Virus record (IMG/VR): IMGVR_UViG_3300037882_000418
Coordinates: 1 to 54,438 of that record
Origin: a virus
Length of the DNA stretch: 54,438 nt
Strand: one strand, 5' to 3'
The notes below the pieces were generated by a model, which made no database searches, was not told the DNA's origin, and saw nothing but the letters and a program-made list of their open reading frames with translations. This document shows, piece by piece, positions 1 to 54,438 of this stretch; position 1 is the first letter of the stretch; each line of letters begins with the position of its first letter. The translations under genes were made by a program, and so were the position numbers.

Positions 1-3000
1 AGGATCAGTTTTAGATTTAACTACTTCATCTTTTGGTTTGAAAGCATCATCTCCTTCTATAGTTTCTTCTGACTCGTTATCTAAAGAAAACTCAGAGGAA
101 TAATTTTCATCTACTCCAATAGATTCTGCTCTATATTTAGAGTCAGTAAACCCGAATAATAAATCATAAAATACGGGTTTTCCTGTTGCATCTAATTTAT
201 ACCCTTTATTAACACTAAAATCTTTTTTATCTTTTAATTCTTCTGGAGTATTATTCTTAATAACTTTTATTACTGAATCTTCAGTTTCTCCTTCTTGTTT
301 TTGTTCCTTAACTGTTTTTACTTCAGGTACTTTATCTATATATGATAAAGCTGCTTTCATATAGAATGTAACTAATAGTCTAGTAACATAATTCTTATCT
401 AAATTATTAAAATTAGCAATTAATTCTGACAATGCATCTACATAATCCTTTTCAATATCCTTATATAAATCGTAAGGTATATACACAGAATAGTTTGTTA
501 CTCCATAACTTAAGCCAGAAGTAATTAAGTTGTACAATACAAAGTTCCTTTGCAAATCAGAGAATTCACTATCTAAGTTGGTAGGAGACATATTAGAGAA
601 GTTATATTGCCACTTACCATCTTCATCTTTATAGAATCTTTTTAAGTTCATAAATCCTTCTACTATTTCTAATACATCTGACTCATTAAATGATAATGTA
701 TTTACCATAGTTACTTTGGAAGATTTATATTGTTTATTATAATCTACAGTAATGTACTGTAAAAATTTGTTATCTAGTTCCCCAGTTGCATCATCTTTTA
801 TAAGTCTAAAGTAAAATTCTCTTAAAGATTTAACATCTTCAGTGAATGTTCTAGTCCAAACTCTAGTAGATTTAATATTCATGCCTTTAAACGCTATATT
901 AGATAGCAAGAATCTAGCAAACTCTCTACGCATATTAACCTTATGTTTAGACTCACTAAAGTCAGATTTAAATCCTACTTTAGTAGTTACTATTGAGTTA
1001 ATATTTGGATTGTGTATTAGTATTTCATTTCTTATACCTTGTATAGCTTCTTTAACTGTTCTTAGTGCAGTATATACGTGTGGATGATTTATTAAAATAT
1101 GAGATATATCCATGATATGTCCTACACCTGATTTTTTTACTTCAGGAATCATATCAAGTTTCTCATTTAGATCGTTCATTAGGGTATGATTATTCTCTGC
1201 AAAATTAACTTCAGGAAAGACATAATTAATTTTAGAATCTAAAGTTTCTAACCTATCCATGTCTGTAGGAATATCTCGTAATGGAGTTAGCAAGTCAGAA
1301 ATTAACTTAACAAAATTACCAAAGTTATTCCATGTCTGTATATTCTTTAATAACGAAGCTTGAATAGTTTGTTTCCTAGCTATTTGTTCTGGAGTAAGAA
1401 TAGATTCTTTTTCTAATGTTAATAACTCATCTAATATTTCAAAAGATAAAGTTATAGGTGTATATTCAGATAAACTGATACCTAATTCTTTAGCTATTGT
1501 AGATGCCCCTGTTTTAACATTTTTAAATTCATCAGAAGCTAATCTTCTCCATATAGAGCTGCCAGACATTAAAGCAAAATCTCCTACTGGAAGACCTAAA
1601 GCAAATATAGAGGCAACTATGTTGGCATTCTTAGAGTTAATTCTAAATTTATTTAATGCTTGATCTTTTACGTTATCTATCGCTAAGTTAACTAAGGAAT
1701 CTAATATTTGCCAAGTAAGTGTATTACCACGTAATGTATTATCTCTAATTTGATCTAATTTGTATTCTACCCCCTCTATATTCCAGTTAGTTATATATTT
1801 ATCTTGTATTCTAGATTTTAAACCGGCTATAGATTTAGCTAAGATTGCAAACACTTTAGTATTATTAGCAAACACACCAGTAAGCTGCATACCTTCTGAG
1901 ACAGATTCATGTGATTTTAAAGAATCTTCAGCTTTAGTTAAATCCATAGGAACATCAAAAGGAGATTTAGCATCTGGATCATAAGCTATTAATCCTCGTT
2001 CTCCTAGTAATAACAAACCTGATTTTTCTCCTGCTACATCTCCAGAATCTTTAACAAAAAGCTCTTTAGATATAGGAGCAGCCATCCTATCTGCATTCTT
2101 AGGGTCAGTAGTTACATTAATAAAAGAATCTATAATAGAGTTAGAAGCTAATTTTATCTGAAGTTCTCTTAACTTTCTTTCAGTAGCAATATCTGGATTA
2201 GCATCTAATGCTGCTTTGATATTTTCATTCCAAGTATCAAAATCATTTTCATATCCTACGATTTTATTGTCAATGTATACTTTCTTTTTTCCTATAATTT
2301 CGTCTTTACCAAATACCTTATTACCTATAATAGTTTCTTTATTCAATACTTCTGGAGCCAACATAAACAAGGAGTCTACGTCAAAATCAGAACCATGAAT
2401 AGGAGATATTTCTTTAGGTGCTATAATTACGTTTGTATTTTGTGTATCGTAAAAATCTACTACTTTAACAGTCAATGCAGAGTGAATCTCTGTTGAAGGA
2501 ATACGGAATGCTATTAAAAATACTTCTCCACCATTCCTAACTATAACTCTTTGTTCTGGAGTTAATAGCCCCATAGGAACTATAGCTTCAGCTATTGCTC
2601 TACCTTTATCGTCTCTAAAATACCTTAAATATTCTGTTCTAGGGTGTTTATTAATTATATCTTTTATATCTCCTGCTTTAGATATACCTTCAGTGGTTTG
2701 TAGAATAAGCTTACCACCACGCATCCTAATATCTATAATGTTTTTTCTCATTAAAGAAGCTATTTGAATTATAGCTTTAGGCTCTATTGCTGGATTATTT
2801 AAAGAAGAACCTTGAGATAGTAAATGCTGTATTCTTTCTGCACCTACTCCACCAAATGAACTTAATAAAAGTTGTTTTAAACTCCCTTTACCCTTAAAGA
2901 TAATTTTCTTTATCTGATTTATTTGAGATATTCTATTATAAATATTTAAAGAATCTTCAACATTATCTTGTAATAAAGACATCAGATACTCTAACTGTGT

Positions 3001-6000
3001 AGGTTGTGCTACTGATTTAAGAGGCTCTGAAGTAGGATTAAACTGAAATCCAAAATTATTATTATCTAATTTTAGTATATGAGATTTAGGCACTAAGGTA
3101 TCCTTAGGAAAATTCCAATCTATAGCTTCTCCTAAATTCATAGTGTTAGCTGGAGTACCTAATTTAATTGCTGAAGAGAATACTAATTCTCCAACAGAAT
3201 TGGCTTCCATAGCATCACGTATAGCTACTAATTCTGGATATTTACCTGCTGGATTTAAAGTGGTAATACCTAATAAAGAATCAGTTAATACTATAGAAGA
3301 ATATTTTAAATAAACTGGTTTAGCAATAGGTAAATATAATTGGAATTCTTCTTTATCATTTTTAGATAAAGGATTAAATGTAAAACTACCATTAACATCT
3401 GCTCTTAGATAAGACATATCTGCAAGAGCTTTTCTTGCTTCTGCTTCTGTCTGATAAGATGAGTGTGGTTCAAAAACTGTGTGAATACCAAAGTGCATAG
3501 GCTTCATCACGTTACCTAAATGGAATTCAAAACTGAATCCTCTAGATAAATCATTCCATCTATTAGGATGCATAAATCCTGCACCATCAGTTACTTTGTA
3601 ACCACTTGTTTCAAATAAATCTATTATTTTATCTATTCTTTCTTTTATCTGGTCTGCACTTAAATTCATATTAGAGTAAAATCCCTCTAGGAAAGTCCTA
3701 ATAGAAGGTTGACTAGCAGATTCAGAATTTAATGAAACTTCAGTATCATTAACAATCCATGCATTATAAGTTTCAGAAGAACCATTTTTACCAACTCTAG
3801 GTTTTATCTGCGGACCATTAGCACCAGATTGTCTTTTAACAATGTCTACAACTCCTTTTTTATAGTATTCAGGATTACCTGATAATAGCTCATTTAAGAA
3901 GTAACCATTAATCATATTATTAGCATACCATACACTAAATAATTGTTGAGTATCTTCTACACCAAAGCTTTTAACTAATGCGTCTGTATTTTCAGGAAAC
4001 TTGATACCAAGTTTCTCTAATGTAGGAAATACAGTTTTAGAATGAGCAATTATAGCATCATATACTTCTTCAGCGGCCTTTTGCCTTAATACAATATCTG
4101 AACCATCTGTGTTTAAATATGATTGAACTAAATTAGATTGTTTATAGAAATCAGCATTTAAAAACCTCAACTTAACCCCTTCTATATTTTTCATATAGTG
4201 GAATTTATCAATCATAGTTTGTATAGCCTCTAAAGAAGTAGTCTTATTAAGAACATTAACTTTTACAGTGCCTATTCTTGCACCATCAGAAGGTTGGTAA
4301 GTAAATTGATAGTAAGTAGCTTTTTCTGGATCAGATTCTAAGTTAGATAAAAATCCATATAAGAAGTTTCTAGACCACCAAAACTTAGATGTCTCTCTAT
4401 TAAAATTCCATGACTTATTAGTAAATAAGTTCTTAATAGAGTCATGTATTTCTATTTTAGATTTTATTTTATTTATACCGTTTACAAATATATTATTTTG
4501 ATAAACTGGTGTATATATAAAATCAGGCATTAAGTGAGACTTAATAGAAGACAAATCTGTACCTCCTCCACCAAGAAACTTAGTAGAGTTATTTTGAGGA
4601 TGGAATGCTTTTCTAGTATAATATAAATTCTTAATTAGTCGTATTGCAAAAGAAGATACTGTATGTTTAAATATTCTATTATTTTCAGAATCTATAACTG
4701 ATGTTGGGCGTTGTTGTTTATTATCCTTAGATAATATATTAGATATTTTCTTAAACCTAGTTGTATGCCCTTCTATAGCCCACTCTAAAATAATAGCTTC
4801 TTTCTCTTCAAAACTTAATTCTTTCTTTAGTTTAGGGGTTAATTCCCCAATATGGTTTTTTATCTGACTTAAAGTTCCTACAAATTCTAATATTTCAGTA
4901 TCTTTTAATCTTAATATAGATGCTATATGTGGTAATCCTAAAGTATCCTTAATAAAGTTTCTAACAGAAATCAAGTCAGAATTAGGTATAACAGAACTAG
5001 GTGTAAGTTTACCTTTGATTATAGCGTCTGCAAAGCCTCTTTGTAACTGGTTTCTAATATCTTGAGAAGTAGTAGTTTCAGACGGGTTTATGTACTTTAC
5101 TATATATTTATAACCTTTTCTTCCATCTTCAGTATAAGATTTGTACTCTACAGTAGCTTGTAAATAATCTCTTTCATCTAAGGAACCTAAGTGATTATGT
5201 AGTGCGTTTAAAACATTTATAGCTATAGTGTGTTGGTATATATCATTGAAATCTTCTATAGTAAACTCAGGTCTTTGTTCTTTAATAAAATTAAATAATT
5301 GTTGCATAGTATCTGTACTATCTTTAGCCTCAACTACTTTTCTAGACCAGTTAGCATTTTTAGTAGAGTAAAGTACAGCAGTTGGTCTACCACTTAAATC
5401 TCCTGTATCAAAAGTAGATACATATGCACCATAGTAAATTTTATTAGATGTAGGATCTTGATATACCCTTATAGCTACGTCATTAAATTTAGTTCTAGTA
5501 CGTAATGCAGATTCCATTACTTTGCGTAAGTTAGTTAATAGAGCCTCACCCCATAAGTTTAAGTTTTCTTTTTGGTGTATAGTGTCTATAATGTCGTGCA
5601 TAGACTCTAATGACAGGTTAGATAAATCTATGTACTTAGCAAACCAATCAAGCATAGTCCTAAAAGCACAAGAAGAATTGACGTATCCTCTTAAGTCATA
5701 AGGATCACTAGAATCAGTAACTTTAATAAATGCTAAGAAGTCTTTAACAGAAGTAGAAATTTTCATTTCTTGATCTTCCATCTCATCTACAACTGTTTCA
5801 TTTCTTAAGGAATCAGAATCTTGAACTATTTGTAACTTCTCTTCCATAGTGATAAACTCACTATCATACGCTTTACCTATTTTATTGACGTAATCCATAT
5901 CTAAAGACCAGTTAGGGTAAATAGATTTAATTAACTTAATAATTATAGGACTAGTACCTTCTCTTCTATGAGAAATTAAAGAAGTCAAACCATTTACAAT

Positions 6001-6945
6001 AGCTTTATAATTTTCAATCTGTACCCTTACTTGATCTAAATTACTTTGAAGTTCTTTAACTAAATTAACATTAGCTACTAAATTTAAGCTAGCTAATCGT
6101 ATATCAATTATTAATTGATCTTGTTTAGCTTCTTCTTTAGATAATCTATCATTTATGATTTCTAGTTCAGAATCTATTTCAGTTCTAATTTGCATTAGAA
6201 TCTCTTCTCTAGACTTAACCAGTTTACCCGGTACTATTTTACTATGCTCATGAAACCTAGACATAATCCAAGCCTTAGCGTTAGAGTATGCACTAGAAGA
6301 ACCAAAGTTTTCTAATATAAAAGAATAATTTGCAGTATAGTTAGTGTCTATTCCTTTTACTTTTTTAGAGAAATAACCAGACCTGATTAGTTTTTCAAGT
6401 CCCTTAATATCTTTCTTGTTAAGTACAAAGAAATTAAATAAAGCTTTTGCTTGCTGTATAAAAGAAATATTAGAACTTACATCTTCGTATATATGAGCAA
6501 ATGCGTGTTCTTGTTGTTTATCTGTTAAGTCGTAGAAACTATTTCCATACTCTTTTTTAAGAGCTTCGTTAAATCTCTCTTTCCATCTAAAAGACATACC
6601 ATACTTATAAAGTAAGTGCATTACTTCGTGAGATAATATCTTTTTAGATAACTTACTGTTGCTATCTAAACTTAACTCAATTGCACCGTCTACTATTCTT
6701 CCTAATAAAGAAGTATTATTAGTAAGCTGTGCATTAATAAGTTTAGGTATAAATTTTAACCAAGAACCTACACCTTCTATTTTAGCATTAGGTAGCCAAG
6801 CTCTAGTTATATTTTTAGCTTCTTCTATAGTAATTAAATCTTGAGGTTTATCTAACGTAAAAGCAGCATCGCTCTCTAGATTTAACTTTTTATTTAATTC
6901 TTCTAAGGTAATTTGTTTACCCTCAACATTCCATGTACATTCCAT
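1..6945 (-). CDS. Virion RNA polymerase, giant crAss-like type (partial, C-terminus beyond the window)
   Basis: Open without a stop from ATG 6945 to the left edge: at least 2,315 residues. SDFDVDSLFM at about residues 1519-1528 matches the catalytic DxDxD loop of two-barrel RNA polymerases; the crAss-like virion RNAP of phi14:2 uses an equivalent D-F-D-x-D. A second zincin-like motif, SHEVMHLLY, lies near residue 105. I checked triplets across most of the gene and saw no in-frame UGA, UAA or UAG; all Trp that I saw are TGG. Such polymerases are packaged, ejected and transcribe early genes. The C-terminal part is missing, so any domain beyond about residue 2,315 is unknown. Confidence 0.85.
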   Translation of the reverse strand, partial: MECTWNVEGKQITLEELNKKLNLESDAAFTLDKPQDLITIEEAKNITRAWLPNAKIEGVGSWLKFIPKLINAQLTNNTSLLGRIVDGAIELSLDSNSKLSKKILSHEVMHLLYKYGMSFRWKERFNEALKKEYGNSFYDLTDKQQEHAFAHIYEDVSSNISFIQQAKALFNFFVLNKKDIKGLEKLIRSGYFSKKVKGIDTNYTANYSFILENFGSSSAYSNAKAWIMSRFHEHSKIVPGKLVKSREEILMQIRTEIDSELEIINDRLSKEEAKQDQLIIDIRLASLNLVANVNLVKELQSNLDQVRVQIENYKAIVNGLTSLISHRREGTSPIIIKLIKSIYPNWSLDMDYVNKIGKAYDSEFITMEEKLQIVQDSDSLRNETVVDEMEDQEMKISTSVKDFLAFIKVTDSSDPYDLRGYVNSSCAFRTMLDWFAKYIDLSNLSLESMHDIIDTIHQKENLNLWGEALLTNLRKVMESALRTRTKFNDVAIRVYQDPTSNKIYYGAYVSTFDTGDLSGRPTAVLYSTKNANWSRKVVEAKDSTDTMQQLFNFIKEQRPEFTIEDFNDIYQHTIAINVLNALHNHLGSLDERDYLQATVEYKSYTEDGRKGYKYIVKYINPSETTTSQDIRNQLQRGFADAIIKGKLTPSSVIPNSDLISVRNFIKDTLGLPHIASILRLKDTEILEFVGTLSQIKNHIGELTPKLKKELSFEEKEAIILEWAIEGHTTRFKKISNILSKDNKQQRPTSVIDSENNRIFKHTVSSFAIRLIKNLYYTRKAFHPQNNSTKFLGGGGTDLSSIKSHLMPDFIYTPVYQNNIFVNGINKIKSKIEIHDSIKNLFTNKSWNFNRETSKFWWSRNFLYGFLSNLESDPEKATYYQFTYQPSDGARIGTVKVNVLNKTTSLEAIQTMIDKFHYMKNIEGVKLRFLNADFYKQSNLVQSYLNTDGSDIVLRQKAAEEVYDAIIAHSKTVFPTLEKLGIKFPENTDALVKSFGVEDTQQLFSVWYANNMINGYFLNELLSGNPEYYKKGVVDIVKRQSGANGPQIKPRVGKNGSSETYNAWIVNDTEVSLNSESASQPSIRTFLEGFYSNMNLSADQIKERIDKIIDLFETSGYKVTDGAGFMHPNRWNDLSRGFSFEFHLGNVMKPMHFGIHTVFEPHSSYQTEAEARKALADMSYLRADVNGSFTFNPLSKNDKEEFQLYLPIAKPVYLKYSSIVLTDSLLGITTLNPAGKYPELVAIRDAMEANSVGELVFSSAIKLGTPANTMNLGEAIDWNFPKDTLVPKSHILKLDNNNFGFQFNPTSEPLKSVAQPTQLEYLMSLLQDNVEDSLNIYNRISQINQIKKIIFKGKGSLKQLLLSSFGGVGAERIQHLLSQGSSLNNPAIEPKAIIQIASLMRKNIIDIRMRGGKLILQTTEGISKAGDIKDIINKHPRTEYLRYFRDDKGRAIAEAIVPMGLLTPEQRVIVRNGGEVFLIAFRIPSTEIHSALTVKVVDFYDTQNTNVIIAPKEISPIHGSDFDVDSLFMLAPEVLNKETIIGNKVFGKDEIIGKKKVYIDNKIVGYENDFDTWNENIKAALDANPDIATERKLRELQIKLASNSIIDSFINVTTDPKNADRMAAPISKELFVKDSGDVAGEKSGLLLLGERGLIAYDPDAKSPFDVPMDLTKAEDSLKSHESVSEGMQLTGVFANNTKVFAILAKSIAGLKSRIQDKYITNWNIEGVEYKLDQIRDNTLRGNTLTWQILDSLVNLAIDNVKDQALNKFRINSKNANIVASIFALGLPVGDFALMSGSSIWRRLASDEFKNVKTGASTIAKELGISLSEYTPITLSFEILDELLTLEKESILTPEQIARKQTIQASLLKNIQTWNNFGNFVKLISDLLTPLRDIPTDMDRLETLDSKINYVFPEVNFAENNHTLMNDLNEKLDMIPEVKKSGVGHIMDISHILINHPHVYTALRTVKEAIQGIRNEILIHNPNINSIVTTKVGFKSDFSESKHKVNMRREFARFLLSNIAFKGMNIKSTRVWTRTFTEDVKSLREFYFRLIKDDATGELDNKFLQYITVDYNKQYKSSKVTMVNTLSFNESDVLEIVEGFMNLKRFYKDEDGKWQYNFSNMSPTNLDSEFSDLQRNFVLYNLITSGLSYGVTNYSVYIPYDLYKDIEKDYVDALSELIANFNNLDKNYVTRLLVTFYMKAALSYIDKVPEVKTVKEQKQEGETEDSVIKVIKNNTPEELKDKKDFSVNKGYKLDATGKPVFYDLLFGFTDSKYRAESIGVDENYSSEFSLDNESEETIEGDDAFKPKDEVVKSKTDP

Positions 6946-9900
6946 TATTTGCAGGATTTTTTATAAAATTCTTGTTTTACTAAATCGTCAGTTAACCCAA
7001 AAGATTTACCTCCAATCATAGCTTTTAATTCCTCTTCTAGTGTTTCTTTTTCAAAATCACTTCCTTCGTCATATTGTATTTTAAGACTATTAGCCATGTC
7101 ACTGTCTATAGATAACTTAGTTAACATCTCATCTAATGGGTGACTTTTAATTTCATTAGTTGTTTCAAATGTTTTTAAAGAATACTGAATGTATTTTTCT
7201 AAGGATGCATAAGTAGCATCATATATAGTTATAGTATCTTCTTGTATTCCAAATAGTTTTAATACTGCGTCCGCTATTTTTTTAAATATATATTTTACAG
7301 AAGGTAGCAAATTTTGCTTACTAGCTAATTTAATAAAGTTAGCATCAACTACGTTTGCAACAAACTCTCTTATATCTAATTCTGAAGGAGTATCTGATAC
7401 TATCTTCATTAGTGCAGTATTAGATTTAGCTTGCTCAAATATAAATTCTAATTCTTCTACAAATTCTTTTTCTTCTGTTGTTAAAGTTTCTCCGTCTTCT
7501 TCTTTATATAAAACATCTAGAGTAATAACATGAATAAACTCATGTAATAAAACTTCTGGGTTAGCTATTATAGCAGGTATATCCCAAGTAAGTATTTTAC
7601 CTTCTTTATTTATAGCGTCATAAGTAATTCCTCCACCATTATAGAATTTCATTTGTTTCCAAGCAGGAATTTCATAAATCTTTGTATCATCCCAAGCTGG
7701 ATGCTTTTTAAACAATTCTACTAAAGCTTGTGTATGTGGAGGTCAATTAATATCTAAATCAGATAACTTAACAGACTTTCCTCTATTGTTTGGATCTAAT
7801 CCTAAGTTAAGCTTTTCCTGATCAGTCATTTGAGGTGGAGCGACTGGGATAGGGTTAGAAGTCTGTTTTACTTCAGTTTCTTTAGGAATCTGTATAGATA
7901 ACTTAGATGCAGTTACTCCAGTAAACTGAGTCTCAAATAACTTCTCAGCTAGATTTCTATCAGCTTCAGTATGCAATTTTCCAAAGTTTCGTACAGAAGA
8001 ATTACTAAATTTACTGTCTATCTTTTTAGCATTACGAACAATAGGTATTCTAAAGTTGTATTGACCATTATTATTTTCTAATAATTGTTCTATATCTTTT
8101 TCAGTCATTCCATTTGTAGAAGCTCTATTCATTAAGTTTAATGCTTCAATTTCTAAATTTGCTTTCCATTCTTGAGCTGCTTCTAAACTACCAAATACAC
8201 TTAATAAACTAGGATTATTAGCTGCTACTGAATTAACTATAGCGTCAACTACTAAGACTAATGCTAAAGGAGTTTCTCTTTTAGTTTCTGAATTTTGAGT
8301 TGCAAAAGATAGAGTACCATCCGTCTTAAATATAAAATCTATATTAGATTCGTCATATGTAGTACCATCTAATAGTTCATCGGATTCCCAAGAAGACATA
8401 CTACCTTTAAGTGCATTTAAAGCCTCATTTGTTTTTTCATCTCCTAAAGCTCTAAATAATACATCTTGTAAGCTTTTCTCTAATAAAGTTTTAATATCTT
8501 TCTTTGTTTGAAAATCTACTAAACCTGTAGCAAACAAAGATTTTGCAGCTCTATAACTAAACTTCTTACCGCTCTCTACCTTATTCCTCTCAATAGTCAT
8601 TGATAATTGAGCATTTGCAGAAGCTATTAAATCAAAATCCTTTTGAATTGGCCCAGCACTTCTAGTAACTCTAGCAGCCTGCGCTAATGTACCTTGCCCT
8701 GCTGCATCTTTTTCGTAGTATAATACTTTAGAATTATCTTCTAATTGTAATTCTTTTTGAATATCTTCTATAGTAGCATTAGGATTTTTAGTTAAGTATA
8801 AGTTCATTTGTTTCTCTTTCAGTTTTACTGAAGGAACAAATTGCCCTACTGCTGCTGCATCTTTACTTAACAACTGTTTATATTCTGCAAATGTAATATA
8901 TTTATTACTAACAGAAGAACCATACACTAATGGAACTATTATATCTAGATTATCTTCTAATTTTTGTAAATCTACATTAGTAAAATTAAGCTCGCTAAAA
9001 GTATTGAAATCAAATTTATTAGCTTTGTTTACAGAGTATTCAAACTCATTTTTATCGTTTTTAGTTATTTTTATTTCATATGCTTTTTTAGCATAAGCGT
9101 CTAATAGTCTATCAAATTGCCCTTCTTTTACTACTCCATTAATTATCTTCCTATCATTTAATTTAAATTCTGGAAATATAGATTTTACTTGTGTAAAAGC
9201 TTTATAAAATTCAGTAATCCTATTTACAGCAGTATCTATATAATCAATTCCTAAGTTAGAATTATATTGTTTAGGATCTAGTCTAATAAATATAGGTTGA
9301 TGCCCTTTAGATGCTGATCTTTTTGCTTCCCAAGATATATTATCTATACGTAGATAAGGAACGCCTACTTGTAACTTAAAGTTTTTTAGTCCTATATCTT
9401 TAACTTGTTTAGCATCATAAATTACTACAGATATATCTGGGTCTTGATTATTAGTTGCTTTAGACCAATTAATTGGGCCGTTAAGATATGTAGAGAATAT
9501 ATGACTAGAAGGAATTAAGTTTAGTAAACCTTTAGCCCCTGTAAAGAATTCTGTAAAGAACTTAGGAATTATCGTATTTAAAGACAACGGATTTTTAGTG
9601 CCGTCAGGCATATGTATTTTAAGCTTAGAATTTACTGTTCCTGCTTTAAAACTGGCCATAGCTATACTATCTAAATTTTTAGCTTCAAAACCTCTTCTAG
9701 CTGCTGGAGTAAACCCATCTATATTATATACTGGCTTAGATAATAAGTCGTTCTTTAAAATATGTTTACCTAGTGGAGTGGAATCTTCAAATTCTTCTTT
9801 ACCTAATACAGCCACAGGATATACTAAATTATTAGAGTTATAATTTTTATCTTTTGCTACAAGTAATCTTAAGTCACTCGTTGTTGATCTTAATATATAG

Positions 9901-12900
9901 TATGTAGAGTAATCTATATTACTATTCTCTGGGCTAGATAACAAGTCATTATCTGGATACATTATAAAATGTTCTTCCCCATCTACAGTTAGTGGTGGAA
10001 TAAACATAGGTTCAGTAGGTATTGGTTCTTCAGTATCTTCAATTACTTCTGATTCTTCTTCTGCACTTTCTTCTTCAATTACAGGGTTTTGAGCTACAAC
10101 AGTAGTTTGTGGAGTGGCTACAACTACGGGAGTAATATTAAATAACGAAGCTAAAGAATTTAATCCTGCTACATATTCTTCTTTTATAATTTTAAAGTCT
10201 TCTGCTAATGAATTAGCATCCGCTTCTAAAGTGTCTGAATGTAAACTATCTGCATTATAACCAAAAGTAACTACACCTGCAAACTTAATTGCTCTACCTA
10301 TAGATGTATATAAAGCAGTGTTGTATTCTGGTTGAGTAAATACTGTATTATAAGCATTTCGTTGACTATTATTGATTGCTATATAGACTTCTTCTGCTTC
10401 TATACCTTGAACAGCTACATAATTTAATACCCTAACATTTGGATCTAATCCTAATTGTTGGTATCTTATTACTTCTGCATCATTAGCTACAATAAGAATT
10501 CTTTTTCTAGCCGAAGGTCTTTTTAGTATTTCTACAACATCAGTTTCACTTACTTCTTTTACTCCTAGGGCTGTACTAGGGTCATTTTTTAAATCTGTTA
10601 CAGTAGCTTTATTGGATGTAAAATCTACAGAACCTACTGGATTTAATTTGTCTTTAAATGCTAAAGCAGCATTTGTTATAGATGCTATATTAGTTCTATA
10701 AACTATGGATAGTGGAGCTGTATGATATACGTGTTTCTCTGTAGCAGCTACGTGAACTACTCCTGATCTGTTTTGAGATTCATCCCCAGCTAGTATAACT
10801 TTTATTCCTTTTTTATTTGCTTCATTTACAAGGTTAGCTACTTCATCATTAGTTACAGCTAACGACTCATCTAATACTATTAATTTCTTATTATCTAAAG
10901 AATTTAAATTACTTAATATGCTACTGATAGTATGTACTCCTTTTTTACCGAATATAACATCATTGAGTTGGTCTGTAGTCGTAGTATTATGCCCTAATAG
11001 AATAACTTCATCTTCTTTAAATAAATTTAAAGCTATACCTAATTTTACTAAATTATTAAGAACAACTTTAGTTTTTCCTGTTCCAATTATACCTTTAATA
11101 GTAGCAGCATTAGAATATAATATATTACTATTCTTTATAGTAAACCAATTAAGAATTTCATGTATTAAAGATTTTTGTTGAAAAGTAGGAGACTTTTCTG
11201 TAGTAGACATTTTAACTTCAGCTTCGGTTAAATCTTTTAGCTTTAAAGAAGAATTATTAGTAGTAATAATTTGACGTAAATTCAAATTGTACTTATGTTG
11301 CTTCATAAATTCTCTAAAAGAGTTAGCAACATTATCTCTAACTTGTAAAGGTATATCTGAAAAGTTAGATTTCTCTAAGTGTGATTCCAATTTTAGAATA
11401 TCTAAATTAGTTTGAAATTCTGCCCATGCTGTAGTAGATTTAAATTGATCTGGAAACAAATAGTAAACAATTTGAGATAATAAATAATTAGGATTAGTTA
11501 CATAGTTTTCTATTATAGATGGAAAGCTAGTTATTGCTGATGCTGTCCTAGTTGTATTTTCCCTATATAAAGTTTCTATCCTAAGAGAAAAAGCCTTATT
11601 ATCTTTTAATTGGTCTAGTATATGTAGTAACTTATAGTAAGCATAATCGTCTGTATATATTAATTCTAAATCTTTATCTTGTAGATTTAAAGTAGATAAT
11701 AATATAGATTTAATTTCAGAGTCTTCAAATAAAGACTTAATAGATACTACTTTATCTAATTCAATTCTTTCTTGAAAAGCTGCTCTAGATTGAGCTTGGT
11801 TTAATAAAGATTGAAGAATCTCTTCTAATTGTTTTACTATTGCAGTTACTTTAGATTCTAATAGAGGCTGTAAGTTTTCTAATTCGGATTTATCTTTAAT
11901 ATCTAATAAAGCAATTTTAGCCTTCTCTAATTCAGCTTTTACTGTAGGTATTTCTTCTGCTAAATCTTCTTTCAAAGCTCCAAACTCATAAGAGTTATTT
12001 ACAATAGATATACCATTAGCTAAATACTCTATAAAGAATCTATTTAATAGATACGGTAAACTAGATGTATTAGATTCTAATCTAGAAAAAGAAGATACTT
12101 GCTTAGTATATTTAGTTTTTAAAGAATTAAGATTGTTTAGTTGAGCCAACTTACCTTGTATTTCTATATATCTAGGTTCTAATTCAGGCTCCTCTATGTT
12201 ATCATCCGACTCTAAATCAATTAATTCATTTTCTAAATCATCCTTTAAAACATCAATTGAATTAAAAATATCATCTATAGAATCTATAGGAGCTAATAAC
12301 TGAGAATCGTTAATATACCTAGTTAAAAACCTCTCATACTCTTCAATATTATCTTCTGTTAAATCATCTATGTCTTCGTTTTCAGCTAAGAACAATTCTT
12401 TATTTCCTTTAGCTCAATCTACTTGATCTTTTAAAGGTATATCTAAAGACTGCTTAGAACCGAAGCTTCTAGCAGTGTTAGTATTTTGAACTTGAGAAGA
12501 CAACTTAGAACTTAATTCAACACTCTCTGTACCTTCTATAGCTTCTAGTTGTTTAACTTTTAAATCTAAAACTTTTGATCTATAGAGTAAAGCATCTTTA
12601 GCAGACTTATCTTTTTCTTTAGCTATTTCTTCGTTTAAAGCTCTTTGTTCTCTTTTTAATTGTAATAAAGGAAATATTTGCTGTTTATAAGCTTCTTTTA
12701 TCTTATTCTTATTTTCTTTTAAATCTAATAGTAAAGCTTTTTTATCTGTAATTAAAGTAGTAATGCCTTCTTTTGTTTTATCTGCCGCAGTTAGAGATAA
12801 TTTTTCTAATGCTTTTATCTGTGCTGAAGTTTTAAATAAAGTCTTCTTCATATCAATATTGAATTGACGAGAATCATCTTCGTTATCAAAATCATTTGCA

Positions 12901-14582
12901 GAATAAGAATCACTTTCTACTTGGTCATATAAATCCATATATGCCATTACTTCACTCTTACGAGTCTGAAGTTCTACAGCATCAGCATTATCTTTTAACT
13001 TGTTAGTTATGATATAATCAATATCTTCTTTAGTTAAGTTATTTACTTTAGCATAAGTAGCTATACCATAAGCAGAGTCAGATAAAGCATCTTGTACTGC
13101 ATATTCGTGATGAGTTTTATCTCCTTTAACAGAAGCTTTAAATGCTTGATCAAATAAGAATTTTTGATATAAATTATTGAATCCTTGATTTCTCCATTTA
13201 GTTTTGTCTACTTCTACTTCACCTGTCTGTGGATTAACATAATTTATTTTACCATCATCTGTTTTTCCAAATTCTTTTAAAATAGAATTATATCTATCAG
13301 GTAAAGACTTTCCAGTATTAGCTAAGTAATCAACATAATTATTTATATTTCCTTGGTAAGCTTTTAATAAAGATTTATTAAAATTAGATCCTTCTCTATC
13401 TGCTAATGCAGAAGTAGTACCTCCAATTATTCCGCCAAGTAATATACCACCAGCAGCTTGATCTTGATATGATCCTGCTTCTGGCCCAGTCTCCAATAAT
13501 CCATAACTAGCTATTTGAGGTATGGTCTTCATAAATCCTTTTACTCCTTCATACCACCTTTGAAATTGGGAATCATTAGTATTGGTAGTTCCTGTAGCTT
13601 TAGCTTTTTCATATTCAGAAACAGCTAATTGAATATTTTCTTCCCATAAACCTTCTGAAGCTAAACCTTTCAAAGCAGATTTACCGATAGAACTTTTTAA
13701 TTCTTCTTCAGTAATTTGATCTAAAGCCTTTACTGATCTAACTCCATCAAAAGCTTTTTTATTATGTAGCCACTTAGTCTCTAAAAAGTTAGGAGCCATT
13801 AAGTATAGCATATTATACTTAAAAGTATTTGATGCTGCTGTAGCTGCTTTTTGATCAATCTCTGCTTCAGACATATTAGGAAACTTAAGTTTTAAAGATT
13901 CTTTTACAGAATCATATACTTCTTTTCCTTCAACCATTGATTCAGAAGTAGTAGCATATAAAGTATTAGCAATTAATCCTACTGGGTTAGTCGCATCAAA
14001 CCCTAATTTAGCTCCTGCTTTTGACAAAGCACCTGTAAGCTTAGTAGCTTGTCCAACTTTACTAATTTGTGTACCCGGTACGTAAGCCGAAGCTAAGAAC
14101 TCTATACCATCCATAGCGTCTTGTGTCCACCAAGATGTAGTAAATACTTTTTGAGCAGTGTTACCTGTTAAGTATTTTCTTGAAGGATAAATAGGATTAG
14201 CAGCTTCAATTTCTGTTTCTGCATCATCAAATGCAGTCATTATTGTGCTATCAAAAGCTCTAGACCATGAAAAATCAATATCATCATTAAATGCTGCTGA
14301 AACTCCTTCTTGTACTAAACCTGCTACGCCAGCAAGTCCTGCTCCTAGTTTATACCCAATAGACGGTATAGCTCTTTTAGACGCATTAAATAATTGACCA
14401 AATGCAGATTGATTTGCGCCTCTAGTAAATGCTTGATTTCCTCCCGGCCTTAATCCCTGATCATAACTATTGTAGGGAGAAGTATTGGGTACAAAGTCTT
14501 GCGTCTGTACAGCATTAGTAGGTCTATAAGCACTTGGGTCTATTGCAAAAGATTCAACTTGCGGAAAAACTTGTGGTTCCAT
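6945..14582 (-). CDS. Giant virion protein with SF1 helicase motifs and a zincin motif, 2,545 aa (UGA-recoded)
   Basis: Three fragments join through UGA at residues 723 (12414-12416) and 2280 (7743-7745), all in one frame. The N-terminal 420 residues include hydrophobic glycine-rich segments (LGAGLAGVAGLV, GGILLGGIIGGTTSAL). From about residue 1165 there is an SF1-type helicase set: Walker A IIGTGKT, Walker B LIVLDES (about 1237), LAGDESQNR (about 1263), VYRTN, and QGIEAEEVYI with LYTSIGRA (about 1425). The C-terminal 260 residues contain LLHEFIHVITL near residue 2347, an HExxH zinc-protease motif. It overlaps the polymerase start (TAATG). It is probably ejected with the polymerase and may unwind or escort DNA; that is inference. 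Confidence 0.82.
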
Positions 14583-14583
14583 A

Positions 14584-16575
14584 TTATTGTCCTATTAATC
14601 TTTTATTGTTAAAGTAGTCAAATAAGAAAGTATTACCTTTAGCATCTTGAGTTGTATGTCCGAAGTTTTGATCAAAAGATAATTTATCTATTTCTTGTTC
14701 TAACCTATTTAAAGTAATAGGCTCTTCACCATTTGGATGCTGTATAGATAATCTTGTTTTATATTTTTGACCTGTTTCTGGATTAGTGTGATGCTGGTAT
14801 AACTGTTCTACTGCTTGTAATCTACCATTAGAATCTTTTTGGTATGTAATTTGTCTCTCAATAGGCGTACCTGCAAAAGATTTAGGTTCATATCTTTTTG
14901 TTACTGCATTATAAGACATCATACCTAAATTTATACCATTTTCGTAAATAGCAGTACCGTTAGGATTCTGAGATGCTTGAGCTAATTGTACAATAGGTTC
15001 ATGTGCTTTTACATATGCAGGAGGAGCTTCCATATAAATTTCATCTTTACCTACTTTAAATGCAAATGAAGGGTTCATACCATTAGAAGACTTAGTTAAA
15101 GTATTTAAATTCTTATACTGATCTTTTAATCCGCCATCTTTGGTATAAATATCTTCTTTATATTTTTCTATGAATTCACTGTAAGGTATTGTATTAACTA
15201 CACCATTTTTATCTTTAACACGAATAGTAGTATATTGACCTTGAGAACCTAACAATAATTGATTAGCAATATTCTTGCCTTGGTCTTCACCTAAAGCAAA
15301 ATAAGTACCTTTTTGTAATCCTCCTACTTGTTTAGCAGCTTCGTTGTATCGTTTTAATACTTCTGATGCAGGAGTATTAGGATTTACATCTTTTAATACT
15401 GTAGCCATTAAACTAGAATTAATATTTAAACTAGCTAGTTTACCGCTATTTAATAGCGTTTGTAAAGTAGATGCTGTCTCACTAATTGCGGATATAGGCA
15501 GCCCTAATTTTTTTCTTCTTTGAATTTCAGCGAATTCACTAGCTCCACTACCACCTCCAAATTGTGCGAAAGTATTTTCATTAGGAAAAATATCTTTTAA
15601 CTGAACATCGACTTTAATGTTATTTTGTCCGTAATCCATCTCACCAACTTTAGGATTAAATATAGATTGCATTTGTCCTAACATCTGATTCTGTCTAGCA
15701 TCTTCTCTTCTCTGCCTATCTAAATGTAAACCAACTTGGTCTGCGTCAGTAGTTTGAGAAGTGCTTTGAGAATTGTAAGAATAAGTTCTACCGTAAGAAT
15801 CTGCTAATCCATGTAAATACTGTTTACCGTCGAAAGATACATTTCTAAATTTAGCAGACTGTTGCATTGCTGCTAATAGGTTAGGATCTAATTGCATCGT
15901 TCTTAATGCGGTTTCATATACTTTATCGTATGCTAAAGATTCTCCAGTTTGTTTATTAGTATATTTATATAAGCCTCGTACACTATCCCATTCCTTAGAA
16001 TACTTATCAGCTACTAGATTATCTATAGATTTCTGTACGGCTTCATCTGGAGATTGCCATTTTAAAATCTGTTCAGGAGTAGTGATACCCCAAGCACCGG
16101 TTACAGGATCTTGTTTTAAATCTCCTATGTATCCTTTTGAGTTAGGGTTCATATAATATGAAGCTCCTTGATTAACTGCTTCAGAAGTTAATTCTTTATC
16201 TTTAATTGCGGTATCATACCAATCTTGATAAACTTTCTTTTGCGCCATAATAGCAGCAGCTTCACCACCGGGTTTCATATCTCTATCTATGTTAAGAGCT
16301 AAGTTATTTATGTCTCTATACGCTGCTGCATAGTCTCCATTGTAACTCTCAATTATTTTATCTTTTTCTTGTTGCCAGTTTTGTAATAAAGCATTAGCTC
16401 TCCCTCTATGTTGTGGAAGAGCATCTAAAGATATATTACCTAACTTTGCTGCTTGTTCATAACCAGTATCAAATCTTTTCTGCTTAGATTCTAAAGCAAA
16501 ACCTAAAGATTGTAAATCAGTTTTAGGTAAATACCAGTCTACTGGTGCATATTGTTGGTAGCGACTATATCCCAT
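14584..16575 (-). CDS. Virion cargo protein, 663 aa
   Basis: Begins MGYSRYQQYAPVDWYLPKTD, then a helical region (LESKQKRFDTGYEQAAKLGN, RGRANALLQNWQQEKDKIIE) and a long Gln/Asn/Ser-rich body, ending in TAA. No UGA. In known relatives the equivalent gene, between muzzle and polymerase, encodes a cargo protein held inside the tail. No enzymatic motif seen. Confidence 0.7.
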   Translation of the reverse strand: MGYSRYQQYAPVDWYLPKTDLQSLGFALESKQKRFDTGYEQAAKLGNISLDALPQHRGRANALLQNWQQEKDKIIESYNGDYAAAYRDINNLALNIDRDMKPGGEAAAIMAQKKVYQDWYDTAIKDKELTSEAVNQGASYYMNPNSKGYIGDLKQDPVTGAWGITTPEQILKWQSPDEAVQKSIDNLVADKYSKEWDSVRGLYKYTNKQTGESLAYDKVYETALRTMQLDPNLLAAMQQSAKFRNVSFDGKQYLHGLADSYGRTYSYNSQSTSQTTDADQVGLHLDRQRREDARQNQMLGQMQSIFNPKVGEMDYGQNNIKVDVQLKDIFPNENTFAQFGGGSGASEFAEIQRRKKLGLPISAISETASTLQTLLNSGKLASLNINSSLMATVLKDVNPNTPASEVLKRYNEAAKQVGGLQKGTYFALGEDQGKNIANQLLLGSQGQYTTIRVKDKNGVVNTIPYSEFIEKYKEDIYTKDGGLKDQYKNLNTLTKSSNGMNPSFAFKVGKDEIYMEAPPAYVKAHEPIVQLAQASQNPNGTAIYENGINLGMMSYNAVTKRYEPKSFAGTPIERQITYQKDSNGRLQAVEQLYQHHTNPETGQKYKTRLSIQHPNGEEPITLNRLEQEIDKLSFDQNFGHTTQDAKGNTFLFDYFNNKRLIGQ

Positions 16576-16577
16576 GT

Positions 16578-18851
16578 TTATTTCTTTTTAGGTTTTTTAT
16601 TAACTCCTAATAGCTCTATATACTGAGCTATATCTGGATATGCTGCAGCCATTTGTTGAGCAGCCATTTCATTTTGTTTTTGCTTATTCATTTCTACTCC
16701 TAAACCAGATACGTTAGCTAACATTTGACTAATTGCATTATTACGAGCTGCTTTATTTTGAGAATTAATTTGATCTACATTATACTTATTTTGATTATTC
16801 TCAGCCATTCTTTGCCCTAGTCGCTGCTCATAGTTAATCTGTGATTGCTTATTCATATCTGTATACCTATCTATAACACTAGAATCATTACGCATTTTAT
16901 TAGAATAGGCTTGCTGTAAATTAGATAACCTACTGCTATCTCCTATACTATTACCTATAGTTCCTTTAAGCGCATTGAAAGAATACATATTCTGATTCAA
17001 TGCTTGAGAAGGATCATAAGTAGCCATATTTATAGGGGCAGTATTCTGATATAGATTTTGTTTTTCAGGTTTCTGAAAAACCATAGGCATCTGACCTACC
17101 ATACCTAATCCTTGTAACATAGTACCTAAATTATCTCCAAATGGATTAGATTCTGGAGCTGGTGGAACACCATCTTTTAAACTTGATACATTTACATTAC
17201 GGTTGTTAACTGGAGCAGCTATATCATTAGCTGGGTTAGGTGGAACTAAAGCATCTATATTATCTGGGTAATTTGCACCAGAAAAATCTATATAAGGCCC
17301 ATTTCTGTAAATAGTTTCTGGGTTGGTAGATACTTGCCAAGTATTAGGATCTGTAGTAGTTTTATTTGTAACTTCTTGAGATATAATTTGGCCTGTAGTT
17401 GGGTTCATGCTACTTATTCCTAACATGCTATCTATTAAACCATTTTCAGGAATAGAATAAGATTTTGAAGTGGGGTCGTAACCTAAACTTTGTTTATAAG
17501 CATCACCAGATAGTTTCCATAGTTTATCATGCTGTGGCCCCCATTGGCTATCCATTGAGAATCCAGCTTTAACTAATTTATCTGTACCTATACTATTATA
17601 AAAAGATTGGTAATCAAAGTTATCCCAAGGTGGAGTACCGCCATCTTTGTAAGACATCTTTCCTCCTTTAGATAACATTTTAGTAGAACTTACTAAATCT
17701 TTTAACCCTCGTACAGTATCATTTAATACAGTTAATTGTTCTCTAGATTTTTGATTCATTAATAATGTATTTTGTGCTTCCTTATCGTATTTCTTCGTGG
17801 CAGCATTCTTATCTGATAAAGCTAATTTCTTATCGTCTTTAGCAAAAGAATTACCAGTAAGAGGATTTGTTAACATATCAGAGAATACATACTTACCTTG
17901 AGATGTATTAGAAATAGTTTCTCCGTGGTCTACATATGCTTGAGGTAATTCTACTCCATCTACTTGAGACGGATTATTACCTATAACTTCTTGAGTATTT
18001 GGGCCTGTAGTATTTAAATAACCTCCTGAAGCTTTTCTTTGTTTCAGGTACTCCTCTGTATCTATAGGTTGTTTATCTGTTAAAAATTTACCAGTACCTT
18101 TTAATGTAGATACATTTTTACCTTGAGTTAAATTAATATAGTCAGTGTCAGTTAATGGTATTAATTTTCCATTTTCTTTTTTGTACCTATCTGGTATTTG
18201 TTTTGGAGGTTCAGTAGACACTAGATTATTTGCAGGAATAATAGATAAAGAAGTATCATAAGGTTTTTCGTAAACTGGTTTTACTTTAGGTTTATAATAT
18301 ACTGGTACATCATTAAACATTCTTTTATCTCCATCTAAACGTTTTTCTCCCGCCTTTAACGGATTTTTATATACTATTTCTGTTCTGTGGTATTCTTTGG
18401 GTTTTATATTCAACCCTATATCTTTAGCATCAAAAGTAGGGCGTATAGCTTTATTTAAAGGAATAATTCCTCTATCTACAAACATAGTTTCCCCTTTAGT
18501 AGAATTATGCCCATGCACATCTAGTCAATTATCTAGCATAGGTTTGTTTAAATTGAATAATTTTAAACTATCTGTGTACGATTTATAGGCTAAGTCATAG
18601 GCTTTTTTATCCTTATATACTTTTTTCTTGGGGGGATCTATTAAACCTCCCATAGCCATACCATAAGGATTAGTATTTTGTTGCTTAGGCATATATGCTT
18701 GTGGTTGATTTTGTTGAGAAATCATTTGCCCTGCCATATTAGCAATAGGAGCAGCAATAGCTCCACCTCCGGGGATTAACCCTAGAAGTGGAGATACTGA
18801 TTGTAGAAATCCGCCGAAATCCATTGAAAATTTATTATTTTTCTTTTTCAT
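16578..18851 (-). CDS. Virion cargo (internal) protein, 757 aa (UGA-recoded)
   Basis: Two fragments join through UGA at 18525-18527 (PMLDN-W-LDVHGHNS). The N-terminus is basic (MKKKNNKFSM) followed by a glycine-rich hydrophobic stretch (FLQSVSPLLGLIPGGGAIAA) that could insert in membranes. The central part is low in predicted order, rich in Asn, Pro, Lys and Tyr. The C-terminal 150 residues are Gln/Asn-rich helix. It is the first of the large proteins upstream of the RNA polymerase, where crAss-like phages encode proteins packed in the tail and ejected into the host. Confidence 0.72.
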
Positions 18852-18855
18852 AGTA

Positions 18856-19305
18856 TTAGTTATAGACTCTAATTTCTAGTAAGGTACTAGAAAAAATATC
18901 ATTTTTTAAGCTTCCGGCACTATCTATGCTAGTAATAGTTAAGTTATTCTGATTTGTAAAGTAGCTACCAAAAGTAGTAGTAGAGTCTCAACTTGAATTT
19001 GTATTACCAATCAATATTGCAGTTTTATTAGGTGTAAAAGAACCCTCTATAGATTCTACATTGTATTCTCCTTCACTTAAAACAGAAAAAGTAATTTCTC
19101 CTAATTCGTTTTGTAGAATACTAGCCACGGGAGCAAATGTACTGGTTTGTGTAAGTATAGCTGTATAAACTTTATAAGGTTTTATATTTTTCCATAAAGA
19201 AAGTTTATTAGCCCCTTGGTATGTAAGAACTTGGCCTACTTGTCCTTGTGGAGTAGTATTTAAAGTATATAAACCACTACTATATAGATTTTTTCGATTT
19301 TCCAT
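18856..19305 (-). CDS. Hypothetical structural protein, 149 aa, one UGA-Trp codon
   Basis: Overlaps the end of the endolysin gene by 26 bases. UGA at 18988-18990 is read through (NSS-W-DSTTTFGSYF) to TAA at 18856. The sequence is beta-rich and Ser/Thr-rich, with YTLNTTPQGQVGQVLTYQGA and IRVYN at the end, like a small virion decoration or tail-tip protein. No specific match. Confidence 0.6.
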
Positions 19306-19900
19306 TTTGTTCTTTTTTATCTTTAATTTCTATTTCAACTACTGGAGTGGTATGCTTAATATAAGCAGCTTCTAATTTAGCATCGTATTGATTTTGTTTA
19401 AATGCTGGCCCGTTATACCTTTTAGCAAAACTTGTCCAATCTTTATCAATTAAAAACTGTTCTAATTTACATTGTCTAATATAATTACAGAAAGCTAATA
19501 AATGGTCTTTCTCAGATTTATACATAGAATTTATAAAGTCCTGTATAGAAGCAAATCCACAAAGCCCATAATTGAATCCCATTATCTGAAATAGTCCCCA
19601 AGATGCTGACATCAATGCAGCATTCCTATCATATTTAACTGCTACTCTTAGCTTATCATGTTGTTCAGATATTTTACCATATCCTCCTGCTTTCCTATTA
19701 GAAAGTTCAGGAATAACTTTGTCATATTTGCCTCCAGTTCTCCTAGAGAATATATGGCGTTCAAATAGAATAATAGGTTCTCCAGTTTCTAAGAATCCTG
19801 AACCTCTTGATTCCACTTCTGTAACTGCTTTAATTGCAGCCACTTCACAATTTAAAAGCTGTGCAGCTTCTATATAATCTTGTTCTATTAATTTATTCAT
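19280..19900 (-). CDS. Endolysin, N-acetylmuramidase type
   Basis: A 206-aa protein of the N-acetylmuramidase (DUF3380-like) family. It has AVTEVESRGSGFLETGEPII with the catalytic Glu near residue 28, followed by LFERHIFSR, SWGLFQIMGFNYGLCGF, and RYNGPAFKQNQYDAKLEAAY near the C-terminus. It cleaves the glycan backbone of peptidoglycan to release virions. No signal peptide, so export depends on the holin just upstream. Ends in TAG. Confidence 0.9.
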   Translation of the reverse strand: MNKLIEQDYIEAAQLLNCEVAAIKAVTEVESRGSGFLETGEPIILFERHIFSRRTGGKYDKVIPELSNRKAGGYGKISEQHDKLRVAVKYDRNAALMSASWGLFQIMGFNYGLCGFASIQDFINSMYKSEKDHLLAFCNYIRQCKLEQFLIDKDWTSFAKRYNGPAFKQNQYDAKLEAAYIKHTTPVVEIEIKDKKEQNGKSKKSI

Positions 19901-20432
19901 GTTTATTTGATTCTAATTTTGATCCGTAAATACTTGCAATAAATCCAAAACACTGTCCTAAGGATAACATAAACATACTACTAACTAAGTTTTCCATGAC
20001 TGTGGATGTATGACCGTAAATGTACGTAAATAAATACAAAGAAGCAGAAAGTAATATAGTTCCTATGATAGTTAGTAAGAAGTAAAACACTACTTTAGAT
20101 AGTGTCTTATCTTTATTTCGCTTTAACTCTGCCTCTAATCTATTAGTAGTATCCGCTAATAATGCGTCTGTCTTTGCTCTTTCTTGCTCTAATTCTGCTT
20201 GTTTAACTTTTAATTCATTATTTACTTTAAGTATTTCTTCTTGACTTTGAATTAGTCTTGTAGATTTATCTCTAAATAACAAATCGGCTTGAACAAAGTA
20301 TTCTTTTTGCTTTCCTTTTAAGTGTTTTGTTTCTATCAGTTTTAATAAATTTCCTTCTAAGTAAACGTTGTAGGTATTGGCTAAATGGATTAAACTATTT
20401 AAAATTTTTGTGTTTAAAATTATTTTATTCAT
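19893..20432 (-). CDS. Holin-like membrane protein, 179 aa
   Basis: Start at ATG 20432 (MNKIILNTKILNSL). Residues about 60-107 form a charged coiled coil (QAELEQERAKTDALLADT). Two membrane segments follow: about 114-138 (VVFYFLLTIIGTILLSASLY) and 149-170 (MFMLSLGQCFGFIASIYG). It overlaps the endolysin gene by eight bases. Two transmembrane segments and direct coupling to a peptidoglycan hydrolase support a holin. A spanin is less likely. Confidence 0.72.
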   Translation of the reverse strand: MNKIILNTKILNSLIHLANTYNVYLEGNLLKLIETKHLKGKQKEYFVQADLLFRDKSTRLIQSQEEILKVNNELKVKQAELEQERAKTDALLADTTNRLEAELKRNKDKTLSKVVFYFLLTIIGTILLSASLYLFTYIYGHTSTVMENLVSSMFMLSLGQCFGFIASIYGSKLESNKHE

Positions 20433-20874
20433 ATAATTTAAAAGGTATAGTTCTATTTTCAAATTTGGGTAAGTCGTATTGAAATTCTTGAATTCTTCTA
20501 AATATACCTTCTTTCTTACTCATTCAAAATTGTGCTCCTACTTTCTTAGCCTTTGCTATTTGTTCTAAATCTGAGTCATCAGAAATAATTCCTATAATTA
20601 CATTATTCCCATACTCGAAGTTAATTTTTCTAATAAGCTCTATCCCATCATATGATGAGCCTATTAAACTAGAAGTCACAAATACTACTTTAGGTCTGCT
20701 ATTTAAATTAGCATCTTCTTTGAAAGCTTGTTCTGCAGATTCCATAGTGGAAAATACTTTTAACTGTATAAAATCAGTTAGTATTTCAGAACTTGCTTGA
20801 AAAATTGTTTCAAATACTTTATTGTCATCTACTAAATAATACGAACATACTTTATTAATTTTATTTTCCATCAT
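20425..20874 (-). CDS. Receiver-like (response-regulator fold) protein lacking the phospho-acceptor Asp
   Basis: A 149-aa protein with a CheY-like pattern: SYYLVDDNKVFETIF with the acidic pair near residue 16, KVVFVTSSLIGSSYDGIELI in the phosphorylation-loop position, VIIGIISDDSD with the Ser/Thr position, and GAQF-W-MSKK with the conserved Lys. The residue at the phospho-acceptor position reads Thr (FVTSS) instead of Asp, so it is a pseudo-receiver. UGA at 20524-20526 is the Trp before the conserved Lys. It lies between the muzzle and the lysis genes. It may be a structural adaptor or interfere with host two-component signalling; both are inference. Confidence 0.68.
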
Positions 20875-20891
20875 TTATGTCTTCGCTTGGT

Positions 20892-23800
20892 TTATCTGTA
20901 CGAAATACTTTGTATAGTATTAAGTAGATTTACGGTTAATTTAATATTTGCTCGACTATTATATTCTAATCTAATCGCTAACCATCTATCTCTTAATCTT
21001 GGAAATTGAAATAAAGATGGACTAGAATTAATATTTACAGGAACTTTATCTGTAAAGTAATCTAAAGATATATTAGCCCAAGCAGATGAAGATATATTAG
21101 TGTTGGGTAATTGTAAGTCTCTTAGGTTATTTAATTTCCAACCATTTTGTACTTTACTCATTAATACATCTATACCATAATCAGTAGTAAAAGAATTCGT
21201 CTTCAATACCAAATTCTTAAACCCTGTTGATTGACTAGAGTTATAAGCCCAGATTCTATTAAATGAAAGATCAGAACTTACTCCATCTAAAGTAGAGTTA
21301 CATATTAACTCTAATGAGTTAAAAGCTTTTACGATTTGAGGTTCTTTATTAGATATAAATTCTAATACAAATTTTTTCTTTTCTTCTCCATAGTATACGT
21401 GATATAAACCTGTGTTGTGTAAATATACATTAGGTGAGGAAGGTTTGAAAGAATAGAAATTATTACCATCATTCATATAATTGTAAGGTAAATATGAATG
21501 GTATGAAACCCAAGCATTATGTCTAGGAGAGTATGATAATGTTCAAGACCTATTTTGAATTGCAGTGCTTTTACCAAAGTTAATTTTCTCATTAGATGTA
21601 GAATTTTTCTTTTGAAAAAAGAACTTTAATATTGGATCCCAATAAACTTTATTAGCTATAGTTGTAGTGTCTAAAAAATCTTTTTCTCCAGCAAAAGTAG
21701 TTTCATCTAATACAAAATCATTCTTAGTTATTATATACCTTTTATGTCTAGGATCATATGTAGCACATATACCCACACCATCTGTAGGATAAGTCCAAGG
21801 ATACCTATACCCAAGTAATCTATAAAACTGCTCATGTATACCAAAAGGTAAATTGTTCTCAAACCAATTAGTCATACCTTCAGTAACTAAGGCTGGTGGA
21901 TTAGCAAGTCTATGTATCTTACCATGCTCTGAGTCTGGATAAAAAGTTCCATATTCTGTAGTCACTACTCCCATCCAATCTCTGCATCCTCCATGCGGGT
22001 ATGTAGTAGTAGATAATTTCTTAAATGGTATTGATAAAGGATCTCCTGTACCTACATAAGCTACATCTTCATTAGTCTGAATGGATTGAGGTTTAGTAGG
22101 AATAAATACTGGGTAATTATATGTAAGTGCAAATAGATTATCATTATCTACAACTAAATGTTCTAATCCTCCGCAGTCTCCGTTTAAGTCTCTAAAATTA
22201 TTAGCTTTGAAGTTTCTATAGTTATCAGATACTTCTGTTTGAAAAGATTGTTCTGAAGCTATAATTCTGTAAGGATATTGATTACCACAATCAGAACACC
22301 ATTCATAATTAAAAGGTAATGGGAATACAGGTAAAGAAGAATGTTTTGTATAATCATCATTATACCCAAAGAATTCGGGTCTGTAATAAAAATTATTTTC
22401 TTCTGGCCAGTACCCATCACAATAATGAGCCAAAGCTAAATTACCTTCTGTAGAAGTATCATAAATATCACCTTTAAAATATTCTTGAGTCATAGGATCT
22501 ACTAATCCTTGATGTCTAAGTTCAGAATTAATTTCACTTTCATAATAAGCACTAATCATGGAAGTCATAGTGCCTAAACTATTATTATACTTAAAATCAA
22601 ATCGAGTTATAAATATATCTCCTCCAAAGTAATTAGCAATTAAATCGCCAGTCTTAGTTAGTTCTACATAGTTTATATTATGTAAAGTTGAATGCGCAGA
22701 TAAATTACCTGTTCTTAAAGATACATAAGATACTTTAAATGGGTTAGCACTTAAGTTAGTAGTTTCCCATTCGTAATCATCTGCTAACTCTAAAGCTAAT
22801 TCAGGTATTGTATGACTAGGGTTAGATACAGTTTTACCTCCAAGAGATTGTCTTACCATCGGATGTGCATTACTTGTTAATATTTCTGTACCGTCATTCT
22901 GGGTTCACCTATCTATATGCCTATATCCAGCAGTAGTTCTATTAAATAGCGTATTATTATCTAAGTGTGTATTCCAATCTATAAATATCTTTTTAACACT
23001 AAAGCTAGGTATCTCGTTGAACTCGGTTAAAAACTGTGCTTCTGAAGTTATATAAGACATATTTAAGCTAGGTCTTTTTACCATTTGAAGTGGGGAACAA
23101 TAAAAATGAATTCTTCTATCGTAAGTCACTGGTGACCAACCCGGTAATGGGGTAAAGAAATAATTACCTACTCTATCGCCTTCAATATGAGCTTGTCCAG
23201 AAGTATCTCCTATAACTTGAGAAGTTATCAAATAACCTTTATCAAAAATAGTTCTATTAGTGTCGTCTCTTTCTCCTCTGGCAATAACCCACTCTACAAC
23301 ATCTATAGTAACTTCAGAGGGTAAATTTAATACAAAGTTTGTAATATCTACATTTATACCTATAGGATAAATATTGTCTTCATCTTCTATAGGAATAAGT
23401 TCATTGTTAGGAAATTTATGATGTCTAATTTTACCTACTGGATAAATTCTATCCCCGTTACAATCTACATCTTCTGGGTAATTAACATCAGATTCCCAAT
23501 ACGCCATTCTATCGTTAGTGGCAGTATTAAATACTAACCATCTAGGTACTATATTTACACCGTACCCTATATCATCCCCTAAGTTAACGAAACCTAAATG
23601 CTTAACATCAGCTAAGTTGATTTCGTCTACACCTCTAGGAGTACCGTCAGCAATTACTGTAATATTATCTAAGTCAGATGGAATTGATTCTGTTCCGGGA
23701 ATATGAAATGCAGGAGTTCTAGTACCATCATTTAATTTACCATATATAGTTAGCGGATATACTTCGTCTCGTAGAAAAGATTTAGTTTTAGTATAGTAGT

Positions 23801-24929
23801 AAGGGGATTTAGGAATACCAGAAGTATTTAAATCATTTTTTAATACTGGTTGTCCAAACCATTTGACTACAATATTTTCATTGGCAGATCTTTGTACCCT
23901 AGCCCAATCGTATACTTTGTTAGATAGATTACCTAAGTATAATCTATTATCTATTTGAGCATGAGAACCTGCTTTGTAAATAGGTAAATTATTATTTAAT
24001 ACCTCTCCTAATTCAGTCTGTGTAGCATTAGAAGAATCTACTCCTCTAAATACAAAAGTTTGAGATGGGCCAGTAATAGCTTGTGGAGTAAGTAAATAAG
24101 TTCCAGATACTTCTCCTGTACCTGATGTAGCAGTAATTACTGCAATTCTAAAGAAAGTGAAATTAGAATCTAAATTATCTACTCTCAATACTACTGACTT
24201 GGTAGTAATAGCTACTTCTCCTACTCCTGCTACTCCGGGAGTAGCAATATTATACCCACCATCTACTTCATAATAACTAGAAGAAAGAGGTTCATTTGTA
24301 ATAGGATGAAATGGTGTAAAGTTAAGCCAAGGAGTTTCATTTAAATCAGTATCTAAATATTGAATGGCATATTGGTAGTTACCTACTTCTGTAGAACCTC
24401 CAAAATCTTGAACAGAGTCTACTGTTAAACTAGGCACAGTAATTTTCTTAGACAGATTCAAATTATCAGCTTCAAATGGAGTACCGTATTGTAATACATT
24501 ATCTACATCCATAACTCTGTATGGGTTTAAATCGTCTGTAAAATATATAGTTCTAACACACCCTTTTCTAATCCTAAATAACATTTTAATAGGATAGTGA
24601 GAATTAAAACTTAAATCTGGAGAAGAAATTAAAATAGTAAAAGTTTTTGTTCTTGGAAAGTATTCTCCTATTATAGATGATGTAGAAGTAACTACTGTAC
24701 AAATAAAAGTTTCCGTATCAGTAAGCACTGAACCTAAAAGAATAGGATTTACTCCGGGTAAAGCTACCTGTAATGCGTTACCTAGTTCATTAGTTATAAA
24801 CGGAAAATCTCCATCTGTAGATTCTAATACAGCATTTAGAGCATAAGGATATGTACCATCTTTCTGTACTAATGGAGAGGTATCTTTAACTAAGCCAGCA
24901 GATATAGTATTTGTATTTGCTAAGTTCAT
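20892..24929 (-). CDS. Muzzle-like tail protein, 1,345 aa (UGA-recoded)
   Basis: Three standard-code fragments join into one frame through UGA at residues 675 (22905-22907) and 1129 (21543-21545). The second UGA gives RS-W-TLSYSPRHNAWVSYHS, a segment that I recognise as strongly conserved in the big tail protein of crAss-like phages, with Trp at this position. The protein is beta-rich throughout, with N-terminal TISAGLVKDTSPLVQKDGTY. The size, and its place between ring proteins and the lysis/cargo genes, match the 'muzzle' (tail nozzle) protein of crAss001. Ends in TAA. Confidence 0.83.
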
Positions 24930-25735
24930 TAGTATATATTTTCAGGTTTAGAAAGACTAGAAAATCCTCTCATAAACATATTAGATCTAGGAACTAATCT
25001 TTGATTGTAATTTTTAAGATTTTCCATTGTATTAAGATCTGGTGTATTTAATTCGCCAGCAGCTTTTGCAGCCAAGGTTTCATGTTTAGCTTCAAAATAC
25101 ATTGCTTGTTTATCTGCTCCAGCTTCTCCCATTATACTTCTCTTTAAAAAGTAGTTATATAAACAATAGAATAATATTGCTTGTTTAACAGTCTCGTTAT
25201 CTGGGATTAATGTATCTCCAGAATCATCCACAGTATATCTAGCATAAGAGATAACTAATGTCCCCTCTTTCAAAGTAGTTCTGATAGTGTTGTTAGAAAA
25301 GCTAGTAAACTCGTGTACATGACAAGTAGGATAAATATTAGTGTCGTTAGTAGATATACAAGGAATAAATGAAGACGAAGATTGACGCATTATTTTAGCA
25401 GTAGATAAATTATTATTTTCAGAAACTCTTTTAATAAAAGAATCTAATCTTGTATCTGCTAATTCTAATCCTATATTATCTCTAGTAATAGTTGTGTAAT
25501 CTTCTTTAGGTAAGTATTTGATTTGATACAGATATACTAAATCTTCTGGTAAGTCTGCGGTATGGTTAGTAAACTGAATCACAGAATTAGCCAAATCTAA
25601 CTTAGCTTCGCTTTTTATTTTTCTCATCCCACTTATAGCCCACTCAATTAAATCTGCCTCATTAAATTGCGATTCAGGTATAAACTTTGACAAGTTAAAT
25701 AATACTGATTTTATAGAAGTATATTTATAGTTCAT
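24929..25735 (-). CDS. Probable tail ring protein, 268 aa
   Basis: Start is the ATG at 25735 (MNYKYTSIKSVLFNLSKF); a further in-frame ATG 18 codons upstream lies inside the previous gene. The sequence LIEWAISGMRKIKSEAKLDL, then LPEDLVYLYQIKYLP, and the C-terminal helical block VKQAILFYCLYNYFLKRS are typical of the ring/adaptor proteins found before the muzzle gene. Its TAA overlaps the muzzle ATG (TAATG). Confidence 0.65.
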   Translation of the reverse strand: MNYKYTSIKSVLFNLSKFIPESQFNEADLIEWAISGMRKIKSEAKLDLANSVIQFTNHTADLPEDLVYLYQIKYLPKEDYTTITRDNIGLELADTRLDSFIKRVSENNNLSTAKIMRQSSSSFIPCISTNDTNIYPTCHVHEFTSFSNNTIRTTLKEGTLVISYARYTVDDSGDTLIPDNETVKQAILFYCLYNYFLKRSIMGEAGADKQAMYFEAKHETLAAKAAGELNTPDLNTMENLKNYNQRLVPRSNMFMRGFSSLSKPENIY

Positions 25736-26180
25736 AATATTTTGTAATTGTATTTTCTTCTCTTGAAGCTTCAAACATCTTTTTAACAATAGGTTTTGAA
25801 AATCTAAACCTCCACATTACAGCATTAGATATACCCATCTTTTCTTCTCTTCATTTTCTATAGTAGAATCTCGGCATATAGCCTTCACTGTGAGAAGTTT
25901 TATGTGGTATTATTTCTTGTTCTTCATCTGAAAGTTTTCAGTCTACTATTCTCTTTTTTATTTTATGTTTTTTAATTCCTATTCTACCTAAAGAATACGG
26001 GAGTTTAAATGCAACACCTTTATATATCATTTCTTCTATTGCAATAGAATTTACTAATTCTAATATGCGAGTGTAATCAGAAGAAGATATTTTATTTTTA
26101 TGTGGGAAACTATCTTTATAGATAGCTGAAGCTCTTTTAAGAGGAGCTACTCCGGGATTAGGATTTTCTAATGGATTCAT
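25725..26180 (-). CDS. IHF-like protein of the structural module (UGA-recoded)
   Basis: The start MNPLENPNPGVAPLKRAS is preferred; an upstream ATG pair at 26222 would overlap the previous gene by 65 bases. The body, RILELVNSIAIEEMIYKGVA, then FKLPYSLGRIGIKK, resembles the IHF-type fold described in crAss-like phages. UGA codons at 25938-25940 and 25851-25853 must be read as Trp; the first gives KRIVD-W-KLS, matching the conserved VDWK of this family. The recoded tail (REEKMGISNAVMWRFRFSKP) ends in TAA and overlaps the next start. It may help organise DNA at the vertex or in the virion. Confidence 0.72.
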
Positions 26181-26874
26181 TTGGATCTGATGATTGTACT
26201 TGTTCTGGGGATCTACCATCATTTCTATTATCGTCTGGGAATTTGTAAGTGATACCTAAGATTTCAAGAGCTAATTGATACATAGACAAAGTAAGTTCAG
26301 CATCAATAGGAAATTCTTCTGTTAAGTAATCTTTGCAGTTTTGTATTTCTGGACATAAAGATTCAGAATACTCCGATACTTGATCTGGGTCTTCCCATAT
26401 AGCCTTGGCAGATATAGTAGAAAGTACAGTATTATTTATTATGTAAACGTAATTATTTTCTAAAAAGTATCCTAATTTATTTTTAGAGGCTAAAGAATAA
26501 TTAGCATATTGATTAGAGGTAATAGATATTTTTGGTATCTGATGCCCATTTAATTTTAAGGCTTGAAAAGTATCTCCTTGTTTATGTGTAAAGTAATTTG
26601 GTAATTTGTATTTACTTCTAAGTATTTTACAACCTACCTCTTGTCCTAAACATTCACAGTCGTGATAAACATCAACTACTAATGGGACACAGATTTTTTG
26701 ATATGAAAAGTCAGATATAAATTGAGTCTTATCTAACTTCTGTTTAATAAGTCTACTTCTTGCAGACTTTAATGCGTGAGCTACTAACCTATTAGATAAC
26801 CTATTGTCATCTGATGGTGTACCTCTATTAATAATATTTTGAATAAAATATACGTGATGAGCAAAAGTAGCCAT
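26158..26874 (-). CDS. Probable tail ring/connector protein, 238 aa
   Basis: It begins with a helical segment (MATFAHHVYFIQNIINRGTP), with ARSRLIKQKLDKTQFISDFS, a Cys-containing loop (HDCECLGQEVGCKIL), beta strands and a C-terminal helix (LTLSMYQLALEILGITYKFP). It is the first gene after the hairpin and overlaps the IHF-like gene. The location among ring proteins suggests a connector; the fold is not recognised with certainty. Confidence 0.6.
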   Translation of the reverse strand: MATFAHHVYFIQNIINRGTPSDDNRLSNRLVAHALKSARSRLIKQKLDKTQFISDFSYQKICVPLVVDVYHDCECLGQEVGCKILRSKYKLPNYFTHKQGDTFQALKLNGHQIPKISITSNQYANYSLASKNKLGYFLENNYVYIINNTVLSTISAKAIWEDPDQVSEYSESLCPEIQNCKDYLTEEFPIDAELTLSMYQLALEILGITYKFPDDNRNDGRSPEQVQSSDPNESIRKS

Positions 26875-26899
26875 TGTTTGTATGTTATTAAAATAATAA

Positions 26900-26930
26900 T
26901 GGGGCTAAAGTTATAATCTAACTAGCCCCA
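26900..26930 (-). terminator. Hairpin between fibre and ring gene blocks
   Basis: The 8-bp stem TGGGGCTA/TAGCCCCA has an inner GTTA/TAAC pairing and is followed on the minus strand by the AT-rich run TTATTATTTTAATAA. It lies between the stop at 26957 and the start at 26874. A terminator is the simplest reading. Confidence 0.7.
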
Positions 26931-26956
26931 CATATTAGTATATGTCTTTTAAACTA

Positions 26957-27643
26957 CTACTGTAAAGGTAGTAAACTTATAATGAAATCGAAAGTACCAG
27001 CATTAACCGTACCGTTAGAATTACTAATTCTTACAAAATAATCTGTGTTGATAGATAAAGTTGGATTTAGCTCAGCTGAATTTCCTATTCCTTGACTATG
27101 TGCAACTAAAGTTGGTGAACCGCATGTGCCTCTATAAATAGCCATTTGTGGTACTTGTATAGACCCACCTCTTACATAGATATAAGGTTTTAATATTGGA
27201 GTAAATCCTGTATTAAATTTATACCAAATATCTCCGTTAGAGTCTGGATCCCAAGATGCAGGTAAAGGTAAACCTGAGTCTGATGGGTACTCTAAAGTAG
27301 GACATACTCTATCATTTCTCTGACCAGTAACAATATAAATAGGTCTATTAGTATCTATGTACGCTTCTTGTTTTGCTGTAGAACAATCATCGTTAGCTGG
27401 TAAAGGTAATTCTACACAGTTAGTTGTTATTTCTATACACTCAGTATAAGCTGTCGGCCATAGATTAATAAACTTATTTATTGCATCTAATTGACATTCA
27501 GTCAAGCAATAATCAGCATTATCCATTAACCACTTATAAGCTGCTGCAGTACATAGAAGATCTTCTACACTTTTAGTGCATATTCCAAATTTATTTTTAT
27601 TCCTTAACTGATTTACTAAATCAGCAACTATACAGTTTAACAT
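26957..27643 (-). CDS. Tail-region protein with C-terminal beta-sandwich, 228 aa
   Basis: Start chosen as ATG at 27643, which overlaps the stop of the upstream gene; a TTG two codons earlier is less likely. The N-terminal half is helical with several Cys (LLCTAAAYKWLMDNADYCLT). From about residue 105 it looks like a carbohydrate-binding-type sandwich (DIWYKFNTGFTPILKPYIYV, MAIYRGTCGSPTLVAHSQG, NTDYFVRISN). Ends in TAG. A role in binding surface glycans is an inference. Confidence 0.65.
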   Translation of the reverse strand: MLNCIVADLVNQLRNKNKFGICTKSVEDLLCTAAAYKWLMDNADYCLTECQLDAINKFINLWPTAYTECIEITTNCVELPLPANDDCSTAKQEAYIDTNRPIYIVTGQRNDRVCPTLEYPSDSGLPLPASWDPDSNGDIWYKFNTGFTPILKPYIYVRGGSIQVPQMAIYRGTCGSPTLVAHSQGIGNSAELNPTLSINTDYFVRISNSNGTVNAGTFDFIISLLPLQ

Positions 27644-28122
27644 CCGCAATCGTTATTTAAAATAGTACCATCTAAAGTATTGAGTAAGTCGTTATATAAT
27701 AGTATAACAGTAGAGCAATCACAGGCATTACATTGTGCGTATAATTTAATCGCTTCGTATTTAGCGTATATAAGTGATTCTGGATTATTCCATGTAGCCG
27801 TAGCCACTTTGCATATTAAATCGCAATCTACTATTGTAATTTCTCTTTGTGTAATTTCGTCTGAACCTTGTATAAAGGATAGAGTAAAACAATAGATACC
27901 CTTAGTTAATGAGCTGGTTGCAATGTTAAAAAATGTAGGGGTTAACGTTATAGTATCAACATCTACATCCCCAACAAGAACATTATAAGTGACTTCTTCT
28001 CCACCATTAATTTTATACTTTAGTGTCACAGCAGTTACAGTAGGTGAGCCACTTGTATAATCTTCCAATAAAGGATCTGATATAACTATCTCTGTACAAG
28101 AGCGATTAACGTAAATTGTCAT
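27637..28122 (-). CDS. Tail-region protein, 161 aa, Cys-rich C-terminus
   Basis: The N-terminal half is an Ig-like beta pattern (TVTAVTLKYKINGGEEVTYN, then FTLSFIQGSDEITQREITIV). The C-terminal half is helical with a set of Cys residues (CDLICK, CNACDCS, ending CGC). Its stop overlaps the start of the next gene. Possibly a tail-associated protein paired with its neighbour, which is also Cys-rich. Confidence 0.65.
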   Translation of the reverse strand: MTIYVNRSCTEIVISDPLLEDYTSGSPTVTAVTLKYKINGGEEVTYNVLVGDVDVDTITLTPTFFNIATSSLTKGIYCFTLSFIQGSDEITQREITIVDCDLICKVATATWNNPESLIYAKYEAIKLYAQCNACDCSTVILLYNDLLNTLDGTILNNDCGC

Positions 28123-28136
28123 AATTATATTTTAAA

Positions 28137-29915
28137 TTAAGCAGGTTCTATAATAAGCCAAGCTACTTGAGAAGTATCTGAGCCTGAAGTTGAAGTAATT
28201 GTGAATCCTGTACCAACACCTCTTGATGATACGTAAGCATAACCTACAGTACCACCCGGTACTTGTGTAGTTAAAAATATTCTACTAGAAGCTGTAACTT
28301 TAGAAGTGGAAACGTTTGTAGAACCAGCCGTTAGAGTAGCAATACCCATAGTAGCGTTAGTACCTTCTTTGATACAAATACCATCTCCAGCAGTCTGAAT
28401 TTTAATATTACCAGTGTCTAGTTGAGAAAATGCAGAATCATCTGCTAAACGTACTTGAACAGCAGTTAAAGATCTTTTTAAAGCAGGAAAAGAAGAGGTT
28501 GTACCACCGAATTGAAGTAAACCAAAATCAGTCCCAGCATTATTAGATATTCTAATATTACCATTAACTGCAGAACTCATACCACTTCTAGCATTCCATA
28601 GTATATTACTAGCTCCGTTAGCTACAATATTACCGGTGGTATTTAATTGAGCACACTCTAAGTTACAGTGTGCGGAGTCATCAGCTAACCTAGTAATAAT
28701 ACTTGTACCTGATCTTTGAATAGATGGGTAAGATGCAGTAACACCACCTAGTTGAAGTCTATTGAAATTAGACCCAGAGTTATCAGTAAATTTTACTGAC
28801 CCTGTAGCATCAGATCCCGGCTGTAAAAATGCATAAACAGTTAATCCTGTATTACGTAATAATACACCGCTGTTAGTTATTATAGTCCCCGGATATGTTA
28901 CAGTACCCACAGATGTTACTCCCATCGCTTCTGTCAAAGTACCTGCTCTCATTAATTTTAATGAGTAAGAGGTGTCTTCAGAAGCACTAGTAGCGTCTGA
29001 CCATATATATTCCTCTGTAGCCGCAATTCTATTTATACCAGAAGCATTCTCTAATTCTATTTCTGTACCTAAACCAAAGTTAGTAGTAGCTGTACCAGAA
29101 GTAGTATGAGCATATTTATTTACATAAGTAATTGCATTTGTAACAGCATCAGCAGCTACGACATGCATTAATCTATCAGGAGCAGTAGTACCCCAACCAA
29201 ATCTACCTGTACTTGTGATAGCACCATATTGAATAGAGTTTGTATAATTAGAAAACAGAAGTTTTCCACTCCATAGAGTATTTAAGCATATAGCTGTATC
29301 TGGAGCTACGTTATCCCCTTGTAACTGAATAGTGCCTGCAAACTCATTAATAATGAAACCTACAGTACCACCTAAATATAATACTCCTGAGTTATCCAGT
29401 CTAAATAATTCTGTAGCATTAGAGTTCTCTACAAATAAGGAATTTGTTCCCGATAAAGAACTAGCTCCTCTAATATGCATTGTATGTGACAAAGCACCTG
29501 TATACCCAATAGACATTTTACCACCTGAGTATTGAAACCCAGAGTTATTAGATAGGGTATTTGCAGAAGTCCAAAAAGCAATTTTATCTGCTGCACCGCC
29601 GCTTAAAGCTGTAGATGCAGATAGTACACCTAAACCAGATAGAGATAGCCCAGCACCTAGAGTAATAGATTCATAAGAGCCAGTACCAGCACTAAATCTA
29701 CCTACTAAAGTGCTAGTCGGTATAGTAGGAGAAACAGAGTTTCCTAATTCAGTTACTATTCTATTCAACACAGTTTTAAAAGTAGTATTAGGTAAAAATT
29801 GATACCCACCTACTTTTAAATCATAATCTAATTTTAAATCAGATATTGAAAACATTTTTCTAGTATCAGTCCTATTAGTAATGTAAGGCGACGCTAGCTT
29901 ATTATTAAAAATCAT
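28137..29915 (-). CDS. Fibre or receptor-binding structural protein, 592 aa
   Basis: The N-terminal 70 residues look like an attachment region (LKVGGYQFLPNTTFKTVLNR). The rest is Ser/Thr/Gly/Asn-rich beta structure typical of fibres. It holds two related repeats, (K/R)F/I(T/S)(D/N)N(S/A)G then (L/F)GG-T followed by RLADDSA, at about residues 360-415 and 445-495. The last 80 residues (TAGSTNVSTSKVTASSRIFL) look like the bacteriophage fibre-tip fold with a glycine-rich end. No UGA. It could be the host-range determinant. Confidence 0.7.
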   Translation of the reverse strand: MIFNNKLASPYITNRTDTRKMFSISDLKLDYDLKVGGYQFLPNTTFKTVLNRIVTELGNSVSPTIPTSTLVGRFSAGTGSYESITLGAGLSLSGLGVLSASTALSGGAADKIAFWTSANTLSNNSGFQYSGGKMSIGYTGALSHTMHIRGASSLSGTNSLFVENSNATELFRLDNSGVLYLGGTVGFIINEFAGTIQLQGDNVAPDTAICLNTLWSGKLLFSNYTNSIQYGAITSTGRFGWGTTAPDRLMHVVAADAVTNAITYVNKYAHTTSGTATTNFGLGTEIELENASGINRIAATEEYIWSDATSASEDTSYSLKLMRAGTLTEAMGVTSVGTVTYPGTIITNSGVLLRNTGLTVYAFLQPGSDATGSVKFTDNSGSNFNRLQLGGVTASYPSIQRSGTSIITRLADDSAHCNLECAQLNTTGNIVANGASNILWNARSGMSSAVNGNIRISNNAGTDFGLLQFGGTTSSFPALKRSLTAVQVRLADDSAFSQLDTGNIKIQTAGDGICIKEGTNATMGIATLTAGSTNVSTSKVTASSRIFLTTQVPGGTVGYAYVSSRGVGTGFTITSTSGSDTSQVAWLIIEPA

Positions 29916-29946
29916 AATTATTTTTATTTAATACAATTCGTATTTA

Positions 29947-30288
29947 TTACCCTAACTTTACTGGGCCATCTATAATTTCTCTAAGTACAACATTATTTAT
30001 CATAAAATTATCTAGTGAGTATTGATACCCTGTAGGTGTCAATTCTCCTAAAGCATCAAATAATCCATGAATAAAGTCGTACTCAGCACCTCTATATACT
30101 TTAGAGCTAAAAGTATGTATAGGATTTCCATTTCTTCTTGCTACAGCTACTATAGCCATTTCAGCTTCCTTAATAGCTGGGTTTTTAGATAGTGTAATAT
30201 AAGATAAACCTACAGTATTTTTATTAAAGTAAGAGGTCTTAAATTCATCTTCTGAAAACCTTAAATCGTTTTTTAGTGAATAAATCAT
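29947..30288 (-). CDS. Hypothetical protein, 113 aa, in fibre cluster
   Basis: Starts at a TAATG overlap. It has a mixed fold (MIYSLKNDLRFSEDEFKTSY, then AIVAVARRNGNPIHTFSSKV). No UGA. It lies between fibre genes, so a fibre assembly or connector role is possible but unproven. Confidence 0.65.
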   Translation of the reverse strand: MIYSLKNDLRFSEDEFKTSYFNKNTVGLSYITLSKNPAIKEAEMAIVAVARRNGNPIHTFSSKVYRGAEYDFIHGLFDALGELTPTGYQYSLDNFMINNVVLREIIDGPVKLG

Positions 30289-30461
30289 TAGTATTTTATA
30301 TTTAATTCAAACACAATTAATTTAGTGTTAGGTTCTAATTTATCGTGTAAATTTTTAATATATCTAAATCTAGGAGCGATATATTTTTTCGTCATCCTAG
30401 TTAGAATAGGGGTATAATCGTTATCTATTAAGGATCTGAATGTGTAATTTCCTATAGTCAT
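30288..30461 (-). CDS. Hypothetical small basic protein, 57 aa
   Basis: A short ORF with TAATG overlaps at both ends: its ATG shares a base with the fibre stop and its TAA shares one with the next ATG. It reads MTIGNYTFRSLIDNDYTPIL... and ends FELNIKY; strongly basic in the middle (TRMTKKYIAPRFRYIKN). Such exact packing supports it as a real gene. Function unknown, perhaps a fibre accessory. Confidence 0.65.
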   Translation of the reverse strand: MTIGNYTFRSLIDNDYTPILTRMTKKYIAPRFRYIKNLHDKLEPNTKLIVFELNIKY

Positions 30462-32875
30462 TATTTTTCAAGTTGTTTTATTCTTTCTTCAAGTTGTTGT
30501 ATGTATGCGTACAGTTCTTTAACTCCTTGTAGAGCTATAGAAGCTATAGCGTTGTAACTAACTGATTTCATTTTATCTTCAGTCTCATCTGTAAATACTG
30601 CTTCTGGGAAACATTCTTCTATTTCTTGAGCGATAACTCCTATGTTTCTATTTTCTTTAGGGTTGCTTTTTAACTTATAAGAAACACCTCTAAAGGAGTT
30701 CACATAAGGTAATACAGATAATACAGTAATATCTTCTTTTAATCTATAGTCAGACCCAACTAACCACCCAGATGACCCTGAAGTTATATGTGCTCTGGTA
30801 GTTGCTCCTTCTTTCACTTGAAAAGATTCAGAGCCACCTACTGCAGCTAATCTCCAGTTACCTTGAGTAAAGTGTATTGCTACATCTCCACTTGTATTAG
30901 ATGTGTATGGGCCTAAACATAAAGTAGCATCTATTGTACTATTAGCATTTCCTAATAAAGTTTTACCTGTATCGTGAAATGTTGCTACTGTACCCCAGTT
31001 TTTACTTGCACCAGATTGTCTAACTTTAAATATGAACTCTGAACCGCCATTAGTACCATCGTTACCTGCAGCTACAAAATTTGCAGTTTGTCTTTGTGTG
31101 CCACTATTTACTTCATTATTAATTAATAAAGCATGAGAGTTATTAAAACTGGCTTCAGACATTATAGCGCCACCACCTTTAAGGTGTAAAATAGTTTGTT
31201 CGCTAGTACCAAATTTAGAATCTGTAGGTAAAGCAAAAGCACCGTAATGTAAAGATGTAGTAAATCCTTTATCTCCTGCAATATTTAATTGTGTACTATT
31301 TAAGTCTACAAAGTTTTGTACGTTTGACCCCGTACCTCCATTACCAATAGGGATCACACCTGTTAAAGATATATCTGGATTTGTACCTCCTGAAGAAGAT
31401 AATGGGGTAGTAGCTGTTACAGCATTTACTTTGTTATTAAATGTAGTCCAGTCTGTCGGCTGTAATTTACCTGTGACTGTGCCTGAAGCAACTGGTAAGT
31501 GTAATGTATGAACACTACCTGCACTAACTATATTAAAATCAGTTCCAGTTGTTCCTGTTTGTAAAGTTTGAGAAGCAGCAGTGAGTCCATTTATAGAGGT
31601 TATACCTCCACCACCTCCACCACCTCCGGCTACAGCGTTATCTACATATTCTTTATCTACTAAAGATCTGTTATCCCAAGTACCTGAATAATTAGCTAAA
31701 TACCTAAATCCATCTACTTGTAAATCTACTCTTGTTGCTGTAGCTACTTGAAAACATAATTTCTGAGAAGCTACGCCAACTCGTACTGGACTAGGTGTTA
31801 ACCCATCTTTGAATGCTAATCATGCACCTCCTGTACCACTTGTAGGAGTTTCAATTAATACGTGATTAGTGTTAGCAGAAGTGCTAAAAGTATGTATTCT
31901 ACCTTGAGGAGCAGTGTTTATACCTACTCCAATATTCCCTTGAACTGCTAGATTAGCGTTAGGAATAACTGCGGTAGTATAACCTGACCCTATACTCATC
32001 CCCCCATTTAAAGATAGAGCAGAACCGGGAGCAGTAGTCCCTATACCTAGTTTACCATCAGGCATGAATCTAGCTCGTTCTATTCTAGCGTTTGTAGTAC
32101 CTGTTTCAAATACAATACCTTGAGGTATAACTCCAACAGATGGAGTACCCATTAACTGTAAGTGAATACCTGCGGTTGTTAATGCAGCAACACCATCATA
32201 ACCTGCACCTAATAAAGATAAAGTAAAATCATTAGTACCTACTATAATAGGAGTAAGAACTGTACCTTTAGTTTTAATACCTTTAATGGCTCCTCTAGTA
32301 GTATTTTCTACATTTGAAGATATTAAAGTTAAAGTTGCACCGTTTAATTGTGAGCTTGTAATAGTCTGAATAGAGTTAGTATCTATTAAAGATGCGTGTA
32401 AAGTATCTCCCTCATCACTAATCTGAAACTTATTTTGAGGAGTCTGAACATTTATACCTACTTTATTATTACTTAAAGCTTTTATAGCACTTAAAGGATT
32501 AAAGATATTAGCATTGACTGTTCTTAATTCAAATCCATGTGCAGTAGCAGATTCCGTAACTGCCCTAAGAGATAACATAGGAACAGTATTATTTGTTTCA
32601 AAATCTATTGAGCTATATAAACCTGCTGTACTAACAGTATTTTTTCTATTTAAGACTAATAATGGTACGCTAATAGCATTAGTTATATTAGAATTTAACT
32701 CTAATACCCCACCATTACGTAGCATAAAATTACTTGTTTCGCTAGAAACAAATCCTATATCATCATTATCATACCAGTTTACTCCGGTAGTTAAATTATC
32801 TTCAGTACCTCTAATAGTAGGTTCTGCTGATGTTCCTAAAGGAACTGTTAATTTATGTACGTATCTAGTTATCAT
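30461..32875 (-). CDS. Tail fibre with C-terminal S74 self-cleaving chaperone domain (UGA-recoded)
   Basis: An 804-aa protein when UGA at residue 352 (31820-31822) is read as Trp; the context TGGA-W-LAFKDGLTPS is smooth. After it come the YLANYSGTWDNRSLVDKEYV linker shared with the previous gene and an eight-glycine hinge. The C-terminal 100 residues are a Peptidase_S74 intramolecular chaperone: GSDYRLKEDI with the cleavage Ser near residue 708, then YKLKSNPKENRNIGVIAQEI, ending in a coiled coil (LYAYIQQLEERIKQLEK). This domain folds trimeric fibres and then cuts itself off. Role: receptor-binding fibre. With the standard code the chaperone would be lost. Confidence 0.85.
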
Positions 32876-32876
32876 A

Positions 32877-34511
32877 TTATGCTATTATTACGTATTTAAT
32901 TATATAATTTGCATCTGGAGCAAATCCAGAAACAGTTATATTTCCTGAAATTACTGTAGTATCTATTGCTATCCCTATTACTTGATCATTTACATCTCTA
33001 CATTGTACCATTACATCTGAGTTAGCGTATGGACTTATAGATATAGTTTGAGAAAAAGATCCCGGAGCAACTACTGTAAACTGACCTGATTTCTTATTTG
33101 TTATTGTCCAAGGAGAAGGTAATAAGTTAGCTACAGCTACATCATTAGCATTTACTACTATACCTACACCTGCACCTACTGCTAAAGGAGTACCATTACC
33201 GCCTATTAATCCTGCTCCAGCAACGGAAGAATTAATCTGTGTAGCGGTTATTCCTGAATCAGCTACTTTTAAACCTAATGGAGACTTACTTAAAGTAGTA
33301 CCATCAAGTTCTAAAGAGAACTCGTTTGTAGTTAATTCAATACCTTCACCATCTGCAGTATATGTTCCAGCACTAATCTTAACCCATTCTACTGGAGATG
33401 TACCTAGAACTACTGGCGTAGTAATTTGAAAGTATTGGTTATTATTATTTAATGTTCCTTCTTCTACGGATACTGCAGCTCCTTCTAATTCTGCTCCTGT
33501 ATCTGTATCTGTAGTTCTTGTCCAGTTACCTGAAGAAGATACATAGATACCATTTAAAGAAGGTATTGTAGAATCTTTTACAAGAACTCTACTATTTGAA
33601 GTTAATATACCATCAATTGTCTGTTCTCCAAATAATGTGATATTTGTAGTTGTAGCAACTTTAACAGATTGTTTCCATTTTCTACCATCTAAAACTAAAT
33701 CTATCCATGCTTTATCTACTAGAGATCTTGCAGTATAGTTAGCAGAATAGTTAGCTGCATACTTTAAACCTCCAGAATTTAAATCGTCTGTAAAAGTGGC
33801 AGTAGTTTGTGTTAAAGTTAGTCTATAAGAATAATTAGATGGTGATACACCTACACTAATTTGGCTAGATGTAGGAGTTAAATATAAATTATATTGATTA
33901 CCAGTTAGCAGTGGTTTAAAACCAAAATTACCTGATAATGAAGCTATTGTCATATCAGGTACAGTTCCAGAACCACCATATATACCATCTCCTCCTGCAT
34001 TAGCATCTACATACTGTTTAGTAACCAGAGATAAAGGATTAAATGTAGCAGAATAATCTGCCGCATATTGTATGCCTCTAGGTACTGCATTGCCGTCAGT
34101 AAATATAGAAGATGAAGGAGTTATGTTAAATATAGTATTATTAGCTTTAAATTGTAAGCTAGAAGTCTGAGCATTTACTATAATTGCTGGGTTAGATACA
34201 CTATAATTTATATTAAATGTGGAATTAGGACTTAATGTTGCTATTGCAGCAGCAGCTATTGTACCGTTTCCACTATAAATTCCATTACCATCTGCTCCAC
34301 CACCAGATATAATAGTACCATCCTCTATTTGAGAATTAATCCATTTAGCTAAATCAATTGAGTTAGATGGTGGGCTAATAAAGATAGATTGATAATCTTG
34401 CTGTCTAGGTATAGACCTACCCATATTAAAAGGTAGATACACATAATCTGGTAAAGCAGATTTAAAATTATCTTCCTTAGCAGAATTGTTTGGTAAAAAG
34501 AATTTTGACAT
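32877..34511 (-). CDS. Tail or head fibre protein, 544 aa
   Basis: The N-terminus (LPDYVYLPFNMGRSIPRQQD) is probably the virion attachment part. It then has three copies of a linker of the form YAA(D/N)YSA...SLV(T/D)K, about residues 146, 243 and nearby. From about residue 265 it has a domain common in phage tail fibres, reading DGRKWKQSVKVATTTNITLF, then QTIDGILTSNSRVLVKDSTI, then NGIYVSSSGNWTR. The C-terminus is a glycine-rich beta region. No UGA. The next gene shares the linker motif, suggesting that both fibres attach in similar ways. Confidence 0.75.
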   Translation of the reverse strand: MSKFFLPNNSAKEDNFKSALPDYVYLPFNMGRSIPRQQDYQSIFISPPSNSIDLAKWINSQIEDGTIISGGGADGNGIYSGNGTIAAAAIATLSPNSTFNINYSVSNPAIIVNAQTSSLQFKANNTIFNITPSSSIFTDGNAVPRGIQYAADYSATFNPLSLVTKQYVDANAGGDGIYGGSGTVPDMTIASLSGNFGFKPLLTGNQYNLYLTPTSSQISVGVSPSNYSYRLTLTQTTATFTDDLNSGGLKYAANYSANYTARSLVDKAWIDLVLDGRKWKQSVKVATTTNITLFGEQTIDGILTSNSRVLVKDSTIPSLNGIYVSSSGNWTRTTDTDTGAELEGAAVSVEEGTLNNNNQYFQITTPVVLGTSPVEWVKISAGTYTADGEGIELTTNEFSLELDGTTLSKSPLGLKVADSGITATQINSSVAGAGLIGGNGTPLAVGAGVGIVVNANDVAVANLLPSPWTITNKKSGQFTVVAPGSFSQTISISPYANSDVMVQCRDVNDQVIGIAIDTTVISGNITVSGFAPDANYIIKYVIIA

Positions 34512-34531
34512 AAGTTATATAAAGTATATAA

Positions 34532-34551
34532 GTGGGGGACTATACCCCCAC
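34532..34551 (-). terminator. GC hairpin after the abundant structural gene
   Basis: The stem GTGGGGG/CCCCCAC with a six-base loop lies 25 bases after the stop at 34576 and 20 bases before the next start. On the minus strand it is followed by the AT-rich run TTATATACTTTATATAAC. It looks like a terminator and probably sets apart the abundant head gene from the fibre genes. Confidence 0.7.
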
Positions 34552-34575
34552 CATATAAAAATAATTTAATCTAGA

Positions 34576-35964
34576 TTACACAGTATCAATAGATGGATGA
34601 GAATTAGAGGTCAACCAAGAATTCATCATACCTTCAAAAGCTGTTACTAAAGCTGATTCTGTAGATGGAATACACACTATAGTAGCAAATGGGTTGATTG
34701 TACTATTTGTAATATCTATCTGTTGATTGTTAAAGTGATTAACAGTGTAAACGATGTATTGTAAACCGTTTACAATTGGAGAATCATATTCAGTAATAGG
34801 CAATTCACGCTGACGTAAATTATATTTACGCTGGCCATGCGTGTTACGATACCACAGATCCAAGTAAGCAGACTGACCGTGACCTTCGTGCAGTTCTTCG
34901 TACTCTTTACAGTTAACCGTAGTAAAGTCAAATCCTACTGGCAAACCTACACGAAGTCTAGTCCGTTTCCTATAGATCCTTTCTTCAAAAGCTGGAGTCT
35001 CATCAAGAGCTACCAACATAATCAAATCTGCAACACCACCTGCTGTAAGACCAGCAGTAGTAGTGTCAATAGTCAATATAGACCAAGTAAGAGCTGCAAT
35101 AGCAACTGGAGCACCAGCAAATTCACTTGCAGCTTTAACTGCAGCGTTTTTGATGGAATCTGCCATAGCCTGAGTAAGAGTGATAGAGCGAACACCTACG
35201 TTAGTGTTAACTACTGGCACAACTTGGTTAGCTGCTAATGGGCTACCACCACCTATGTTAGTACCTGCACCACCTGCAACATTAATTGCCAAAGCAACCA
35301 CTGGAGCATTAGCACCATACCTAGAGCGAGCACCTGCAATAATAGTGGAATTCCTATTGATATTCCAGCTAAGATTTTGAATCAGGTGATCTACTGGGTC
35401 TTGAGTAGCCAAAGTAGTGTAATTAGGTGTAACAAAAGATGGAGTCATGGCTGAAGAACCTACGTGACAACCATTGAATACAGTCTCACGCATACCTTCA
35501 AAAGTAAGTTTTAGAGAATACTCAGTATTGTCTAAAGCTGTAATAGTACGACCAGCAACAGTAGAACCTACAATCCAAGTGGAGTGTGTACCTACTTCTG
35601 CAAGCTGCTTAGTTACTAATACTGGGTTACGACCGTTGATCTGAGCAGAACGAATAAATGGTTCTGGAGATAGTGGGTAACGAACATTAGCGGCAGAAGG
35701 GTTAGCAGAGTGTGGTGTACCTTGTGCTAAATATACAAGAGGTGCTTCACCAAAAGCTGGGGTAGCATCAGTTGCTACGTTAAGACCTACTGTACCAAAA
35801 GAAGAATCGGAAAACATACCAACAGAACCATCTGGAAGAACTACTCCACCAGTAGATAAGTTATTGATAAAGTTACCAGCACCGGCTGCGTTATATAACG
35901 TAGTACCAGTCTTAGCAACTAAGAATGTTTCCATAGCATGTATATTGCTATTATTTTGTGACAT
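34576..35964 (-). CDS. Structural protein, probably auxiliary capsid or head protein, 462 aa
   Basis: Rich in Ala, Gly, Thr and Val (INVAGGAGTNIGGGSPLAAN, VGSTVAGRTITALDN). Codon use shows the same raised G+C as the major capsid gene, which suggests a very abundant virion protein. It is followed by its own strong GC hairpin. An auxiliary capsid or head-decoration role fits its abundance and place, but a tail role is possible. No UGA; Trp residues are TGG. Confidence 0.65.
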   Translation of the reverse strand: MSQNNSNIHAMETFLVAKTGTTLYNAAGAGNFINNLSTGGVVLPDGSVGMFSDSSFGTVGLNVATDATPAFGEAPLVYLAQGTPHSANPSAANVRYPLSPEPFIRSAQINGRNPVLVTKQLAEVGTHSTWIVGSTVAGRTITALDNTEYSLKLTFEGMRETVFNGCHVGSSAMTPSFVTPNYTTLATQDPVDHLIQNLSWNINRNSTIIAGARSRYGANAPVVALAINVAGGAGTNIGGGSPLAANQVVPVVNTNVGVRSITLTQAMADSIKNAAVKAASEFAGAPVAIAALTWSILTIDTTTAGLTAGGVADLIMLVALDETPAFEERIYRKRTRLRVGLPVGFDFTTVNCKEYEELHEGHGQSAYLDLWYRNTHGQRKYNLRQRELPITEYDSPIVNGLQYIVYTVNHFNNQQIDITNSTINPFATIVCIPSTESALVTAFEGMMNSWLTSNSHPSIDTV

Positions 35965-35987
35965 TTTTAAATAAAATTTTAATTATA

Positions 35988-36725
35988 TTAATCATTCGAG
36001 AAGACTTTTTGAGTCTTCATTTGCATATACTCTGGAGATTCAATTATACCTGCAGCAATTTGAACCGCTATGTCTACTAATTCTGTATGAATTAAGTCAG
36101 GTAATTCACAATTTTGTTGTGGATAAACAATTCCGTCTATATATGCATATCCTCCATAATTTATTCTAGAGGGTTTCTTTAAGTAATTTAACCTAACTGA
36201 TATAATTTGCATTGTATCTGGATAGATATAAATTGAACTTCTACTAAAATCATTGGTAGATATATTAGATGCTCTACCGAAATTAAATAGTATTTCTGAT
36301 TTATCGGATTTATTAAACGGATCCTTTAAAGGATCACTAAAATCATCGTGAGATATTAGTTTTAAATCAGCTAATTTAACACAATCGTTGACCAACACTT
36401 TTACTTGTCCAGAAGCAAATATCCAGTAAGGATATGCTAAAGTAGATAAGTTAATCTCATATATATTGTTATCTAATATAGTAGGAATTAATTCAGGTTG
36501 AATAGGATATTTAATTAATAAAGAAGATAAATCATCAATCCTTTTTTGAGTAGTTTCAAAAGCTGTACCTGTAGTATTTGTACCTTGGTAGTATCTTTTT
36601 ATGATTACGTTTTGAGCCTCATTTAAAAGCCAATCAACTTCAGCAACACTAAAATCTCTTTTAGTTTGCGTTGCTATCTTATCTAATTTTAAATCAAAAT
36701 CAAAGTGTTGTTCTAAAACAGTCAT
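35988..36725 (-). CDS. Probable ring/adaptor (head-tail connector) protein
   Basis: A 245-aa protein. It starts with a helical region (FSVAEVDWLLNEAQNVIIKR), has a central beta-rich part (SIYIYPDTMQIISVRLNYLK) and ends with LPDLIHTELVDIAVQIAAGI, an arrangement seen in the adaptor/ring proteins that stack under the portal in crAss-like and other podovirus tails. The final helix before QMKTQKVFSND is typical. No UGA. Assigned by architecture, not by a database match. Confidence 0.65.
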   Translation of the reverse strand: MTVLEQHFDFDLKLDKIATQTKRDFSVAEVDWLLNEAQNVIIKRYYQGTNTTGTAFETTQKRIDDLSSLLIKYPIQPELIPTILDNNIYEINLSTLAYPYWIFASGQVKVLVNDCVKLADLKLISHDDFSDPLKDPFNKSDKSEILFNFGRASNISTNDFSRSSIYIYPDTMQIISVRLNYLKKPSRINYGGYAYIDGIVYPQQNCELPDLIHTELVDIAVQIAAGIIESPEYMQMKTQKVFSND

Positions 36726-36727
36726 AA

Positions 36728-37690
36728 TTATTTTCTTAAATCTATTTCAGCTTTCAAATCGTCTATTAAAGCTGCTTTCTTAGGATTCATAAAGAAGTCA
36801 ATTGCTTCTGAGTAGTTTTCTCCAATAGTTATTACTCCTGTTGGTCGAGGCCAAGTGTAAGCTCCTTGTTTTTCAAATATAGCCCTAGTATCTATAGCTA
36901 ACTTTAATAAGAATCTTGCTTCTAAGTTTTCTCTACCTACTGGTGTTTTTAGCTGTACTGTAACTTCATTAAACTTATCTATGTTAGAACCCGGATCAAA
37001 TGTGCTATTATTAACAAATTCAAACAGTAGATTACCTACTTGTTCTTGAGTTAGGTTAGAAGTTGCTGAACATAATCCAAGAATTGCGGCAATCTTAAAT
37101 TTCATTGTAGGAGTCATATCCTCTCTATGAAGTTGCGCAATAGCTTTAGATTTCATTTCATTCTTAGAGAATTTAATCTCTTCAGATTCATTTTCTAGCG
37201 CAATATAGTGAGTAGCTTTAGGCCATTTATGCTCTCTTAATTCTTTTTCAGAATTAGCTATTCGTGAAGCTTCTAGAAATACGTAATAACCTAATTCGTC
37301 ATCCATATTATCTAGGTCTAAACAAGTAGAACCATCCTTAAGTACCCAAGTTTTTTCCATATAGTAAGACAAGTCAGATAACTTCATACCTTTTCTATAT
37401 GGTCTATTATGTAAATAACCTTTAGGTAAATTCCACTTTTGTTCCATTTTATCTTGCATAGTAAGTGGTTTACCATCTTTATCTACTTTTTGTGTTCCTG
37501 TTTTTTCATCTATCCAAGGTTTATATAACCCAGTGGCTAAACCACCTACCTTTGGATTTTCTAAGCACTGAAGTTTATCAGTAGCTTTACCTATTTTATT
37601 TTTCTTTAAATTGACATTAGAATCGCCATGTATCCACTTATCTAGACCTACAGCAGATGGACGATGGATTGAGTATATAAAAACTTTCAT
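36728..37690 (-). CDS. Head-module protein of unknown function, 320 aa
   Basis: Follows the capsid hairpin. The N-terminal MKVFIYSIHRPSAVGLDKWI is typical of a protein conserved after the capsid gene in crAss-like phages as I recall them; this needs a search. It is basic in the first half and helical later (QEQVGNLLFEFVNNSTFD). No UGA. Perhaps a head-completion or internal head protein. Confidence 0.65.
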   Translation of the reverse strand: MKVFIYSIHRPSAVGLDKWIHGDSNVNLKKNKIGKATDKLQCLENPKVGGLATGLYKPWIDEKTGTQKVDKDGKPLTMQDKMEQKWNLPKGYLHNRPYRKGMKLSDLSYYMEKTWVLKDGSTCLDLDNMDDELGYYVFLEASRIANSEKELREHKWPKATHYIALENESEEIKFSKNEMKSKAIAQLHREDMTPTMKFKIAAILGLCSATSNLTQEQVGNLLFEFVNNSTFDPGSNIDKFNEVTVQLKTPVGRENLEARFLLKLAIDTRAIFEKQGAYTWPRPTGVITIGENYSEAIDFFMNPKKAALIDDLKAEIDLRK

Positions 37691-37795
37691 AATCTATATT
37701 TATAGTATTTGTTTTACTTCTGTTAACCTATGGGTAACAAATTTTGTTGCTCGATTATTTTAATTATGTATGCGCCAGATAACCATCATATAAGG

Positions 37796-37822
37796 ATTAG
37801 GGATACAAATAGTATCCCTAAT
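37796..37822 (-). terminator. Hairpin after the major capsid gene
   Basis: A perfect 11-bp inverted repeat ATTAGGGATAC/GTATCCCTAAT with a five-base loop, just past the capsid stop on the minus strand. The gap to the next gene (37691-37856) is the longest in the head module and also holds a weaker hairpin around 37722-37738. A terminator or transcript-end stabiliser is likely. No long T-run follows. Confidence 0.65.
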
Positions 37823-37856
37823 TCACTTATATTGATTCTATTTCGCATTTAGATTA

Positions 37857-39329
37857 TTAATATTCGTAATCGTATATTAATTCTCCGCAAGATGTTGGGT
37901 CAATAACCACGATACCGTGAGTACCACCTGTAGCTACTTCGTAACCATCAATCAAACCACCAAATTGACCGCTAGTGATAGGGCCGTTAGGAGTATGAGT
38001 ACCAGCTACGTAACCATACTTGTAAGTATTAGCTACTTGTAACTGCATGATATTGTTGTTAGCACCACGAGTACCAAAATCTAAGAAAGTGATCCTTTGA
38101 GAATCAACTGGAAGATTTGGATATTGTGGGTGCATACGAGAGCAATACCTTGTATCATCATACATTTTATTGGTAATCATAGTTACTTCTAAGCCTTGTG
38201 GGCCTTGGTAGTGAGTAAATTGAGCACCATAGCTCAGGTGTCTTGGGCTATTTTTAATTTTTTCTGTAAAGTTAGTATCTACTGTTAGGTAACCAGAATA
38301 CTCATTAGCAAGCATATCGTGGAATGCGTATGCACCTACTGTACCAGAAATACCAATCATTTTACGATCTACTTCGTCGGTACGAGTAACAAGAATATCC
38401 ATAAGGTAATCCCTCATACGATTTACGGTAAGAGCACCATTATACGTTTCTGTCCAAGAATCTTTAAGTTGTTCACGTAAACCCGGGCCTGTTTTTTTCC
38501 AGTAGGAATCGGCTCCTGGTTTAGTTTGTTTTTTACCTAGTATAGACTGAACTTCCATACCACGAACTAGGTTCCAGTTCATCTGAGCTTCCATGTAAGG
38601 GAGGAACTTAGTGTACTGTTTTTTGTTGCCCATTTCGTCTTCTACACGGAAATCAAAAGCAAGTTTACCTTGATCCCTCCAAGCTTTGTCTGTAACAGTG
38701 TATTTTTCAGCAAATGCACCAATTTGAGATTCGAGTTCAAAAGAACCCGGGAACATTTGAGTACCATATTCTTTATTGAATTCAGACTGAACAGTTGTCC
38801 AAGCTTTGTTGAAATTCTTACCCGATTCTAACATAGAAGAAGGTACATATACAGAAGGATTATCTCCTTGAATTAACACTGTATAGATAGAGCCACCACC
38901 GTAAGGAGTTGGGCCGTCTACTAATTGGAGTGGGTATTCGTTGTCTTCACCCAATAATACGTCTGGACGCATGTGGAAATCGTTATCCACCCAGATACGG
39001 AAAGTTGTACCATTAAGACCTTTCAGTGTGTTAGATGGATCTGGATCACCCAAAGAGATAGTAGCTTTATAATCAGCACCTTCTAATTTCCACCTAAATA
39101 CTTCTGTGTCAATAGTCATTTTAGACCCGCCTACTTTTGCACCAGTTAAAGCCATAATAAGGTTATTAGACCAGAACCTAGATGTAGAAGAGAAAATACG
39201 AGTCATCGTGTTTTGTAGCATATGAGGCTTGCCAGTGTCGAAAGAAGCACCTAAGTATTGTGAATTAACAAAGTTGCCACCTCCACCTTGGAAATGCCTA
39301 ATAACTAACGAATTTCTTGATAATGCCAT
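37857..39329 (-). CDS. Major capsid protein
   Basis: A 490-aa protein with the appearance of the crAss-family capsid protein: MALSRNSLVIRHFQGGGGNF at the N-terminus, FSSTSRFWSNNLIMALTGAK, and a C-terminal GELIYDYEY. It follows portal and scaffold. Its codons are visibly richer in G and C than the surrounding genes, as expected for the most highly expressed virion gene. It has many Trp, all TGG, and no UGA. A strong hairpin lies about 35 bases after its stop. Confidence 0.92.
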   Translation of the reverse strand: MALSRNSLVIRHFQGGGGNFVNSQYLGASFDTGKPHMLQNTMTRIFSSTSRFWSNNLIMALTGAKVGGSKMTIDTEVFRWKLEGADYKATISLGDPDPSNTLKGLNGTTFRIWVDNDFHMRPDVLLGEDNEYPLQLVDGPTPYGGGSIYTVLIQGDNPSVYVPSSMLESGKNFNKAWTTVQSEFNKEYGTQMFPGSFELESQIGAFAEKYTVTDKAWRDQGKLAFDFRVEDEMGNKKQYTKFLPYMEAQMNWNLVRGMEVQSILGKKQTKPGADSYWKKTGPGLREQLKDSWTETYNGALTVNRMRDYLMDILVTRTDEVDRKMIGISGTVGAYAFHDMLANEYSGYLTVDTNFTEKIKNSPRHLSYGAQFTHYQGPQGLEVTMITNKMYDDTRYCSRMHPQYPNLPVDSQRITFLDFGTRGANNNIMQLQVANTYKYGYVAGTHTPNGPITSGQFGGLIDGYEVATGGTHGIVVIDPTSCGELIYDYEY

Positions 39330-39358
39330 TTTTTGTTAGTAGTATATATTATAATTAA

Positions 39359-40504
39359 TTAATCATTTAATAAGAATGCTTCTATATCAAAAGAGTCTTT
39401 AGTAGTCTTAGAAGCTGATCCTTTCAAGTTTGTTTTGGAATTAGCATCGAAAGCAGCCAATTTCTCTTTGAGACTTAAAGTTGCTTTGGAAGCTGCTTTT
39501 GAATTAACAGCTTTTAATGTAAATCCTTCTTTTGGATTATAGTTATCCAGAAAAAATTCTGCTAATTGCGCCAAATGAGCTGTATTGTTAATAGCAGAGT
39601 TTAGATACATATTTAATTGTGTGTCTTGTTTATCTCCTATTTTTAAAGTATTGAAAATAAAAGCTTTTACTTTTCCTCTTTTAGTAGTATCAGTAACATT
39701 TTCATCTATAACCGAAATTATAGAATCTCGTCTTTCTTTACTTCTCCTTTCATTTTCTTCAATCTCAGCATCTCTTTCAGCCAATAGTTTATCTCTGTTG
39801 GCGTTTTCTATTTTTTGTAGCTCCTCTAAAGTAGAAGCTGCTTCAGCTTCCAGTTCTCCAGAAGCTTGTAATCTATCTACAAACTTTGCTATTCTTTCAT
39901 CTGAATGAGGAGTAGTTTGTTTGTAGTATTGAGTAACAACGTATCGTTGATTTTCTGCTGAAGAAGTTATATCTATATCTTGTAAAGACACTGATTTAAA
40001 AGTATCTAAATAAGTTTTAATATCCCCTCCTTTTACAGCGTATGATAAACCTTGCTGCCACTCTTCTGGTAATCTTTCCCAAAATGCTGTGAATATCGCT
40101 TTTTGTTGATTTACCTTAGTCTGTTCTATGACTGCTTCTAAATCTTCTAAAGTATTAGAGAATTTAAAATCTTCATCTGGTTGTAATATACCCTCTTCTG
40201 ATAAAACATTGTATAGTGCAGAATAGTCTACTCCGCTTGAAGTATTATCTGCAGGATCATCATCATTCCCATTAGAAGAATTATTAGCATTAGATGTATC
40301 TAAGTCATCATCTCCATCAGAATCATCCCTTTTGTTCTGATCTTTATTATCAAGATTATCTAAGGCATCATCTGAGTTATTATCTTTGTTATCAGGATTA
40401 GTATTAGTAGGTACATTTGAATCTAAGGAGGTTTTACCCTCCCCAGACTCAAAGTCTATCAAATCCTCAAATCCTAAGTCGTCGTCGTAATTGTCAATTA
40501 ACAT
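39359..40504 (-). CDS. Probable scaffold or head-assembly protein
   Basis: A 381-aa protein between portal and major capsid genes. The first hundred residues are extremely acidic and Asn/Asp-rich (DNLDNKDQNKRDDSDGDDDL), followed by coiled-coil (EELQKIENANRDKLLAERDA) and a basic C-terminal part (KLAAFDANSKTNLKGSASKT). Position, charge pattern and helical content fit a scaffolding protein. No UGA codon. Alternative: another internal head protein. Confidence 0.75.
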   Translation of the reverse strand: MLIDNYDDDLGFEDLIDFESGEGKTSLDSNVPTNTNPDNKDNNSDDALDNLDNKDQNKRDDSDGDDDLDTSNANNSSNGNDDDPADNTSSGVDYSALYNVLSEEGILQPDEDFKFSNTLEDLEAVIEQTKVNQQKAIFTAFWERLPEEWQQGLSYAVKGGDIKTYLDTFKSVSLQDIDITSSAENQRYVVTQYYKQTTPHSDERIAKFVDRLQASGELEAEAASTLEELQKIENANRDKLLAERDAEIEENERRSKERRDSIISVIDENVTDTTKRGKVKAFIFNTLKIGDKQDTQLNMYLNSAINNTAHLAQLAEFFLDNYNPKEGFTLKAVNSKAASKATLSLKEKLAAFDANSKTNLKGSASKTTKDSFDIEAFLLND

Positions 40505-40557
40505 GTAAAATTATATATTTTGAAGTGTATTTAGTAATAAGATGCTACTACTGAAAA

Positions 40558-42981
40558 TTATTTTGGGGTTTTACTCACCTTTGATGCTTTAATCCGAGCT
40601 AATTTTTCTGCAGATTCTCGATCTTTTTTATTTTCTTCAGTTTCATGTTGCATCTGTTCTTTTTTGATAGTAATATCTGCTTTTAATTTTTCTAGTTCCA
40701 TGATGTCTGGAACTTCATTATCGTTTATATCTGTATCCTCTGCCCAAGATAAAGCTTTAATCATTTCTCTTTCTTTAGCAGCAGCATCTTTTTGAGCTTG
40801 TAATTCTTTTGCATGTTGAAACTCTTGAGCTTTCATTTGCTGGGCCATCATAGAAGCTTGTTTTTGAGATTCTTGTTGTGCTCTAATTTGTTCTAATTGC
40901 TCTTGTTGTGCTTTGGATTCGGATTTTAAAATATCTATTTCTAATTCCCTAGCTGAAGTGCCTTTTAGTATCTTGATAATATCTGTAAGTTTAGCTTTAT
41001 CATTCTGCAATAAAGGTTGAGCCAAGTTTTGTAGTTGTTCAAATAATCTAGTATCTTTTGTAGCATTAGATATGAATAATCCTAAGTCACAATTAACTAA
41101 TGAATCAGATGGTATCTCTAAAGTTTGTAAAGACAAATCATCTAGTACATATTGTTTAGTTATAGATTTATTTTGATACGCTACCTGCGCACACTGAATT
41201 AAAGAGTTTAATACATTCTCCCATAACAAATCATGGGGTTTCATATAGACAGCCTCTATAATATTAGAAGACATGGCTATGTCAGACTGTGCATTAGTTA
41301 CTGCTTGATTAGTAGGTGTTTGACCCTCAGCTCCTCTAGGAATACCAGCTACATCATTAATCTGTTCATCTAGTAAAGCTAACGATTGAAAATAAGCTAA
41401 TATCTGTTGAATATTAGATCTATCTACAGCTCCACTTACTTTACCACCTCGTTGATGAGCACCCGGTCTTTCTGCATTTTGTAAAGGATTATAAAAGTCA
41501 TAATCCATTTCTTCTAAATAGTATAAAGTCTTTTCAATTCCCATTATAGGGTCAATCATTGTAGTATCTAAAGGAAAGGTTTTTCCTTTATCTCTAGCAA
41601 TTAATCTTTTTAACTTATGACACACCATACTATAGATGTGTTGAAACGGTTTCATACGTTGCACTATAGATATAGCTGGAGCATTAGTATTAGAATATAC
41701 TAACCCGTGATAACCTAATTTTACTTTATATGGGTTATCTACTGACCTATATTGATACTTTTTAGGACCAATACAGCAATAAATATTCTCTCCTATTTTA
41801 ACACCTTCCCATACTTCAGGGATATACCCCCACTCTAACGAATAATTATCCCAAACATACTCTGTAATAGTCTCCCCATAATGACCTTTAGAAGTAATAA
41901 TCTCTGCATAAGGAGGTATTACCAAATCTTCAGACACCATCATAGTTTCCTCTCCATTTTCTTTTAAGAAACCTATTCTTTTTTGACTTACCCACTCTAC
42001 ATGAGTAACTTCTATATCATCCATTCTAAATGGGGAATAGGAACCAGCAGGAGCATTTAATCCGTATTCTTGTTCTAGTTCTGCTTTAAAGAATAAATCG
42101 GTAGGGTGGTCATCTCTAGTATTAGAACCAGAATACATTTGCTCTAATCTTTCTACATCAGACTTCGACAAGAATTTAGCAAACTTATCTAATACATCCC
42201 CTATAGTTAATTTAGTTTTATACCCAGCATACATACCGTCTTCTACATATTTAACATCTGCAGATTTATGATAAAATACACCTAAAGGATTTAATATAAC
42301 TGTAACAGGTTCATTATTTTCTATACCTACCCAGACATGCTCTTCTCCAGAGATTAGCCCGTGTTTAAATGAATCATTCTTCTTATCTATTAATCTTTCT
42401 TTCTTTAAAAGAAATTGCATTAATTGGTTAGCCAATCTCTCTTTAGCGTCCATGTAAGTATAGGTCATATACTCCTCTATAGCCTCTAAAGACTTAGAAG
42501 GCTGTTGTTGCTCTTGCCCCTGTTGTTGAGGTGGCTCTACTTGTGCATAATTTTGAGTTACATAATTCTCTACGAATTCAGAAAGTAATTTCTTTTTAAA
42601 TTCTAATTTAGATTTAATTCCATCAGAGTTTACTAAAACTACTTTATAGTTAAATGCTCTTTTATATTCTTGCCCAAGTAACCAGTTTATTTTATTAGGT
42701 ATTTTATTGTAAGCTTTTATTTCGTCTTTATATTGACCTACCTCTATACCTAAAGCATTACAGTCAGCTTCAAATTCTGTCTGATCTATAACATTATTAT
42801 ACAGTAAATAAGAATTCAACATTTGAGAATGCCTAGAATCTTTTACTTTAGATTCAGTATTAAACAATGTATATGAATCCCTAATTACATAGTCTATAGT
42901 TCTTTTTGCCCACTTAAAGTCGTCTTTGATTTTTTCTTTAAACGAAAGCCGCTGCTGTGGAAACACCAAATTTGTGTCCAT
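40558..42981 (-). CDS. Portal protein
   Basis: An 807-aa protein directly after TerL, the usual portal position, and of the size typical in crAss-like phages. The N-terminus has KIPNKINWLLGQEYKRAFNY; the middle has long mixed regions (EVTHVEWVSQKRIGFL, VWEGVKIGENIYCCIGPKKY). The last third is a long, Gln/Glu/Lys-rich coiled coil (about residues 690-800) as in portal barrels. No UGA codons; Trp is TGG. It forms the head vertex ring through which DNA passes. The call rests on position, size and architecture. Confidence 0.88.
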   Translation of the reverse strand: MDTNLVFPQQRLSFKEKIKDDFKWAKRTIDYVIRDSYTLFNTESKVKDSRHSQMLNSYLLYNNVIDQTEFEADCNALGIEVGQYKDEIKAYNKIPNKINWLLGQEYKRAFNYKVVLVNSDGIKSKLEFKKKLLSEFVENYVTQNYAQVEPPQQQGQEQQQPSKSLEAIEEYMTYTYMDAKERLANQLMQFLLKKERLIDKKNDSFKHGLISGEEHVWVGIENNEPVTVILNPLGVFYHKSADVKYVEDGMYAGYKTKLTIGDVLDKFAKFLSKSDVERLEQMYSGSNTRDDHPTDLFFKAELEQEYGLNAPAGSYSPFRMDDIEVTHVEWVSQKRIGFLKENGEETMMVSEDLVIPPYAEIITSKGHYGETITEYVWDNYSLEWGYIPEVWEGVKIGENIYCCIGPKKYQYRSVDNPYKVKLGYHGLVYSNTNAPAISIVQRMKPFQHIYSMVCHKLKRLIARDKGKTFPLDTTMIDPIMGIEKTLYYLEEMDYDFYNPLQNAERPGAHQRGGKVSGAVDRSNIQQILAYFQSLALLDEQINDVAGIPRGAEGQTPTNQAVTNAQSDIAMSSNIIEAVYMKPHDLLWENVLNSLIQCAQVAYQNKSITKQYVLDDLSLQTLEIPSDSLVNCDLGLFISNATKDTRLFEQLQNLAQPLLQNDKAKLTDIIKILKGTSARELEIDILKSESKAQQEQLEQIRAQQESQKQASMMAQQMKAQEFQHAKELQAQKDAAAKEREMIKALSWAEDTDINDNEVPDIMELEKLKADITIKKEQMQHETEENKKDRESAEKLARIKASKVSKTPK

Positions 42982-45900
42982 TATTATTAAATATTTTTTT
43001 ATTATTAGCTAAAAAAGATTCTATCTCTTTTTCAATTTTATCTGGTTCAGTAATTATCGAGACATATTGGTTGTGAGTTTCATTTAGACCTATAATACAC
43101 CCCATAAGACTCATTATAGCGTCAAAGTTACCGTCTAAGTTAAATGCTATAAGTTGTTTTATTGTGTATTTACACCTTAATTTATGAAGATTTCTTATTA
43201 CCCTATCCCCATCTAATCCTCTTTCTTCTAGTAACCAATCTCTTAAATAGTTTATACCTTCTAATTTCATACCTCTAGAAGACATGGGGTAACCATAAAC
43301 TAAACTTGGATTACTAGAAAAACTTGCTTTTTTAGTTAGAACAGTTTGAGGAGCATGAGCAAGTAAATCTAATCTTTTAATCTTTTCAAAATACTCTTTT
43401 GTATTTCCCCTTACATTTTCAAAGTATATTTTAGCACTACCATAAAATAAAGACAATTTAAATAGAGTTTCGTTTACTACATGTCGTCCTTGCCACGGTC
43501 TTGCAAAGTAAGTAGCTACAATCTCATCGTGTCCTATTTTAGTACCATATTTTTTAGTTTTTATGACGTGTATAGCACTTAACGAATCTCCAGAGGGATC
43601 ATCAATAGCTTGAGGGTCATGTCCTATTAAGTAAGCTCCTTCAGGAATACAGCCATCTACAAATTGAGGAAACTCATAAATAACGACTGCACCTTCTTTA
43701 GAAGACCCCTTCCAAGGAAAATCATTAATAGGCATTAATACCTTATCAACATCTATTTTATAATTAACTCCATTATATTCAGGAGATTTAGGGTCAAAAT
43801 ATAACTGTACAGGAATTTCTAAAGTATCCCAAGCTTTTTTATTTTCTAATTCTGCTAATACTTCTCTAAGTTCTATGATAGGCATTATTGCCCCATCTTT
43901 AGATAAAAATATTTCAGAAGGTTTTAGTGGTCTATAAACTATTTCCGCTTCTAATAGAGCTGAAGAACCTTTTGAATTCCTTAACTTAGCTCTATCTTGT
44001 TCAAGTTGTTTTATAGCAGGTTCTTTAATAGTATTACCATTCTCATCTTTAAACTTATTAAGACCTTTGTAAGCTGGGATAAAATAACCTATTCTGCCTC
44101 TAAATTCCCACTCATCATCAAATGATAGACAATCATAAGTTTCAGGCTCATAGAATATTTTCTGTACATCCACTGTACCTGAGTCCATGTCCCCACCAGT
44201 ATTATGTGTTATAAATCCATTTGCTAAATAAGTATGAGAATTATCTGTAGTTATATTATATACGTCTTGTTCTCCAATATCTGTAATTTTAGTTATGGAT
44301 ACTGATTTAGTATTATAGATATTAGAACATTCATAGTTTCCTATTTCACTAGGTACATAAGTAAGAGTTTTTCTATTCCAAAGTTTTTTAGGAGTAAATA
44401 ATTCTACTTTATCCAAAGCATCTTGCTTATGATTACATTTTAAAGCGAATGATTTTTTAAACTGAAATACATCCTCATATTTTGATATGTACAGTCTATA
44501 TATAGGTTCATTGGATTTATACCCATTTTTTCTAAATTCCTTCCTAATCGCACAATGTATCCCATATTTTAATAATAGGTACTTCATTTGATTAAGTAAA
44601 AATAAAGAAATAGAAGTTAATGTAACTTGTACATATTTATTTTTCTTTATACCTACATTTCCATCTGCATCAAAGTAACCACTAATAAATTGAGATAAAG
44701 TCTCTTTGTTAAACATATGTATGTTTCTAGGAAAACATTTATCTAATTTAGATTTACCTTCTAAATTTTCAGATTTAACTAGATTCACTATGTTCTTAAC
44801 ATAGTAAGATTTGAATCCGGTTTTTTCATTATATGTTTTTGTAGTTACTTGATAATTAGATTCAAAATAATCTTGTAATTCTTTTTCTAACACAGAGATT
44901 TCTATTCCGCCATGTTTATAAAAATATCCGTCCCCTACTGAGTAACCTAGTAAATAAGCATCTTTATTTTCTAAAGTTCCAAATATTGGAACTTCATTAG
45001 CTAATAGTAATCTATCAGTTAATTTTATATCTTTAGCTAATTTAAAAGTAGCAATAGATTTTTTTGATTCTCTAACTAAAATTGGATGATCTGTGGAACA
45101 TTCTATAAAATTATTATTGATACAATCAATTCTTACACATGGCTTTTTTTGTGGGGGATTTATATTTACTAAATCATTAGCTTCAATATGAGCACTATCA
45201 AATCCTAATATACCATCTACAAACTTAATATTTTCAATTGGAGTAATTTCTCCATATTTATTGTATACTTGAGTCCCTTTACATACGCAACCGATGAATA
45301 TAGTAGTACCAAATTTAACTTTATCTTCTGTTTGTACAGATACTAAAGCAGTATATGTCTCAATAAGATTAGGAAACATGCCTACTTCTTCTAATAAGAT
45401 TATACCTGCCCTAGAACCTTGAGCAGCAAATGGATTATCTCTAAATGTAATATTTTTGATTGTAGATTGAGAGCCTACGTATTTCCAGTTACCGCCTATT
45501 TTCTTTTTATACCTAGCAGTTATTTTAGAGCCAGATTGCCATCCACCAACATATCTCTGATAAAAAGGATGTGGGTAAGATACGCCTCCTATATCTACAG
45601 CACCCGGTAAATTCTCTATTGCTATTTTTGTCTTTACAAGTACATCATCAGAGTATTTAGCATCTGCTGCCCCTACAATTACTTCTGAAGAAGTTTTAGC
45701 TCCGGGGTCATAAGTAGTTTGCCCATTAAATAAATATTCATGTCCTACCACTCAAGAGTTCAAGTACGACTTTCCAAAATCCCTAGGCCCAAGCATACAT
45801 ATATTCTTAGATGGATTTTCATATAAAGGTCTGCCTTTATTAAACTCATGTATCTTTTCTAAATTTTCTCTAGGTGGAATATATTTCTTTAATAACCCAT

Positions 45901-46294
45901 TAGGTGCAATTACAGAGGGGTAATTTGCTACTAAGTAATCAGTAGCTTCAAATATACCAACCTCATTCATTTCCTTAACAACTATATTAGAAGTATATTC
46001 TGTATCTAATATAAACCCAGAGAACCCACGAGCTTCAGTTAAATACCGATGGTACTCTCACTCTATATCACGCAAAAGGGGCCTAGCAAAAGATTTAACT
46101 TTTGAGGCCCCTAGCGTTCTTCGTATTGTGCCAAAATTGGCATAAGAGTAGAGTTTACCCGGCATGTATTTGCCGGATACCCATTCTCCCTCAATACTTT
46201 TTCTTTTTTCTTCTCGTCAGAATGAAATATACTTATGAGATAAAGGATGATATTTAGGAATTTCTTTTAGTAAAAATTCTTCGTTACTTATCAA
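42938..46294 (-). CDS. terL: Terminase large subunit with an intein (UGA-recoded)
   Basis: This is the DNA-packaging motor. With UGA as Trp at residues 26, 79 and 181 the ORF is 1,118 codons; removing the 363-residue intein leaves 755. The N-terminal segments Y-I-S-F-W-R-E-E, GKYMPGKLYSYANF and LRDIEW are crAss-TerL-like, and two of the Trp there are UGA. The ATPase has Walker A GPRDFGKS (169-176) and Walker B IILLEE (about 298-303). The intein sits in the conserved IG|TGGDM. The nuclease part includes LIGHDPQAIDDPSGD. The start is probably TTG at 46294: an in-frame stop lies two codons upstream and the next ATG would remove the conserved N-terminus. It overlaps the upstream gene and, by 44 bases, the portal gene. 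Confidence 0.93.
44201..45289 (-). mobile_element. Intein with LAGLIDADG homing endonuclease inside TerL
   Basis: A 363-residue insertion between host residues IFIG and TGGDM. It begins with Cys (CVCKGTQVYNKYG, splice block A) and ends with FITHN followed by Thr (block G: His-Asn then a Thr nucleophile). NNFIECSTDHPILV fits block B. Two dodecapeptide motifs, LGYSVGDGYF and ISGYFDADGNVG, mark a DOD-type homing endonuclease. All splicing residues are present, so it is probably active. It contains no UGA codon. The site is within the ATPase centre, where loss by imprecise deletion would destroy packaging. Confidence 0.93.
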
Positions 46295-46733
46295 GTTTTA
46301 TTTCTAACTGTTTTAAAAGTCTTCTTAATTCTGATATATTTTTTATTACTCCTTGGAATATAACTCCTTCGTAAGAATTTTGATTATAAATTATAACACT
46401 GTTTTCTTCTGGATAAAAATCTAAAAATGTATCTTTATTTATTAAATAATGAAATAAATTTTCTTTATCTTCTACAAACCCTAAAGATATAATATCATCT
46501 GAGTCTAGGTATTTAACTCTAAAGTTTTCTTTTATATAATTACCCCACTCTTCAACTTTTTGATCATATATACAACTGTATAATCCTAGGCTAAATTCTT
46601 TTATTTTTTTTCACTCTTCTGGCATAGGATAGTGATCTGAGGAAAGCTCTTGTGCAACTGTATTTATTTTAGTTTCACATTCAAACCCAACATGAAATTC
46701 AGATATATCTGGGGTATAATATTTATTAGACAT
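46284..46733 (-). CDS. Hypothetical acidic protein, 149 aa, one UGA-Trp codon
   Basis: Starts at the ATG overlapping the groEL stop and ends in TAA inside the start of TerL. UGA at 46611-46613 must be read through; the context PEE-W-KKIKEF fits Trp. The protein is acidic with alternating strands and helices (KYYTPDISEFHVGFECETK, FYPEENSVIIYNQNSYEGV). No domain recognised. Its place directly before TerL may hint at a packaging role such as a small terminase subunit, but nothing in the sequence proves that. Confidence 0.7.
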
Positions 46734-48343
46734 TAAAATTCAGTTTGATTAGGATCTTCTGGAATATAAGTTTCATTAGATTTTAAATCCTGCGCATCTA
46801 TAGTAATACATGCTGCAGTTAAAAGTAAAGCAGTAGCTACAGATACAGCTGCATCTAAAGCTGTAATTAAAACTAGAGTAGGGTCAATTACACCTCTTTC
46901 AATAAGATTTACAAATTCAGAAGTTTTAGAGTCAAATCCTTTATTTATGTTAATAGCGTTATAAACCACACCAAAAGAGTGATTACCATTTTCACATAAA
47001 GTTTGTAAAGGGGCTTTTAGTGTGTTTTTAAGAGCAATAAAGCCGGGGCTATCATTTAACATTGTCTTAGAGATTTCAGCAAAGACTGTTCCTCCACCCG
47101 GTACAAAACCTGCTTTAAGGGCAGCCTGTGTAGCTTGGATAGCATCATCAAGTCTAAACTTCTTTTCTTTTAATTCAATATCTGTATAAGCACCTACATT
47201 AATAATAGCTACTTTACCAGCAAGCATTGCAATTCTTTCTTTTAGCTTTTGTAAATCGTAAGAATGATCTGGAGGGGTTGATTCTAATTCAGCTTTAACT
47301 TCCTCTATTCTAGTATTTATAGCAGATTGATCTTTAGGCGTAACTACAAAAACAGTAGAATTTTTAGTGACAGTAATTTTATCTGCTGTACCTAGATCTG
47401 TAATCGAGCATTGTTCTAAAGACTTACCTAAGTTTTCAGTAAATAGAGTAGCACCAGTTAACAGAGCTAGGTCTTGTAAAAGTGCAGTTCTTCTTTCCCC
47501 AAATGCAGGAGCTTTGATGGCACATAATTGAAGTTGAGCTTGAATTTTATTTACTAATAAAACCGATAAAGCTTGTGATTCAATTTCTTCTGCTACAACT
47601 AATAAAGGTCTGTTTGCTTTAGCTGCAATAGTAACTATAGGTAGAATGTCTTTAGCTGCCCTTAGTTTCTTATCATAGAAAAGAATAAGAGGATTCTCAA
47701 ATTCACAAGTAAGTTTTTTCTTATCTGTGATAAAGTGAGGAGATATAAACCCACGATCTATTTTAGCACCTTTAGTAAACTCTAAAAAAGTATCTGTAGA
47801 TTTAGAATCTTGTGTAAGTACAATACCTTCTGAGCCTGCTTGTTCAAATGCATCTGCAATTAAATTACCTAGTATAGTATCATTATTTGCAGAGATACTA
47901 GCTATATCTTGTAAATGTTCTTTAGAAGAAATAGGAGTAGACATTTCTTTAACTGTAGTAATTACCTCATCTTTAGCTTTCTCTACTTGTCTTTTAAATT
48001 CAATTGGAGAAATAAGTCCTGATTGAATATATTTATACCCTTCATTAAATAAAGCTTGAGCTAAAACAAGTCCTGTAGTAGTACCATCACCTACTTCAGT
48101 TACTACTTTGGATGCTGCTTGTTGTAAAACTTCAGCAGCCATATTTTCAGTTTGATCTTTTAATGAAATGGATTTAGCTACAGTTACACCATCTTTAGTT
48201 ATGGTTGGACTGGAATACATACCTTCAATAAGTACATTTCTACCTAGCGGCCCTAAAGTGACTTTAACTGTATTTGCAAGTATATTAACCCCTTGCTGTA
48301 ATTTTTGTAATGACGACGGATTGAATTCGATATTTTTAATCAT
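46733..48343 (-). CDS. groL: Chaperonin GroEL (Hsp60, group I)
   Basis: The 536-aa protein is near the usual GroEL length (about 545). It has the N-terminal nucleotide-binding region ([12 protein letters not shown] then [12 protein letters not shown]), the P-loop-like [14 protein letters not shown] with the catalytic Asp, the apical-domain segment [18 protein letters not shown], and the late equatorial motif [23 protein letters not shown] containing the second catalytic Asp. It differs from bacterial GroEL in having Leu for Lys in 'GPKGRN' and no Gly-Gly-Met tail. There are no Trp and no UGA codons. It is separated from the GroES-like gene by small genes and the tRNA. It probably folds phage proteins in the infected cell. 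TAA overlaps the next ATG (TAATG). Confidence 0.95.
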
Positions 48344-48593
48344 TTTTTAATTTTTTATAATAGTATTCTACAAAGTTATTATATGCCCTTTCTGCATTGG
48401 CTTTTGTAGAATAAAATCTTTTACGTGCAACTATAGAATCTGGATTTAATCTTAATCGTAGAAAAGAATCTACTTTAGGATAATACTCAGGAATTTTTAC
48501 ATACCCAGCTACAAACTCAAAATTCTCTCTAAGAAACTTAATTTCTTTTGTCTCTGATTTGGAATTATAGTCTTTATATTTGTGCTTAATCAT
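48336..48593 (-). CDS. Hypothetical basic protein, 85 aa
   Basis: ATG start overlapping the upstream gene, TAA stop overlapping the GroEL start by eight bases. Rich in Lys, Arg and Tyr ([34 protein letters not shown]). No recognised domain. Its tight coupling to groEL suggests co-translation with the chaperonin. Confidence 0.65.
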
Positions 48594-48990
48594 TTTCTAA
48601 ATTTTTTGAGTTTACAATAACGTAGTTTTTAGATGTTATTGCTTCTGATAATTGATAAATTGCATTCTTTGGGGAGTTATCTACTGAGTTATGAGGGATT
48701 AATATTTTAATCCCAGTGTTAGGGTTAACATAAACTTGATATCTTTGAAATTGCCTAGTACGTAATTTAAAGTATTTTTTCTTTCACTTATCTTCACTAT
48801 TTTTTGTCTTAGTGAGGTAGTTATTTAAAGAATTTATTTTTTCTTTAAACCTAGTGTCTATAACCTGATTTATGTATTCTTCCTGATTTCTAAATTTATA
48901 CTCACAGTGTTTTACCCAAGATAATAAACCTGTCAATGTAAACCACTTCGTACCCATAAATTCTATAGGAGGATTGAATTTGATAATCAT
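48586..48990 (-). CDS. Hypothetical protein, 134 aa, one UGA-Trp codon
   Basis: The standard-code ORF of 68 codons ends at UGA 48784-48786. Reading through gives another 66 residues (KKKYFKLRTRQFQRYQVYVN...) to TAA, overlapping the next gene start by eight bases. The second half is a well-formed mixed sequence with strands, not random, supporting readthrough. The start MIIKFNPPIEFMG is close behind the two-tier hairpin. No domain recognised. Confidence 0.65.
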
Positions 48991-49004
48991 AATTTATTTT
49001 TAGT

Positions 49005-49051
49005 TTTGCTAAAGTATGGGAGATAACCTCCCATACCAACTGTTTAGCAAA
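49005..49051 (-). terminator. Two-tier hairpin between tRNA and next gene
   Basis: A perfect 8-bp stem TATGGGAG/CTCCCATA with a five-base loop (49015-49035) sits inside an outer 9-bp repeat TTTGCTAAA/TTTAGCAAA (49005-49013 with 49043-49051). It lies downstream of the tRNA and just ahead of the gene starting at 48990. It could be a terminator or a processing signal; no T-run follows on the minus strand. Confidence 0.6.
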
Positions 49052-49089
49052 GTTAACCTATGGCAAGGTATTATCTTTAAATTATTTTG

Positions 49090-49184
49090 CACGAGCTGTA
49101 GGAATCGAACCCACACTCCAGCTTTTGGAAGGCTGGGGGTATAGTTTTGAAGACTACTTGCTAGCCAATTAGCACCTAGCTCGC
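49090..49184 (-). tRNA. tRNA with anticodon UCA (UGA decoder), long variable arm
   Basis: Read on the minus strand, it has a 7-bp acceptor stem GCGAGCT/AGCTCGT followed by discriminator G; extending by one base gives an 8-bp stem. The anticodon stem GTAGT/ACTAT holds the loop CTTCAAA, so the anticodon is TCA (49148-49150 on the plus strand), preceded by the standard U33. The T arm is GTGGG-TTCGATT-CCTAC. Between anticodon and T stems lie 26 bases with a 5-bp stem CCAGC/GCTGG: a class II variable arm, typical of Ser, Leu, bacterial Tyr or Sec tRNAs and not of tRNA-Trp. The D arm has AATTGG but odd spacing; it can also form a 5-bp stem TGCTA/TAGCA. CCA is not encoded. It would translate the in-frame UGA codons of this genome. 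Confidence 0.85.
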
Positions 49185-49207
49185 ATCTTTAATATAGCTA
49201 TAGTTTG

Positions 49208-49714
49208 CTATATAAGTTCTTGTTCAGATATAGATTCTACTGCTGTACCTTCTAGTTTAGAATCTTCTTCTGCTACGTCTTTTAAGCAATTCTGATATTG
49301 CTTCCACATCTTTTCTGTTAAGGACATCATTTTATCTAAATCCTCATAAGTATTTAAAGAATAAGGAATAGATGCAATTAACTCTTGTCTTTCATCTAAT
49401 TTAGCTTCCCAAGCATATAAATATTGTTCCGCTTTAGAGAGACAAAAATTCTTAAGAGTTTCTGAATGTTCCTTAAAATGATCCCAATCTAATTTAAAAT
49501 CTAAATACTCTAATTCTATAGTTTCTCTTCTTTTTAAAAGTGGAAGATTATTATATATAGACTTAGGATGAAAATCTAATATTAAAGCCCAAATTATTTT
49601 AGATATATTATCTTCTTCATATTTCTCAATAATACTCTGAATAAACTTTTCTAAAGTAACTAATTCAGGATACATTAATAAGATATCTTCAGAAGGATTT
49701 AATTTTATTTTCAT
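49208..49714 (-). CDS. Hypothetical protein, 168 aa
   Basis: ATG start overlapping the end of the zinc-ribbon gene by 10 bases; TAG stop. The protein is almost wholly helical and charged, with aromatic residues spaced along helices (WDHFKEHSETLKNFC, QYLYAWEAKLDERQ). No membrane segment and no recognised domain. It is the last protein gene before the UCA tRNA. Confidence 0.65.
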   Translation of the reverse strand: MKIKLNPSEDILLMYPELVTLEKFIQSIIEKYEEDNISKIIWALILDFHPKSIYNNLPLLKRRETIELEYLDFKLDWDHFKEHSETLKNFCLSKAEQYLYAWEAKLDERQELIASIPYSLNTYEDLDKMMSLTEKMWKQYQNCLKDVAEEDSKLEGTAVESISEQELI

Positions 49715-50031
49715 AACTCTCTAAATAAAGGAAATAAATCTGTATTAGATTTAAGCATGGAATAGAATGAGGGAGTAAGGTTACCCTTAAACTCCTCCCA
49801 TTCTGAACATTCCATGAACATTTTTCATTTGCCTAACTTATCTACTTTAGAAGAACTAAAGAATAAGTGTGGGGATTTACATTTACAATGAGGACATATA
49901 TTTAATTTCACACAAGATTTACATAACATCATTCTGTACATAACTTGCTCTCTAATATATTTAGGCATAGACTTCCTATTAAAATAAGCCCAGTAACCAT
50001 TAAATAAATTAAAAGCATCTTGTGCTACCAT
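49705..50031 (-). CDS. Zinc-ribbon protein, 108 aa, two UGA-Trp codons
   Basis: The standard-code ORF would stop at 49825. With UGA as Trp at 49825-49827 and 49711-49713 the protein runs to TAA at 49705, adding KMFMECSEWEEFKGNLTPSF and a short tail. The central segment CKSCVKLNICPHCKC has the C-x2-C-x5-C-x2-C spacing of a small zinc ribbon, preceded by a helical region. It ends inside the start of the next gene. Zinc-ribbon proteins of this size often bind nucleic acid or act as adaptors; a role here is not determined. The second UGA is the second-to-last sense codon, a very short extension beyond a possible ancestral stop. Confidence 0.7.
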
Positions 50032-50034
50032 AAA

Positions 50035-50331
50035 TTAGCCCTTTGTTTTAATAACTTTTAAAGCTTCTTTCAAGAAAGTTAAAATAGCTGTTTTGTTCAT
50101 TAAAGCCCATACTAAATTGAATTTAGTATCTTCTTTAATACCCGTACTAACTTTAAGAACTAAGAACAATTTAGAAATAGCATCTAAATCTCTTTTAAGT
50201 TCTTCTACAGAAAATTGAGAAGCTTTTAACTTATCCCTTAAAGATTGTACTTCAGAAGAAACTTCTTGAGCTTTTACTGCAATTTCTGGAGTCACAGCAG
50301 GGGCTATAGATTTTTTATTTTTTGTTGACAT
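50035..50331 (-). CDS. Hypothetical helical protein, 98 aa
   Basis: ATG start and TAA stop. The N-terminus is basic and Ala/Pro-rich; residues about 15-55 look like a coiled coil (VKAQEVSSEVQSLRDKLKAS...), followed by a hydrophobic helix (FNLVWALMNKTAILTFLKEA). It lies directly behind the GroES-like gene. No function can be assigned. Confidence 0.6.
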   Translation of the reverse strand: MSTKNKKSIAPAVTPEIAVKAQEVSSEVQSLRDKLKASQFSVEELKRDLDAISKLFLVLKVSTGIKEDTKFNLVWALMNKTAILTFLKEALKVIKTKG

Positions 50332-50348
50332 TTTTATTTTATTATAAA

Positions 50349-50762
50349 TTAATTAACGTTAATAACTTTAGATTGTAAAGAGTGAACATCTACTTGCAAA
50401 TATCCTTGAGAAACAAGCATATGAGAATTTGTATTGAAATAAAGAATGCTAGATGGGTGTTCTACTACATTTTTATATAGTGCTACTTTATCCCCAACCT
50501 TAATATCCATCATTTCTTCTTCTATATTAGCTTGCGCTTTATTCGATATTTTAACAATAGTACCAATATTCTTATACTCTTTAGTTTCTATTTTAGCTAC
50601 AGGTCTTCCACCATCAGATTCGTAATCTACATAAAGTGGAACAACCACTCCATTTTCGTTAACTTCCATTGGCTTTTCTACCTCGTCTAGAAGGACTACT
50701 ATCCCTTTGCGACCTAAGGGTATATAGTTGTCTATCGAGTACACATTTTTGTAATTTTCCAT
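50349..50762 (-). CDS. groS: GroES-like co-chaperonin
   Basis: A 137-aa protein with the order of segments expected for GroES: an N-terminal strand RKGIVVLLDEVEK, a flexible loop (about residues 33-55) where GroES has its mobile loop, then GTIVKISNK and DIKVGDKVALYKNV near the middle, matching the conserved 'G-x-V-x-x-V ... VKVGDxVxF' region. It is longer than bacterial GroES (about 97 aa), with a longer loop and a C-terminal extension. A phage-encoded GroEL lies about 2 kb downstream on the same strand, so the two probably act as a pair folding large virion proteins. Some phages are known to encode their own GroES-like protein (T4 gp31). Identification is from motif order only. Confidence 0.75.
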   Translation of the reverse strand: MENYKNVYSIDNYIPLGRKGIVVLLDEVEKPMEVNENGVVVPLYVDYESDGGRPVAKIETKEYKNIGTIVKISNKAQANIEEEMMDIKVGDKVALYKNVVEHPSSILYFNTNSHMLVSQGYLQVDVHSLQSKVINVN

Positions 50763-50829
50763 TATCTTTTGGATTTGATTTTATTTTTTTATTATAATAG
50801 TAATAGTAATTAATAGTTGATTTTGAAGC

Positions 50830-51114
50830 TCAAAGTTGTCTAAACAAATTTACTATATTGCTAGGATATTCTATTCCTTCTTCTTTACACTTCCTAAAGT
50901 ATATAAGAAGTTTTTTAAGGGTCATCCTATAATTCTTTATCCACACATAAAAAGACCCTAAACCCGGTAAATGTACTGCTGCAGAATTCATAGAATAAAA
51001 ATTCTTTTTTAACTCTAGAAAATAATGCGTACAAACTAATCTAATTAAAGGCTCAGGTATATCTGAAATTGCTGATGCTTTTTCATATAAATCTTCATAT
51101 CTATGTAGATACAT
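50830..51114 (-). CDS. IHF/HU-like DNA-bending protein; end of gene uncertain
   Basis: The middle carries VHLPGLGSFYVWIKN, matching the 'V-x-L-x-G-x-G-x-F' beta-arm signature of the HU/IHF fold, preceded by helices (EPLIRLVCTHYFLELKKNFY). IHF-like subunits are known in crAss-like phages. The frame reaches UGA at 50830. If that UGA is Trp, as elsewhere in this genome, translation continues with a low-complexity, Tyr/Lys-rich extension to TAA at 50659, overlapping the GroES-like gene. That stretch looks like an untranslated leader, so this may be the one place where UGA acts as stop. The coordinates given end at the UGA. Confidence 0.65.
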   Translation of the reverse strand: MYLHRYEDLYEKASAISDIPEPLIRLVCTHYFLELKKNFYSMNSAAVHLPGLGSFYVWIKNYRMTLKKLLIYFRKCKEEGIEYPSNIVNLFRQL

Positions 51115-51496
51115 ACGTAAATTTAATATTTAGAACTTCATCACTTAAAATATTATTAATATAGCTAACTATTGATTCTTTTATATAAATAACATCGTCT
51201 ACATCTCTCCATAAATACTGTTTTTTTATTAAGTTATAAACTATACCATTTAAATATACAGCATTGTAATCTAAATTATACTTGTCTTTAAGTTGATTTA
51301 TAACAAATCTCTTAGCGTATTTGGAGAATCTTTGGTAAACATATTTATCAGGTAATGTTAAGAATTCAGTTAAAATATGTATTTCGGTAGGAGAAAGCTT
51401 TTTAAGCTTAGAATCCGATGGAGTAGCTAAAGAAAGAATCTCTAAAGCAAGAGATATTACTTCTGATTTATTTTCTTTCTTAACATTTAATACCAT
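51101..51496 (-). CDS. Hypothetical protein, 131 aa
   Basis: ATG start and TAG stop, one of the clear TAG terminations showing that UAG is not reassigned. The protein is Lys/Leu/Ile-rich and mostly helical by appearance (SLALEILSLATPSDSKLKKL, then a YNLDYNAVYLNGIVYNLIKK segment). Its end overlaps the start of the IHF-like gene by 14 bases, so the two are probably coupled. No domain recognised. Confidence 0.65.
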   Translation of the reverse strand: MVLNVKKENKSEVISLALEILSLATPSDSKLKKLSPTEIHILTEFLTLPDKYVYQRFSKYAKRFVINQLKDKYNLDYNAVYLNGIVYNLIKKQYLWRDVDDVIYIKESIVSYINNILSDEVLNIKFTYVST

Positions 51497-51500
51497 AAAA

Positions 51501-51707
51501 TTAATTATTTGCTTGTTGAGTATCTGCTGTAGAATCTATTTCAGGAACATTTTGTTCTGTGTTAGCTTCTGTATTAGGTACTTGTGCTGTATATTGAGCT
51601 AGCAACTTATCATATAAAGGGAGTACCCTAGATTCAGTTGGCATGGAAGCCAAAACCTTTACAATAAAAGCTGCTTCATTTTGGTCTACATTAAAGTTTA
51701 TTATCAT
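51501..51707 (-). CDS. Hypothetical small acidic protein, 68 aa
   Basis: Overlaps the end of the upstream gene by 17 bases, suggesting translational coupling. The N-terminal half is hydrophobic and structured (MIINFNVDQNEAAFIVKVLA); the C-terminal half is low-complexity and rich in Thr, Asn and Glu. No domain recognised. Confidence 0.6.
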   Translation of the reverse strand: MIINFNVDQNEAAFIVKVLASMPTESRVLPLYDKLLAQYTAQVPNTEANTEQNVPEIDSTADTQQANN

Positions 51708-52122
51708 CTCTATCTTGTTTGTATGTGTTATAAATTCTTTCTAATCTGCTAGCGAATTCTGCTACTTTAGCATCAATATCAAATTGATTGTAGCGATCTT
51801 GAGTATATTCAATTTTTCTAGATTCAATAGCTGCTTTAAGCATAGCAGACTCATCTACACCTTCTATACTAAGAGGAAAAGAAAATCTTCCTGAACCACT
51901 TAAAACAGTATAAGTATTATTATAAGAAATAACTTCAATATGAGGGTAAGCATCATCTGTGTAAGAAACTTTCTTACTTACTACAAATTCTCTCGGTTTT
52001 TCTTGTTTTGAAGGTATTTCATACACTGCATTAGTAGCTAAATTTTCTAAGTTCTCTTTCATTGCTGCTTCTGCAGTAGAAATAAAAATTTGGTTTGTGT
52101 CTTGAGTATCTTGATTGATCAT
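51691..52122 (-). CDS. Hypothetical protein, 143 aa
   Basis: ATG start (MINQDTQDTNQ) and TAA stop, overlapping the next gene by 17 bases. The middle looks like beta structure (VVSKKVSYTDDAYPHIEVISYN and GRFSFPLSI); the C-terminus is helical and charged. No UGA and no recognised domain. It may be a nucleic-acid-associated or assembly factor of the phage, but nothing in the sequence decides this. Confidence 0.65.
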   Translation of the reverse strand: MINQDTQDTNQIFISTAEAAMKENLENLATNAVYEIPSKQEKPREFVVSKKVSYTDDAYPHIEVISYNNTYTVLSGSGRFSFPLSIEGVDESAMLKAAIESRKIEYTQDRYNQFDIDAKVAEFASRLERIYNTYKQDRDDNKL

Positions 52123-52185
52123 AATTATATTATTTTATACATCAAAGATACAATGAAATAACTGAACTACCAAATAAATTACGAA

Positions 52186-52542
52186 CTATTTTCATTTTCA
52201 GGTAAAAATAATATTTCTAAAATCCTTAGCTTCATCAATAGTTTTAAATCAAAAATTAAATTCTACTGGTTTAGCATAAATAACTACTCTCCATAGTAAC
52301 TCATACTGCGACCATTCTAAATCTAAAGCAGTAACAGAATCTTTAGTTACATAAGTAGAAGAATATTTCGGGATAACAGCTTTTTCTATATCTGATTCTA
52401 TATCAGAATCTACGTCTTCAAAAGTCTCTACATCTAACTCTTCTAAATAATGTAAGTAATTCTTTTCTAGCTCTAAATAATTCTTTAGAGAATTAACTAT
52501 TTTATAGTCTTTTAAGGAGAGATGAGTTAAATGTATAGTCAT
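52186..52542 (-). CDS. Hypothetical protein, 118 aa, three UGA-Trp codons near the C-terminus
   Basis: With the standard code the frame would end at 52249. Reading UGA as Trp at 52249-52251, 52198-52200 and 52192-52194 carries it to TAG at 52186. The added part reads WFKTIDEAKDFRNIIFTWKWK, a plausible amphipathic C-terminus. The body contains acidic repeats (ETFEDVDSDIESDIE). Three UGAs in the last 22 codons, two of them two and four codons from the stop, look like successive loss of former stop codons. Function unknown. Confidence 0.65.
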
Positions 52543-52544
52543 AA

Positions 52545-52739
52545 TTATCTTTTATTTAGTAAAAAATTATATAAATCTAAGAAAGGAGTAAATGGTTTCT
52601 CTATAGGAATAGGGGCTGGTAATCCATGTATCGAATCTATATATTCTTGAAAACTTAATCCTTGCCCTATATAGGGTTTACGTAAATCATATATAATCAA
52701 CCCTGAAGTTTCCATATACATTGTTTCGAGTCTATTCAT
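52545..52739 (-). CDS. Hypothetical protein, 64 aa
   Basis: A short ORF with ATG start and TAA stop, tightly packed between neighbours with two-base gaps. It has a proline-rich middle (HGLPAPIPIEKPFTPF) and a C-terminal helix-like segment. No domain recognised. The tight packing and same orientation support it as real. Confidence 0.55.
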   Translation of the reverse strand: MNRLETMYMETSGLIIYDLRKPYIGQGLSFQEYIDSIHGLPAPIPIEKPFTPFLDLYNFLLNKR

Positions 52740-52741
52740 AA

Positions 52742-53074
52742 TTAGCGTTTAAAATCTAACATTCTAAATCCATAAGACTCCATAGAAGACTTATAAGTAT
52801 TTTTATCTAAAAGTGGGTTAGGCATTACAGTAAGTTCAACATTACCTCCTTTAGTTGGTTTCCACTTCTTAGTTAATTCAATTACTCTAGCATCTATAGC
52901 TTCTTGAGTTAAAGGACTAATGTCTTTAAAATCACTATTAATAGACATCCATCCACCTGATCCTAAGTAATCCTCTAAGTTATTGGACACAGAAGTATCA
53001 CCTTGAGAATTACCACGAAAAGCAAATATGCTTGGTTCTGTTTGAGCAGGAATATACACTTTATATGTATTCAT
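52742..53074 (-). CDS. Hypothetical protein, 110 aa
   Basis: The start is ATG at 53074 (MNTYKVYIPAQTEPS), just after the upstream stop; the longer form beginning MLYKRYKN would overlap the previous gene. The protein has a mid-section with SNNLEDYLGSGGWMS and a C-terminus with VELTVMPNPLLDKN. There are no membrane segments and no UGA. It lies in the run of small genes of unknown function ahead of the chaperonin region. Confidence 0.6.
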   Translation of the reverse strand: MNTYKVYIPAQTEPSIFAFRGNSQGDTSVSNNLEDYLGSGGWMSINSDFKDISPLTQEAIDARVIELTKKWKPTKGGNVELTVMPNPLLDKNTYKSSMESYGFRMLDFKR

Positions 53075-53076
53075 TA

Positions 53077-53457
53077 TTATATTTTTATACCGTTTATACA
53101 ACATATGTCCATGTGCGAAATAAAATCACCTTCTTTCTGAGGTAAGTGACATGGACAGTCGCATTTAGATTCCTCTTTCTCATTCTGAACTTCTTGTGTA
53201 ATTTTACTTTCCACATCACAAAGTTTCTTTGTTAAAAGGTCTTCCATATCTATTAACTTTAATTCCCATCTATATATTCCTGTATCATCATGCTTATTAG
53301 GACTACCTCCTGTCAACCCAATTAGAGGTTGATTAGTTATTTTATCTGTATCTGAAGGTAATACTTCTTGAGTATTGCCAGCACTAAAATCATAATCAAA
53401 AATAATTTCTAATCCGGGAATCTCTTTAATTATATCTGTAATATCTTTATCTTCCAT
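53077..53457 (-). CDS. Hypothetical acidic protein with a Cys-rich tail, 126 aa
   Basis: The start is the ATG at 53457; a TTG four codons upstream would extend it, but it lies next to the preceding stop and is less likely. The N-terminal half is acidic (MEDKDITDIIKEIPG...). The C-terminal quarter holds a cluster CDCPCH followed by H and CC about 15 residues later, which could bind a metal, though the spacing matches no zinc-finger class I know. Ends in TAA. Function unknown. Confidence 0.6.
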   Translation of the reverse strand: MEDKDITDIIKEIPGLEIIFDYDFSAGNTQEVLPSDTDKITNQPLIGLTGGSPNKHDDTGIYRWELKLIDMEDLLTKKLCDVESKITQEVQNEKEESKCDCPCHLPQKEGDFISHMDICCINGIKI

Positions 53458-53470
53458 GTTAATTAACAAT

Positions 53471-53755
53471 TTAAAAATCTATATAAATATCTTTCTGAAA
53501 CTTAATATTCACTCCTTGACTCCACCTAATAAGAAACATATAAGAAACATCTTTTCATGTAGTATCAATAATTACTCCATAACTAGGAGAATACCTGTAA
53601 TGAAATCGAGTATCTTTTAAAGTATTAACACATCATTTAGCGTAACTAGGGTCATTCATAGTAACCCATTTAAACTCTTTACCACTATGTTTACCAAACT
53701 TTAAAATACTATCATAAAAAATATAATACTTAATTTTTGACTCAGAATTTTTCAC
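53471..53755 (-). CDS. Small protein resembling the C-terminal domain of exodeoxyribonuclease X (UGA-recoded)
   Basis: The ORF is open only if UGA at 53633-53635 and 53555-53557 is read through; the product is then 94 aa ending in TAA. The core reads FGKHSGKEFKWVTMNDPSYA, then KW, then CVNTL, which resembles the small domain found C-terminal to ExoX-type exonucleases (G-K-x-G-x-x-F/W ... DPxYxKWLL). The first UGA falls at the conserved Trp of that motif, which is good evidence that UGA means Trp. No exonuclease DEDD residues are present, so this is the stand-alone accessory domain, not a nuclease. The start is probably GTG at 53755, since no ATG is available before an upstream in-frame stop. 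The domain call rests on motif memory alone. Confidence 0.65.
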
Positions 53756-53763
53756 TACTATAT

Positions 53764-53961
53764 TTAATTTGGTTGTTTTTTACGAAGCAACTCTAAAAAG
53801 AACAATAATGTCTTTTCGTTAGATTCCTCTGGTTGCTCTATTATATCTGTAATAGATACATATTCTGTTGCTAATTTAAATGAAAATCCTTGCATGTTAG
53901 ATGAAGTAGGGTCAACTGCCGCTAAACCCCCAGTGGTAATTATACTGGTTGTTGATTGCAT
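53764..53961 (-). CDS. Hypothetical protein, 65 aa
   Basis: This is the first protein gene I can support at the right end, directly downstream of the gene-free region. It has an ATG start and a TAA stop. The protein starts with a Ser/Thr-rich stretch (MQSTTSIITTGG) and ends with a charged segment containing LLFFLELLRKKQPN that may form a helix. There is no signal peptide or recognisable domain, and no in-frame UGA. The next gene begins about nine bases further on. Function unknown. Confidence 0.55.
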   Translation of the reverse strand: MQSTTSIITTGGLAAVDPTSSNMQGFSFKLATEYVSITDIIEQPEESNEKTLLFFLELLRKKQPN

Positions 53962-54094
53962 CGTTATGATTATTTGTGATTTATTAAGATTCGTTTAAGT
54001 CAGATAATAGAAATCCCTTTAGAAAAATAAGGCTTTTAACTTTATTTACTCTCTTTGTGGATGTCTTTAGTAATCCGAAATTTTTAAGATAACT

Positions 54095-54290
54095 TCCAAT
54101 AGTCAGTGCTCTCGGTCTCGGGACAGTTAATAACGCTTGTCAATTCAAGCAAAACCAATTCTACTTATGGCGCGTCTGTCCTCGCAACTACCTTTATATA
54201 TCTATCTTATATACCCCGGTTCCTCAGCTTATGTGTACTTACCACCCGTGGTAGGGAACTGGCGCTAAACGACTATCAGGTGTTGCTTCT
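54095..54290. ncRNA. Candidate structured RNA or structured DNA block in the right-end intergenic region
   Basis: This lies in the only gene-free stretch over 300 bases (53962-54438). It is visibly richer in G+C than the AT-rich flanks. Complementary segments read directly: 54121-54126 with 54176-54181 (GGACAG/CTGTCC), enclosing 54135-54139 with 54146-54150 (GCTTG/CAAGC, six-base loop); 54184-54193 with 54278-54286 (GCAAC then ACCT, one bulged base), enclosing 54216-54223 with 54255-54262 (8 bp, one GU) and an inner TACCA/TGGTA hairpin at 54240-54253. ATAGTC at 54099-54104 can also pair with GACTAT at 54271-54276, which crosses the GCAAC helix and would form a pseudoknot. Nested helices support a folded RNA, but the strand is not determined and no known class was recognised. 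It could also be part of a replication origin. The rest of 53962-54438 is plain AT-rich sequence in which I see no gene and no convincing promoter. Confidence 0.5.
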
Positions 54291-54438
54291 CCAGCTCGCT
54301 AGTGCGAAGATACATATAATATATTATACTACCAAATAAAAGTGAAAATATTTTTAAAATAGAATGTATTTTAGTAATAGTTTGCGTGTATGGTTATAGT
54401 AGTTTTATAGTGTGTATAGTAATGGTATCCTAAAAATA

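What the first reader, a model, noticed from the sequence alone, without database searches (positions are those of the whole stretch)
49090..49184. The UGA-decoding tRNA has a class II (long variable arm) body
The tRNA has anticodon UCA but a 26-base variable region with a 5-bp stem, a possible 8-bp acceptor and an unusual D arm. Those are features of Ser, Leu, Tyr or Sec tRNAs, whereas protein context says UGA means Trp and normal tRNA-Trp is class I. Either a non-Trp tRNA body has been adapted to accept Trp, or some UGAs are decoded as another residue, or a second Trp suppressor lies outside the window. Discriminator G73 is compatible with Trp, Ser and Sec.
Basis: partly seen in the sequence, partly recalled or inferred. 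Interest (0 to 1): 0.82.

Follow-up and report, generated by a model that had tools for sequence, protein, structure and literature searches.

The report
Phage tRNA with two anticodon arms
A gut-type phage that reads the stop codon UGA as tryptophan does so with an odd tRNA that carries two anticodon-like hairpins, one matching UGA and a second whose loop copies the ordinary tryptophan anticodon; the same double design is conserved in dozens of diverse phages and appears not to have been described.

Summary
It has a 7+5-bp acceptor/T stack, G1·U72, G73, anticodon UCA and a 26-nt variable region. The variable hairpin loop is UUCCAAA, the anticodon loop of tRNA-Trp(CCA). A pattern scan of IMG/VR that did not condition on the variable region gave 46 distinct UCA tRNAs with a 7-bp acceptor, G73 and a long arm. 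In 45 the arm is a roughly 5-bp hairpin with loop N-U-C-C-A-A-N; none of 216 other class II phage tRNAs has this. The stem covaries, CCA is invariant in 37 of 37 non-redundant members, and U72-G73 is near-universal. UGA aligns with Trp in homologues. The records checked hold no second UCA tRNA and no Trp/Tyr synthetase. Best reading: a dedicated opal-suppressor tRNA-Trp with a duplicated anticodon arm; the 5' arm (UCA) decodes UGA, the 3' arm (CCA) presents tryptophan identity to host TrpRS. The anatomy is well supported. The charging role is inferred: E. coli TrpRS may tolerate U34 anyway, and class I UCA tRNAs also exist. G32 in the second loop (22/37; 0/70 in real Trp loops) argues against decoding by it. 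No description found in the papers searched.

The parts
49090..49184 (-). Opal-suppressor tRNA-Trp with two anticodon-like arms; CCA tail not encoded (G73 is followed by CAAAA)
49178..49184 (-). Acceptor stem 5' strand GCGAGCU (G1-U72 wobble)
49159..49174 (-). D arm, 5-bp stem UGCUA/UAGCA, loop AUUGGC
   Evidence: orthologue L003 can also fold as 5 bp + 6-nt loop (read)
49141..49157 (-). Arm 1: anticodon arm GUAGU-CUUCAAA-ACUAU, anticodon UCA at 49148-49150
49118..49136 (-). Arm 2: hairpin in the variable region, CCAGC-C-UUCCAAA-A-GCUGG; tryptophan anticodon triplet CCA at 49126-49128
   Evidence: stem covariation in 37 relatives
49098..49114 (-). T arm GUGGG-UUCGAUU-CCUAC
49090..49097 (-). 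Acceptor 3' strand AGCUCGU and discriminator G73
42938..46294 (-). Large terminase with three in-frame UGA codons (26, 79, 181); contains an intein
49705..50031 (-). Neighbouring gene; UGA codon 69 aligns with Trp in four relatives and with Phe in phi14:2

Best explanation
The gene encodes a dedicated opal-suppressor tRNA-Trp of a crAss-like phage whose anticodon arm is present twice in tandem. Arm 1 (loop CUUCAAA) follows the D arm and reads UGA on the ribosome (inferred from its position and canonical loop). Arm 2 (loop UUCCAAA) sits 4 (3-5) nt before the T stem, about where a class I anticodon arm sits, and presents the tryptophan identity triplet C34-C35-A36. I propose that host TrpRS recognises the acceptor end U72-G73 plus the CCA loop of arm 2 and charges the tRNA with Trp, and arm 1 then inserts Trp at UGA: charging and decoding are split between two loops of one tRNA. 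Shown: both arms exist, arm 2 is under strong selection for UCCA, UGA stands for Trp, and no phage Trp/Tyr synthetase was found in the records checked. Inferred: TrpRS contact with arm 2, and any switch between two stacked conformers.
For: Loop conservation: in a scan that put no condition on the variable region, 45 of 46 distinct UCA tRNAs with a 7-bp acceptor, G73 and long arm carry the UCCA loop. True selC tRNAs in the same scan lack it (0 of 11) and 0 of 216 other class II tRNAs have a centred UCCA loop. Stem covariation: hairpin-2 pairs 2-5 are formed in 34-36 of 37 with 4-6 pair types, above every one of 500 shuffles; RNAalifold recovers the arm. Trp identity: U72-G73 in 36 of 37, against about 11 of 29 class I UCA tRNAs (counted by hand); bacterial TrpRS reads G73 and the anticodon triplet (PMC12135181; PMC9976931), and G1-U72 with G73 is listed for rice mitochondrial tRNA-Trp. 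Decoding constraint relaxed in arm 2: G32 in 22 of 37 against 0 of 70 phage Trp(CCA) loops and 11 of 1286 phage tRNAs. Geometry: arm 2 to T stem is 4 nt in 28 of 37 and 3-5 nt in all, while the arm 1 to arm 2 linker varies from 0 to 6. UGA=Trp. No PF00579 synthetase in 15 records. The orthologue in L003 lies between the same two genes with diverged stems but the same two triplets.
Against: The authors of the E. coli TrpRS-tRNA structure argue that the enzyme need not discriminate C34 from U34 (PMC12135181), so a UCA tRNA may be chargeable without a CCA copy. Phages with ordinary class I UCA tRNAs also exist. L065 is a 7-bp, U72-G73 UCA tRNA with a long arm but no CCA loop. Simple folding gives arm 1 low probability in the window tRNA, 0.19 against 0.90 for arm 2. 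In a class II-like fold a variable arm would not obviously reach the TrpRS anticodon pocket. There are no biochemical data.
Confidence: 0.58

Rival explanations
1. Arm 2 is a second decoding anticodon: one tRNA-Trp reads UGA with arm 1 and UGG with arm 2 through two alternative stackings.
For: Arm 2 sits at class I spacing from the T stem and has U33 and A37; in 7 of 37 its loop is the perfect Trp loop CUCCAAA.
Against: Position 32 is G in 22 of 37, which is almost absent from decoding loops. By established wobble rules a UCA anticodon can already read UGG. Several twin phages carry a separate class I tRNA-Trp(CCA) near the twin gene (L031; G014, G017 and G019).
Confidence: 0.12
2. Arm 2 is a decoy or shield: it draws host anticodon nucleases or other tRNA-Trp-binding enzymes away from the decoding loop.
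For: Phage tRNAs are known to counter tRNA-cutting defences (general knowledge); a precise CCA loop in a covarying stem would be a good bait.
Against: It appears only in UCA tRNAs here (0 of 216 other class II tRNAs) although a decoy could be useful on any tRNA; U72-G73 co-conservation points to TrpRS.
Confidence: 0.13
3. Arm 2 is a non-functional relic of tandem duplication of the anticodon arm.
For: Arms 1 and 2 look like copies in many members (GGUCUUCAAAACC and GGUCUCCAAAACC); duplication is the simplest origin.
Against: UCCA is invariant in 37 of 37 while stems diverge and covary; a relic would drift.
Confidence: 0.04
4. The tRNA is a selenocysteine, serine or leucine tRNA and UGA is read as that residue.
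For: ARAGORN labels it SeC and the Rfam tRNA-Sec model scores 38.8 bits.
Against: 12-bp rather than 13-bp acceptor/T stack, U72, Trp at UGA sites; true selC in the same scan look different and lack the CCA loop.
Confidence: 0.03
5. One arm is removed from the precursor, giving two products (Trp-UCA and Trp-CCA tRNAs) from one gene.
For: Removing either arm on paper leaves a plausible class I tRNA.
Against: Rfam finds no intron in the window; bacteria lack the tRNA-splicing endonuclease (general knowledge).
Confidence: 0.03

Closest known systems
Phage opal (UGA) suppressor tRNA-Trp in table-4 phages (PMC7886860, PMC11210395)
   Same: UCA anticodon, Trp meaning of UGA, suppressor tRNA carried on the phage
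   Different: Described as ordinary tRNAs, with no second anticodon loop noted. I found ordinary class I UCA tRNAs with a 4-5-nt variable loop too.
Bacterial tRNA-Trp(CCA)
   Same: G73, U72, the UCCAA loop sequence, similarity of the 3' half
   Different: CCA is in the only anticodon arm; here CCA lies in an extra arm 3' of a UCA arm
Bacterial tRNA-Sec (selC, RF01852)
   Same: UCA anticodon, long variable arm, long D stem, G73
   Different: 8+5-bp acceptor/T stack, C72, no CCA anticodon loop in the variable arm
allo-tRNAs and selC* (tRNAs with unusual cloverleaves; recalled, not tested)
   Same: Non-canonical long-arm tRNAs with stop anticodons
   Different: 8/4 or 9/3 acceptor branches and Ser/Sec/Cys identity; no duplicated anticodon arm known to me

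Membership tests
tRNA-Sec (selC) | 13-bp acceptor plus T stack (8+5) | tested here: not met
   7+5 bp in the window and in the twin family
tRNA-Sec (selC) | Rfam RF01852 gathering score | tested here: not met
   38.8 bits against 47
tRNA-Sec (selC) | UGA read as Sec with a SECIS element and SelA/SelB | tested here: inconclusive
   UGA sites align with Trp; SECIS and SelA/SelB were not searched for
tRNA-Ser / tRNA-Leu (class II) | Class-specific variable arm without a CCA anticodon-like loop | tested here: not met
   0 of 216 class II controls have the centred UCCA loop, this tRNA does
bacterial tRNA-Trp | Discriminator G73 | tested here: met
   G73 in the window and in all 37 non-redundant members
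bacterial tRNA-Trp | A1-U72 first pair | tested here: inconclusive
   G1-U72 in the window; A-U in 28, G-U in 8, G-C in 1 of 37
bacterial tRNA-Trp | CCA triplet in the anticodon arm | tested here: inconclusive
   CCA present, but in arm 2; arm 1 has UCA
bacterial tRNA-Trp | Charged with Trp by TrpRS | not testable with these tools
   Needs an aminoacylation assay
phage UGA-suppressor tRNA | UCA anticodon in a phage that uses UGA as a sense codon | tested here: met
   22 in-frame UGA codons in the code-4 genes listed; Trp at UGA sites

The most novel reading that the evidence does not exclude
A widespread class of phage tRNAs carries two anticodon arms with divided labour: one loop is read by the ribosome (UCA), the other is read by the aminoacyl-tRNA synthetase (CCA), so codon meaning is changed without changing the synthetase's recognition triplet.
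Probability: 0.5. Interest if true: 0.94.

Novelty: new variant of a known kind. Interest (0 to 1): 0.86.

Why it matters
If arm 2 does carry tryptophan identity, this is a natural case of a tRNA whose charging and decoding triplets are physically separate, an arrangement I did not find described. It would give a ready design principle for suppressor tRNAs. It may also help explain why many UGA-recoded phages seem to lack a suppressor: only 11 of 73 table-4 phages had a detectable Sup-TCA tRNA (PMC11210395; many of those are Mycoplasma or Spiroplasma viruses that share the host code), and divergent suppressors escaping detection were suggested (PMC7886860). Rfam models reject the window tRNA and half of 12 twin tRNAs tested, and call two others tRNA-Sec.

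Tried and rejected
Sec/Ser/Leu body: rejected by 7+5 geometry, U72 and Trp at UGA sites. Second UCA tRNA in the record: none by pattern in the window record or 16 others. Phage TrpRS: none in 15 records. A CCA/CCA duplication intermediate: one pattern hit in IMG/VR (L230), which is not a twin. Twin tRNAs in bacterial genomes: three true twins among 112 GTDB stretches (L377, L397, L454); the others examined are selC or chance sequence. Twin tRNAs in annotated phages (INPHARED): one partial 47-base match to a Staphylococcus phage contig with the type query, no full-length match. Loop-loop kissing of CCAA with the D loop: the base before GG varies, so not supported (read). The first UGA residue tally was diluted by shadow frames and was replaced. 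The literature library holds only open-licence PMC papers; Borges et al. 2022 was not held.

Full report
WHAT IS THERE. The window is a linear 54,438-base IMG/VR virus record with crAss-like virion genes: portal, large terminase, major head protein and a phage GroEL. At 49090-49184 on the minus strand lies one tRNA gene, the only one ARAGORN finds. No Rfam family reaches its cut-off anywhere in the window; without the cut-off the gene scores 38.8 bits as tRNA-Sec and 26.4 as tRNA. Read by hand: acceptor GCGAGCU/AGCUCGU (7 bp, G1-U72 wobble), D arm UGCUA-AUUGGC-UAGCA, arm 1 GUAGU-CUUCAAA-ACUAU (anticodon UCA), a 26-nt variable region with a 5-bp hairpin CCAGC...GCUGG, T arm GUGGG-UUCGAUU-CCUAC, G73, no encoded CCA. 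This four-hairpin fold is within 0.9 kcal/mol of the MFE. The tRNA-Sec label fails on the acceptor/T stack (12, not 13 bp).

THE KEY FEATURE. The loop of the variable-arm hairpin is UUCCAAA: U33-C34-C35-A36-A37, the anticodon loop of tRNA-Trp. The 3' half of the gene (arm 2, T arm, acceptor) has weak best matches in phage records that include several tRNA-Trp genes. So the gene looks like a tRNA-Trp whose anticodon arm is present twice, the 5' copy changed to UCA.

IT IS A FAMILY. I scanned IMG/VR with CTTCAAAACN{15,45}GGGTTCGANTCC, which places no condition on the variable region's sequence (106 stretches). After structural fitting there are two kinds of long-arm UCA tRNA: true selC (8-bp acceptor, no CCA loop, 0 of 11) and a 7-bp class with G73. 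Counting 42 direct fits and 3 that the fitter extended by one pair, 45 of 46 distinct members of the 7-bp class have the loop N-U-C-C-A-A-N, or once or twice N-U-C-C-A-U-N; the exception is L065. L016 and L036 are other UCA tRNAs without the motif and without the U72-G73 end. Among 37 non-redundant members U33, C34, C35 and A36 are invariant, A37 is 36 of 37, and U72-G73 is 36 of 37. Arm-2 stem pairs 2-5 form in 34-36 of 37 with 4-6 pair types and exceed all 500 shuffles; RNAalifold recovers the same architecture with compensatory changes in 16 of 21 pairs. Arm 1 loop conservation is by construction of the pattern; arm 2 conservation is not. Controls: 0 of 216 distinct non-UCA class II tRNAs in the same contigs have a centred UCCA loop.

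WHERE IT OCCURS. Crass-like members are the window, its syntenic relative L003 (between the ORF-49208 homologue and GroEL in both), L045 (portal about 54% identical to crAss-like phages) and L083 (crAss-type terminase family). Others are not recognisably crAss-like: L014 (collagen-like tail fibres, 142-kb record), L101 (ribonucleotide reductase related to phages of Pseudaeromonas and Rhizobium), L037. Of 84,980 species genomes a twin pattern scan gave three true twins (L377 Bacteroides neonati, same tRNA as viral L105; L397; L454), the rest examined selC or chance. In INPHARED the type sequence gives only one partial match.

UGA MEANS TRP. In the terminase, UGA codons 26 and 79 align with Trp in every relative, including the standard-code phi14:2; UGA 69 of ORF 49705-50031 aligns with Trp in four relatives and Phe in phi14:2. 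Across non-shadow genes Trp is the majority residue at 23 of 35 informative UGA sites in the window group, 50 of 130 in other twin loci and 12 of 20 in class I UCA loci, against a 1% background. Terminase UGA 181 is an outlier: a conserved Gly. One short gene (46284-46733) gave no informative match at its UGA (gap or Leu).

HOW IT PROBABLY WORKS. Shown: two hairpins, the second with a covarying stem, fixed 3-5-nt spacing of arm 2 to the T stem (4 nt in 28 of 37) as in class I variable loops, Trp-type acceptor end, no TrpRS/TyrRS-family gene in 15 twin records, one UCA tRNA per record in 17 records. Known: bacterial TrpRS recognises G73 and the anticodon triplet (PMC12135181; PMC9976931). Inferred: arm 2 presents CCA to host TrpRS and arm 1 decodes UGA. 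A discriminating observation is position 32: arm 2 has G32 in 22 of 37, real phage tRNA-Trp loops in 0 of 70, all phage tRNAs in 11 of 1286. The decoding-loop constraint is relaxed while the synthetase triplet is kept. Against it: the TrpRS structure authors argue that C34/U34 need not be distinguished, and class I UCA tRNAs exist in other phages (about 11 of 29 have U72-G73, counted by hand).

NOVELTY. Nine searches of the open-licence PMC library found phage opal suppressors but nothing describing a two-armed or class II Trp-UCA tRNA (several aimed at this directly). Two papers note missing suppressors in recoded phages. Half of 12 twin tRNAs miss every Rfam cut-off and two are called tRNA-Sec, so such genes are easily overlooked or mislabelled. 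The library lacks preprints and many journals, so novelty is provisional.

LIMITS. Pattern scans are capped and fixed to one arm-1 sequence, so the family size is a lower bound. Records are fragments; hosts are unknown for most. No experiment supports charging. One two-armed tRNA-Leu candidate (UAA/CAA, L463) hints that the design may not be confined to Trp, but a single case among many class II tRNAs could be chance.

Noticed in passing
window 44201-45289 (minus): The large terminase contains an intein with LAGLIDADG-like motifs (starts C336 or C338, ends H697-N698 before Thr); the host protein resumes at TGGDM.
   Followed up: partly
window 45752-45754 (minus): Terminase UGA codon 181 lies at a position that is Gly (GGN) in every relative, unlike codons 26 and 79, which are Trp. 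Substitution, assembly error or different reading not resolved.
   Followed up: no
L463:5826-5924 (+): A phage tRNA-Leu(UAA) carries in an over-long variable region a hairpin with loop CUCAAAA, the Leu CAA anticodon loop: a possible second two-armed tRNA.
   Followed up: partly
L065, tRNA around its only GTCTTCAAAAC: UCA tRNA with A1-U72, G73 and a long variable arm but no CCA loop; the one exception in the family.
   Followed up: partly
L003:4726-5049: ARAGORN calls a tmRNA next to the twin tRNA; its long tag peptide suggests a false call.
   Followed up: no
L116 (PP511876.1, Dulem virus 42): The GenBank annotation splits terminase, portal and capsid genes into many small CDS, consistent with an unrecognised alternative code or inserted elements.
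   Followed up: no
L362, L398 (selC in GTDB genomes, Alphaproteobacteria/Caulobacteraceae): Bacterial selC genes with UCCAAAA in the variable loop of an otherwise normal 8-bp-acceptor tRNA-Sec; probably chance, found because the pattern required UCCA.
   Followed up: no
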